A stretch of DNA of 64,000 nucleotides from Phytoseiulus persimilis (taxonomy: Eukaryota; Arthropoda; Arachnida; Mesostigmata; Phytoseiidae), in the NCBI GenBank assembly GCA_037576195.1, contig CM075101.1:23684001-23748000 (forward strand), in the 5' to 3' direction. How positions within the stretch are numbered: the stretch's first letter is position 1; every line of letters begins with the position of its first letter. Positions 1-64,000 of the stretch are shown here, in pieces. The notes beneath the pieces are model-generated. The model did no database searches and had not been told where the DNA came from. It saw only the letters and a list, made by a program, of their open reading frames with translations. The position numbers and the translations under genes are program-made.

Positions 1-1228
1 ACTATTTGTGGTTTGCCAGTTCTCGGCCGATTTCGTCCGCTGGTAGCCTAGGGGGACCTCAGCACCCAGCACTACGACCACACGACGATCGCACGTATGT
101 CGAAACCAGGCTCCACCTACCGGGAGCTCAATGTAGGTTATGGGTAACCCTGCGAACGAGCGGCTCGAATACCCTGCTTGAACGGTCGCTGACTGATTGT
201 GAGTAACTCAGCAGCCGATCCGCTTGCTGATTGTTTGACTGAATTTCCCCGGCCAGAGCTCCTCTCGTTGTTCTTCGATTCGATTCTGTCATTCATCAAT
301 TACAGAAGAGAGACAACGAAGGCACTCCAAGTGAAGATGTATCTGACGCATCTGCTCAAAACAGCCGATCGGCGCTAAAAGGACGAAGCGAATCGAACTC
401 GGGGAGCATGGAGGAACGGAGAGAGAGAATGAGGGAGAGAAAGCAAACAAACAGTCGTATCCGACATACAGACGTAAATGCTAACAAACAAATCAATTTC
501 GGAGGCCCTCATCTTCAACTAACCCCAGCAGGAGGAAGGATTTCTTTCTCTCAGTTAAACCTGCAGAGCTTGTCTAACGTGGCCGTTAGTAGCCGCCGTG
601 CTTCGTTCTCGTCTACTTTTCCCCTCCTCCTCTTTTTCATATTTCGTTTGTAATTTCAGATTCGATGCCTGGGCAGACGACAGTGAAGGCAGCTCAGCGC
701 TGGCTAGCTAGCCAGCTCGCCCAATGGGGTCTGGACGGCAGATGATAAATGTGAGACCAGGTTGATCTGCTTGCCTTGGGAGCCAATCGTAGCCGTTCTG
801 GCATCATCTCTGGCTGGATGGCTGACTGGCGTACTTGCCAGCAACAGCAGCAGTTGAACGCGTAGCAAACCACAAAATCGAAAGACGGACGGACGGACGG
901 ACCGATTGGCAGGCAGAGCCACCGACAAATATCTCCTCTCGTACGGCGAACAGCGATAGAGTCATCAAACATGGAGCGCGTGGATGACCAGAGCAGACTC
1001 ACGGGGCGAGATTAGGTATTTTCATCTGCTCACTGCGGGGGAGACTCGAAGGCGCGCGCGAGGGATGAACGAACGATCACACAGCGAATGAACAGTTATG
1101 GTAGAGGAGGGCAGCGTGATCTATGAATAGAATCATGGATCCAGGGGTGAATCCAGAGATTGATCGCGGCCGAGTTCAGTTGCACCAGCCGGAAAAATCC
1201 GAAAATGAGCCTGAAGGGAGAGGCTTAC
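1..1228 (-). other. Partial dead ringer intron (no exon seen)
   Basis: This is the 5' part of the intron that follows the ARID exon. No frame on either strand resembles the REKLES domain or another known family. Positions 884-903 hold a short GGAC tetranucleotide tract. Overlapping short ORFs are present on both strands without splice support. Confidence 0.6.
884..903 (+). repeat. GGAC tetranucleotide tract
   Basis: Four to five tandem GGAC units lie in the partial dead ringer intron. Confidence 0.8.
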
Positions 1229-1720
1229 CTGATGAACCTCCGAGAAAGTTGTGGTTGTTGTTGTTATTATTGTTATTGTTGTTGCTGCTGCTGTTGTTCA
1301 AGCTGTTATTGCTCCCGTTGAGGCCACCGTTCAGCTGAAGGAGACCACGGTGGGATACCAACGATAACGGGGGATTGTTCGGTGAGCGCACTTGCGACGA
1401 GGAAAGCATCTCGTTGAAGTGATTGTACGACGACCGGCGTCCTTCGCGGCGGTTTCCATCAATGGCTGCTTGAAGCTCGTCGGGGTGGCTCAGTTTCTCC
1501 TTGTCGCATTCATACGGGTAGAGATACTTCATGTATTGGGTGCGCAACGTGAAAGCTGCGGAGGTTATGCTCGACGGCAAATTGAGACCTTTGGTGATTT
1601 CTCTCCAGATTTTCTTATTGATCACTTCAACCAAACCTCCTCGAGCGACGACCAGTCGGTACAGCTCGTAGAGATCTAAGACTTGCTTCGCCATGATCGG
1701 GATTCGATTCACCGGCGTTC
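1229..1720 (-). CDS. dri: dead ringer exon: most of the ARID domain plus Asn-rich tail
   Basis: This 492-nt exon, phase 1 at both ends, follows the acceptor tttcttgcag and ends TCATCAG before GTAAGCC. It encodes TPVNRIPIMAKQVLDLYELY, the helix-turn-helix core, then RRLVVARGG-type text, VINKKIWREITKGLNLPSS, the TLRTQYMKYLYPYEC segment and the extended-ARID end AAIDGNRREGRRSSY. These are hallmark ARID3 sequences. The exon then runs into a low-complexity region (SLNNSS, then ten Asn in a row) and LGGSSG. Reading on past the donor meets a stop within 20 codons, which supports splicing there. The REKLES self-association domain expected downstream is not encoded anywhere between 1 and 1228. Confidence 0.94.
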
Positions 1721-4700
1721 CTGCAAGAAAAACAGATCCAGTTGAGAGCGATCGTCGAGTTTCAGCGTAAATCCACGACCATCAGCAACACTACTCTTCT
1801 AGAGTCGAGGAATTCCTTTTTCTGTCTCGCAGAGAACTGAATTTCTTGTTGACATTTTCCCGGGCTATCCGTCTTTCGTTTCCGAACGTTGAAAACCGGG
1901 CGATCGATGCTGTCTGACTTGTCACCCAGTGGCAAAAGGATGGAAGCTGTCGGGCCAAGGGTGCCAGCAGTGCAAGGCAAGCGTCTGCCGACGGATGTCA
2001 AAGTGGGACCGCATCAATCTAGTCTTGAGCGGCAGGCGCAATCTAAGTCTGATATTAATGCTATGTGTCATGAATGCTACCGGCAACGGAGCAACCCGTC
2101 AGGCTAGGTAGCAAGCGAGAGAGCGCTCTACATGTACCGCAGACCCGTCCATCGATAAACCTTGCTCTATATATAGCGAACTTGCTCGTATGGCATGCGA
2201 AGACGAGTGCTTCGAATGGGCGGGCTCAGAACCTCCGGATTCTGCCGCCGGAGTTTCGGGTTCCCGACGAACGTTTTCATCGTCGTTTCTCGCAGCTCGG
2301 ACTCCATTCAGTCCGCGTGAGGAAATTCATTCCTACACCCAGGATTGATTCCCCTCGCGAAAACAGTCGTAGGTGACGGGCGTTCGGTTAACCCCTAAGG
2401 AAGGCACTCCTGCTGCCGTCTCTGACGTTTTCCCGGATAGTTTCTTCGGCGTTTTCCCACCGTGGCAGCGAGTACTCTGCCAACAATACAAACACCTCCT
2501 CTTGCAACCTACAATGTAGCAGCGAAATGGTGGCAGTCGACTGTGTTTACTATTCAATTAGCCTCAGAGTCCCCCGACTTCCCATTCACCCCTGGGCGTC
2601 AGCGCCCGCGTATCTCGCTGTTGGTAAGACCCCGCGTTACCCCGCCCGCCTGGCTGCCTGCCCGCACGCTTGGCCTAAACCCCCTCCGCCCGCGCCCACC
2701 TTCAGGGTTTCAGAGCTAGTTCAGTTTGTAACTCGAGGCAGTTAGAGAGAAAATTAGCGGGAGATAAAGCGGGAGCACGCGGGCCAAACGCCGGGTGGGC
2801 GAGCTCGGGTGAGACAGTCGAGCTCCAAGGAGAAGGATTCGCTCCAAAAACAAGCCGTCGACATTTGCTCTGTTTGTGAAAATGTTTGTTCTCGTGCAAC
2901 TCGTTGTTCGTGCACTCTCAATTTCACTGCCGGTTGGCGAGCAAACTTTACCCGAAACAGCGCTTGCCTCGAGATGGTTATAACTAGTTTACGCCGCGCA
3001 CGCGAGCGAGCGAACGAACGAACCCACGAAAGACATGCCGGCTAGGCAATACAAGGGACGAGCAAGAACACAAAGAGAGGAATGAAGAGTTTCGGGAAGA
3101 AGTGAAAGACGACGCAGCAACAATCATTTGTTCTCCTCTCAATGCCCTCTCACTTGCTCTCCTGACTTTCCGTCGTTCTGAAGCTGCTGTCCCCTGACTT
3201 GCTGCGCGCAAGACTTCGGGGTCGACAAACGTACCAAGTTGACGAACGCCTTGTTTGAGTACGAATTCTATGGGGTGGGGGGGAGGCGGGCACGGTGACA
3301 AACAGATAGTTCTTTGCGATACTTTGACGCGGAGAACCCAATAACGAGGCGTCGGAGCTCTAAACCCGCATCGAGGAACTACGGATAGCTCCAAAAATCC
3401 TGAGCTTTCGATCGCCTTCGATCGAGGGTGAGGCGTTCACCAAAAAGCGCGGTTGGACCGACCTGCCGTCAGGCGAGCGGCAGAGGAGCGCACCGACAGA
3501 CAGACAGAAGAAAAGACAGGAAAGCAAATCTATCGAGAACGACGGAGCCATCGTAAAGTCTCAATGGAGCTGGGACATCGCCGCAGCGACAGCGATCAAT
3601 TGAGCACAGCTTTATTTTTTATACACTCCTCTTCCCGTTTTTTCCTCTTCAACAAGCATTACGAAGTCTGTCTCCTAAGCAGAAGGAGACAGACACACAA
3701 CGCCGCAGCCAACAGCGTGGACAACGTCAACGAAGAATAAGTTACGCACCGTCAGCACGCTGAGAATCGCTATCAGAACTGAACTTCGAGCTGAGTCCAA
3801 AGGCAAAGTCGAAGACACTTTCACAGCCAGCTAGCCATCTAGGTCCGAGTGGTGAGAGCGGTGGCGGCGGGAGCAGCGGCACTTGGAGGAGTACTATAAC
3901 GACTACGACGACGACTTCGACTCCTACGTCTGACGCTGCTCGTCCATTCACTCATTCAGGCAGAAGCTCATTCATCGAACCATTCAGGGAAAAATGCCTA
4001 AAAAATGCGTTTTCGACTACTATCATTCAGAGGAGAATATCCATCGAACGAACCACCCAGGTTCCACGGCGATTGCCGATCCGAGAAGTCGCTGCCCGAC
4101 GAAATGCTGGGATTCGATGTAGTTATAGACGAGTCGTGTCGTGAGACCCCTGAGCCACTCGAGCTTGCCCTAAAAGCTGAACGGGGCTGATGGTTCCGAT
4201 GATGACGACCGCCATCGCCTCAATACCGATCTGGTTGGAATACAGCCTCTCACCAAGTTGAAGCTTTATTGGAGTTGAAGAGCTCCCTCCAACAATCCCT
4301 CGGGCAGGGCATCTCGGCCTGCCGCTCCAGACTGGACAGGTGTCGGCTCCGGAGAGATTCCAATTCGAGCAGACCGAGCGTTCGATGACGAGTCTGAGGC
4401 GAAGCTGCTGTCCCGCCTATTGTATGGCCTGGGAGCGATGCGGCAGACCGGACTGAATGAACATCAACCCAACTGAACAGAACGTCGATCCCCACCAGAA
4501 AACTTTTACGGTCGCATTGACTTTCGTGACCTTCCGAGCCGTTCCAATCGCCAGCGAAATTCAATCAGCCGAACCGACGCGACAGCGAGCGGGATTTTGA
4601 CAGACTTCCACCACCAGCCGTAATAGAGGAGTATTTACTTTATTGCCTTCATGAACTCTTAGTTCATTCCATTCTTCGTCCTCTTCTGATGTGGAAGATT

Positions 4701-7700
4701 GTTGTGGCTCAACACAACCCCCCCTGAACTTCTCAGACGCAGAGCAGTTCAATCGGACTAGTCCGGGAAAACGGCGTTCAACGCGTCGACCGACATATAT
4801 GACTGCTCATGCATACCATATCCTCTCTACTCCGAACCACGCGCTTGTGTCATATGTAGGCTTTCCAAAAACTTAGCGCTCATTCGATCAAGCCCGTTTG
4901 TCCGGCAGTGCAACTTCTCCTCAGAGTTCCACAGTAAGAGGGAGGTAAGACCACGAGCCCGTTGGTTTCACTGAGATCTGCTCAAGGTTTGGTGGCTCGA
5001 AATGAATGCCAAAAAGTGGACAGCCTTGCCTCGGGTCGTGTCGACCTCACACCCGTCCTGCGATTCCGTCTTCAACAATCCCTGATTTCACGATCGCTCT
5101 CCGTCTCCGGGATTCAACTATGAAGAAAGATATTACCCTCGCAGCGTCACGGCAGATGAAATCGAATCGATCCCCCTCTGGGAGGCATTGCTCAATGATG
5201 GGGCACTGATTTCGGAGGATCCCCGAATTGATTTTAAAAAACAGCGCTGGATTTCTTAGAAGTCCTCAGGTTTGTCCCCACGTACCAGGGGATGGATCGC
5301 CAAGCGGGCAAGCGAATAGAATTTTCGATAGATTGATCGCTCACGTAGGACCTCAAGACAGGAGGATGAGATCGAACCCACGCCGGGGCGACGTCGTGCC
5401 GCGCGGCCTATGATCGAATGGATTGAGGAATAGTTCGAATTCAGGTCCAAGTTGGATGCTCGTGCTCGAAATCGAGGTAACGGAGGAGCGTACGTCGAGG
5501 ACCACGGCCCACTGTGTGGATTCACGTCCACGAATCGTCCTTGAAAGCCCTTCCCGGCCGACCGCCGGGGATCGAGGGGGATCGCAGAGGGAGCATGAGG
5601 AGGCACCAGCGAGAGCGTGTTCTGTCGTTGCTCCAATAAATGGCGAGGAGGAGGAGGAGGGGGGAAGCGAGAAAAGGAGGCGGAAGCGGCTCATTAGCGC
5701 GTCAGCATCGCGACCATCCTTTGATGCCGCGTCGATGTTAACAAGGAACCGCAATACATGCATCAGAGCCTGAGTCAATGAGTTAATAGGGTTCCCGAAC
5801 GCGCATATGAGCACGCAAAACGAGACCAGACACGATGGTTCTATTAAAGGTTCCGACAAAAAATGCGCATTCATCGTTTTTCTCTCGAGACTCGGGCGTG
5901 CTGAAAGCTTCGCTCTCCTCGCGAAGTCGTCAGATCTCAGCGATATCGAGCAGCCCCGAGCTTTCCCTCTGACGGGAAATATCCATCCGAAGCTTCCGCG
6001 ACTCCGAACCGAATTGGATGTTCTCATCGGATTGGGGGATTCCAAACTCTTCCCGCCCGAGGCATGGCCTGGAGTGAATCAAGGGTGAAGCTCAGAGCGG
6101 TCACAGCTTTGCCGCGTAGCTTTGACAGAAACTGCTTCACCGCTGAAGAGAGCACTTCTGGGACGAGAGGCTCACGGCTCAGGCCCGCAGATCCTCTGGC
6201 GAATCGATGACGGCAATGAATCATACCTGATGAATGCCCAGGATGAAACGATGTCAAAGTGTAGTGCGCGTAGATTCCATATTCTCAAAACAAGGTTCTG
6301 AGTGGTAGGCCTCCCTGCTTAGGTTCGCTGGCTGCCTCTCTTCATCCGCCCGTCTTTTCCTCCCGTTGACGACGGGCGCAGAGGAGGCGCCATATCACAC
6401 CTCTTAAATCACTTTATATTTAGATCTCTCCCGCCTTCGATGCTTCTACTTCTTCTTCCTCTCTCCGCCGGATCTGAATGTGGCCAACCAAGCAACCGGT
6501 CGGTCGGCCGGCCGGCCGGCCGGCCAGTGGGTTGGTTGGTCCGCCGGCAGGCACACCGCCCGCCCGCCCGCGTGACTGCTCACTGGAAGCTGGTTGTCGG
6601 CTGCGACGTTTCTCTTGCGCCTTCTAGGCGGCCTTCTTTGGCCACAAGAGAAGGAGATTTAGGCTGATTCACTCCGAATCTCTGCTCGGCCGAGCGCCGA
6701 CGACAATACACAGCAGCCACCACAACCCCTACAAAGAGGAGTTAAACGGGATCAGGAAGGTATGACGCACTCTGAGCGCGATGTGCCACTCCTCGTCTTC
6801 TATTCTTTCCTCTTTTTTCTTTCTTGTCTTTTCATTCGGAAAGAAGAACTCCCGTTAGACCTACTTGACGCCTCCTTACACAGTGATTGAGTAGATTTAG
6901 AGGGCTAGAACAGAAAGCGAGTGTCACCGGAGGTCCTGAGGTGAAGGACCCTCCAACCTGGCAGGATGAGGGCCGCCTATAGCGAGAAACAACTCAGCGT
7001 TGGAGAAATAACATTATGTGTGCTCTCATAGCAAGACTCTGTGACTCGGCACAGGTAGCAACTGAGGCGGCTTAGGTGGCGGCGGCGGTGGCGCAACAGC
7101 CAGATTCGATCGGGTTCCCGATGCGCGGGACCACCACAGCGATGGGAGAAGGGCGGGCAAACCGCTCTGACTTTTTATTCTCATGATGATGGTGCTCTAC
7201 TCACTGAACCTTTCTTGACATTCCCAATATGAGATATCGCCGTCCCCAGGTCCCGTATTTCACGCTCGTTGGGAACCTCCAACGTCTTCAACTCGACTCA
7301 AGGTGCGAGAAGATCGAATTCGATCTCAATTATTTGTTCGCTCATTCAATCATCACGGCTTCGTCGGACGGAGGCATCTCTCAGTATCTGAGGAGTCGTG
7401 AAACCATTGAGCCCAGAATCATGATCCAGCTCGAGAGCGTCGCAGGATCTCCAGGCCAGAAAAGTTGGATGACGTTCATTGAGTTCCGAGCTCTAAGTTC
7501 AGGTATAGGGCCGGCTCGTAACCAGAGAAAGCCTATCATGGCCTATCGCCGTCTATGGGCTATAGAGCGTTGTGTGTACAACGAGCTGTGACACTGTGCC
7601 TGGAGAAATGTTATTAATCTTCGGCGTGTTTGGTCTGTGGACGGCTGCGGCGACGCTAGATGGATAGAAACAAACTCAGTCAGTCAGCCAGGCAGGCAGG

Positions 7701-10700
7701 CCTCCTTTCCGGGCGAGAAACAACCAGGCGGAGAGAAGACACGCTGCTTTGCTACCTTAGTTCTACCTTTCGGAACAAGACTCTCGTCTCTCCTCGAACT
7801 ATAAGCCATAGACGCACTCCAGCATAGACACCAGGTATGAGCGGCGAATGAGAGCGGACCGCTCTCCCGCCCACGATTTCCGCGGAAATTCGCGCAGCGA
7901 GCAGTGTGAATACGCGCTCGCGGTGGCTGCGATTATGACGCTGGTATCAAAGGGAAAAGCGTCTCGAGATTCTCTCGCGTTGCCGGTCCGATGACTCATT
8001 CGTTTCGCCCGTTTCTTACCCTGACCCTCAGAATTGCGCTCGAGGAGCGCTACCATCCACCGGTTGTGCAGAAGTGGTGGGGTGGGACAGCGATTGAATG
8101 GTGGGTCGCGAGAATGAACAGGATGTAGCGATGGTCCCGGGATCGATCATGCTTTCCTAGCCATCTCGGTCGCGAGATCTGATCATACGAGGCGGTCGAG
8201 ATTTGCACCTGAGGCGCGGTTGGAACGACCTCTTGTTGCGTTGGGCTCGACCGAAACGAAACCCGCACAGCCCAACACGAGGATTTTCCGGTGTCGGTGG
8301 CATCAAGTTCGTCAAGTCCAGCACGGAGGATCCCGACACTTCAATGCTGATCAATCCTCACGCCTCAGCGCAGTTGATACGGGAACCTCTCGGGTTGTAT
8401 CGATTCGCGGAGCCGCGTGTGAATCGAGCACCGAGCAGAAGCTTTGAAGACGGAGCGGACAAAGTTGTAGCCAGCTCAGGTGTAACGGTAGCCGAAAGAA
8501 CGGAGGGAAAAACTCCTCTTCCAAGTGTAACATCTGCAAAGCGGTGACATAGTGTCCCGTCGACCGGGCTTTAATCATTGACCTGGGCGGCCGCGGCCGG
8601 AGCAGAAGCCGAAAAGCTCAGTGAGCGGAATATTATTATGAATTCAGAATTCGACGTCAAACGACAATTGACGTCTGGGCAGTGTTCTTCGTCGGCGGAG
8701 GTTCGGCAGTTCGGACGTTCAACGAACGTTCATTCGTCGTTGTTGTTGTCTGCAGCCGCCAATGAAACATAACAAAGAGAAGTCTGATCCCTTTATCGTG
8801 GCTAGTGAAGCGATTCGTTTGCCGGCCAACCTGATCGCCCGTTTCGTCGCTGGCCGCCAACTGTCGGCGACCGGCAGGTCTACTGCCAATAGAAAAAAAA
8901 ATCGAACAGCAACAGTCAAACTTTCGAGCAGCGGTATTCAGATGCAAATCAATGCTGCAGCACAAATCTATAATTGCTGCTCTCATTAAAACGTCTCAAC
9001 GCGTTCTGTTCGATCCCACAAGGAGCTTGTTCCAATTGAAAGTCTCGCTCGACGGTCGTCGCTCGATGAACGGCAAACGGACAGATAGATGCGCTCCTGA
9101 ATAGATGGACTGATGGATGGACGAAGAAAAGATGAGAGAATGGAATAATAAATGCTTTTCGCTCGCCTTTCATTGTATGGCTGTCTCCGTTTTAGAGCGG
9201 CACTTTACTTCATTTTAATTTTTCCATCACCGGCAATCGGCTGCAGCGACTCAGGCATAGCAACTCGACTGAGGAAAAGTGAGTATTAGGCGCGCGACCA
9301 ATTGCCGAACCCAACTATTCAAAGGGTCAATGTTCCTAATGGTTGCGACGCGTATTCCTCTTGTCTCGCCAACGGCAAACGATTTTCGAGAATATGTATC
9401 TGTCTGGCGTCTAATTTGAAGCTGCGAGAGCTATTTCCAAGTGCGTGCGATCGTCAGGTATGGAAATCGTGGCAATTGGTCGATCTGGCACCGGCTGGTC
9501 ACGCGGTGGAACCGATTGTCCTATGGGGGGCCTGCGATCGAGCCATGTGGTGACTTTTTGTTCTTTTTTTTTTCTTACAGAGCAGGTTGAAGCTCATTGA
9601 AGTCTATCGCTGTAGTGAGCGGATCAAATGTTTGCCTAATATTCGCTGAGCCAGTCGATTTCGTTGATCGCTAGTAAGTTCTGAACGACATCGTGGTCTC
9701 CGCGGGTTGATGTGGCTCGACAAGAGTTGACGCAACCTGTTCCCACCCTAGGAGCTCGAAATAGCATGGCAATATTGCGCTGTTCGAACTCGAAAGACGA
9801 CTTCGAGGGAGAGTTTGGTGCATCCGGAGGATCGAAATATTATTCTCGCTCTCGTCCACCGCGGCCCGCGCTCAAGAATACAAATCTGTCAACGTTTTGA
9901 GGCTCTTATTGGCCTCGAACCCAGACGAAGTTCGGCCTCAGCAAACTTAGTCGCGGAGAAAGGCGATGCCGTCGGTTGTGTTGTGGTGGAAGAAAACTGC
10001 CGTTCGACCTACACAGGGCACGTAGTACAACGAGGTTGAGCCCTGCGAGGTGTGGATATGAGCTCTATTGTGGGCTTGACACGACCGGTCACCGAGAGCC
10101 GGGATCGAAAGAGCTATGGAAGAAGTGGCGACAAGGAGTCTGAGTGGGAGATCTCAACACTGGGATGAAATAACCAGTCCGAGATCTGACACCATAAGAG
10201 AGACGTCAAGAAAGCGAACCAAGAAGCCAGATCTGCGGATTTCGATTCGCCCGACTTCAGAACCACGTTGCGTAACGATCACAATTCGTGGTCCTGAGCA
10301 ATGCGTACGATTTCAGTGGCTGAGAGGAATCAAAAGCGGCAGATGTATTCGCCGAACAAATCGTCGGCAGCTGTTTTAGGGTTTGAGATCTGAAGCGAAC
10401 GCTTTACTCGATGGGTGAGCCCTTCAATTAATGATCTATGGCGCATCCGAACGTTTCGGCCGGAATGTATACAACCGTAGAATTGAAAGCGGGCAGGGAG
10501 CCCCTGACGGGACCCGATAACAAGCTACTCAACAATCGTTTGCTACGGCGGTGGAATGATGGAATCACATCTCGGCGGATCTGAGGAGCTTAGTTTCGAA
10601 ACAGGGGCTTCGGACTTATAGACATGTGCAACGAATTCCGCTGAATGATCCAGATGAACCGCATCTACTCAACACGCATCCAAAAGACGCCATTCAGATC

Positions 10701-13700
10701 CGGGGCATTACAGGGAGAAGTCGAAGTGAGATATCCGAACAGAAAATGACAACCGAATACAGCAAAAAATTGAACAAATAGAAGCAAGACGACGCCGATA
10801 GAGACGTCGGAGCGCCGGGCAGGGAGCAAACGGCTCCCGAGATGTCTCAATACAGAGAAGAAAAAGATAAAATCACCAACAGCGCTCGCAACCCAATATG
10901 AAAAAAAACACACACACACGGTCACAGGTACACATCGTGGAGCGCCAGCCGAAGCATCGATGATGCCGTCTCCGTAGAGAAAAGTCAAGACGAGAAAAAT
11001 GGCTGGATGCTGTTCGCGATTCCTTCAACATGGTGTCATGATGAGGAATCACTCATTTTTCTTTTTTGTGCCAAGACGCCAGACGAACGGGCGGACGTAC
11101 AGCGGCATCCAACAACGACATCAACACGCAGAACAAATCGAATTCGTTAGGAACGTCTTTTCTCTCTTCTGTTTGCTGTATCTCAATTTAAACTTACGAA
11201 AACGAGAGAAAAAACACACCGCATCACTTCTCATCGCTGTCTGTCGATCGATTCGACAATCGGGAGACCTGACGGTCACTGTCAGGACGAGGAAGTCTTT
11301 CGAGCGCGCTGAACGATTGGGTCTATATAGATGAGGTTAAACATGAATCAATGAGTAAACGGATCGGTCGATTCATCCTATCCATCGTGACTCAGCACCA
11401 CCCTTGGCTCAGATTTTTCAGAAAAAGGTTCATCCCCAACGTTACTGACATTACAATCCGATTTCCCATCATTCTTTAACGGGGTCTGACAGAGCACTGA
11501 CTCGTAATCGAATAATTGAACACAATAATTCTTCGATCATTGTGCCAGAGCCTTTTTCCTGCCGAACACACCCTCGCTGTCCGACCATCAGAAACTTCCG
11601 TTTTTCTGTTCTTTCATCCATTTGCTTTGCAATTTATAATGGTCGCTTCAGAAATTTGTTGTTCGCGAAAGCAAGAGCTGCGTTCGCAGATTGAAACGCG
11701 AAGGAAAGCGCTCCAGATAAATTATCCCTCCATTCCATCCGATCAGAAATCCGTGTCGAGATTTCCTATACGGCCTGCCTCCCTCCGGAGCCACATGAGC
11801 CATAGTTCACGGCACTTATTATCTCTAACGTCTTCTTCAAATACTCTCCGGAGAGATCCCAGAGTGAACGCTCCCAAATAATCTCAACGGCATGTTCCAG
11901 ATCAAAGCCCCATTTCGGAGTTCCAAGTCATCCATTTTTAATCATCGCGTTTTCAGTTTCCGGTATGCAAAGACTGTCTCCAGAAGGCAGCCTCAAACAC
12001 GGCTGGAGACGAACACGGAAAGTCTTCGCACTGAAGTCAGCGGTCATTGAGAGTTCAAACCCTTCGGAAGCTTTCCAGATTGTCGGCAGGCAGTTATATC
12101 TTGTAAGGAATAGGCAATGGAAGGAAAAAGAAGAAGCTTTGTCTCGCAGCGCACTTACCTCGCTTCTGCATAAATGCAAATAAATCATCAAGAAACTCCT
12201 TTCTTTTTGGGTCATCGCTGAGTTCGTATAACTGAAAGCGAAATGAAGAGCTTTTAGCCATCCGAATTGTGGTGTGGCCCGTGATCCACGAGAGTTTTCC
12301 TGCTCCATCCGTTCCACAATTTTCCCCGACATTAGTTTCACTAGACCATGGAAAACTTGATAATGAAGCTTGAAACTAGATCTTCGAGTCTGGAATTTGT
12401 GGAGAGTGGATCGCCGAAAACCCTTATTCGAGTTCGCCCTGAACACCACCGAAACATCACCATAGTATGTCCCGATCCGAGGTGACTCTAGTAGCAGCAG
12501 CGGCACTGGCGGCACTAGCAGCGGCGGCGGAAGAATGAAGATGCCAACACTGGCAGGTAGCTTGACTCCTCCCTTCGCTTCGTTGGCTCGTCCGTCCGCT
12601 CGCTCGGCCGTCGTCGGTTCGATATCTTCATAATAAGCCTCACTGGACGGCACGATTTGGTCTTCGATTTTCGAATGGCGCCCGCCGGCCAAAAATTTTG
12701 GCCGGGTGCGACTTCAAAGTACGGTATACGGCGATTTCTGAAGTTTGCGGTCGGCGACGGCCAAGGGCGGACCCGGAGCACAAAGTATTCTAGGGTTGTA
12801 AAATTTCAGGGGGCTTAACGCCGCCGCCGCCGCTGCTGTGACCGAACTGAACCGAAGTGAACATTACATTACATACACACATACATAGCTATCTCGCCAG
12901 GCGCCAGCTTTGCCCGGAGGGCTCCGTCTGTCTCAGTGTGGACAGCAGAACAACAATTTTATATTTGAGTTTATTGGCTAAGGAGGACGAGGAGGTCGAT
13001 GAGAAGTAAGCGCCGCATCAGAACAACGAAAGGCATTACCGGCAGAAGGAGCAGGAGGAGGAGGAGAACAGGGAGGAATCCGAGGTGTGGTCTTCGTCAT
13101 CTTACGACAGGTGCCGAGAGGCCCGAAAGACAAAATCATAAAACTGCAGCAATATGCTCTCATTCGTTTGGGGATTTTCAGAAGCTTTCAAGAGCCGAAA
13201 TAAAAAAAAATCACTTTGAGCGAAATTCAGCGGAGCCGACCGCAGAATGTACACAGCACCCCACGGCATGGCCATGATTCTCGCGCGCCGTTCCTCCTTG
13301 CGCGATCGGAGTTTCTGGACGCTTCGTCCGCCCGCTACCCACAGCTCCCTTCCTGACTCGATGGGAGCATTTCTCGAAACGACAAACACGTCGGTTTGAC
13401 CGAATTATTTGACCGGCCACAACGGCTCCTGGCTCACAAGATGGATTCACACTCAACTCCAACGGCCGACCACTGGTCGAAGCGAGAAGAGCGGGAAAAT
13501 TGAGTCAAAGAAGCAAATGTTAAGCTCTCCATCCGAGAAGCGATGATCCCTCATCCTCTGGAAACGCTTTCTGCCCCGAGATGCGTGCCTGTTCCGTAAT
13601 CAAGTCATGTCGTCTCTGAAGTCAACGATCATGAAACGATGCTGACTGTAATGTGGACGGCTTCACCCTGGCCGAACACCGGTCGGAATGAACGCCACTT

Positions 13701-16700
13701 CCACCAATAAGATGGAGATCACGAGGCAGGGCCAGTCGAATCGAACACACCAAAAAGCCGCACAAGCGTCAGAAGCATTTCACAATTATTCAGGGAGACG
13801 ACCCTAGCCACCGCTCACTGTCAAACCGACCGGGCGAGCGGGCCGCGAGTTTGTCGAGAAGCCGAAGCGTGAAAAGAACAACCGAATTACCTCCAAGCAC
13901 AAAAATGGTATTTTACGATCGTTTTCTCTCGATGTCATCTTGATCTCCCTCCGGTGGAGCCGTTCGGTGTTCTCTGTCTCAGCCAAAATCAGAGTCATCG
14001 GACTCGAGCGAGCGAGTCATTCCCAACAGTCAGGGTCGCTACGTTACTTCGGAATCGAGCTTCTGTGAGCAACATCGAGAACCCTGAGATCGAGCCAACG
14101 CGGCATTGGGGAATCTCAGGTATCCCGATCCTTGATGAAGTTTCCAAGAGCATACGGAGCTGCATAATCGCCGAACTGGGTTTTGCGCCTTCTGAATGTT
14201 TACTGGATGTGATGATCAGATTTGGAGGAGGAGTTCTAAAAATGGAGCATTGCCAAAAAACTCGATCAATAATGACGTCGTCTAGTTCACATAGCGAGCC
14301 GCATGTTGCCAAGTGAACCCATTGGCCGGAACGAGCCCTCCTCCAGAGCGAGTGAGCTACAACGTCTACAAAACCCTCCTGCTGGACACTATGGAGAAGG
14401 GCCGTGAGATGAAGGGTCTCCGAAAGCCCTCTAGGCTCGGGGAAATTATGTTCCATTCTCTTGCACCCGGGGAGTCTTGAGAAATGTTGCTTGGAACTGA
14501 TGTGTGCATCCCGTGGATTCTGCGATCATCGATTCGAACTGCCCCATTCGACATTCAACTTTCGGGGAGCCGCTCTCAAGGCGCAGCCTGATTTCCCATG
14601 TCATCGGTTCGAGGATTGGGCCAATAGCTGAGCGGAAGCTCCGCAAGCGAACTCTCAATTCACAAGGGTTGATTGAGTTTTGGAAGAGACGGAGAATGCC
14701 ATTGGTCAGAACCGACGAATTCGCGAGCGACAAGCGTGTCCAATAGCTGAGCTATGTTCCGACTCAAATGTCTGAGGGCTTCTCTTGGTTGTTGGTTGCC
14801 GTGCTGTTCGTTCGACCGGTCGGTCGGTCGGCTGGCTGACTGGTTTGCTCGCTCGCTCGAGTTTGTTTCAGAAGAGCGCTATTTGTTCGTTACAAATCTC
14901 AACCTTTGCAGAGGGCGTGGGAACGAGCGTGTAACGTCGGAATCTCGTTTCTTTTTTCCTTCGTCTCCCCTTGTTCGTTAGCGTTGGTCGGACATCATTT
15001 ACATTTCGTACACACCCGAAGGCACAGATTGTTAACCGAGAAATCAGAATTGGTTCAAGAGGACCCCGGAACGTTCGCCGGAATCAAGACAAATGCCTCG
15101 CTATCAATTACACAAGACGCCGCTCTCGAACTTCATACATCGACTGAAGCCGTTTCGGAACAGCTGAATGAGAGCGCGCCCTAAGCAAAAAAAAACAACG
15201 CACCCGCTGTAATCAGACACTGAACAGTAATCTTCACAGGAGCTCGTATGTCTCCGATTTTTCACGCCGCAACCTCCCTCTCGGGGGGAGGAGGGGGGGG
15301 AGGAAGGGATGACTACACGTGATCGTGAGGCGCATCCAACAAGCCCACCGCCGGACTGTCTTGTTTTTTCGAATTGAGCCTTAAACTCACTGAATTTGTC
15401 AAATCAGGCGGTCCCTGAAGAGAAACTCAATCCTCGCAGAATCGGTGTAGTACGCAGAACGATTCGAAAGAAGCGAGAAATCTCCGCGAATCGTCATCTA
15501 AAAAAAGATTTGGTCGACAAAATTGTGGCTACTGACTTCGGTCGCTCCGATGGAATTGGCACAGCATTGTCACCACCGGCTTGCTGTTCGGTAGCTTTCT
15601 TATATTTTTCTCGTTTTTTGCCTCAGTGTCGCCTTGATTGAATTTAAGAGTAGTTTCTATTTCTCCTTCCCTCCATTTTTTGTCATTGTGATAAATCGTT
15701 CACCGCAATGTGAGAAGAGAGAATTCATCACGACGGATCTCACGCCTTAGGCGTTGATGACTGTTTCTCACACCTTATGAAAATCGTGAAATAAACACAA
15801 AGATCTTTCAAGACCATCTGAAATGCCGCTTTCCTCGCCAGCCCTCGCAACAAGCGGCTTAACTCGATTCCGATTCGAATTTCAGACAAGCTCATGGTCT
15901 AGCGATCAAATCGCCTCGAAATCGAGCCGTGTGCGGCCAGATTTCTGAAAAACTCAGCTATGATGCTATGATATCGTCCCTCATCCGGTTAGTTTCCACG
16001 GCTACAGGGTGCCTGACTCTGCTCTAAGATCTCGTGCAAGGAAGAAGGATTCATCACTCCGTCCGCAGATCCATTCTGGGCCGACAATTAGTGGCGAATA
16101 GAAACCGAAAGACGAGTCAAAGAGAGATTTTTGTCGCACTCACTCGTCTGCTCATCACTTCGATCGATCAACGAATCAGCAGTAGCCAAACAAACGAAAA
16201 ATACGGAGACAATGTAATTGGATCCGGCTGAATAGCACGCGAGGTGAATGCGGCACAATATCACTTTGTGTGAGGAAGAAAAGTGGAAAATTGAAGGAAA
16301 ATGAACCTCCATAGAGACATGAAGAAAGGAGCATAAAATGGAAGAGAAAAACGCGATAGTCAGACGCTATTCGTTGATGGCTCCCGACTGGTCGGATTGC
16401 CCGCCTTCACCAGAGTCGAGTCAAGTCAAGCATCGAGTGATATTGGCTCGCTTTTTCTTCTCCCTTCTTCATTCCAGATGAAAAGGATAAAGACGAAGGA
16501 ACTTTTTCTCCATTATGGAGCCTGCTCGGCTGCCAGTTCAGCTGACTGGCGGCCCACTCGCAACCCCTCTTCCTCTCTCGCGCTTCCTCCAAGCATTGAG
16601 ACATTATTATCGTCATCATCAGCTCCTTCGAAATCACCATCATAGTCGTCGCCATGAAGACTCACTCACAACTTGGTCGACGAGAGCGGAAAGAAAGCCG

Positions 16701-19700
16701 CATCCTTCGCCGCCTTCGAAGAAGACGACGAACGGACCAAGAAAGTTAGATTGATGGATGGATGAGCGAACGCCTGGACGAGCGGCACTGTCCGATTCGG
16801 AAATATGTCGATTTGCATCTCTCTCAGAACGACGCCAGAGCGACGAAAGCTCTAGCGTTCCGATACGAAAGCGTTCCCAGCTGCCCGTCCCGCGTACCGA
16901 TCACCTGCTTCCCCTACCGACTCCCATTCCGTCACCGCGTGGGCATCCCGTCGCTGAATTCCCACCGCGATAGGGTCTCGAGCTGGAACGAACCCGTTCC
17001 GGCCGCGCGACGAGGCGCATGAATTGAGTGTTCCAACCGTGGTCTCGGCAACATCGAAAGAGATTCAAACAGCTCCGCTCTGCGGTGGTAAACTTCTCGA
17101 CTGCGTTCAACTTTCCATTCAAGTCTAGGAACGGTGTTGTGGTGTAAATTCTAGATAATCATCCCGTTGCGGATGACTGCGATAAAAATCAGGCGCTTGC
17201 ATCGCTTTGCCTCCGTACATGAGTTCGCCAGGTGGGAATCCCACCGAATGAATTGCTCAAGTAGGGTCCGGTCGGAGAGAAGGGGTCTGACCTCTGGCCA
17301 TCAGCGAGTTCGGGGACGCTCACCCTCCCCCGTCCCCATGATTCCGACAACGCGAACCGACGAAACGCCCGTCCCAACGTCTGTTTTGGAGCTCCGAGTG
17401 GGCAAGGAGCGATGTTGGAGGGGGAAGACCAGTTCACATAGGAAAAATAGATCCGTTTTTTAGCTGAAAGAACTGCCGAACCGGTGTTCGTGCTGCTAGG
17501 AACAAATGATAGCCAGTCAGCGAGCTTCTACTCGGGAGCTTCGGTTCGCCCTCCGGACCATCTCACCAAACGCTCCTTCTGTGCCCGTTGCTCGCTTGTA
17601 AGTGAGTGTTAGTCTTGATTTTTGTCACACACACGCCGGCGTTGCTTCGTTCGTCTTGGCCGACTCTTTCTGCCAACTTTATTGGCTTGTATTATTCCCA
17701 TTTGGTTCTCGGATCATTGCTTCTGACTTGCACGCAGACAAATGCGTGCGCATCGACCGCCCAGCGCTCGATCCTGAGGGCGCTACAGAATAGGTGAATC
17801 CGTTTGTTTGGTCGTTGCTGTCACTTCAGCTTCGAAGGGTCCGAGTACCCAACGCTGCTTTGGACTGTCTGCGAGCGAGTGTCACACCCGAACGCTAATG
17901 ATCCTTCGGTTGACGACATCCGAGCACAATTTTGCGCGGCCGAAGCGAAGAAGTCTTCTGACGTGACCCCATGTGCGGGAAGCGGTCCAGGGTGGTGGTG
18001 TTTTGCAATACACCAACCAACTGGTAACCAATCGCTCATGAGCCCTGTGAAGATTTCGGGTTGAGCTCGGTGACTTCGGCCACGCATCGTAATGAATACA
18101 AGCGACGAAAAGGATTCGGAAAGCAGAGACCGAGGCGAACACCATGTGGGGCGATCGAGCTTCTCGTGCGTCACGTGAAATTCCCGGACTTCTTCGAGCG
18201 AGCGTTTCGCTCATTGAATGACGTGCTTCAGTGATCAATGGTTTCGGTTTCGATTGTGAAGTTCGTATGGCGCCGCAGCTCCTGCGACATCTCGGCAAGT
18301 TCCATTGTCTCGGGGAACTGTTGGCTGACCGACGAAGAGCAACCGGCCACGTTTTCGATCGCCTAGTCGGTCGGTCGAACGAGTTTTACGCTTTTTGTTG
18401 TAACTTATTGGGTCACTAACTCGTCTCAGATTGGCGTCCGTGGCCCTAACGAGACCTCATTCGAACGCAGTCGACAGCCAGCGAAACTTCGTTCGACCGG
18501 TTCAGTCCGGTGACCGGGGTAAATCCACCGTTTTCCTCGAACCGGGGTCGAGCTCTCCAGAAGTGTCGCATTCAGGGAAAGACTGTGGCAAGGGATTCTG
18601 TGTCCTGGGTCATTTGATCTCGCCCACAACTCACTCAACCGCATTCATACAGAGCATAGGGAAGTTCACTGCGGGGCATCGATGGCGAACCCGATTTTCA
18701 AGCGGCTCGGAAGGGCTCACTGCTTACCAGTTTGAAGTCACGGCAGAATTCTGTGCTCGACTTCTGAAACAAAAGTTTCGTTTTAGCAAACTGATAATCG
18801 GACTGGTTCGCATTATCTACTGCACGGAGTGAACGATTAGAAATTCGACTGATGAAAGTGTCGTCGGCCGCATCCGAACCTCCTCGGGGGATGCTTCAAG
18901 TAGAATCGTTCCTCGAAACGCTGCGAACTGCCATCAGTTTCGCCCTATGGTGAGCTCAAGGCGCCAGCGTTAAAATCTCAAACGAGATGCAATGGCACAA
19001 AAATAGAGCGCGTGGGCGGTGGCTGCTCGGTCACGGTAATCAAAAAATCACCGGCAGACAATACGCCGCGAACAGACCGGCCGCGACGAGACCTCGACAA
19101 CTCTTCTGGTCGCACTTTTGACACTCTTCCGAACGGCGCTCGCTAACTATCCGGACGATGACAGCCGCGTCTAAATGTATGTGGATGTCTGCACGCATGA
19201 ATGTTCGGGAGTGCGAAGGCCCGCCGAGAGCGTGTCCTCGAGGGCTTGTCCGATCTCGGTGAGTTTGCTTTTCCTTCCGAAAGGCCGGATCACAAGAGGA
19301 GCCTTCTCCTGGCCGGAAGTTTCTCACGCAATAGCTCAGATGATCACGCTCGAATCAAAAACCGGCGAACAAGAAGCGGGGCGTGTCTGAGCCCGTTGGC
19401 GACCCGCCTGCTTACCGCCAGTATCACGCCAAATAGGTGCGCCCGTTTCTCAAAGGTGGTGAGGACTGACCGAGATCTCAAGGTCGTCAGACGGTGATTT
19501 CTGCTCTGCGAGAGAAGCCTCAGAGGTGTGTTCCGGGAGGAGAGACGTTGGACAAAGAATTCTGTAGGGTCTCCTCATGCGGCGTGTGTTTATCTTGGCA
19601 TGGATAAAGAAGCTTGGCATCGCTTCACACCGGGGCCATGACAAGAACACAAATTCGAGTCTGCTAGACAGAGTATCAGGAGCTTGGGGCGTTGTTCGGG

Positions 19701-22700
19701 CGCGCATATCAGCTTTTTGAAACAATGAATTCGAGCTGAGCAAATGCGCCCTCGACGGGAGGAACAACTGAGAGCGGGACGCTCCGTGGTAGCCTATCAG
19801 AATTTCCCCCACGGGCCAGTTTTGAATCCGGACGCCTCGACTTGGAATTTTCCTTGTTCCGTTGTCAATCCCAAATCGGGACGAGAGTAACGGCCTGCTC
19901 CCACTGATGAGAGCAACAGGTAGCCTACAGCGCGGCGATCGTAACAGCGAGTCAGATGGTTCCCCGAATACAATTGTCAATCGCTTACCGTCCCAATCGC
20001 TTTCTGTGCTGAATGGCGTAGAGATAACGCGTTATCATCCAGAGGTGTCATCATCCTTATTACCTTGAGCTTGCTCTCTTGTTTGACTGCCTCATGGGTT
20101 GGCGACGCTTCCGTGCTCCGTTTACCGGAGAGTCTCCCCCATTCCGATCCGAATGTCTTACCCGAATGAATCAGTTTGGCTCAATGAGCGGAAAGCGTAT
20201 CAGATGAATGAGCATCATAAAATAGGCGACACTTTGTCGCCTGCTCCCTCGAAAGGCAGAGGTGCAATATAATCACGATTAGAGCCGCGTTCAAACGCGG
20301 TCGTCTACACAGCCACCTACAGGCTGCCCGCTCCCTCCATTTTCATCGTCGTCGAAAACATCCTCTCAATGCATTTCCTGCTCTCTCGGACTCGATTGCA
20401 TGACGATCAGAGTTGCGACCAGTCCTGTCACAGGCTGCATCTCTACATCTCTCTCCAATGTGGCCTTCTAACTCGGCATAATGCTCAAACTATCGAACCG
20501 AAGGAAAGGCCGTGACAGGGTAACTGTTAATGACCGCTTCCACAGTGGTCATCAGATGTACTCTATCGAAACAACAAGAAGATTCGGTAAGATTCCACGC
20601 GCTCTGCAACCGGTGCACCGAAGGGGAAGATTTGGCAAGCCATGTTGAATTTGCCAAATTCCCAAAAGATTGTTCGCCTGCTTCATTCGACTGCCAAGGC
20701 GAACATAGGAGGGGGTTTCCGGCTTCCGACGGCCTCAGGCCCGCAACAAGGGCCATCAGACTCTCGACAGGGGCAGGGTCGATGTGTGTCCGCGAAGGCT
20801 TAAGCTTGGAACCGTCTTATCAGGCAAAGTTGTCGCCCGAGTGAGAATCCGAGACATTTTCTGTCGGAAGACTGCTCGAGTTGGCACCTTGAAGCGCCTA
20901 GGGATCATCGTGATCGGCGCCGGCAGAAGCGACACGACTGGATCAGCAACAACAACAGCGGCAACAATATAATAAAAGTAGTTCCTACGACGGCGGCAGC
21001 GAGATAAGAGATACCATTAATCTCTATTACTTAGCGCCGGAGCCCCCAAGCATAGATAGTGGCGGCTAGAGCAACCCCGAGATGTGCGGGCGAACGTGCC
21101 AACCGAAAAGCCAATCCACGAAGGAGCAAGTTAGCTAACCAGTCGACCGGCGTGGTACCGTAAACCGAGAACGATCATCACCTCGAATACGACATCCAGA
21201 GAGCCTGTTTTCGAAAATAAGATCCAGAGGCGCGTGCCATCGTAGCGTCATTGACGCGGTATGAAAATTCGGCTGCATCTCACCTCCGTTTGTGAGTCCG
21301 CTTCCTGTCGGGAGAAGGACGAGTGGGGGAGATCATGGGAGCCGATCTTACGGAGCAATCGCTCATAATTTGCTTGGCACGCTCAATGAGTTGCGCTATC
21401 GGTTCGGATCATTTAGTCATCCGAGGCGTTCATTTGATCCCCGCTGACACAGACGATGTCGCTGTTCTGAGCTCGACGAGAGAACAGTGAGGGAACGATT
21501 GGGACAAAACGTCATAACTCTTCACGTGATGTGGATGACATGTGCAAGTCGACTCCGACACATCGATGCACAACAGGATCACGCACAGCTATGTAGGAGA
21601 GCAAGCCGATAGGGAAGAAATGCTCGCAACGCTTAAAAAGCACTTATAATTCGCGGTCGCTCTCGCTCGCTCGGCTCGGAAGCATTTATTCTGCTATAAA
21701 ATGCTGGAATTTCGGTTTGTGTGCTCGTGGGCCCACTGCTCGCTCGCTCAGCCTGGCACCCGGGCCATAAAAGAGTCCAAAGTACCGTGCTAGTCTCACA
21801 ACAGCGAGGAAGATAGCCGTTGTAAACGAGCGGAGATAAAGTATTAAGAAAAAATTGAAAAAATTGTATTAAATATGAGTGTGCTGCACAGTGGAGTTTT
21901 CTGCCAGCCAGCAAGCAAGCAGGTCGTTCCGTCCATTCCTCGGGCCAACCGACCGCCTGTCCGCCCGCCCGCTTCCTCGCCAGAGCTTTATCGCTCCGTG
22001 GTCGCTGACTTTACGACCCATGTGCAGTATCGCAACTGAATCGTAATGAGCGCAATTCAATCCAGAATCGCTCGGAAAACGCCAGAGGGGCGGGTTGGAG
22101 TCCCGAATCCTCGCACCGGATCTGTGACTTCTTGTCTTCGACGTCGCAAGAATTGGGAGTGCCGGAGTGGAACTCGCTCTGCACCCGAAGCAAATCAGAG
22201 TTCGTTTAAATGATTCCCGGCGTCAGTGTCCGTCGCTGGGTTTCGTCCGGGATCTTGTGACTCATCTTGATAATAAGTATTCAAGAAGTCATGCGAGGCC
22301 TTACACGTGCCGAGCATCGAAGTTCCGCTCGTCGAAAGTTCTCATCGGAAATCGCACTTCGAGAAGTCGGAAGGATATTCACCTGTTTCGGAGTATCTTC
22401 TGGATTCGAGGAGGTTTGTGCGGGTGCCTTGAATCCTTGTTGTTGTTGGTTCGCGAAAATCTGTCGGAAAAATCATCAGTTAGTATAGGATGAGCTTCTA
22501 CCGCGTGCCACTTCAACAACTTCTCGGTTTTCGGTTGATACGGTGAAGACGCACGCAGGTTTCAAGGGCGGGGATAGCGATGCACTCAGCGACTCAGTGG
22601 GCGCTCAAGGATTAAACCGGGTGTGCAGAAATCAAGGACTTAACCCCACGCGAGGGGTTCCAGCGAGCCATGAAATTGTTTATTCAGCGACTCGCTCAAT

Positions 22701-25700
22701 GACGCTTTTATGTGAATGAACAAGCTCTTCAGAGCTTTCTCCGGGAATAATGATAGCCTTGTTTGATACCACGACGGAGAAATGTTTCATCGCGTTCTTT
22801 CTCTACTCAGCACTCCGAAGCAACGGCGGCGGTGGTGGTGGTGGTGGCGGCGGCGGCGACCAAAAGACCAAGTAGGCAGGCAGTCAAGCAGGCAGGCAAG
22901 CTCCTCTAGTGCTCGAGATCTTTCAGATCGAGTTAATAAACGACACATCTGACACTAGAGTGTCTTCCTGCGCGACTACCGGTCGTTCGGTGGGTATCCC
23001 GGAGGATAGCTCGCATCCAGGAGGGTAAGGCGGATATGGCATTGGAAGAGCATCGCAGATTGGTGTTGAGCTCAGCGCCAAGACCCGGGACCCGTTCTCG
23101 AGCACTGTTTGATATTTCAGTTATTCGTTAACGAAGGGGTAAGTGGATTCCCCCGGGGCTGTGCGAGCGTTCGGATGTCGTTGCTGGCTCTTCCCTCAGA
23201 ACTGGGGACTCGATCTCGCTCGTTTCCATATCTGAACGCTGTCCGATGGTCGCAATGGCTCTGCCGCCTACGTTGGACCTCGCTGATCGGACTCGAGCTC
23301 CCGTAGAAAGTCCACGACAGCATGAGGATCTCCACCAAAAGGAGTTCCACGAAAAGGGAACTCGATGCACGAGGCTTCTCGCTCACTTCCATCAGGATGT
23401 GATCGGGCGGTTGAGCCGCTGCACCCTCCCCGGGGCCCGAATGCTTCCTCTGCGGCGGAGTGTCAGAACCCAAGGTGTGACACGACTAAATAGCCGGGCA
23501 CAACACAGCGGCCGATCTCGTCCCTCTGTTCTTACTTATATACTTAGTAAGGGGCCTCGGTTCATCTTGGCGACACGATGCGATGAACTCTTCTCCGCGG
23601 CTTGTTCTCTCTCTCTACGCTTTTCTCTGCAAAAGCTTTCGCTGCCAACTTTTCTCTCCTACTTCGAGCATATATCGGTATCTGCTTTCTCCGGCCCTCT
23701 CGGTTGCTTTTTCGTTCGTTAGTTCGTTCGACCGAACGACCAGTAAGCAGACGGACAGAGAAAGCGACATTTTCCTCCGGCAGACGCTCCACCTCCCTCC
23801 GACTACGGTCAAGGGTGGTATCGAAAAAACGAGAAGCTGACACGAATCTAGCGATCCGGAGAGAAAATCGAAGCCAACCTTAACAACCTTTCGCTCGCTC
23901 TGGAAGGACTTCCTGTCGACTAACTGAAGCGGTGATACATCACGCGTTTTTACCATAGGGACTTCCAGATTCTGGCGCTACCGAGCCGGCTCGAATCCCC
24001 ACCGGTCGACATGTCTGAGACGAGAGCACGCGGCCGACCACACAACCGACCTGTGTGATCCATGGATTTCATCAATGTTCCGATCTCCTCCGGGCGCAGC
24101 AGTTTTCTCTCTCAGCCGAGCTCGAGGCAGCTTTTTTCTCCTGATGAAAAGTTCTCGAAGATGCGAGACAAAGGGAGAATCAGAGGAAGAGAAACGGCGG
24201 GAAAAAAATAGACGTTCGCGGCTGATGTCCCCGGACGCTCCCTGCTGGGGATTCTTCCGCTCAGGTGCGGTATCCTGGCCCGCTGCTCCCTTGCCAGCCG
24301 GGCGAACGAAAAGCCATCCTCGTCCCTACAGCTTCTGTCTGTAGTTCATCATTTTGACAAATTCCTCGACATGTGACGAACGCTTCTGACAACAGCCCTC
24401 CAGCCTGTTTGGCGAACCGAACTTTCTGTCTACGTATCGCGATTCCATGAATTCGATTCGAGGCGAGACGGAGCGGCAGTCGCCGAAAACACGCTCGAAT
24501 TCGACTCGCCTCGCATCTTGCGCCGAGTCGGTGGCGCTGATGATGCAAACAAGCAGCGAATTCCCAGTTGAGTTTTTCCTCTTCTTCTTCTGTTCCAACC
24601 AACGCAGCGAACTGCTTCTTAATGACAGGTTTGTGTACGCGACGCGGTAGCGAGACTGGATGACTGCGCCGCTGTATCCGTTTTTAGCGTGGCCGCCGCG
24701 ACCACGTTGCAGTGCCGACTCGCTTCATTCAACCATCCGGACGACATTCGCTCCTGCTACTCCGGTATCCATTTATTTATTCATTTATGACTGTTGCGAC
24801 TCATTAGATGTTTTTCCCCTTGTGAATCAGCGCAACGTTGTCTGAGTTTCGAGCTGGCCCGACGGAGACGCCGTTTTTAGACGAACGGAGGAATAGAGAA
24901 TTCTTCGCCCTCTGTTCTCACGCGCTACTCACCCGCAACTCGTTCGCGAACCGAACTCGAGTGCGCAAGGCTTGGTCGCCATTGTTTGTTCTCCTCGATC
25001 GCCCGGATCGCATCGAGAACATCACGGAATCGGCATGAGAGGCGGCGCCAGGATGATTCCCGAGCGGAGAAGATCCCATGAGGCTCTAACAAACTCCCAA
25101 GCCCCAAGACGACTCGAGGAGGGACGGACCATGGTTCGCGCGATGGTGGTCAGCTGCTTACTGATCGCCAGCGAGAACCACGAACCAATCACGAGCGAGC
25201 CGGTACATTGAACAATTGTCGTGTAGACTCAGGTGATTGGCGCAGCGAGCTCGTGGCCGGGGACGGCGGATTCGAGGCATGTCCTACCCACCCACGCGAG
25301 ATTTGCAAGCAGCAAAAATAATTAAACCAGACGTCCGAAAACCAGCCTGAAGAACACACGCGCGAGCGATGAGCGGGGAGGGAAAATCGAATACACAACA
25401 GCAAACAATCCATTCGATGATGAAAGAAACGGCATCAGCAACAACAAATGATCAACGATCTCTGGTTTCTTGTTGGATGACTGAGTCGGATCGTGGCTGA
25501 CCAAGGAATCAGTCGCCGTCATCAGTGGCTGGCTATGCTCCTTCTGCTCGATGTTTTCTTGCTGGCTGGCTGGATAAATTCATCCCAGGCCATCATCGCT
25601 CACCGAACACTGCCGAAGCACCAGCCCGACAGTCCGCGGAGCCAACGCACAGACGAATCCAACAGACACAGCAGAAGAAAAAGTAAACGAATGAACATCG

Positions 25701-26539
25701 AGCGAAGAAAGCCAACTGAATCGTAATTAATATTTGCTCTGGCGAATCACGATCTCATTGCACGCGAATCGCCAACTTAATTTCAAATTCGGGCTCCCTC
25801 TGTCTATCGGTTCAGCCGGCCGGACGGCCTCCGTCTGCCCGGGCGACGAACGTCTTCGAGAGGAGAGCCCGATTCTGTTTCAAGTTTCTCCCGCTGAAAT
25901 CTATTCCGTCTGGCGCATTTTCTCCGTTCTTCGCTTTCACTACGATTCGCCTCATTTATCCAACTTCATCGATGCGATGAAGCTTCACGAGAAGTCCGCG
26001 GGAGGAGCGGACCCCTCTCCGATTCGGAATCGAAGGCTAACTTCTATCCGATGGCAGAGTTGAATGTCTGACTCGGTAATTTAGTTTTCGGTCTAAGAAG
26101 GTATGCGGTACATCATGCTTCAAGTGAACCTGCCACCAACCTGCTTCAGCTGACTGTCGAACCCGTACGGCTTTTCAGGATCGGGGAGCCCGAGGTTCTG
26201 GGTGAGCTGGAGGAAAGCTGGGTTGCGGAGGGCCTGCAAATGCGCCTGTGCGTTGAGGAAGCCGTGGGCTCCCGGTAGGAAACCCAGAGCCGGGAGTCTA
26301 TCTGAAGCCTTCCCCGCCGCCGCGAACATGGCCTGCGCCGTGGCCAAGGCCGCGGCGGACATTTGGAGCTGGTCCTGCTGCGAATCTCTGAGATCTTTGG
26401 ATACGTGGCTCGGAGGATCCGAGAGATCGCCTCCACTCGATCCGTTCTCGCAGGGAGATCTTCGGAGATCGAGTTCCTGTTCGTCGTCCTCCTCGTCGGC
26501 TCCGTAGTCGTCGTCGTCAATGGGCTCGTCACGTGTAGT
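1229..26539 (-). CDS. dri: dead ringer / retained (ARID3 family) transcription factor, partial gene, three exons
   Basis: This gene encodes an AT-rich-interaction-domain (ARID) DNA-binding protein of the dead ringer/ARID3/Bright family, a nuclear regulator of embryonic patterning and gene expression. Three exons on the minus strand (26141-26539, 12159-12231, 1229-1720) join in one frame. The first junction is in phase 0 (LKQ then LYELSDDP) and the second in phase 1 (KR, a split Gly, then TPVNRIP). Together they give an almost complete extended ARID, including the near-invariant stretch ITKGLNLPSSITSAAFTLRT. The last exon ends at a GTAAG donor, so the C-terminal REKLES region must lie below position 1. 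The first exon begins at a splice acceptor, so the start codon lies upstream and was not found. The identification is confident; the extent of the gene is not known. Confidence 0.93.
1250..1311 (-). repeat. AAC/AAT triplet tract encoding an Asn run in dead ringer
   Basis: Imperfect triplets encode NNSSSNNNNNNNNNNHN within the ARID exon. Mixed AAC and AAT codons suggest a tract that is partly stabilised by interruption. Confidence 0.85.
6496..6526 (+). repeat. CCGG/GGCC self-complementary tract
   Basis: GGTC units run into about four to five tandem GGCC units, giving a near-perfect palindrome able to form a hairpin. It is intronic. Confidence 0.85.
10908..10919 (+). repeat. Short CA microsatellite
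   Basis: Six CA units follow an eight-A run in a dead ringer intron. Confidence 0.8.
12159..12231 (-). CDS. dri: dead ringer exon: start of the ARID domain (73 nt)
   Basis: This small exon encodes LYELSDDPKRKEFLDDLFAF followed by MQKR and the first base of a Gly codon. It is the start of the ARID (helices H0-H1), which is nearly identical across the ARID3 family. It follows the acceptor cgctttcag and ends at CGAG before GTAAGT. It enters in phase 0 and leaves in phase 1, matching its neighbours on both sides. It has no start codon and lies inside a longer open frame in a different phase, so a simple ORF search misses it. More than 10 kb of intron flanks it on each side. Confidence 0.93.
15283..15308 (+). 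repeat. G-run cluster
   Basis: Runs of six and eight G with further GG/GGG runs occur within 26 nt in a dead ringer intron. Confidence 0.85.
22824..22858 (+). repeat. GGC/GGT triplet tract
   Basis: About twelve triplets of GGC and GGT occur in the 13.9-kb dead ringer intron, with no splice-supported coding frame. Confidence 0.85.
26141..26539 (-). CDS. dri: dead ringer exon: acidic, Ala-rich region before the ARID
   Basis: This 399-nt exon encodes 133 residues with phase 0 at both ends. It follows a pyrimidine-rich acceptor (gctccctgtttcag) and ends with CAG before GTTGGT, a weaker-than-consensus donor. The protein starts TTRDEPIDDDDYGADEEDDE, an acidic run, continues with LDLRRSPCENGSS, and has an Ala/Gln/Leu-rich middle (AAALATAQAMFAAAG). 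It ends PEKPYGFDSQLKQ, which matches the position of the conserved WSFEEQFKQ segment that immediately precedes the ARID in this family. Joined to the next exon it reads SQLKQ-LYELSDDPKRKEF, as expected. The open frame also continues upstream to an ATG at 26641, but the strong acceptor makes that extension unlikely. Confidence 0.85.
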
Positions 26540-28376
26540 CTGAAACAGGGAGCAACGCTTTGAGTGTGGAGTCATTAAAGGCTTTCGTTTTACCCGGTCT
26601 GTGGGAGCGCACCCGCTCCCGCTCGGGTCATTGATGCCCAACAGGAGGAAGGAGACGCGAGCGCAGGGTGAGCGAACTCAGGAGTGCAGCGAGTGCCAGG
26701 AGAAGGTCTGACCAACAGCTGAGGGCGATCAGCAGAGCAGATGTCCGCGTTGTCGAGTGAGCTGAGAGTTCGGCAAGGAACGCCTTTCAAAACCTCGACA
26801 ACAAACCGAATTAAAAGTGAAATTGCTCTCAAGCCAAAATGTCGCGAGTCGAACGAGTTCGCGGCGACAACTCACCAAGAGCAGCCCTACCATCAAGCTG
26901 GCTGCTGCTGCCGTTTCGGCTTCTACTGTCCCTCTTTCTATTTTCGCCCCTCTCTCGGTTCCTTTGTGCCCCCTGTCCGCGACTCCCCCGTCTCGGCTGC
27001 AGTTGGAGTTCCGTTCGACGCGTCCCCCTCGCCTACTCGCCGCCCCCGAAAGTTGCCCAACCCTCACCAACAGTGAGCAGCAACCTACGCTTTGTTCAAA
27101 GTTTAAAATGACAATAATTCGCATGTTATGATTAGCGCCTGCATGCTCTCTTTCTGCTGCTGCTGCTGCCCGACTCGGTTGTCAACGGGTGGTAATGATA
27201 TTGTCACATGCATTTCGCTTTGATGAAACAACGAACGGGTTTGCTCGTAGCTTTTCTCTCCTACCAGCATCGCCCCTTTCCTGCTCCTCTATCCTGGCCT
27301 GCTCCCCTCGTGACGCTCTTCCTGCATCGGCCGTCAACCATTTCGCAAAGCATTTCACTATCCAGCCAACTAGCTCCAGAGATAGATAGCGTCGCCGAAC
27401 GAGCGCATTTTCGGCTCTGAATTCGTCTCTTCACATCGACCATGAGTCCGTCGCAGATCTCGTCTCAGCCGGCGTGAAGAGAACGAAGTTGGTAGTTGAC
27501 AACACCCGCCGATCGAGTCGAGGGAAATGTTGGTCGAGCTAATAGACATTGATCTCAGGATTACACACAAACATCTCCTTCGGAGTCCGAGGTAAACGGT
27601 CGACCACGGCTCGATGTATTGGACCACCGGGTTCGAGCCGCTGAATGCAAACGAAGCATGCCTTGGGCTTCGAGCTCGGACAAGTACGTGGGGTTTGGAT
27701 TGAAAGACCCTCTTCCTCCCTCCAGCGGCCTCTAATTGATACATATCCAGGGCTGACACACTTCATGCTTTTGTTTCAACAGAACGAACGAACTGACCCT
27801 CCAGTCGACTCGGCACTTTGTTGAACCATGGTTCAATTCGGATCTGGATGCCTATGGAATGGATGCTCGCTCGCTCGGCGCTCTCACACACGATGTTTGA
27901 AGCACTGTTCGAAAAGCGGCGGTATCCTTGCCTCCGTGGTCGAGAAGGATGAGGGAGTGGAGGGGTGGCTTCCGTGATTTGAGTTGACCAAGCAACAAAT
28001 GTGTTGCTTTTCGCTGAGGGAAGCGAGAAAAATTCTAGTTGAGCTACCAAATAATTCAAGTTGAAGCCACTCAGAGGCTCGGGCGAAGAAGCCCAACAAC
28101 GAAAATCGCGGAAAATCACGAGGCAATGGGTGCGAGAGGCGGGGACAGATCGTTGGTTGGTTGGTTGCCTGCCTGACTGGCTGGCTGGTGACGCTGCTGG
28201 GTAGTCGCTTTCTCCGTAAGTTTGTTGGTAGAGTTGCGTCGCGTTGCTTTTCGGTTGCTGACATTCTACCATTAACCCTCTTTGCGAACCATTTGGCTCC
28301 AAAGCCGTTAAGTCTCATACGAGTCCGCCAGCCGGCAAGTCAGCTTGCCATCTAGTAGATTTCAGACTACGACTTC

Positions 28377-28459
28377 GGTCGGTCCGTCCGTCCTTTGGTC
28401 GGTCGGTCGGTCGGTCCGCTCGCTCGCCCGCCCGCCCGCCCGCCCGCCCGCCGGCCCGT
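28377..28459 (+). repeat. Compound tetranucleotide microsatellite (GGTC, GCTC, GCCC)
   Basis: About 80 nt of tandem tetramers changes from GGTC through CGCT to CGCC units. It is the longest simple repeat I saw in the window. Confidence 0.9.
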
Positions 28460-31400
28460 CTCCCTCCGTTGCTCCCTATCCGCCGCTCTTTCGGCTTCCA
28501 CCCCCCTCGGTCGTCCGTTCCCGGCGTTTCGAGCCCATGCGACGCGCTCATGAAAGAATGAAAACAAGACAACATATCTGTTTCTCTCCCTCTCGCTCGC
28601 GCGTGCTGGCTCGCCTGCCTGCTTCCTCATTTCTCTCTTTTGTTTAAGACGCATTCAACGTGTATTCAAGAGTTGGCGTCCGTCTGAATTATATGTACTG
28701 CCAACCATTCGTTAGCTGGTCGTCGTCGGAGCGGTCGCTCGATTAATGAGTCGGTTCGCGAGGCCGTCTCCGATCGTTCCGCGTCATGACAAGAGCCCTG
28801 AAGTTCGAGCATTAATAATTTCACATCAATCCATATCGTCAGGTGGATGCAGGGGTGTTCGACGGCTGCTTTTCCATGTTCTCCTCGCAATGAGGCATTG
28901 ATCAACGATCATACATCCTCCGACCCAGATATTTTTGGATTGATGGATGGTCATCGTTTCTAGGTTCTAGTCACGACGGATCCTCAAATAACTCCCTCCG
29001 AGCTCCTGAACAGAGTACATTATTGGGAAAGCACGGACTCACTCGACTTTTCAAGCGGTTTCCCAGCTCGGAACGCAATCGCCCAGTGACCAGAGCGACC
29101 CATTGAAGCAGCTTGCAAGACGGATGAGGTTCTTTTCCTCGCCAAACTCTTCGCGGAAGGTCGAGGCAGCGTGAAAAAATTTATCAGATATTTTCCCTTG
29201 CCTGCGCCGACTTCGCGGAAAGCCCCGACATCTATTCCATTCCCTTCCAGCCCGTCTTCAGGGCTCAAGACCCACCACACCACAGTCGGTATGGCAAGGC
29301 GAGCGGCAGCTGGGTAGAGGTGTTTCTCACGTGGAGGACGCTCGGAGAACGCGCGCAAAAGAGAAACATAGCGTACTCAGAGATACGGCGCTGACGTCTC
29401 CGACTCCGCTGCTGCGACCACTGTTATCGATAGCATTCGGTTCTGCGCTTACTCAGGATGAGGCGCAGGCTCGGGATGAGAGAGGAAAACATCGCTTCAG
29501 CTCGTGTCGTTCCTATCCTGGCGTTCCGAACAGAAGCGACGAACAAGAGAAGTCAGAGATTGCAGCTGAATGTTCGCCGACTGGCTTCGGTACTTGATGA
29601 TAATGCCGTGGTTGCCGCTGGAATCAGCGAGTGTCTCTCACTCTGAGTGCACTCTCCGAGTTTCTCTCATCAAGCATGGTCGTCTCTCATTTTAAAGTGG
29701 CGCCATTTTGACAGAGAGCCCGACTTCGCCAAAGCAGAAACTAACCGAGAGAAAAATGAGTGAGCACGAAAAAGAGGATGTCGTCATTCTGTATGCACCA
29801 GGCGCCACTCATCATATCCACTGATGAGTAGGAACCCGGCGACGACGACCACGGCGACTTCCTCTACCGCCTACCCGCCTTGGCTTCCCCCCTAAGGTTC
29901 AAACGCCGCGATGGTCATGTCCCGGATCCGCCCGTAGCGTTACGTTGAGCAGCGTTGAGTTCATTTCGGAGTGAAACTCAAATGCCATCAAATCTGGCTC
30001 CTACACCGACTTATCACAACAAGCAGTGCGTTTCCGCCCTCAGCGGGAAGGCTTGGGGTGGCGGGTCGGAGGGGGGCCGCGGGTGCGGAATCTCGCCTAC
30101 ATCGAGCATTCTTTCAACAACATCAACAACAACAATGACTGCGGCACCAGCGATGATGTTCGCTTACGGACTCTTGAGCTATTTGCGCTCTGCTATCAAA
30201 TAAGAGCGTCCCCCTCCCCCACCCCTCCCTGAGCCCAGCAGGTGAGAACCGAAAGCGGGAACGAACGAGAGCGAGATAGAAACGGAGTTTGTAGTCCCTT
30301 ATCGCTGGCATCAGACTGACTGTCTGCATGTCTCGCAGTGAGCCCTTTTCATCTTCATACGGATGAAATGGGAGCGTGGTGAGCGGCTAGGAAAGAGAGA
30401 GACGGCCGGAGCAGGATCAGGCGGCAGCAGCAGCAGTAGTAGTCGTAGTCGTCAGCTACAATTATTCTAATAAACTCTTTGCCTGCCCGCCTGCGTACGT
30501 GCCTGCCTGCCGGTGAAGCTTCCTCTCTTTTGATTCTCTTCTCACTTCTATTTCAACTATCGCGCCCGAGGCTGTTGTTGTCCCCCTCCTCGCCCGAAGG
30601 ACCTCGCCCGCACACCAGCTCAGAGTTTGTCCCTTTGAGCCCGAAGGCCCCATTCCGCCGCCGTTCGCCTACGATCCATCTCTGGAGATCGCGGAGTTCT
30701 ATCGGGTTTCCTTCAGATCATCTGACGGTTCTCTCCCCCCGCGCCCCTCTCTCCGCTGCCAACGTCAGCCAACCCTTCGCGACCGTACTCGCCCCCAGTC
30801 CGTGTCAGGCTCCCCCTGCCCAATGGTCCTATAACTTGTCTGCTCTCGCCCCTCATCGAATTGGTACGGTGAAAGGTTTAGCTGCCTTCCTGGATTCGAA
30901 TCAAAAGTTTGTCAACGCCTAAGCGTGTCACATGGGGGCGACAGATGCGCAGGTCTCGGCAGTGGATGCCGAGCGGGATGACGTCCAGCTCTTTCGTCGA
31001 TGGAATCCGACCTCGATCACTGTCGAGTTTGATTCTTTGTAGATTCTGTCATACAACACTCCTCGATAACAGATTGGCCGAGGATCGCATCCAATCGGAT
31101 ACTCTGCTCCAATCGTTGGGAAGGCCCTGCGAAGTTTGAACTGAGGAGCACGAATTTGCCACATCGCGTTTCCACCGATTCCGTTTCCGGCATTCATCGA
31201 AAATTCTCGGTTCGAGTACGGAACAATCGTGATGGGGGCTGGAGGAACCGTTCGAGCGTCCAGGAAGCGAGATGGTTCAGTCCGCGAGAAGGGTGGGCGA
31301 CAACAACTACGAACGCCTCAACTACAAGCGGGGAGAACAATCCATTTGTTTGTCGTTTATTGCCTTCTGTATATCGCTCACTCGCGGTGTGGCGTTTCAT

Positions 31401-34400
31401 TCCAAAGTAGAGCATTTCAGTGCGAGCGTCGTTGTTTCTCTCGAACGGGGGGAGAATGGCAAACGGGACAACGGGAGGGGAGGGGGGAAAGAAATCTGTA
31501 TAAGGAGTCACTCGTGCAGGGCGACGGGGTCGTGGGGAGCACGGGGCGTGCATTTGGCGGGCTGACGACGAATACGGAAATTGTACGATAACTCGCGTCG
31601 AAAGAGGGGGTCGACAGGAGCCCTGCTCCTCTGATCCCCACTCGAGTAGTTTTCCCTACGTCGTCGACGCCACCAGGCTCTTCCTCGCCGGTTGAAAGCT
31701 TGCAGCATTGTTTCCTGGTTTGGGTTTGTTTCGTTGACGACGACGACGGCGAGAAGGAGAGCGACACGAGGTTGGGGCACCGATGGGGCATTGCGAGGGC
31801 GCAAAGGTTACGAGCCGAAGATGAGAGAGCAGCCGACGAACCCGTTTGCCCCTTATTAATGTGCAGGGTTGCAACTCCTGCGGATGATGACGACAAGTGA
31901 GGGAAGAACAGAGAGGAGGAACAGCCGAAGAGTGGGGTGTGGCGGGAAAAGACGATGCGACCGATCCAAACGAAGGCGCCCAGAGAGAGCAGGAAGAAGG
32001 GATGTAGCCGAGTAGGGGAGGGAGCGCGTGGGGGTATCTCGTTGTTATTTTTCCAACAGTTGGCTTTCTGTTGCTCTGCATGGATGCTTCGCAGCAATTA
32101 AAAGTCGTCGTCGTTGTTTGCAGCAGCAGCAGCCGCGGCGACACCAGCGACAACGACAACATCCCTCTGGGGCAACGCAGGGTGCCAGGCAGCCAAGCCA
32201 GCGAAACGACAGGGTAACTCACTGACGGACAGACAAAGGATCGGACGTGTGTGAACGGGCGGACAAACCGACTGCCGAAGAGACTAGCCGAAACGGTGGA
32301 TTGACTTGACAGCGAAGAAGCGGAGCTCCGTCCGCCTTTTTCCTCTATATGGAATCGTTCAGTCGACATTGAGAGTACGTGGTCACCGATACTTCTTAAT
32401 ATTGTCCGGTGATTTTTCCTCATGCTTCTCTTCCCGCCGACGTGGATTTCGGCATTCCACTGAGTCAGACCTTGATGCCAGGATGTCCAGGGAGAAAAGC
32501 CCTCTCGGGAAAGCCCTATGGAAAAGCAGGTTATGCCGTTGGACAAGAGCCTGCGATGATCCTACGCCTAAAGGCTTCAAGGCATCGGAACGAGTTCCCT
32601 ACTGCGCAAACTGCAGGGGAGCATTCGTTACGTGATCTGAAATATGCATATCAGACGAGGGGGATGGAAAAAACATGACTGTCAGCGAGAGTTGAATTGA
32701 GTTCTTGGAGACTGAGGAGAGGCAAACTCTAAACTCGAGTGGTCGACTTGGAATTATCATTTTGCGAACTCGATGCGAGTCTTCGAGACACGGCTTCCGG
32801 CCGGGTGTCCGCCGTGAATTCTCATAGTCCTTGCTGCTTCAGTCATGACACATCGACAGACGACGGGGTTGTACTAGCCAGCGGAAAAGCCGGCTCGAGA
32901 TCCTCGGATGCCTCATTAAACAAGGTCCCCGAAGAGGATGCGCTTTCCCCAGGTTGGATACTGGAAGCTCTTTCGGATCCCCTGGAGCTTCGTGAAGCCA
33001 ATGAACGCGCGAACACCCCTCGACGTACAAAAGGATCGACCAAACTACCCACCACGGCCGAACAGAGTGAAAACTTGCGACGTCCCAAGGGTTCTATGTA
33101 GACCATTCCATCATACTGGCAGGGCTCCTCATCAGGAAAACAGCCAGCTCCAACAGAATTCATACTTCCCGTTTCGAACAGGGACATGGAGGTGACTCGA
33201 GACATACCGGATCGAGCGAACTTAGGCATGAAGCATGATCACCAAGGCCTGAACCGGAGGAATCATAGCTTCAAACGGTCCCCTGTCGGATTGTGGGAGG
33301 AAAACCTATCAGGTCTACGTTGCTGGTGGCGAGCGCCCTGGTTCTTCGGAGGTGAACGAGGACGAACGGAAGGACCGTCGGATAAATTGAAGTGAAAGAG
33401 GAGATGGACAAGAAAGGAGGGGAGGATTTCAAATGGAACTAATTCAACTCCAGTGATGCTGTTGTTGCTGTCCGTCCTTGGGTAGGTATTGAATCGATCT
33501 ACGATGGAGAATTGATGATGAAGAGCCACCGCCACCGCTGGCTCCTCCGGATCCACGAGACAGTCACGATTCGAGCCTAACGGCCAACGAGACGATTTTC
33601 GTTCGGCTGCTTCAGTTCGCCGTTTTTTATTCTGCTTGACTCATCGAGAGGGTTGTTTGCCCGTCAGCCAGTCACCCAGCCATAGAGGCAGCCAGCATCG
33701 TTTAATAGAATATTTTCGATTAACCACCATCCGCAGCGGCGGCGAACGAGAGAAATTAATGAACTTTCATTTCGTTTGTTGCTGCTCTTTGCTTTTCGGT
33801 CTGGCCATGTGTCTTCTGATCCCCTGGCCCTCCCAGCCGTTTCCCTTTCAATTCGTCTCCTTTCGCTCGGGGAGGAAGCTGGTAGCATTGAGAGCGAGCT
33901 TCACGTTTAGCGAGACGCCACGGGTGGTTCGCGGCGGAATCCGGCTCGGGGTCCGTTGGGCGCCCTCGCGTCCTCCAGGAACCGAGTGGCTTTTCCTTTA
34001 TCTTATGTTTATTTGTTCATCGATTAGAAAGAACCCGGTCCAGAAGCTATCGCTCGATACGAGCTATCGTCCTTGTTCTCTCTGGCTGACATTGAAAACG
34101 TTATCAGGTTGACGTCATCAACGATTAGGACAAGACGAGTACATCTCTCTGGCATCTGTAAACGAGTGTTACGATTCATCGGTCGATCGGTAGACGCTCT
34201 CCGTGCGAGAGGCTGAGCTTGTCGACTTTTGGCTCGACTCTTACTGCTTTCGTACTCACACACATCCATCTATCTATCTAGCGAGCGTCTTCCACCTATC
34301 GCACTCTCTCGCTCACGATTCCCCCGATCGCTCGGAGCGGACGACGCGACAACGGGATAGAGAGCTCTAGATTTCATGTTTATCAAATCGAGCTATAGAC

Positions 34401-36832
34401 GCCGCCATCTCGTTCGCTCGTAGCTCTCGACTTTGACCTCGATCGTTCAGATCGTTGGCACAATATTTGACGAAGATAAAATGGCCTTATGCTTCAGCCA
34501 CCTTCTGGCCAGCATCGTCCCAATCATCGACGTCGTCGTCTACGCTTTCTGAGATGTCGATGTTTTCTCTCGCACTCAGCTCTCCGATTTCATCTGATCG
34601 AAGCACTTCGCGAACTTCCCAGCTCGACCGCATAAATCGCTTATTCCATGCTCTGCTTCAGTCACAGACTCGGATCGTGCGAATTATTCACGACACGCGC
34701 GTCTCTTATTCATTGACGGCGCAAAGAGCCCACCGAGAAGCCGATCTCGATGAGAAAGAAGAGCCGACCCCGGGAAGATGGAAATCGACAGAAAAAAACA
34801 CCGGACCGTCGACGAGGAAGCACCAGCTCCGACGAGCCGAAGGCCCACCGCTAGAAGAGATGATGAGTGAATGATTTCATTCTGTTCCACGGGGGCCTTT
34901 GATTCCAGATGGTTGGCTGGAAATCGAGTTACGTGCTTCGTCGGCGCGGATTCCAGAAACGAATCGATCCCGGCTTCGCGCTCTCTCGTTGTCTGATATT
35001 TTTCGTCCGAACTCACAAATATTCCGCCGTCTGACATTCGGTGCCATCGATCTCAGGTGTGCTGAAGTTTCGCTTCCAAGCGACTCCAAGAATCGCTGAG
35101 TTTTTTCTTCTCGATCCAGCAGGACTGATGCGGCTTATTCTCACTTGTGAGCGGAATCGGATCGAGAACGAGCGGGTAAGCGAGCGATACTCCACATCCA
35201 TCGCGTCACAAAAAAGTCAGAAGAATAGTTCGGATTACGGGCTCTGATTGAATGCGCTCGTTTGCCGGTTTCTGAAGTAGTCGGGCAGCTTCAGATCACA
35301 CGCATGTCAGTGAGGGAAAATCCAATATGCTCGACGTCGATCATCGCGATTTTGATTTGAAATGGAAAATTAACGACTCGTCAAAGCCGAGCCGGTTGAG
35401 GAAGGCATCGGAAGGTTCAGAGGATATTTCTTCCACGCTGGAGAATCACAAATTGAACGTCGCGGCGGCAGCGACTTGCTAGGAGAGTTTTGAAAACGAT
35501 CCCATCAGTTGACGTGTCCCCTCTATTTTTGCTCATGAAAAGTTGTAAAACGTCCGGAATTCGGAAGAATTCGGCTCGCGAATCCATCGCCGACTGATTG
35601 GGCAATTCGCTGTTACGTGTTTCGGCGAATTGATTCTTTTGAAGTTGCGAGTCGACTCCTCTTTCTATTGATTTCTACCCTTCGACTGTGAGCGAATCTC
35701 CAAACCACCTGAGAAGCCAAAGGGTGGCGGCGGTCAAGCCCTTCCCTTATGGCTGCGGCCGACTGGACCGGAGCTTCTGCCAGCGCTCCTCCGACCAGAA
35801 ACTCTCTGCGGAGCCATAACATGTCGATTGTGGGAGGACCAGATCCGCAGCCGGAGCAGAGAGGGAATCTTTACAACTACGAGCAACCAACACCACAAAC
35901 AGAAGCAGAAGGTGTTTCTCATTTTCGGTATTTCCCAAAGCCTCCCATGTTATTTCAAGGGCAGTGCCTACTGAGGGGCTGGCTTGGAACCCTCTTTCAT
36001 ACGTAACGCTGCGAAATGTTAGAATCACTTCTCGAGAATGGCGACTGCCCGCAGCCTAACCGCTGTCCCTCTCGAGGCGATTTCGGCCGACAGGAACTCT
36101 TATTTTATGCGTTCTTCGTACTGTTGGGTCGAAGCCTTGGGCGGCACAAGAATCATCTTGAGGAAACGCTCACTTTGCGAGCGCTCGCTCGCTCGCTTGA
36201 AACTTAACACGGCCGACAAGTCAGTGAAGTTCCCGGCTCCATCGATCGAAATCCCCGATCCGGAGGCTCGATCGACGATTCCTGCCCACGGATTCGGAAG
36301 AGCCTCGTAGAATCGAATCAGTTTCCGTCATGAGTCCCCCGAAGCCGATGTCGCATCGGGAAACTTCCAAGCAGCGCTGTTTCTTCGTTCAATAAAGCTG
36401 ACGTTGTTCTCCGCCTCGAATCGGTACTAAATACAGAAACGGATGCGGCTCCGGTGGCGGCGTATTCCCGAAAAGCGAAGTAAAAAATATATAAATATAT
36501 AAAACAGGAGAAGAAAAAGATGAAGGTTGAGTCATCAAACGAAAGGCGCGGCACAAATCTCACAAACCGATCAACGGAATAAGATTTGAGAGAGGAAGAA
36601 GAACAAAACAAACTTGTTCGTCAACGACAACACCACCGCTCGATAGGGTTACGTACAAAGGCTGCCTGCTAAAAGTGAACGCTACAACATCGAATAGATG
36701 AACACGCCAGAAAGAAGAATGAATTTTAGACGCCGCAGACGACGGAACAAGAAGCTGCCGCCGTCGCCGTCGCTGAACAGAACAACTTTTTACGATTTCG
36801 TCGAACTCTCATAAAAGCCCACACAGATGAAA

Positions 36833-36871
36833 ATCATCATCGCCATCACCATCACTATCATCATCATCATC
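36833..36871 (+). repeat. ATC triplet tract
   Basis: Imperfect ATC/ACC triplets over about 39 nt in the region without a supported gene. Confidence 0.8.
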
Positions 36872-39800
36872 AGTGGCGGCAGCAGCAGCCTTTCTTGCCA
36901 TCAAGTCTTCAAAGTCGATCGTGGGGGCAAAGGGCCGCCGCCAACGTCGACGTCCACAATGAGCTTGAATTGACTGTGCACTCGTTAGTCATCGCTTTGG
37001 AGCACATTCCCGGTGGTGGAATCGATATGAAGACTACGGGTGTGATTTGGAGAGAGGGAGTTTATCAAGCTGATCATGCAGAGCAAGTTCGCCTACTGAT
37101 CATGAGTCAGGAACGATCGTGCAGAGCGCACGGAATCTTCAAACGCCACCGGCCGATTATTCTACTCGTCGGAGTCGAACCGCACACATAATTTGTTGTG
37201 CGGCGGAGCGCGCGATTAAGGGGAAAGGGGTATGAATGTCACCTTGTGAGAGGAAAACGCCATCGATCACGATCCGAAAAATGAACGAATCGGTCGCACC
37301 AGAATCTACTTGCGCCGGAATCGAGCTTGAAGCGACGGACATCTTCTTTGAGAAATGACAAGATTTCCGCCCGGCGCGACTCTCGCTCATGACATTCTGT
37401 TCTTTGGAATCGTGGCGAGATCCTGCATTAACTGTCTAGCTGCTTTCGACGTGCAATGATTCATCGGAATGATCATTGTGCGTATCCTCCCTTTATATTC
37501 GCGCGTTTGACGACTTCAGTCGCTAGCATCGACATTCGGAAAATTTGTACGTCTGTGTGTCGATACATTTATCCATCCATCGGTCGGTCTTTTCCTCCCT
37601 TTCATCCTTCATGTCATTCGCTTGGCATGGCGGCCCTTTGCCGCCGCCGCAACCGTTAGACCGCCAACGACATCACTGATGACGGCCGTGATGATCAGAT
37701 TTATTTGCGTACTGGAAACGGCTGGAGAATCGACCCGCAAAAAACCGTCGAAACAATTGCGAACACACCGTCAGAGCAATGAACGACAACAACAACGACG
37801 ACGACGAGCACGAAGACTACGACCGCAAAATCCAACGAGCCAGCATGTCAGTCAGTCAGTAAGTCGGCCGACGCCCTTTGGTGGGAACATTCGGATTGGC
37901 GAATGGGCGCACACTTGGTCGCCGATACCAATTCCATTGAACTACCGCTTAAACACTGCGTCAAAGTCTCCCAGTGCTTGGAAAACTGCAATTTCGAAAA
38001 CCGGGCATCATTTAACGAGTGCACACATCTGAAGGTTCATGTTCACCGAGACGACCCACATATTCATCTGAGCCTGAGCTCGGCAGATCCAGAAGCCTCA
38101 ACGGCTGTACAACCAGAAAAGAGTTTAATGACACTTCGGTGTTCCTCCTTTCTTTTTTTTTCTCGCCATTTTTTCCACGATTTCTAAAGATGTGGCGCCG
38201 TTCACATGGGTCTCTTCCCTGCGCCGTCGCTGCCGTGTCATCTTGTTCTTCTTCCCACAATGACGGAGAACGGATTTGTCAATGGGAACGAGTGGGTGCG
38301 GCAGACTCCCTTACGAACAAATGGATCACGGTAAACATGTCACTCTTTCATTCAGCCGATCAAGCTACGCAAGAGAACTCGCAGCGGAAAGGTAGAGATG
38401 TTCGTTTTCTCCTGCCGGCAATCCAGAGAAACGATCCCCACTCATTGGTTGCGTCTCCCTCGATTCGAACCTTGGCAGGCGGGAATAGGTGCCAGATCCA
38501 GGAAGTCAAGTCAGCAATTGATTCTAACCAGAGGGGAAAACGTTTCGGATCAAGCTGTAAACGCGTCGAAACTCGCAAGCTTCGCTTCGCAGGGTAAAGA
38601 AACATTTGAGGGCTCGACGTGAAGATGACTCGATCAACGATGAGCTGCTGACGAGCGATGAACGTTTCCCCCTGATGTTTCTGGCTCACTTCGTTCAATA
38701 AAGGGTACGAGTGCTGTGACAATATGCGATGACTGGCAGCAGCCCTGCCAATCCTTCTAAGCGCCGGACAGACGTCGTCGTCATGTGATTCGAACGACTC
38801 GAAAAACGGCGGCACCTTTCAAAATCAGAGCGATTTTCTTATTCTTTGTCGTTATTGTCATTGCCGCCGTCGTCGTCGTCCTCAGCCAGCAGTTTTCGTC
38901 GCTTTGAGCTTCCGTTCTGCGAGTCATCGCAAGCGGTGCTGCTACTGGGCATTCACTGCAATACGGTTAGCGAGCCACCGTATCAACAATGTTACCAACT
39001 CTCCTTTACCAATGCCTTTGGCTCACTAACTTGCTCACTGAGCGACCAACTCGGTCGATGGCTCGCTTTGTGAGCCGACTGATGTTGTTTTTTTAGGATC
39101 GCGCGACTTTTCTGCTCAGATCATCAGTTCACGCTGGCCACGCGCGTTCGTCTTTTTCATCTCCGTTCATCCTGCTCGGCAATGTCATCTTTCCCTCGAC
39201 AGCTACCTCAGTTGTTCACCCGCGCACATTTCCGCGCTTCTTCGCGCAGTGTGATTTTTTAGTAAGTTCTCCGAGATCTCAGTGAGTCAACGATCGTTAT
39301 AGATTTTTATCTATTTTGCCGCCGCTGCTGGCACGGCGGGAATCGCTGCTTTGTTTTCCGTCACCAGCTGAAGTTCCTTTGACTTTTTCTCTCGATTCGT
39401 CGTCGGCGTCGTCGTCGCTTTTATTGGTGGCGTCGGCGTTAGTGCTCTGTTTACTCCGCGCAGCGGAGGAAAAAAACTGATCCGTTCAATGCCTGCAAAC
39501 CGAAGAATGGAGACTCGGGCCGAAGTCGTCAGCCCACTATAGAGAAGAGCACAGACAATATGCGCAAGGAAAACTTCCACAAGAGATTCTTTCTTTCCGC
39601 AAGATGAGGGAAAAGAAGATTGATCACTGGATCCGAGTCACAAAGGATCGCGGGTCCCGATGGCCAGTCCCGATTGGTTGCGACGTAGCTGATTCATATC
39701 GGCTTCACGGCACAGGTAGACTGCTTCTCGCCAGTCCCGTTTATCGATCGAGCAGGAGGACGTCAACCGTCTTCGGCTGGCGACGAAAATGCAGGACTCC

Positions 39801-40822
39801 CCGCGATTTCCGTCTCTGGATTCGCCTTCAACGCGTCATGTTCGTCTTGTGTGACCGGCTACCGAGTGCGGATTCATAGCTCATTTTCTTTTTTTACTTT
39901 TCGTCTCGAGTCCCTTCAACCTTTGCTTCATTTCCCCCCTCTTCCTTCCATTGTCGATCAGTGCGCGTGCTTTTTTTGAGGAATGCTTGTCCGACGGGCT
40001 GTTTCAGATGGAGCAGAACTGCATAATGCAGCCGCCGCGGCGTCGTCGAGCACTTCATCATTGCTAAGTAGACAAACTTGAAAAAATAGCCGTTCGGGAA
40101 ACACAAACGTCTCAATAAAAAGTCTGCCGTCTCTGATGGCATGACGCGCTCACCTAGACGACAAAGCGGGACTGGAAATCCACGGGTACATGCTTCGCAC
40201 AGCAGAACAAAGCCCTCGCACATACTTAGCAGCAAGTTCGCTCGACAGCGATCACCGGTCAGCGGAAACAAGCGCCAATCAAAACCGCCAACGAGCTCAG
40301 CCAGTGGATTCAGAATATGTTAGCGGCGATCCGCAGGATCTCGAGCCTTGCACAAACAGGAACGCCGCTCGACGGACCTCGTTTCGAATGAACCGGAGTC
40401 CGAATTCCGTGTCCATCACGGCGCAGAGCGATCACAAACGAGCCCTGAGAGCATCTAGCAATAGGATCCAAACTCTTCGCGACGGCTCCCCATGATTGTC
40501 CAAAAGTCTACCGTGCGAGTTTGCGCGGAAACGAACTTAAAGTTAGCGTACCGACACAGCGAGAACTCTGCTCCTCTGCATTCGTGGCGAGAAGAGGAAG
40601 TGAAGAGGGGAAATAAAGCCGAGCCGCCGCGGCCTAAACAGTGGCAAATATTAGGAAAATTTCAATGGATGTAACAAACGCCGCGAACAGCGCGGGGTTC
40701 AACGACGCTGCCGCCGACGATGACGAGATTGCCGCGGCTGAATCTACCGCCCGGCCCCGGCTCTGCACTCTGAACAGCTCGCTGCACAGTCAGAGAGAAA
40801 TCGCGACAACCAACGGCACTGC

Positions 40823-40846
40823 AACGACGACGACAACAACAACAAC
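40823..40846 (+). repeat. ACG/ACA triplet tract
   Basis: Tandem ACG then ACA triplets in the region without a supported gene. Confidence 0.75.
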
Positions 40847-43800
40847 TCATAACCAGCGAGTATTCAGAGAGCAAATCGCTCGCTCGCTCGCTCATTCGTT
40901 CGTTTGCTAACAAAAGAAGAAAAGTAATGTTTGATTTAAACTGCGCTCGCGAAGGCAGACGCACCGACAAACACCATGTAGCCACACTGTTACCCGGTTA
41001 GCGAGTTAGCATTCGTCACTCAGACGGAAATGAAGCATCGCGTAATATGATAAGCCCGATGATGAATAGAGAAATTACAAGATAGGGCTAACCTTAGAGC
41101 GAGCGACATGGACGATGTGTGCGCGAGTTGGCCAGGGAAGAGAAGAAATTAGAATTAATTGCTGTTGGTTGGTTGCGCGGCCGACCGGCCCTTCGCTCGT
41201 CGACTTCCATCGTTTTCACTTGGGTCACATTTCAACCCGTCATTCCCATCCAAAAGGAACGAAGTGAATCGAGAAACAAGGAATAACTCCCATCGGAAGA
41301 GGGACAGCGATACCGTTCTAATCGTCGACGACGACCCGGCGGCGGCAGTCTCGGCGGCGAGCTCTAGCTCTCGAATACTCCGTCTCAGTCAGATTGATCA
41401 GCTCGCCAAGGTTACAGATGTGCGCGGAGTACACACGTGTGTATGTATTCAACGGAACATGCCTTTCTGTTCCTCTTGATATCATCATGGGAGCAAGATC
41501 GAGAATGAGAAATGCTCTTCGCTCATGGTCGAGGAACACGTGGAAGCAGAGTGTGTTATATATGAAGGTGGGAATCGCGTCGATTCGGCAGAGAGCCGAG
41601 AGCGGATCGAACCTTTTCGACGCCGATCGTTGAGCTTTCTCGAGCAATGGGATCGAGTGCCGTCGGTTCCATCCGCTGCAGGATCATTGTCGAAGGAGAG
41701 AAAGGGCATCCAAACATAAATCCTTTCGGCGTCGAGACAGGGAGCTCGGACTCCGGGACGCATCGGATGACTACACCTTGACCGCCAACCTACTACAGTC
41801 GGAGTCGATCGGCCGACCGATGTAATCAGAGCGGTCCGAGCGGTTGGGCTCATTTCCAGATCCTTGTGTCTCGAATTCCCTCTAACTCAGGTTAGAAGCA
41901 GCCGCGAATTTAAGCGGAAAACGGAACATCTACCCAGTACCCATCACGGCCCGCCGTCTCAACCAACACGGGTTCGCCCGAACGCAAACTATGGCCAACC
42001 AGAGCTTACGGTAATTATCGCCGCTACGAATCTCAAAAACGCTTACGAATAACTGCCGATCAGAAAGAAATTGACCATAATTACGATTCATCGACTGATC
42101 GACGCTGCGCGGCATCGACGCTCAGTTCGTCTTCTAGTTTGCCAGTCTGTTTCATACGCCACAATCAAAAAAAGAAAAAAACGCTTCTTCGTGTCTGGGA
42201 GCCGCCGACTCTCGCTTTCTGGGTTCCTCATCCGCTGCTGCTCGTCGCTCGATCGGTTTCTTCGTTCGTTCGGACAATCAGACCAGCCAAGGAGAGTTTC
42301 ATTCGCAGTCATACATGCATGCATCCGTACAGGTGATGTCTGATCATAGGTTGTCAGAGCGGTTGATCGAGGTTGCGCGGAGCCCCGATAAACTTCTGTC
42401 GATTCGGTGTCATTTGAACTTCACGTAATAATAACCGCCGCACAGATATGCATACACTCCCGCTCACCTCCGGACAACGAGAGACATTCCCGTCGATGCC
42501 TCGATGTCTAACACCATTTACCCGCTACATCTGGCGCAGATTTTTTGTTTCTTTTTTTTTTTTTCATCTCTCGTTCACTCCTTCTCCCCGAACCCGTGAA
42601 GGATCCTCTGCCTCGGACGTTCGAACGCTCAGATCTACAATATGATCTTCGACGTCGTTTACGATCGTACGCGTCCGGTGCGCCTCGAAGTCTTCGAGCG
42701 AAAGCGTCCACAAATAGATTCAGTCTATTTCGATTAAGGCTACAATCCGTACGGATAGGGGGACAGAATCGATGTGGGCGTTACTAGATCCGATAGCAGT
42801 CATTGACTGGTCATTAGCAGGAGGCTTATCGTGAAATATCATTTGAATGCAACATGCACGACCCTCCGGTCGGGGGACGCCGCCTCTCCGAGCGATAGGA
42901 GCCACGGGGTGCGCGCCAGTCCGCTTCCGCCTGATTTTCTCTTCTAGAATGGTCAGAGATGGCGAAGCCTCGATTTCGAGCCAACAATCCCGGTGGGGAG
43001 CCCCCAAACCCCAACGGCGTCCGTAAGTAGCGTTGCGGCAACGTTCGGCGGATTCTCACTCGGAGGGCTGGAACCGAGGTTGAATCTGAAGCCAGCCGGG
43101 AGGATGAACGAAGGAGAAAAAACGCAGTTTCAGAAATCGACGATTTCGAATAGCTCTGGTCCGAAGGCAAACAGCACCGCCGCAGTTTGGGTGGCACCTG
43201 GATCTCCGGTGGTGATTGTGCCGGCGCTCCGTCGATGACTATTCCAGCCAACTGGGCCAGAAGCCGCGCCAAGCCTCTAACCATCTCGCCGGACGAACAA
43301 CCGAGTTAGCATACAGCTAGCCAGCCAGCGAGTCATCATCGGACATGGGAACCATAGGGGAAATATGGCTATCACATGGAGGTCACACAAAGAATTCTCG
43401 GATCTCTGGAGATCACGTCGCATCTCTCTCTCCGTCTGGGAAACCCGCCGAATATCAAGAAAGCTCGAGACGACCAGGTATGTAATTCCATTCATCCCTC
43501 TGTTCTAGGGTCGGTGCAGCTCTCGCTCTCCCATTTTTGTTCCGCTCCAGAATCGTTTCCGAAAAGCCATAGTGGTCGATATCGACACCGCCGTTGGGAG
43601 CTTAGCCCGTCGAGCGGGTCGATTGAAGATTAAATGAGGAAGCATCTTTGAGTACAGCGGAATATCGATGACGCGGCGGCGCGGGGCTTCAATATCACAC
43701 TGAAGGGCAATGAATCTATCGTTGCACTGAAGATAATTCGCCTTAATCTGGACTGTGATGAAAGCAAGCGTCGATGATTCTCGAGAATCTCGTTGCGACG

Positions 43801-46793
43801 CTTCGATTCTGTCGAGCGCCCGTGACGAAATCACCAACCCCTCCGCGTCTATCAGGAGCATCTGCTAGCTCCTGACAGCAGCGGCAACATGATCATCATC
43901 TTGTGCATCACCGTCATCAGAATGAACCCATGGCATGAAATCAACGAGGAAGCGAGAGACGTCCATATTTCGCCGTAGAGCGGTCAAACCTAAAAATGAT
44001 GAAAATCGATGCCGGTATTCAGGTCGAGCCGAAAACGCGATTCTAGCGACCCGGCGAAAAGAAAAAAGTAGGAAGAGCCACCAGCGAGAGACAGACGGCC
44101 GCACCGCCGCGCTGATTTGAGTGAAGCCTGAAACCCGGTGCGATCCGTTCACGGCCTCCGCAGACCTATGATTTCTTCTGCGAATCGAGTCCAATTTCGC
44201 GCGAATGTTCCAAACGAGACGTGATGTGGTTTAATCTCATCAGGGTCGAAAGAGAGAAGAAAGGCGAACGGAACCTCTCACTCTCCGATCGACGACTGCA
44301 CGAGTGGATCATGACCTCCGCTGATGTTTTCTCTCGCGATGTTATTCCTTTTTTTCAGTTCCTTCCGCTGTTGGACCGATTCTTTCTTCTCCGATCAGGG
44401 CCTGTGCATCCATATCGCTCGAGCATTTCGAGAATCGTCGATCATCCGATCCGTAATTGACTTTTGTGAATTGTGTAATTGCTCAACCGAAAGCTTCGGG
44501 GGATGCGGCGAGAGAGAGAGAGAAAAGCCAGACAGAGCATCGAACCTTTCCTTTTCGAACTTCTTGACAGGAATCCAAGCCATTGAGGAGGATCGGTCTG
44601 GCTGACCGTTCTCGCTATCGAATCGATGCGACCCGTTCGTCAGTGGCTAACTTCTACCATGAGATCGTTGAGCAGAACTTTTGATCGCGTTCCCAATCGT
44701 CGTCAGGTTGTGGGCCATGCTATCGGAAGGAATGGAAAGTTTTTCCTCGAAGGAATGTCAACGCTGAGTCCGCGAGGGCTTGCGCAACGCGCACTCGACG
44801 AACCAATTAATCTGCGAAGCGACATCCGGACGGCCATGCGATGACAGGGCACGGATCAGTCGACCGTGCCCGTATGGCGTTGGAAGAAGTACCGTGATCG
44901 CGGGGCTCGGCCCCACGCGCGGCCAGAGGACAGACGCGGTGGCGGCTTTCACAGTCGGCTTTGGCGAGCAATGATTTTACCGCTGTGAGGCGAGTCAGAG
45001 AGATGATCCGAAAGCGCTTCGCAAGAGCCTTTTCATTTCCCTCTACATCATTTTATGGTCAGTCTCTGGCGAGAGAAGAAGGTTCTGCTTGTGCCCACAC
45101 ACAACCAGAACTGCAGGTGCCCCGTAGGCATCATAGGGTTGGTGGCCCTGCCGACGGTCGGTCGGACAGACCGACCAACGGACTGCCGGATCGGTCGGAG
45201 GAGTTGAGTCGTAAAGTTCATTCGACCCGCGAACGGATCCAGCCGGGCTCGAGTCCACAGCCGTCCGATGTTCTGATTTGACGCCGTCCGAGCGTCCAGA
45301 AACACGCTTCCTCTAGCGGCGCTTCCTTCTACCTCTCGAGACCGTTGTGTGGTTGATCCACTCTTGGGAGAACTGCGTCTCGAAAAAGGGAGTCTGCGGT
45401 AATTGTTCTTCGATTAACGATCGAACGGCTTCTAGGAGCTATTGCGGTTCTGACCGCGCTCGATGCGATTGTCGCGATGATCATGAATCAATCGATTCAA
45501 ATCAAAGCCAAGGGGATGGAGCGCGGATCCGAATCTGTTAACAAATAAAACGAGCGAGAGATTGAGGCTACGTGCAACGATCGACGCAGGCTACACGAAT
45601 TTTTCTCGACTGTCCGCGCGAGCCATCCCCGTCGCACGATTGTCATGCTCGATCGCCAACGAACTCCGAGCGTCTCTTGTCAGCTCCATGAACCACTTGT
45701 TGTGCTTCCCTTCCGTCGAAACCTGGAGAACTCGAGCCCCGACCCGAGTTCGGTCACTGATCGGCCCATAAGTTCACCCTGCTCGGCACTGTCTCATTGC
45801 TGGTGTAGACTTCCAGAGAGTGTTCGCAGGCTCTATCGTGCGCGATGCGCCTCCTGCTGCGTTCTAACCAGCGCCGGAAGTGTTCTAATCGTCAGACTCA
45901 CCATATTCTGCTCCACCAGATCTGCCGCGCACTCCATCCTGTGCACGGGGACGGGTTCACGATTTTTGACACGAATTTTGATATCGGTCAAGTTTCACAG
46001 CGTGTTCAACCGGCCACGCCAAAAGGCGGAACGAGTTCGATCAGTCACAAACGGTTAGTATCGAAAAAAACGCTGCCGCTGTCACGGGTGGCCAGCGAGC
46101 TCTGCACAACCTCTCGACGAACTGAGTTCCAGGTAGTGCCCGTTGGCTTGTTCGCTCGCTCGGTGGCTGGCTCACCGGTCGCTTGTCTCCTGCACAAATG
46201 CCGCCGTTCGACGCACAGTGAATCGTAACTGTCAGCCACGAACGATCTTCTCGGCTACATGTGACTTCGAGCAGCTCGCGGGTGCGGGCCGGCTAGAGAG
46301 GCGGCGGGCGGAGGAAGCTCGCTTAGACACCGCCCAGCTGGCGAGCGTCGCGCCATCTACATCCCAATCAAAATGGCTTCAGTGGCCGGGACATCGCAGC
46401 CGTGGACATAATAAACTCACAAACGATACCACCATTGCCACCACTGCCATTGGCAGCGCGGCGGCGACTGCGGCGGCGGAATCGGCGAAGGCAACAGAGT
46501 CAAAAGACGGATCAGGACGGCCGTTGTCGTTGCGATTATTATTATTGTTGTTCTCCTCTCGACCGGCCTTCCGCCGATGGCTGGCTGCGTGTTATATCGG
46601 GGTCCGCCGCACGTCTTTTCTGAATCGCAGCCCTTGGGCAATCATAATTTCGATTCCCCGCTTGCTCGAAATCTCTGCCAAAATTGACGCTGCATGTTCC
46701 TCGCGGCCCGGTCAGATGAGTTCCTTTGAATAGCTGTCCCGTAATGGGCAAAATACTTGGCGCTTTGCCGGAAATTCATTCAAACTTCGACCT

Positions 46794-46804
46794 CCCCCCC
46801 CCCC
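46794..46804 (+). repeat. C homopolymer (11 nt)
   Basis: An uninterrupted C run just beyond the candidate unc-89 polyadenylation signal. Confidence 0.9.
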
Positions 46805-47158
46805 AAATGCGATGAGCGGGTTCTCCTATCAGAGAGGTTGGGTGAGTGGTACTGTGGTGCAACTCCTGATCATTCGCTCCCTCACATTCTCGCGAGTCCC
46901 GCTGGAACAAGGCTCCACTGCACTGAGCCCTATGTGTGGCCGGGTCCTGTGAGCCTGGAAGCTCGTCTGGGAACCTCGGCAGGCTGGGCGACCGCCCGGC
47001 TGTCTGTCAACATTACAATCACAGTTTGAAATCGTTAACTCGTCACGCCTTGCTTCGCTTCGCCTCAGAGTACTCACACTGTCTGCGCGACATTCGCATT
47101 CCTGGCCGGTCTTCGTGGCGACCAAATTATCCATCGGTCAGCTGGTCAACTACTTATC

Positions 47159-47197
47159 TCCCCCGGATTTCCCCCCCCCCCCTTCCCGCCCGAAACC
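47159..47197 (+). repeat. C-rich tract with a 12-nt C run
   Basis: Several C runs, including one of 12 at 47171-47182, give clustered G runs on the minus strand, just past the candidate unc-89 polyadenylation signal. Confidence 0.85.
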
Positions 47198-47231
47198 CAA
47201 AAAAGACGCGAAGAATCCGAGTGAGCATTGT

Positions 47232-47237
47232 TTTATT
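47232..47237 (-). terminator. Candidate polyadenylation signal for the kinase-end unc-89 transcript
   Basis: The minus strand reads AATAAA here, about 600 nt past the last in-frame stop of unc-89 at 47833. I saw no closer match to the hexamer between the two. This is position-based inference; a single hexamer is weak evidence. Confidence 0.35.
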
Positions 47238-47832
47238 CTCAGAGGACACAGCATCTGTTGTTGGCGTCGATCTGCTGATCACCGAATGTATTTACAAGCC
47301 AACGACAATCGACGGCCGTAACCGCCCCTACCTACTAACAACCGTGCATGGTTGAAAACAGAAACAGGATAACAGTAACAGCAGCTTCGAATTTTGGTGA
47401 TGGCACTGAAACGTGACGAACACGCTCGTGGAGATAAGTTGAACGATAAACTCGTTAGCTACCGATTGACGTCTCTCCGAGGATTGTTGACTCGATTCCG
47501 ATCCTCGGAGAAAGACCAATCACCAAGCTCGATTAAAGCACTCGCAGTCAGCAGGAGCAGAAAATTGTCCCTCAACAGCGGAGAAGGAAACTACACCTGT
47601 TCCCGTTACCTAAAAACAGATCTCTTATCTTGTCCTAGAGTCTCTTCTGTCCTTCGAAGTCTCATTGGGTTCGAACAAAGCTGGTGTCGGGCACGAGCTG
47701 TTCGTCCGGCTCAAGCCTCGGGGCTCGTGATCCTGGAATATGCATCGATACTTGAAAGCGGTACTAGCTGCCGATGTCGGAAGTAGCATTCCTGATTTGT
47801 TGGGGAGCAGTCCCCCCTTTCCACCTCGGGAC

Positions 47833-48022
47833 TCACCTGTTAAGACCAAAATTGCTGAGCAGCATGCATGCATTGTCTCGGTTGCGCTTCGCGCGTTCGT
47901 AGTTCTGTGCGAACTGTGCTAGCTTCTCGCTTTGGAAGACGCAAGCTTCACGTTTACGAAGCATGTATTCGGACGGCAGCATCCAGCGGTTTTCATAACA
48001 TTCCTCGATTGTGGCTCGTTTC
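47833..48022 (-). CDS. Unc-89: Unc-89 exon: end of kinase-like domain 2 and C-terminus
   Basis: This 190-nt exon enters in phase 2 after aggccttcctgcag. It encodes KRATIEECYENRWMLPSEYM (the last helix of the kinase fold, with the RxT-E-W pattern), RKREACVFQSEKLAQFAQNY, then CMLLSNFGLNR and TGA. The stop overlaps a strong donor consensus (AACAG|GTGAGT), so splicing at 47837 to a further exon is possible. I could not identify a convincing phase-matched exon downstream. The end given is therefore the simplest reading. Confidence 0.8.
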
Positions 48023-51000
48023 CTGCAGGAAGGCCTCAGAAGTAGTACCTTGATTCGAAACGCAATAAATGCTTCTCCTGACCAGTCACTCACGTTGGGC
48101 ATTTCTTGAAAACTTGGATGAGGAGTTTGGTCGCTTCGGACGAGCACTCCTTGTAGATCGACTCGAAGTGGAAGCGAACCATCGAGACGTTCTCCCTGGT
48201 CTCGGCCTCGGTCGCACCCAGGAACGGAGAAACTCCCGAAAGTCTGTCGAAAGACGCAAGGTTTAGTTTGTGGCAGCTGATTGATTCGTTCGCAATACGC
48301 TTCTCAGCTCCGCAAAAGCAACTTACAGAATGTACATGAGAACTCCCGCGCTCCAGACATCGGCAGCGTACGTGACAGGTTCTCCCCGTACGACCTCGGG
48401 TGCCATGTATTCCGGCTCGGTGTCCATAGCGATCTGAGCTCCTCCCTTGGGAACAGCGTGAGTGGAGCCGAAGTCGACGAGTTTCACAACGCACGACTGG
48501 CCGTCGGTGACGCACACGGAGTCGGGCTCCACGTTACAGAACACCAGACCCTTGAAGTGGAGGTATTCGAGGGCATCCAGAACCTGTTTCATCACCCGGG
48601 AAACCTGATCCTCGGTGTAGGTGTTCCGCAGCGTCAGGAATGCGAGGATGTTCATCGATAAGCGCTCCATAACTGCGAAACGGAAATCCTGCTTGAGGAG
48701 CTCCTCGAGACGCACAATCAAACTGGATTCTCTGAGTACTGGAAGCTCTCGTTGCAGGGCTCCGCCATTTTTTCTCAGTGAAAACAAAGCTCAGGGCAGC
48801 CCACAGAAGATCTGCTCGAACTTTATGGGAGGGGAACGTGGGAAGGGAAGACGTACCGAGCAAGGTGATGTCGCCGTTCTGGAAGGCATCTTCTAAGTAG
48901 ACGATGTTCCTGTGGACTAGACCTTTCAACATATCGTATTCCCTCTTCCCGTTCTTCACCGCCTTCACGGCGAGGAGCCGACTGTTCGCCTTCGAGGTTG
49001 CCGACATCACCACCGAGAAGCGACCCGATGAAAGCTCCGCGGAGAAGTTGTACTCGTCCTTGGGATTCGAAGTTTTCAACGGAATGGGATTCTGTTCCCT
49101 CGAGTAGTCGTGCACGGGGGCTGAGCCGACGGCGATGTCGGTGGTTTGCACTTGCTGGTAACTGTGGGTCGGGCTGAGTTTGATCTTGCTGGTGCTCTCA
49201 GCCGGCTCCGTCGCCACCGCTTTGGATGCGTCCGATGTGACCGAGTTTCCGAACGAGTTGGTCGCCGTCACGGTGAACTCGTACTTCGTTCCCGGCTGGA
49301 GATCCTCGACGATGTAGAACTCGTTGGTGATTCTCTCCGGAATCCGCTGCCATTCGGCGTCCGTCGACTTCTTGTATTCGAGCGTAAAGAACAGAGTTCG
49401 TGCGTTGTTTTCCTGTCGGGGTGCGTTCCATTCGACGTACATCTGAGTCGATGTCGCTTGGGCCACTTTCGGTGCGGCCGGCCTTCCCGGAGTGTCTCCC
49501 ATGCGAAGACGAGCGCGACACACGGCCGTGCCCGATGCGTTTCGTGCGACGCACTTGAACACACCGGCGTCGTAGGCCATGCCAGGGGCGAGAGTGAGAA
49601 CGGACGTGCCCTTGGCCTCGTCGGTGTCGATCTTGATGCGGGAAGTGGGGATGAGCGGGCAATCGTTCCTGAACCATGTGAACTGGGGCAGAGGGGTGCC
49701 AACAGCGACCGCCGTAAAGCTCACGTTGTTGTTGTCCATGATGACGGCGTCGTCGATTTTCTCCCTGAAGAAAGCCAGTGTTCCGATAGCCTCTTCGCGG
49801 GTCACTCCTCGGAATCTCCACGCGTCGTCCCGGACGGCGTCGGTCTGATTCTTGATGTAACCGACGGCTCCAACCTCTTTGTTCAGACGAAGCAGGATGG
49901 ATTTGTGGTCATCCCCACCCTTCTTCTCGTCGTCGATTTCTTCGTCCATCATGTCGTGAAACTTTCGTCGTTCGCGGATCACCACTTGTGGGTAGATGTG
50001 TTCTCGCTCCTGGCCTCTGGCAAATATCTGCAAGATCGGAATGTTCGTTTAAGGAAACGATACGTTCTCTCCACCGGTAAAACCTCCGGGTTCTCTCCGG
50101 AAACAACATCAAGACTCACGTCAGATCCTCCCCAGTGTTGTCCTCGCAGGCTGGCAGCAAGACTCGGGCTCCGAGAAGCTCCGACTTTCATGTATTGCCT
50201 CAGGCGGAGTGGGAAGTCGGTGTCTCTCAATTGCAGCAGATACGTGTCAGGACCCTGCGCGTAGCTTTGGAAGAGAATTTCATTCAGCTCGTCAAAGTAT
50301 CATACCACGGTGCTCGGAGCAACTCTCGGAGCATTCTTACGGTCGCTGACAACTCACTTGGACTCGTTTTTGAAGTTTTCGGTGTCGTATTTCCTCTTCT
50401 TCCGTTCGTAGTTGAAGCCAGGACCGACGTGCTCCCGCTCTCGGTCAGCTGGGCTATCCGGTGGCGTGTAGGGTTCTCCGGGCGGATAGATCATCTTACT
50501 CGGGTGATAGAAGCACGATTCGAGCGTGCGGCGACGGAAGCAGGTTCGGCAGTTTGCGTTCGCGTACCATTTCCTCCATTTCTCTTGGTAGTCCAGCAGT
50601 CGTTCGTAGTTGCCCAGCTTGGGTCCCCTATCGGGCAGATCGGCCATCTTAAGCCATGGATGGTTCAAAGCCGCCTTGACGTTCAGACGGGCCTCGGGCT
50701 CGAAGACCATGAGCTTCGCGACGAAGTCTCGTGCATCATCGGAAACACCGTCGAAGCCCTCCGGAAGGAAACTCATTTTCCCGTCTTTTATGTTCGAGAG
50801 CGTTTCTCGATCGTGTTCTCCGAGGAACGGAGACACTCCACTGAGAAGGATGTAGGTTATCACGCCGACGCTCCACATGTCAGAAGACAATTTGGCCGGT
50901 TCCTTCTTCGCCAACTCGGGCGCAACGTACTCGGGGTGACCGTACTCCTGAACGAAGTTTCGGTCGTTATGGATCCTTGTTGCGAGGCTGAAGTCCCCAA

Positions 51001-54000
51001 TCTTGATGTCGTCTGCGTCGACGCGAGCCACCAAGAGGTCCCCGAGCGTGAGTCCGAGATGCGCGATGCCGCGAGCGTGCATGTAGTCGAGACCTTGCAG
51101 TGTTTGGCGAACGTAGTTCGCGACTTGTCCTTCGGTGACTCCACCGCGCTTCACGATGTTGTTGAGTAGTTCGCCGCCCCCGCAAAGATCCATCACGAGC
51201 GACATAGAATCCGGGGACTCGAAAGCATCCCACATTCGGCAGAGCTTCGGATGGGCCAGTTGGTTCATGGTGTCCATCTCATTCTTCATCCACTGCTTGA
51301 ACTGGGGATCCTTATGATGCATGACCTTCGCAGCATACGAGTTACCCGTCGCTCTAGCAACGGCGTGGTAAGTCACTCCCTGGGTGCCCCTGTGAAGTCG
51401 AAGCAAAACGTCAGCGAAACGACAGTTTTCCTACCTCTGCGATTAGGCGAGCACTCATATGAAGGTTTGAAGCTCTGAACCATACCTTCCAAGTTCCTCG
51501 CCTAGGTCGTAGTAGTCTCTGAATGGCTTCGTTCGTGGCCTGACGACCCGGGGCGCTTTGTACGTTGACAGGTCGTAGAGCTCTTCTTCCTGCTCAATCA
51601 GGACGGTGGCGGAGCAAGTTGCGTCTCCAGCAATGTTGGTCGCTTTGCAAGAATACAATCCCGCGTCTCTCATGATTGAGTCGTCAAGTTTCATGATGCA
51701 TAGGTCAGGCTCCTCCCAGCTGATCTTAGTTCGACCGGAAGTGGCGACTGGCAGCCAGTCTTTGTACCAACGAATGTTTGGGTAAGGTTTACCAACACAG
51801 CGGCACTGCAAGGTTCCGCTCTGGCGGAGCATGATCGTGGTGTATTCGAGTCTTTTGGTGAAGTGGGGTTCTTCGGCGAGCTCGAGCCTGATCGACTTCG
51901 TGGCCTCCCCGTGTACGTTCACCGCCTTGCATGTGTAGATGCCCTCACATTCCTCGTGCATTCGGTTGATACAAAGGAGAACCTGTCCGTTGCGGTCCTG
52001 AATTTTTTCGTATCGACCACCGGACTCGATTTTCTCATCTTTGAAGTACCACGTGCATTCTGGATGTGGTAGCCCGTACACCCAGAACTCGATGCTCACG
52101 GGTCTTCCCTTGACCCCGAACATGACTTCTTCCTCTTTGCGCACGAAATAGGGAGCGCAGCCGTCTTTGTCCAAGTCGTGACCGAGGTCGATGTCCTTCG
52201 GTTTGAATTCTTTCTCGGGAACGTCTTTGTCGTCTTTCTCCACCAGTTTACTCCTGTGAGCGGTGACCGGTGGGGACGGCTCGCTCAGGCCGTGCTTGCT
52301 CTCAACGAGGACCCGGAACTGATAATCCTGACCGGGTCGCAAGCCTTTGACATCGGTTGTGGTGTCCTTGATTCCCGTGGCGTACGGTTTCCACGCGCCT
52401 CCTGGATGATCACACATTTCAATCCTGTATGTGACTGGGGTGCGTGGACCTTTGGGAACCGACGGCTTCCAGCGAAGAGTGCAATCATGATCCGTCATAC
52501 GAACAATATCGGGCGCGTCGTCGATAGATGGCGGAATGCCTAGGTAAATTAGGAGTGAAACAGACTTAGTGAACGTCTTTTCGATTCCGAATCAACCCAG
52601 AAACGATCGAGGAGAAACTGTTCAAGAGAACGATGAGGAAGACTTCTCAACCCTATCTTGTGGGGATTCGACGAACGCTCAAAAAGTGAGCGATTGGCTA
52701 CCGAAGGAATTATGAGAAAAATCAGATCAAAAACTCAACCTGTATCGGGCTTGAGGTATTTAACAACACTAGGTTTGTCTCCGTCGAAGTTCGGTCGCTC
52801 AAAACCAAAATCGTCGGTGTCACTGTGATCCCCGTTATCAGGTTCATTAGCAAGTTTCTCCTTCTTCTTCTCCTCTTCCTTCGGCTCCTCGGAGATCTGG
52901 TAGTTGAGTTTCTTCCAAGCTGCATGCCAAGGACAATCTATCAATCGTACGCTCGATTCACCATCATCAAGCTTAAGTTACTCGTTCACGATTAAGCTTG
53001 ATGATCCAAAATTATATCTTCCAATGCTCTCCGAGTCGCAGAACGCTCTTCGAAAATTGACGGCGCACCATCTCGCCTTCGGTCTTGAATCGACGCAGAA
53101 AACTGACCTGGCTTCTCATCCTTTTTCGAGTATTTGAGATCCGTCGCTGAGGAAATTGAAAATTGATGGTTGACAATTTGAGAATACATCCGCTGTGATT
53201 ATTTACGGAAACTCGGTATAGATATCCGTCGAGAAGTGTGAGACCAGAGCCGAATTGGAAAAGCGCATTGCAGAACATGGAACATACAGGAAGACAGATC
53301 TGCCCGATATGCATCTTGACGCCAAGGCCGCTCACTTAGCACCGAACTGCTCTCGCAGTGGCAAAGCATTCACCCAGTCTATGGTCAAGATTCGATGCTT
53401 GGCATCTAAGCGGAGATAGTCCCTCTAGACTCATCTCCTACAGTTTCATGCATGGCGTATGACGGGGCTGACGATGACCCGAACAGAACAGACAATTCAT
53501 CTCGACCCATTCTTTCATGCAGCTCACGTGTTCGGGCGCCCGCTCAAGGTCACTCGTACGGCTGGCCCCACCCCGATAGACGAGAAAGATGTTGCAAAAG
53601 AATTTTATTACGGAAACAATCGATGGCCTCGACAATGTCGCGCCATCTATCGATTGATCGACCTTTTCGGGCGGGAGTAAAACGAAAGATCGACTGCCAA
53701 ATCGTTTGGTTGATTGTTTGATCAAACAGTCAATATCAAACATTTTCCTCCTTTCCACCCAGGTAACTAGTCGAGTTTTTTGTCAACGAAAATAGCGGTT
53801 ATGGTTCGCGACGCGGTCGTCGCTGCGAGAAATCTTGAACAACGCACTCCGTGAAGAGTGGATGAAGGGTTTCCTTCTTCGCCCAGGGTGGTAAGTGATA
53901 ATCATGATGATGGGAGGATGCATCCGTGAAAGGATGAACGAATCGGTTTAATGGATAAGATGACGAGGACGGATCCCCTGGGAGCGTTGGTGGTCGAGTT

Positions 54001-57000
54001 CGCTGACGATCGTCAACGACAAAAACACGGAAATCGAAACTCAAACCAGCGGATCAGCTATGGCGCAACATTCGCGATAGAAACCTTGAATACACAGCTC
54101 GTGGAGGGAGAAGTTGTCCGCTGGAAGCATTCATCACCAACGCTCAGAGGAGGCTGTCACGCAGGCCACGCAGTTTTGAAACGCGAGAAGATTCTATGCC
54201 CGGAACGTAGAGCCGTGTACCAAGGCTTGCGCGTTCATTCGGACAACTCTGTTGCGGGGTTCGATAGTTTTCGTTCGGGACCGCTTCTCGCGCTCTACAC
54301 CGCGGACTCGAGGCCTGCACAAAACTCCGTCCTTCAGCGTCGACTCAACCATTAAAGCATGCGATGTCTACTATGGAAAATTGATGAACAGAGAACAAAA
54401 CTAAGGTTTGGATTCCTACCATACTAGAGTTTGTCGAGGTATGTGCCGCTCCACCTCGACTAAGAGGGAGAGAGAGAGAGAGAATCGGAGAGGGAAGAAA
54501 AAGAGAGGGAGGATCTCGGACGCGACCACCTCTTATGGATTCGCATCCTTGTCATCGTCTTTGCAACATCTTTTCCGGGCGCACGAGTATACGGGACCGA
54601 GACCGAGACTAGAGATCAACTCGTCGAAATCAGTGTCTGAAGGGTCATCGTAATCCCCTGGGTAACCAGAAGCTGTCGCCCCCCCGCTTCGATGATTCAC
54701 AGTTAATGAGGAGTACGCTTGGCTAACACAGAGACACACCAGACATGTTACGACCAAAGTCAGCAGGAACCGGGCGTAAGTTGTGATCCGTTCGTTTGCC
54801 GCGGGCGGACCAGCAGATCTCTCTTCGGTTTCGTGCTCTTCGTCTTCGTTGATGCGTGCCAGAATGTTGGAGGTTGCCGACTCTGCCCATTGTTGAACGG
54901 CTTCATTCGAGGAGCGCTCCCTGAATTCTTGAGGTGTTGACGACCGACCACGGGAATCTCGTCGGGGCTCCGCCCGGTACATCATACGAATGTGTCTGGC
55001 CATTGAGCCTTCTCGGAACTCGGCATTTTCACGTATTTCCGTAATCTCCGGAACGGCCGCGACGCTCTCGTCAACTTGGGAGCCATAACCGTCGGTATCG
55101 TAGTGCTTCCTCGTCTCAGACGGTGCCCGGTAGGGCCGATCGAATATCTCTTCGAAACGCTGCCTCCTCAAGCCCGAGCTGGACGTGTTCCTATCTCTCG
55201 ACAGGAGCTCACTCGCCGCGTCGCTGTCGGTCACATCGGATTCGAATCCGCTCGAATCGCGGTCGTTCTCGGTGAATGTTCTTTCTTGAGAGGGATGATC
55301 TTCTTTCCGCTTCCGAAGTGGATGCGTTTCTGACTCACTGGAATCTTTTCGTTGACCGCTTTCTTGCTTCTGCGTCTTTTTGCGGGCGCCCGGCGAGCCC
55401 GTCTGAGAGTCTGCATCTTTCGGCTCCTCCCTTTGTCTTTGATCGACGAGATCTTCCAAGTGTTTGCTCATTCGTTTTTTATGGCTACTGAAGGCCTCCG
55501 CATCCGAATCGTCGGTCTCGCTGGCATACTTGGCGTATTGCGCGATGCTCATTCGACTTTCTTCTACAGCTAGCATGCTGCCCTTCGCCGGCCGACTCCG
55601 TGCCACAACCGAAAGTTGGGCGTTTTCGATCGAGGCGGCTGTTTCGTTTTCGACAACATCTTCGGATTCTTTCGCGCGCCGAAGTTCGAGTGAACTTCCA
55701 CCATCGGACTCCGAGGCGTATCTCGCGTACTGAGCGATGCTCATCTCTTCTTCCTTGGAGCTCTGCTTTGCGAAACGTTTGCGCTCATGTTTTGGCGAAG
55801 ACATGGCCGAAACTTTCGTCTCGAACTCGCTGCAGAACTGGGCGTACTCCGCTATGCTCATAGCGCGGTCTCGAGAGACAGCTGTGCTCTCCTGAGACCG
55901 TGGCCGTTGATTTCGACCAGGATCACGACCTGCTTGCCTCGGATCTTCCGTTCCAATATCAGAAGCATCGCTGGCGGAGCGCGCGTACGCGCCGATACTC
56001 ATTTCGACGACGGGGCCTAACTCCACCCGACCGCCCGATACCGGTATGGGAATGGAGCGTTCCGCTTTCGGAACGATTTCATCACAGTTTTCTGATTCCA
56101 CATCACTTGCGTACCTTGCGTACTGAGCGATGCTCATCCGGTGCTCAACCCTTCGGCTGCTTGCGCTTGTTCCGCCTTTTTCGTTTGTTCCGGTCGGTTC
56201 TCTCCGTCCCGCCACTTCGGTTTCGGACTCACTTGCGAGTCGGGCATACTCGGCGATACTCATCTCACCTGCTATCGAGCGAGCTGCGCCCATCGCCGGG
56301 ACAGTGTGTTTCTTGGTGTTCGCAGCTGACGCGAGCAAAGAAGAGTTTCCGCTTTTTCCACTCTGAGGTAAATTCTCAGTTTCTGACTCGATGTCACTCG
56401 CGTAACGTGCGTAGGCGGCTATACTCATGCCAGCGCCTGCTTCGCAGATTCGCCCGGAGCTCTCAGCTGAAAACCGCAGCCCCGTCATTGGAGTCTCAGG
56501 AACGGCGGATTTTCCTTTTTCCGGTTCGGATTCAATGTCGCTGGCGTATTTCGCATAGGCTGCGATGCTCATCGTGTTCCCGGACGGGCCATCTCTCCGC
56601 GTCGGCTGACTTCGACGGGGGGAAACGGGCTCTGGGGCAGAAGGTTCCCCCTCCTTCCCTCTCTCATCCGCCCTATGCTTCGCAGGGACCGAAGATTTTC
56701 GGTGGACTCCGGCTCGCGCGTCACTTTCAGGTTCAGACTCGCTCGCGAATCGGGCGTAGGCGGCAATGCTCATCTCAGATCTCGTGCTCAGTCCATCTTC
56801 ACCAACAGCTTTCCGGTTTCCGGGAGAGGACAACACAGCCCTCACCTCCGTCGGAGCCTCCTCTCGCCGAGGAGCGGCTCCGTAGGAGGGCCCCGGCCGC
56901 TCTTCCTTGTCATCGGGGGTGACAGGCGCCGAGCTAGGCGTATCTTTAAACAATTTCGGAATGAACAGCTCAGCGTCAGAGGGTTCCGCGTCACTGGCAT

Positions 57001-60000
57001 ACCTCGAGTAAGCCGCGATGCTCAACTCACCAGTGTCGATCAGGTCCGGTAGCCGTACGCTCTGGGCAGGTTGAGGAGGGGACTCGTTGTCGCTCTTGAC
57101 TTCAGTTATCAGCAGTGTGGACGGGGCCGAATCTTTCCTCATTCCCCCCGCTTCGTTTCCCGCCTCGGTCACCGTGATGTTGATGATTCGATCCGAATCG
57201 CCAGGAGTGATCGGTTCCTCGATTCGGATGCGTTCGTGTTGAACAGGTCCGTCGAAAGTTATGACCATCCTACTGGTCTGATTTATCACCAGTTTCGGTA
57301 CGACCCGTTTGGGAATGAACAGCTCCGTATCGGACTCCGCTTCGCTGACGCCAGCCGATGGGTCGCGGGTCTGCTGAGAGCCTCTGGTGTTTGCAGAAGC
57401 CCGGACTTGCTGGACTTCCAGCTCAAGACTTTCGGTGCTTTCTATGAGTTCGGTTATGACCGTCTTACGCGTTTTCCTGTCGAGTATGATCCGGTATTTG
57501 ACGTCGACGTCCGTTCGGTTGCCTTCATCGTCGGCGGCGTAATCGAATGACGATCGGAGGCCTTTGCGGGTCGTTTGTTTGAGCTTCTGAGTTGTGGCCT
57601 CGTTGAATTCGGCCTCAGATTCGGTCCCGCTCGCGTAACGGGAATAAGCGGAAATAGTCAACAACTCGTTCGATTCTGTAGGCTCGCCAGACGCTTCTGT
57701 CGTCGACAGCGTTTCGAAGTCAGCTCGAGCGGCGGTTCTTCCTTCTGCAATTTTTGATCGCACCTCCTCCGCGCATGCCAATCCTGGGGTCGCAGCTTCC
57801 TTCTTCTTGACAGAGGTGCCCCGCGAGGGTAGAGCGAACCGCTTGGCCATATTGTGATCGGTGTCGGACTCTTCCGAGCCGCTGGTCAATAGCTTCGCAT
57901 AAGCCGCTATCGACAGCTCGTCGAGGGCGTTGTCGGCCTGCAGCGAGGTATAAGGTTCGGCCGCGGCGACGGGGCCGATCGTAGACTCGGTCGCTTGTTC
58001 CTCCGCGTTCTGGACGCAAATCGGTTCGTAGTCCTCGTAGTCGCTAGCATATCGAGAATATTGAGCGATAGTGATTTCTCCACCATCTTCTTGGCTACGT
58101 TGACTCCTGGCTGGCCGATGCGGCGACGCACTCGCGGCCACATCGTGACTCGCGCCCCTCAAACTGTTGTTGCGAGAATAAGCAGCTATACTTACCACTT
58201 CGCTGCCGCATTCCACGATGACCTCCTTCAGTCTGTGACGCTTGCGGTTCGAGCCGCGGCTGCCTTCGAGCTCCGAGTCTTCTGTTTCGCTGGCGAATCT
58301 CGAGTAGGCTGCGATGCTCATCGTTGATCCCCCGCGATCTTCGGCCGAGAGCGTCCTCTTGAGATGCTTGCTTGGCAGTTCCTGGCGCCTCTTGACAACT
58401 TCCTGCTCGAAGTCCTCGTTTTCGCTGGCGTATCGAGAGTACTCGCAAATGCTCATGTGACGTTCGCGGCCGTCGGCCTGCATCGCGCCTGTCGGAGAGA
58501 GCCGCGTCGGACTCGACGGAGACTTCTTCCCCTTCTTCTTCGTCGACGATCCCCGAGGCGGGAGTTGGACAGATTCGGCTTCGTCGGTTTCACTGGCGTA
58601 CTTCGAGTAGGCAGCTATTGAAAGCTCGACCGTTTCATCGTAGTCCTCGAGCGATCGTTGTTTCCGTCGCTTCTTCGTGGAGGACCCTCTCGCGGGAAGG
58701 CCAGAGTTGTCGCTCGTGGCCTGTTTATTGAGCGATTTCGATTGCTCGGAATCGCTGAGAACAGCTCGGTAGTACTCTGCGATGCTCACTTCGTCCTTGA
58801 ACCTGCTGCCCAGCACGTCGTTCCCCGGGGTAACGTGACGTCTCTCCTTGCGTTTCTCCGAGGAGCCTCTCGAGGGGAGCTGGGGGGGCGACGATTGTTT
58901 CCTCCGTCTCTTAGTCGATGAGCCGCGCGGTGCGAGTGAGCCCGGCGAATCATTTCCTTCCCGGATGACGCGGCGATAGTAATCTGAAATGCTGATCTCC
59001 TTGCCGCCGGTAGGTGTCACCGACTCTGAGGACGGGTATTTCTTCCTTGTTTGTGTCGTCTCGTTCTCCCACCGACCGTTCTCAGGGTCGCTCATCGCGT
59101 GCCTGTAGTAGGCGGATATGCTCATCTCCTCCTTCGTGGAGTTGACGGTTTCTCTGCGTCGAACGGCCGCACCTACGTTCCAGTTGCTGTCAGTTTGAGC
59201 CACAGCGGTGTTGTTAGAAGCAGTCGGCTCGTCACAACTGGACATGCCACTCAAACATTCGCGATAATAGCGAGAAATGCTCATCGTGCTCCCGTCATCC
59301 TCGACGGAGTGCGACGATCGGTTAGTAAAATTATCACACTGGGCGAAACAGCGGCTCTTACTGTCTTCCGAAAGTTTGCAACAACACTCGGCTTTCCCGT
59401 GGCTGTTCGATATCTCGCAGCGGTACTCTCCGAAGTCGTTTCCTTCGAGATTCTTGATGACGAGTCTGATGATGCCGTTGCGATCACGCTCGAAACTATG
59501 GCGGTCCGTCATGACGACTTCAACGCCGTCCTTATACCTGCAGGCCATCGATAGGAAATTCGTCACTCCTATATGGGACTCGCCGACTGCTGGCTTCAGG
59601 AACAGGTGCTGGACGAGTCCGTAGAAGCTCAATAGAAAAACAGAAACGCACCATTTCACGTCGGGTTCAGGCTTGCCCGCAATGCAGGCGATGAGCTTGG
59701 CGGTCGAGCCAGCGAGGAGCTCTTGGTCGCTGAGTTTCTTGAGGAATGATGGAGGTTCTCCACTGTCGGGTTTGAGCTCGGTTTCCCTGTAGAACCGAAA
59801 ATATGAGAACGAGTTTCAGGGAGCTATGCGACGGAAGGAAACCCATGTCTATGGCCCCCTCCAACGCGAGAAAAAGCCTGAATCGAGAGAGTTTCTCGGG
59901 TTCCATTATTCCTTACTTGATTGTTCCCTTACAAACAGTCGAATCTTTGCCAGCAGCGTTCTTGGCAGTGCACTGGAATTCTCCGCAATCGTTGACGCTC

Positions 60001-63000
60001 GGGTTAGCGATGAAAAGTTTGCATTTGGTTTCGGTCTTGGTTATCGTGTACTTGGCACCGTCGTGAATAGGCGCTCCTCGGTAGGTCCACGAGATTTCAG
60101 GCTCGTCGTCACAGAGAACTTCGCATTCGAGAACCAACGGAGCTCCGAGCTTGACCTCGGTGTCACTCAAAGGCTTGATGAACTTGGGAGGCTTGAGAAC
60201 CTTTACGTCGGCCTTGGAGGACTGCTCCCCACTGGGACTCACGAGCCTGCATTCGTACTGACCAGCATCGGTCATCGCGGCTTTGGGAATCTCGAGTCGG
60301 GCCGTTTCGCCATCGAAAGAAACTTTGCCATTATCGGCTCCAGTGACAGGCTTCCCGTTTTTGAACCACTTGACTTCCGGAGCTGGTGTTCCCATCACTT
60401 TGGCCTCCAGGACGAGCTTGCTTCCCTCGGCCACAGCCTGATCCTTGAGCGGGGAGAGGAAAACGGGTGCTTTTTCGTCCTGAACGCCGAGGGGTGCGTC
60501 AGATCTCATTTCGCCCATCGGATTCGAGGCTTTGATCGCGTAGAGACCCGCGTCGGCAGGCGAGCAATCCTTGAGAGTGAGACTGCAGTTGCCTTTGTCG
60601 TCTTCCTCTGCGATGACTCGCTTGCCATCGGGCTTGATAGGTTTACCGTCTTTAAGCCACTCGATTTTCGGTTTCGGCGTTCCGGCGACCTGCGAGGTGA
60701 ATCTGGCGGTTTGTCCGGCTGGAACAGTACAATCTTGCAGGGGCTTCAGGAACGACGGCTTCTCTGTAACTCGGACAACAAATCCATGATGAGAAGTCTG
60801 ACCGGAGGCTATCCCCGGGAGTCTCGTCCCTGATGAACGGATGCAGATATTGCCTCGGGAGAGGCCGAGACGAGGTCAAGCAAGGTAAGACACTTCTGAC
60901 TCACCGTTCACGGTGACCGGAGCGGACGACTTGTTCTCTCCTTGGTCGTTCTTCGCCACAACAGCGTACTCTCCAGCGTCTGCGGGCTTGACGTCGTCGA
61001 TATTCAGCGTCGTCGTGCCGTCGGGTTTGGTCTCAACTTTGAGGCGAGGATCCGAAACCGGTTTCCCGTCCTTGAGCCATTGGATCTCGGGCTTCGGGAA
61101 CCCGCTGACCTTCGCTTCGAGTTTCCCGGGCTTTCCTTCGTCGAGCGCCGTAGCTTTGAGGCCATCGATGAACATCGGCGTCTCCCGTTTCAAAGCTTGC
61201 ACCGTGACGTCAGCCTCGCTGGGGCTGGTACCACACTGATTGGTAACTTCACACCGGTACTTTCCCGCGTCTTCGGGCGCGCAGTTCGCGATGACGAGGA
61301 TCACGGTGCCATCTGGCTCGATTTTCAGAGCGACGCGCTTGTCGGCTGGAACCTCCTTCCCGTCTTTGAACCATCTGGCAGTGATGGGAGTTTCGGATTT
61401 CACCTTGCAAACAAGTTTCAATTCCTCGCCCTCGGTCAACTTCAATCCTTTGAGTTGGGATTCGAAAATCGGTTTCTTGCTGAGAACTGAAAAATTTATC
61501 AAGGCTTTACAGCGACTGTTCCCACCTGGGATCTTATAGCGCTGGAGAGTAGATATCGGAATCGGGGAACTTATGTGCTTCTTCGAGGTTCATCGCTGAA
61601 ATTCGTCACCTTCTGCGGGAGCACTGCTCTCGGCTGATCCTCCGTCGGGGTTCTTGGCTCGCAGCGTGTACTTTCCCGCGTCTGTAGGTTTGCAATTAGG
61701 AATCTCCAAGGCCACTGTTCCGTCGGGATTCTTGATGAATTTGACACCATCGGCTGTAATGAATAGATTTACATTCATTGAAGTTATCCGCTTCGTGCTC
61801 CCGGCAGCAACGTCTGGCTATATTGCGTTGTATTGTGAGCGGGACTTTCGATTATTCGAACGATGACCCGAAAACAAGAAGCTATTCCTGAAAGGCAATC
61901 GCGTCGAATTTACTCCTTGTCGCACCCCTTCCCTCGTCTTGAACTGTCGTCGTAGTCCCTCCCGTTTTCATGGAAGCGACAAAAGCGACTCAAGAGACAG
62001 AAGGGTGGATTATACGAGGATTGTTCAGGCTGATTTTCGATTGGAGAGAAAGTGCTTTTCCGATGCTATACCGACTCCTCCCATGAGTACGGCCCCAAAG
62101 ATCTCTCTGAAGAACGGGCGGAAGAGGCAGAGCTAGCCGTACTTATTCTTATATGCTTCCGCTCCTTAAGTCACACTGCAGACATGATGAGGAGCACTTT
62201 GAATTTATGGATTTGCTCATGCAATGAATCCACCGGAGAGAAATTTATTACCTTCAGTCAGAGGTTTGCCGTCCTTCAGCCATTCGACGTCCGGAATGGA
62301 ACCATCTTCGTTCGGATTGAGCTTGGCTTCCAGACGACCTGGTTCTCCCTCACCGAACTTCGCGGGTTTTAGGCCTTGTGCGAATGACGGTTTCTTCATC
62401 GCTTTGGCTGCGGACAACAGTTTCGTTGGTCGGGTCCGACTCCAGAGAATTAGTTCAAAATACTTCTCGAGCAGCTTTTTGTTGCGTTAGCACCTGACAA
62501 CATTGAGGGAAAAAGCAGGTTCCCTGATGAAGAGCTTGTCTGAGCGTTAGGTATCTAAGCGTGTTGAAACTAAGCTTGGCCGCCATGTTGTTACTGGAGG
62601 ACTTGCGTTCCCTCAGGTGGTCTCACCAGAGCACTCAAAGCGTCGATTCAGCCCGTCGCGGGGAAAAAAAGCCAGCAGACGCCTCAAGTGCGAATTTCGA
62701 GAACTTACGAGACACGTGGACCGGAGCAGAGCTCTGGCCCTCCTCGTCTGTGCCGGGGTTTCTCAGCACGGCGGTATAGTTCGCAGCATCTGACGGCTTT
62801 GCGTCGGAGAACTGCAAGCCTATGGTCCCATCAGGAAGCGCGAACAGCTTCGCTTCGTCGACAGCGTCCAACGGTCTTCCATCCCTCAACCAGCTGACTG
62901 TAGGCAAGGAGCCATCCTCGTTTGGTCGAACTTTTCCACTGATTTTTCCCGATCCGCCCTCATCGACTTCGAGGGGCTGTAGCGCTTGCTCGAACCTGGG

Positions 63001-63633
63001 AGCCTTGCTCTTCGCTGCCGAACGGAAGCACAAAGAGTTGACAAACGCAGTTGATGGTCGTTCTGTAGCTGTCACCTAGCGTGACGTGAAATTTGGTACG
63101 CTCGAGCTACCGCAGCGTTCGGTTCGGACGCTGTATCTGTCCTCCCCGATCTTATAAAGGTACATGTAGAAAGCGGTACTGCAGGGCGCAACTGGCATCG
63201 CGAGATTGTCCAGAGAAAGCTCGTGCACAGAAACAGATGGCAGTCATCCGTTTTGCACAGGTTAATTCAGCCGGGCGTGGAAATCGAAGCCATGGTGTCA
63301 TCCGCAAGCTACGCGGGAAAGTTAACTCACGCGCAACTTCGACCGGAGCCGACGATTCCGTTCTGTTCCCATCAGGATTCGTCAGCACTGCAGTGTACTG
63401 TGCAACATCTGGCAGCTCGGCGGTGGAAAACTTCAGCCCGATGCAGCCATCGGGCAGTTTGAAAGGCACGATATGGTCGTCAATTTTCAGTGGTTGGCCG
63501 TTTTTGAGCCAACTGACGTCCGGCAAAGATCCGTCTTCGTTCGGAGAAACTTTGGCCTCAATCTTTCCGTCGTCACCTTCGTGGAAGACCTTTGCCGAAA
63601 GCGGTTGAGCAAACTCCGGTAGTCGCAAAGCGG
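47833..63633 (-). CDS. Unc-89: Unc-89 / obscurin (giant muscle M-band protein), 3' part, 17 coding exons placed
   Basis: This gene encodes a titin-like giant protein of the sarcomere M-band. UNC-89/obscurin organises thick filaments and links myofibrils to the sarcoplasmic reticulum. The placed exons encode nine Ig domains, a repeat-rich non-modular region, Fn3-Ig-Ig-kinase 1, and Ig-Fn3-kinase 2. This tandem two-kinase arrangement at the C-terminus is diagnostic of the invertebrate Unc-89 family, as opposed to projectin or twitchin, which have one kinase. Exon junctions were checked for frame: every join agrees except the link from the exon ending at 54533 to the micro-exon at 53108-53146, which is unresolved. 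The N-terminal SH3, RhoGEF/PH and earlier Ig domains expected in this family lie above 64000. The ends at 54533 and 47833 may represent alternative transcripts. Confidence 0.93.
48094..48243 (-). CDS. Unc-89: Unc-89 exon: C-lobe of kinase-like domain 2
   Basis: This 150-nt exon enters in phase 2 after gcgtctttcgacag and leaves in phase 2 (CCCAAC|GTGAGT). It encodes LSGVSPFLGATEAETRENVS and VRFHFESIYKECSSEATKLL, the alpha-G to alpha-H part of the kinase fold. The SGVSPFLG motif matches MLCK-family kinases, and kinase 1 of the same gene. Confidence 0.93.
48327..48738 (-). CDS. Unc-89: Unc-89 exon: core of kinase-like domain 2
   Basis: This 412-nt exon enters in phase 1 after acgagagcttccag and leaves in phase 2 (TACATTCT|GTAAGT). 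It carries hinge, alpha-D to alpha-E, catalytic loop, activation segment and alpha-F: FRFAVMERLS, LDALEYLHFKG, LVFCNVEPDSV, VVKLVDFGSTHAV, EYMAPEVVRGE, DVWSAGVLMY. DFG and APE are intact. In the catalytic loop the Asp is Asn (48533-48535), the Lys is Glu and the Asn is Ser. A normal phosphotransfer mechanism is doubtful even though ATP-site residues remain. Confidence 0.94.
48857..50027 (-). CDS. Unc-89: Unc-89 exon: Ig-Fn3 and N-lobe of kinase-like domain 2
   Basis: This 1,171-nt exon starts in phase 0 after ccgatcttgcag and ends in phase 1 (TTGCTCG|GTACGT). It opens with VIRERRKFHDMMDEEIDDEK, a motif seen between the kinases of this family. An Ig domain follows at about residues 84-177 (FTWFRNDCPLIP, YDAGVFKCVARNASG) and an Fn3 domain at about 182-275 (MYVEWNAPRQ, GLQ/LQPGTKYEFTVTATN). 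The kinase 2 N-lobe comes next, with a degenerate glycine loop (SSGRFSVVM), the Lys in LAVKAVKNGK and a conserved HRNIVYLEDAF. Frames past the donor lose all kinase resemblance. Confidence 0.95.
50120..50264 (-). CDS. Unc-89: Unc-89 exon: inter-kinase linker
   Basis: This 145-nt exon enters in phase 2 after attctcttccaaag and leaves in phase 0 before GTGAGTC. It encodes YAQGPDTYLLQLRDTDFPLR, LRQYMKVGASRSPSL and RGQHWGGSD. The text resembles the conserved inter-kinase segment of arthropod Unc-89 (a YLLQ-RD and REYMKVAHRRSPS-type motif), which supports the choice. A second acceptor 12 nt downstream (acgcgcag) would break the frame. Confidence 0.85.
50358..51389 (-). CDS. Unc-89: Unc-89 exon: kinase-like domain 1 (pseudokinase)
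   Basis: This 1,032-nt exon carries nearly all of the first MLCK/titin-type kinase fold. It keeps a glycine loop (GRGTQGVTYHAV), the ATP Lys (YAAKVM), the alpha-C Glu region (KNEMDTMNQ) and APE (EYVAPEL). The catalytic loop reads IAHLGLTLGDLL, so the HRD Asp is Gly and the Lys/Asn of the loop are lost (51053-51061). DFG is DFS (50987-50995). Catalysis is therefore unlikely, consistent with kinase 1 of other Unc-89 proteins being considered inactive. A tail with CRTCFRRRTLESCFYHPSKM and YPPGEPYTPPDSP follows, typical of the inter-kinase region. The exon leaves in phase 2 (CCAA|GTGAGT). Confidence 0.96.
51486..52539 (-). CDS. Unc-89: Unc-89 exon: Fn3-Ig-Ig preceding kinase 1
   Basis: This 1,054-nt exon enters in phase 1 after taatttacctag and leaves in phase 2 (GGAAG|GTATGG). 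Residues about 1-95 are a fibronectin type III domain (CTLRWKPSVP, VTYRIEMCD, GLRPGQDYQFRVLVESKHG). An acidic linker follows, then two Ig domains (CTWYFKDEKIESGG with CEGIYTCKAVNVHG; IRWYKDWLPVATSG with DAGLYSCKATNIAG). The exon ends with the pre-kinase linker PFRDYYDLGEELGR. The first residues of the kinase glycine loop are at this end, so the loop spans the intron. Confidence 0.95.
52740..52937 (-). CDS. Unc-89: Unc-89 exon: charged linker before Fn3
   Basis: This 198-nt exon is phase 1 to 1, between the acceptor cgattgatag and the donor GATACAG|GTTGAG. It encodes CPWHAAWKKLNYQISEEPKE, a Lys/Glu-rich stretch, then DDFGFERPNFDGD and VVKYLKPDT. It has no recognised domain and leads directly into the Fn3 domain of the next exon through a split Gly codon. 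An upstream internal start for kinase-only isoforms cannot be excluded. Confidence 0.8.
53108..53146 (-). CDS. Unc-89: Unc-89 candidate micro-exon (39 nt)
   Basis: A 39-nt segment is bounded by the good acceptor ttcaatttcctcag and the donor GCCAG|GTCAGT. It is phase 1 on both sides and encodes TDLKYSKKDEKP. Joined to the next exon through a split Asp codon it reads DEKP-D-CPWHAAWKKL, and its charged composition matches what follows. Its upstream partner was not identified; the required donor is in phase 1. Evidence is splice signals and frame only, so confidence is moderate. Confidence 0.55.
53604..53609 (-). terminator. Candidate polyadenylation signal for a short unc-89 transcript
   Basis: The minus strand reads AATAAA, about 920 nt beyond the stop at 54533 and upstream of the kinase-half exons. 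It is the first such hexamer I noticed after that stop. It is compatible with a transcript ending after the hydrophobic tail. Confidence 0.35.
54464..54483 (+). repeat. GA dinucleotide tract
   Basis: About nine GA units lie about 50 nt beyond the giant-exon stop of unc-89. Confidence 0.85.
54533..59537 (-). CDS. Unc-89: Unc-89 giant exon: half Ig, 21-copy SIAxY repeat region, hydrophobic segment, stop
   Basis: This exon of about 5.0 kb follows the acceptor atggcctgcag and stays open for 1,667 codons before TAA at 54533. It begins by finishing an Ig domain (YKDGVEVVMTDRHSFERD through FGEYRCEISNSHGKAE). From 59287 to 55504 it is low in predicted structure and carries 21 spaced copies of a motif near MSIAAYARYASDIES, plus five copies of a basic LPxRGSSxKK motif. 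A charged Ser/Glu/Arg region follows, then a hydrophobic stretch FLLTLVVTCLVCLCVSQ (54719-54769) and a 61-residue acidic tail ending CCKDDDKDANP. I do not recognise this repeat region from another protein. The reading frame is certain. Whether the stop is used, or the exon is spliced earlier into the kinase half, is open. Confidence 0.88.
54719..54769 (-). other. Predicted transmembrane-like segment in the unc-89 giant exon
   Basis: Seventeen consecutive residues, FLLTLVVTCLVCLCVSQ, contain no charge. Arg lies just before (ITTYAR) and NHR about eleven residues after. It sits 61 residues from the stop of a protein that is otherwise very hydrophilic, which fits a C-terminal single-pass or tail-anchor arrangement. 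No signal peptide can be assessed because the protein start lies outside the window. Confidence 0.6.
55504..59287 (-). repeat. Protein-level repeat array: 21 copies of (M/L)SIAxYxRYAS(E/D)xES
   Basis: Copies read in order include MSISRYYRECLS, MSISAYYRHAMS, VSIAEYYRAVLS, LSIAAYSKYASE, MSICEYSRYASE, LTISAYSRYASG, MSIAAYAKYASD, MSIAAYARYASD, MSIAEYARLASE, MSIAQYARYASD and MSIAQYAKYASE. Spacing averages about 60 residues (187 nt), with unique charged text between. Early copies have YY(R/K); later ones have YAR and a stronger acidic (S/D/E) tail, so the array shows a gradient. Invariant or near-invariant positions are Ser, Ile, Tyr and a later Ser. The motif could be an amphipathic binding helix followed by a phosphorylatable RxxS-acidic site; this is inference. 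Confidence 0.9.
59652..59786 (-). CDS. Unc-89: Unc-89 exon: N-terminal half of the ninth Ig domain
   Basis: This 135-nt exon enters in phase 2 after ttcggttctacag and leaves in phase 2 at GTGAAATG|GTGCGT, inside the codon for the core Trp. It encodes ETELKPDSGEPPSFLKKLSD and continues to IACIAGKPEPDVKW. The next exon, after an intron of 114 nt, supplies the rest of the domain (W-YKDGVEVV). Confidence 0.9.
59917..60763 (-). CDS. Unc-89: Unc-89 exon: three Ig domains
   Basis: This 847-nt exon enters in phase 1 after ccgagttacag and leaves in phase 2 (ATCAA|GTAAGG). It encodes three Ig domains, beginning EKPSFLKPLQDCTVPAG, EKAPVFLSPLKDQAVAEG and KPPKFIKPLSDTEVKLG. Each has the core Trp and the DxGxYxC-type corner (PADAGLYAIKASN, MTDAGQYECRLVS, VNDCGEFQCTAKN). 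The first shows no ATG near its start, so it is easily missed if only Met-initiated frames are considered. The Lys codon split across the junction links TVCKGTIK to ETELKPDSG. Confidence 0.93.
60905..61486 (-). CDS. Unc-89: Unc-89 exon: two Ig domains
   Basis: This 582-nt exon is phase 1 to 1, between the acceptor aaatttttcag and the donor GTGAACG|GTGAGT. It encodes two complete Ig domains. The first (KKPIFESQLKGLKLTEGEE, ARWFKDGKEV, APEDAGKYRCEVTNQCG) keeps both core Cys. The second (TPMFIDGLKATALDEGKPG, IQWLKDGKPV, PADAGEYAVVAKNDQG) lacks them. The exon reads through 194 codons with no stop. Confidence 0.93.
61610..61753 (-). CDS. Unc-89: Unc-89 exon: C-terminal half of an Ig domain
   Basis: This 144-nt exon is phase 1 to 1. 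It follows the acceptor tctattcattacag and ends GCAGAAG before GTGACG. It encodes DGVKFIKNPDGTVALEIPNC then PTDAGKYTLRAKNPDGGSAE, the strands D-G of the Ig begun in 62252-62407. The exon runs into the next one through a split Val codon. The intervening intron (61754-62251, 498 nt) contains nothing recognisable. Confidence 0.9.
62252..62407 (-). CDS. Unc-89: Unc-89 exon: N-terminal half of an Ig domain
   Basis: This 156-nt exon is phase 1 to 1, between the acceptor ctgttgtccgcag and the donor CTGAAG|GTAATA. It encodes KAMKKPSFAQGLKPAKFGEG through DVEWLKDGKPLTE. That is half an Ig domain, which is completed by exon 61610-61753 (joined as KPLTE-A-DGVKFIKNPDG). It carries PNEDGSIP before the Trp, the third copy of this variant loop. 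Reading past the donor hits a stop after a few codons. Confidence 0.9.
62709..63014 (-). CDS. Unc-89: Unc-89 exon: Ig domain
   Basis: This 306-nt exon is phase 1 to 1, between the acceptor ccgttcggcag and the donor GTGTCTC|GTAAGT. It encodes a single Ig domain (SKAPRFEQALQPLEVDEGG, the SWLRDGRPL strand C, and PSDAANYTAVLRNPG). It is clearly a paralogue of the domain in 63331-63633, sharing PNEDGSLP before the core Trp and lacking both core Cys. The split codon with the previous exon gives Pro, making the linker PVEVAPKSKAPRF. Confidence 0.9.
63331..63633 (-). CDS. Unc-89: Unc-89 exon: Ig domain (first in window)
   Basis: This 303-nt exon is phase 1 at both ends, between the acceptor attcgattccag and the donor GCGC|GTGAGT. 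It encodes one I-set Ig domain starting LRLPEFAQPLSAKVF, with the signature Trp in SWLKNGQPL and the Tyr corner in DVAQYTAVLTNPDG. Neither canonical core Cys (strands B and F) is present, as in many titin-type Ig domains. The 101-codon, phase 1-1 layout is the usual one-domain-per-exon unit of this family. The preceding exon lies above 63634, and probably outside the window. Confidence 0.88.
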
Positions 63634-64000
63634 CTGGAATCGAATCTTGATTACACGGAGTTCTCGCTGGCCCCAGTTTGTTCAATTCAGAGTAGCTCCT
63701 CGCTAATAGTCGGTTCAGCTGAAGCAGGCAAGCGGGAAGAGAGGAAGCTATTGCCGAAAGCTAGGAGAGTCCGAAAGTTCTCGTTGAAGTCTATGACGGA
63801 AGTTGGGTGAATGGCAGTCCACCGCTCCCTTCGGTCTTGCGCAGCACTCGAACGCGTTCTCTGGATTTGACTCCTTGTTTTTGCGAACGAATCGAACGAA
63901 GGCAACGACGCTTCGAACGGTTTGAACTCCGTCCTCCGGGCTCGAATTCCAAGCTGTCGCGGGAATTCCGATCTGCCAAGAAGTCCATAACTGGCGCGCT
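63634..64000 (-). other. Partial unc-89 intron at the window edge
   Basis: No Ig-like or other recognisable coding text is seen in any frame. It is the 3' end of the intron before the first Ig exon, with the acceptor at 63634-63635. Confidence 0.6.

Follow-up and report, generated by a model that had tools for sequence, protein, structure and literature searches.

A 21-copy short-motif array between the Ig and kinase regions of an UNC-89/obscurin orthologue

We identified 21 copies of a short motif in one open exon of an arthropod UNC-89/obscurin orthologue, within a window of 64,000 nt (the whole stretch of DNA analysed; GC 53%). The array occupies a long linker between an Ig region and an fn3-Ig-Ig-PK1 region, and its conservation acts on the protein. 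It combines a short core under protein-level constraint with variable linkers and the lack of a known fold, the attributes of a multivalent short linear motif (SLiM) array. We favour, with modest confidence, a scaffold in which capped short helices would dock many copies of one discrete partner, mostly with a predicted phosphoswitch.

The motif array and its gene

The array exon and the features within it are as follows.

59652..59786, minus strand: preceding exon, first half of an Ig domain, donor in phase 2
54533..59537, minus strand: array exon, read through to its stop (TAA 54535-54533)
59537-55339, minus strand: array exon, spliced at donor 55338
55511..59284, minus strand: 21-copy SIAxYxRYAS-type array, 14-residue core each (regex and matrix scan)
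58748..59284, minus strand: zone 1, copies 1-4, Tyr at position 5 (SI[SA]xYYRxx), without Ser/Thr at position 9
56984..58624, minus strand: zone 2, copies 5-12, Ser at position 5 (Ala in copy 10)
55511..56773, minus strand: zone 3, copies 13-21, Ala at position 5 (mostly SIAxYARYAS)

All copies fall in a single ORF (54536-59815, minus strand, 1760 codons), the first core beginning at 59284 and the last ending at 55511. Use of the acceptor at 59537 gives a complete I-set domain (72.0 bits versus 46.3 unspliced). The 12-residue consensus is [MLIV]-[ST]-I-[AS]-x-Y-[ASY]-[RK]-[YF]-A-S-[DE], which 10 of the 21 copies match exactly. Ile1, Tyr4, Ser/Thr at position 0 and a hydrophobic residue at -1 are each found in 21/21 copies. 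Position 5 is Ala in 10, Ser in seven and Tyr in four, position 8 is Ala in 15/21 and position 7 is Tyr or Phe in 13/21.

Two scans agree on the number of copies given in the preliminary description. The regular expression [SLT]I[ACSGD][AQEDRK]Y[ASYR][RKQ] has exactly 21 matches in the ORF, against a chance expectation of 0.007 per shuffle (1000 residue shuffles). A position-specific matrix scores the copies at 18 to 42 bits, with the next best position at -0.9 and a maximum of 12.3 in shuffled linkers (300 trials). When each copy is left out of its own matrix, 19/21 still exceed 12.3; those at ORF residues 542 (9.4) and 275 (0.1, the weakest) fall below. A spacing of about 60 residues holds as an average (mean 62.2, median 53), but individual intervals are irregular, from 39 to 212 residues. 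The three zones, a second linker motif, a phosphosite grammar and a hydrophobic C-terminal read-through tail are observations beyond that description.

The surrounding domains are also on the minus strand.

59917..61589, minus strand: five I-set Ig domains directly upstream of the array exon (Pfam)
59916-60875 and 60879-61589, minus strand: ORFs holding three and two of these Ig domains, respectively
51458..52539, minus strand: fn3-Ig-Ig, preceding PK1 (exon begins at 52539; 3' end approximate)
50357..51430, minus strand: PK1 pseudokinase, Gly replacing the catalytic Asp (AHLGLT)
48326..50048, minus strand: Ig and fn3 between the two kinases, followed by the beginning and middle of PK2

Pfam matches thus give an Ig tandem and then PK1, Ig, fn3 and PK2, the order of UNC-89/obscurin. 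The best PDB match of PK1 is Drosophila obscurin PK1 (8ak2, E 4e-88; 299 bits versus 208 for twitchin). Arthropods are said to conserve strictly its Gly at the catalytic Asp (PMC10129394). On these domain matches and the affinity of PK1, the gene is an arthropod UNC-89/obscurin orthologue, and the obscurin-family assignment made earlier stands. RhoGEF matches lie on the same strand about 14 kb upstream of the array (C1:23762215-23762800, minus strand) and would belong to the same transcript. No SH3 or PH domain was found in the two ORFs of locus L002 that were scanned. In PK2, an Asn (FCNVEPDS) aligns with the catalytic Asp of DAPK3 and the DFG motif is retained. Invertebrate obscurin PK2 has been described as possibly or probably active, and an intact catalytic Asp in PK2 is not a strict criterion of the family. 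With Asn at that position, PK2 is a doubtful candidate for the kinase of its own array.

Protein-level conservation of the motif

Across copies, the motif core has a pS of 0.83 and a pN of 0.36, compared with 0.74 and 0.73 in random ORF segments. With synonymous positions saturated and pN at half the level of random segments, the constraint falls on the protein. The invariant Ile is encoded by ATC (10), ATA (6) and ATT (5) and the invariant Tyr by TAC (14) and TAT (7), and Ser0 derives from both AGY and TCN codons (AGY in 17/21 copies). Codon spread and substitution levels together show that the motif is kept at the level of protein only.

A DNA-level tandem repeat with no selection on the motif is accordingly a highly improbable account. 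It could draw on the zonation of position 5 (YYYYSSSSSASSAAAAAAAAA; 5 runs, with 1 of 100000 permutations equally low) and on the slightly greater likeness of neighbouring copies (0.554 versus 0.507; 376 of 20000 permutations equally high), which indicate regional growth. However, the linkers share short pieces only, TRF found no tandem repeat of the array period, and the protein has been kept across saturated synonymous positions, all of which argue against recent duplication, as had been suggested. Regional growth via old duplications probably produced the array.

The linkers average 47 residues and are rich in S, E, R, A, P, T and G, a composition from which we infer that the region is probably disordered. 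They had been regarded as unrelated text, which is correct only in part: the hexapeptide ELFIPK occurs twice, and another motif, basic in character (R-G-[ST]-S-x-K-[KR]), is present in five places.

57803..58927, minus strand: second linker motif LxxRG[ST]SxK[KR], five copies (RG at 58927, 58870, 58690, 58555 and 57823)

No Pfam domain was found across the array at E 0.01. Neither a 30-column profile nor a single 20-residue copy matched the PDB (E up to 10), which would still allow a new fold. This pattern fits a docking-type short linear motif rather than a folded domain, as originally proposed.

A strict DNA pattern for the motif has 10 genomic matches, all in the sense orientation and all in this exon (reversed control, 0). 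A looser pattern has 66, 12 of them in the array exon, versus 40 for its reversed control; its clusters at C2:1.38-1.42 Mb, C4:1.21-1.22 Mb and C4:5.6-5.7 Mb consist of near-identical DNA repeats separated by kilobases and do not form arrays. Of the 21 copies, the strict pattern detects 10 and the looser one 12, so both could miss a diverged array; by these patterns, the 181 Mb genome contains no second array. A pattern allowing Ser as TCN only had no genomic match, because 17/21 copies use AGY at Ser0. Searching the genome with the whole ORF gave one other match (E 1.2e-5, 24% identity); this is an Ig-like stretch without a motif copy (best matrix score -2.8) and was rejected as a second array. 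The arginine kinase matches known arginine kinases and leaves the species unplaced.

Viral contigs searched with the exon, a six-copy alignment and PK1, and microbial genome contigs searched with PK1, yielded no relative, results that bear on viruses and microbes and not on arthropods; in the exon search of viral contigs, the automatically selected peptides bypassed the motif. The motif string had no match in a literature search, and the literature covered, which excludes the main Drosophila papers and was available in part, contains no described counterpart of the array.

Candidate docking helices and predicted phosphosites

The motif core has a lower helix cost than the linkers (0.304 versus 0.642 kcal/mol per residue; lower values favour helix), and is lower than the 5th-percentile value for linker 8-mers (0.325). 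Its helical moment at 100 degrees is raised (0.321 versus 0.264 in linkers), but the moment at 180 degrees is equally raised (0.341 versus 0.261), which fits a strand pattern. The amphipathic helix originally proposed for each copy is thus plausible as a helix, whereas its amphipathic character finds little backing in the moments. Helix starts often follow an N-cap rule with a hydrophobic staple, and M, S and Y at -1, 0 and 4 fit this rule.

In the scaffold that we favour, each copy would be a short helix starting at the Ser/Thr N-cap, its start closed by the hydrophobic residue at -1 and the invariant Tyr4. Ile1 and Tyr4, often with the aromatic residue at position 7, would form the contact face, and one copy would dock one molecule of a discrete partner. 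The irregular, flexible linkers would then concentrate about 20 partners at the M-line. Most helices would end in a predicted basophilic/CAMK-type plus CK2-type site, [RK]-x-x-S-[DE]-x-[DE], at which phosphorylation may toggle docking.

R/K-x-x-S/T occurs in 16/21 copies, S/T-x-x-D/E in 14/21 and both in 13/21, compared with 3/187 linker Ser/Thr residues that satisfy both rules; the copies share ancestry, and these counts are not independent. Mean net charge is -2.9 per 11 residues after the motif versus -0.2 along the array. The array could be mainly one of phosphorylation sites, serving as a substrate sink for a kinase or as a charge switch, with the helix only a kinase recognition context. 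The arrangement Tyr4-x-Arg6-x-x-Ser9 followed by acidic residues is consistent with this, and the KSP repeats of M-band titin provide an M-band precedent: once phosphorylated, they bind the SH3 domain of Bin1 in vitro (PMC4413555). However, the tightest positions (-1, 0, 1 and 4) are N-terminal to the site and exceed the needs of a basophilic kinase, and position 9 is L, M, I or L in the four copies of zone 1, making the predicted phosphosite less than universal. The catalytic Asp is missing from both kinase domains of this protein, PK1 and PK2, and self-phosphorylation is thus unlikely. We consider a primarily phosphorylation-based role unlikely.

Each copy might otherwise bind one filament subunit, whether of actin, myosin rod or paramyosin, in the manner of nebulin SDxxYK modules and Xin repeats. 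A short S-x-x-x-Y-x-[RK] motif with high helix propensity, in about 20 copies of a sarcomeric giant, recalls nebulin repeats, which also have S-D-x-x-Y-K and for which a mostly helical structure has been suggested (PMC7109182). UNC-89 of C. elegans binds paramyosin, though through its SH3 domain (PMC7023976). Spacing of 39 to 212 residues contrasts with the 35-40 residue modules of nebulin, and the array has no nebulin or Xin match in Pfam at E 0.01, so that filament binding appears distinctly unlikely.

Self-association of the copies, as stickers and spacers in a condensate or by helix bundling of antiparallel obscurins at the M-line, is less probable still. Small-residue cores with aromatics and long hydrophilic spacers would suit it, and an overlap of antiparallel UNC-89 C-termini has been suggested in Drosophila flight muscle (PMC10129394). 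A bundle would, however, prefer regular spacing and helices longer than about 10 residues.

A candidate membrane isoform and comparison with known systems

Downstream of the array, the exon offers two possible ends.

55337..55338, minus strand: candidate alternative splice donor CCA|GTGAGT, phase 1, 3' of all 21 copies
54713..54778, minus strand: transmembrane-type hydrophobic segment within the tail encoded by read-through, YARFLLTLVVTCLVCLCVSQAY (Kyte-Doolittle)
53604..53952, minus strand: polyadenylation-like hexamers ATTAAA (53952) and AATAAA (53609), 3' of the tail stop (weak evidence)

Donor 55338 has a modest score (2.9, donor matrix), and phase arithmetic shows that it fits the downstream phase-1 exons. 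Further phase-1 donors at 57030 and 56268 lie within GEL/GEM codons of the motif. Splicing at 55338, 57030 or 56268 would yield kinase isoforms with 21, 11 or 15 copies, respectively. Beyond donor 55338, a further 268 codons remain open before the stop. The maximum Kyte-Doolittle value of this tail over 19 residues is 2.15, which was reached by 0/2000 tail shuffles. A candidate 22nd copy beside the hydrophobic segment, ERITTYARFLL, was rejected (matrix score -6.6, within the shuffle range).

Left unspliced at 55338, the transcript would encode a kinase-less, membrane-anchored obscurin: an M-line giant with 21 sites, held in the sarcoplasmic reticulum (SR) or surface membrane by a single transmembrane helix in its 268-residue tail. 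We put this forward tentatively and regard it as possible but doubtful. If true, one polypeptide does what vertebrate obscurin A does via small ankyrin 1.

The gene shares with UNC-89/obscurin of Drosophila, C. elegans and vertebrates (OBSCN) a RhoGEF, an Ig tandem, two kinase-like domains, an Ig-fn3 pair before the second of these and long linkers in the kinase region, and with arthropod members the Gly of PK1. It differs in its candidate transmembrane-tailed isoform and in a PK2 without the catalytic Asp; the available parts of the Drosophila and C. elegans UNC-89 descriptions mention no motif array before PK1.

Among docking motifs of sarcomeric Ig proteins, titin Z-repeats and the 1-4-5-8 motifs of the palladin family bind alpha-actinin EF34 (PMC8062120). 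The present motif has hydrophobic or small residues at positions 1, 4, 5 and 8 (I, Y, A/S and A), but it occurs in 21 copies, small residues (Ala or Ser) predominate at its positions 5 and 8, and no titin Z family match was found over the array (Pfam, E 0.01). Alpha-actinin is a Z-disc protein, whereas Drosophila obscurin is located at the M-band (PMC9886281); C. elegans UNC-89 is located at dense bodies too (PMC10129394).

Nebulin offers a short, probably helical S...Y.K/R motif in many copies of a muscle giant; here, spacing is irregular and Ile, not Asp, follows the Ser. Xin repeats, many short actin-binding repeats in a muscle protein, have a consensus unrelated to the array motif. Pfam includes both the nebulin and Xin repeat families, neither of which matches the array.

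Obscurin connects the contractile lattice with membranes and signalling. In vertebrate obscurin A, the non-modular C-terminus ties the protein to the SR membrane (PMC12812942), where its soluble tail binds a small ankyrin that carries a single transmembrane span (PMC7023976). Small ankyrin 1 is thus the vertebrate membrane link, whereas in the present gene a membrane segment may be built into the tail of obscurin. With about 20 similar putative docking sites, and possibly a membrane anchor of its own, this arthropod obscurin would provide a concrete, testable case and a defined bait peptide for the partner.

A motif array in an obscurin orthologue

We identified 21 copies of a SIAxYxRYAS-type motif in a single reading frame at C1:23684001-23748000 of the 181 Mb Phytoseiulus persimilis (eukaryotic) genome.

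54536-59815, minus strand: array open reading frame, 1760 codons, 21 motif copies
59284 to 55511, minus strand: motif cores, first to last, from regular-expression and matrix scans

The consensus is [MLIV]-[ST]-I-[AS]-x-Y-[ASY]-[RK]-[YF]-A-S-[DE], and 10 of the 21 copies match it entirely. Both scans return the 21 copies counted in the preliminary description, and residue shuffling of the reading frame yields 0.007 regular-expression matches per shuffle by chance. Copies score 18 to 42 bits in the matrix scan, against -0.9 for the best of the other sites; linkers, the text between copies, peak at 12.3 when shuffled (300 trials). Leave-one-out scores exceed 12.3 for 19 of 21 copies, the remaining two scoring 9.4 and 0.1. 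The reported spacing of about 60 residues agrees with the mean copy-to-copy distance (62.2; median 53) but is irregular, ranging from 39 to 212 residues. Similarly, the motif is kept at the protein level, but the linkers are not wholly the unrelated text proposed earlier: a basic motif, LxxRG[ST]SxK[KR], recurs there, with five copies in the array's first half (58927 to 57803, minus strand), and ELFIPK occurs twice.

Predicted domains identify the gene as an arthropod UNC-89/obscurin orthologue, in line with its initial assignment to the obscurin family. Reading frames upstream of the array exon encode I-set domains, and a same-strand RhoGEF domain lies ~14 kb outside the window. Downstream, the order is fn3-Ig-Ig, kinase domain, Ig-fn3 and second kinase domain. 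The best PDB match of the first kinase-like domain (PK1) is Drosophila obscurin PK1 (8ak2, E 4e-88, 299 bits), followed by twitchin (208 bits). Gly replaces the catalytic Asp in PK1, a substitution described in PMC10129394 as strictly conserved across arthropods. The second kinase-like domain (PK2; 48326-48790, minus strand) reads FCNVEPDS for HRDLKPEN, with Asn in place of the catalytic Asp, and keeps DFG. Since each lacks the catalytic Asp, both domains look inactive, in contrast to published work, which expects possible activity of PK2 in invertebrates. Separately, an ARID/BRIGHT DNA-binding domain (Pfam E 4e-18) at 1179-1781 of the window, minus strand, probably belongs to another gene at the low end.

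Conservation, growth and genomic distribution of the array

In all 21 copies, Ile occupies position 1 and Tyr position 4; position 0 is Ser in 19 and Thr in 2, and position -1 is M, L, I or V throughout. Codon choice varies freely: every synonymous codon of Ile and of Tyr is used, as are all four at Ala2, and Ser0 is written with AGY as well as TCN. Across 14 core codons (210 pairwise comparisons), pS is 0.83 and pN 0.36; for 14-codon segments drawn at random from the array reading frame (200 sets), the means are 0.74 and 0.73 and the lowest pN is 0.677. Tandem Repeats Finder detected three repeats only, all very short (unit lengths 6, 15 and 9 bases). The copies are therefore old at the DNA level and maintained by selection on the protein, which bears out the earlier argument against a recent tandem duplication. 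Growth of the array is nonetheless still visible. Position 5 reads YYYYSSSSSASSAAAAAAAAA along the array, forming five runs (as few in 1 of 100000 permutations), and neighbouring copies are 55.4% identical with position 5 omitted (reached in 376 of 20000 permutations), compared with 50.7% overall.

A strict DNA pattern matched 10 sites in the 181 Mb genome, all in the array exon and all in the sense orientation; its reversed control had no match genome-wide. A looser pattern gave 66 matches genome-wide, of which 12 lie in the array exon (control, 40), and revealed no second array. These patterns recover just 10 and 12 of the 21 known copies and could miss a diverged array elsewhere in the genome. 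Searching the genome with the whole reading frame as protein returned itself and one weak match, an Ig-like stretch without a motif copy (best matrix score -2.8). Pattern matches also cluster at C4:5616345-5712878 and C2:1379646-1416366, where they are near-identical and typically ~8 kb and ~3 kb apart; they look like DNA amplified in tandem and have no relation to the array.

Predicted docking by the motif copies

Each copy may form a short helix opened by a Ser/Thr N-cap with a hydrophobic staple; we take the hydrophobic residue (-1), Ser/Thr (0) and Tyr (4) to fit its N', N-cap and N4 positions. The core has a helix cost of 0.304 kcal/mol per residue, versus 0.642 in linkers (5th percentile of 902 linker 8-mers, 0.325). 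This low cost suits the helix first suggested, but its amphipathicity is weak, with moments that do not distinguish a helix from a strand (0.321 versus 0.264 in linkers at 100 degrees; 0.341 versus 0.261 at 180 degrees). Past the predicted helix, 16 of 21 copies carry [RK]-x-x-[ST], 14 carry [ST]-x-x-[DE] and 13 carry both; both rules hold for 3 of 187 linker Ser/Thr. The four copies of zone 1, which carry Tyr at position 5, have no Ser/Thr at position 9.

Irregular, flexible spacing speaks against a fixed-lattice partner and in favour of many separate molecules, each on its own copy. Together with the low helix cost and the phosphosite pattern, it leads us to favour a multivalent scaffold in which one partner molecule would dock per copy, gated by phosphorylation at the predicted site. 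The zone-1 copies, lacking Ser/Thr at position 9, and the ambiguous helical moments weigh against this model. Candidate partners are alpha-actinin-like EF hands, MASK or PK1. Alpha-actinin EF-hand docking uses a 1-4-5-8 spacing (PMC8062120), and MASK, which has ankyrin repeats, binds both PK1 and PK2 in Drosophila (PMC10129394).

Splicing, the read-through tail and published obscurins

The array exon is flanked by the following predicted exons.

59786-59652, minus strand: half-Ig exon, joined to the array exon at 59537
53146-53108, 52919-52740 and 52539 onward, minus strand: exons toward fn3 and PK1, all entered in phase 1

Splicing at 59652/59537 raises the Ig domain score to 72.0 bits, versus 46.3 unspliced. 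Because the upstream donors 59916 and 59651 are phase 2 and the downstream exons phase 1, the array exon, as modelled, cannot be skipped in frame unless further intervening exons exist. Phase-1 donors are predicted inside it at 57030, 56268 and 55338, and splicing at the first two could change motif copy number. The donor at 55338 (CCA|GTGAGT) follows the last copy and has a modest score of 2.9. Those at 57030 and 56268 (minus strand) have a consensus-like GGTGAG context within G-E-[LM] codons directly before motif copies.

Beyond 55338, 268 codons remain open to a TAA (54533-55338, minus strand), with a chance probability of ~6e-5, calculated from how often stops occur in two presumed noncoding regions. 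The tail's codon score of 0.031 exceeds the maximum of -0.047 among 109 overlapping segments of regions taken as noncoding and is below training exons (0.17-0.28). An alternative scoring scheme is uneven: residues 1591-1650 score -0.12 in frame, no better than other frames, and the last 50 tail residues score 0.37. The tail contains a hydrophobic, transmembrane-type stretch (19-residue mean 2.15, matched by 0 of 2000 tail shuffles), followed by ~60 residues; the end of the tail is Cys-rich (CARKRCCKDDDK). Pfam matched the tail only once, at E 0.9. Two poly(A)-like hexamers lie within 1 kb downstream, a weak signal given ~0.4 expected at window density. The simplest reading of the tail is a possible membrane-anchored, kinase-less obscurin isoform.

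A literature string search for the motif had no match. Neither the array nor a transmembrane obscurin is mentioned in the accessible parts of PMC10129394, PMC12812942, PMC8062120, PMC7109182, PMC10650911, PMC9886281, PMC3388081, PMC7957886, PMC7023976 and PMC4413555. PMC10129394, PMC12812942 and PMC3388081 never use the word 'transmembrane' (0 occurrences), and PMC7023976 uses it once, applied to small ankyrin. The motif array is real and selected, lies within a known giant and is apparently undescribed in the literature covered here; the read-through membrane tail is a bolder possibility beside it.
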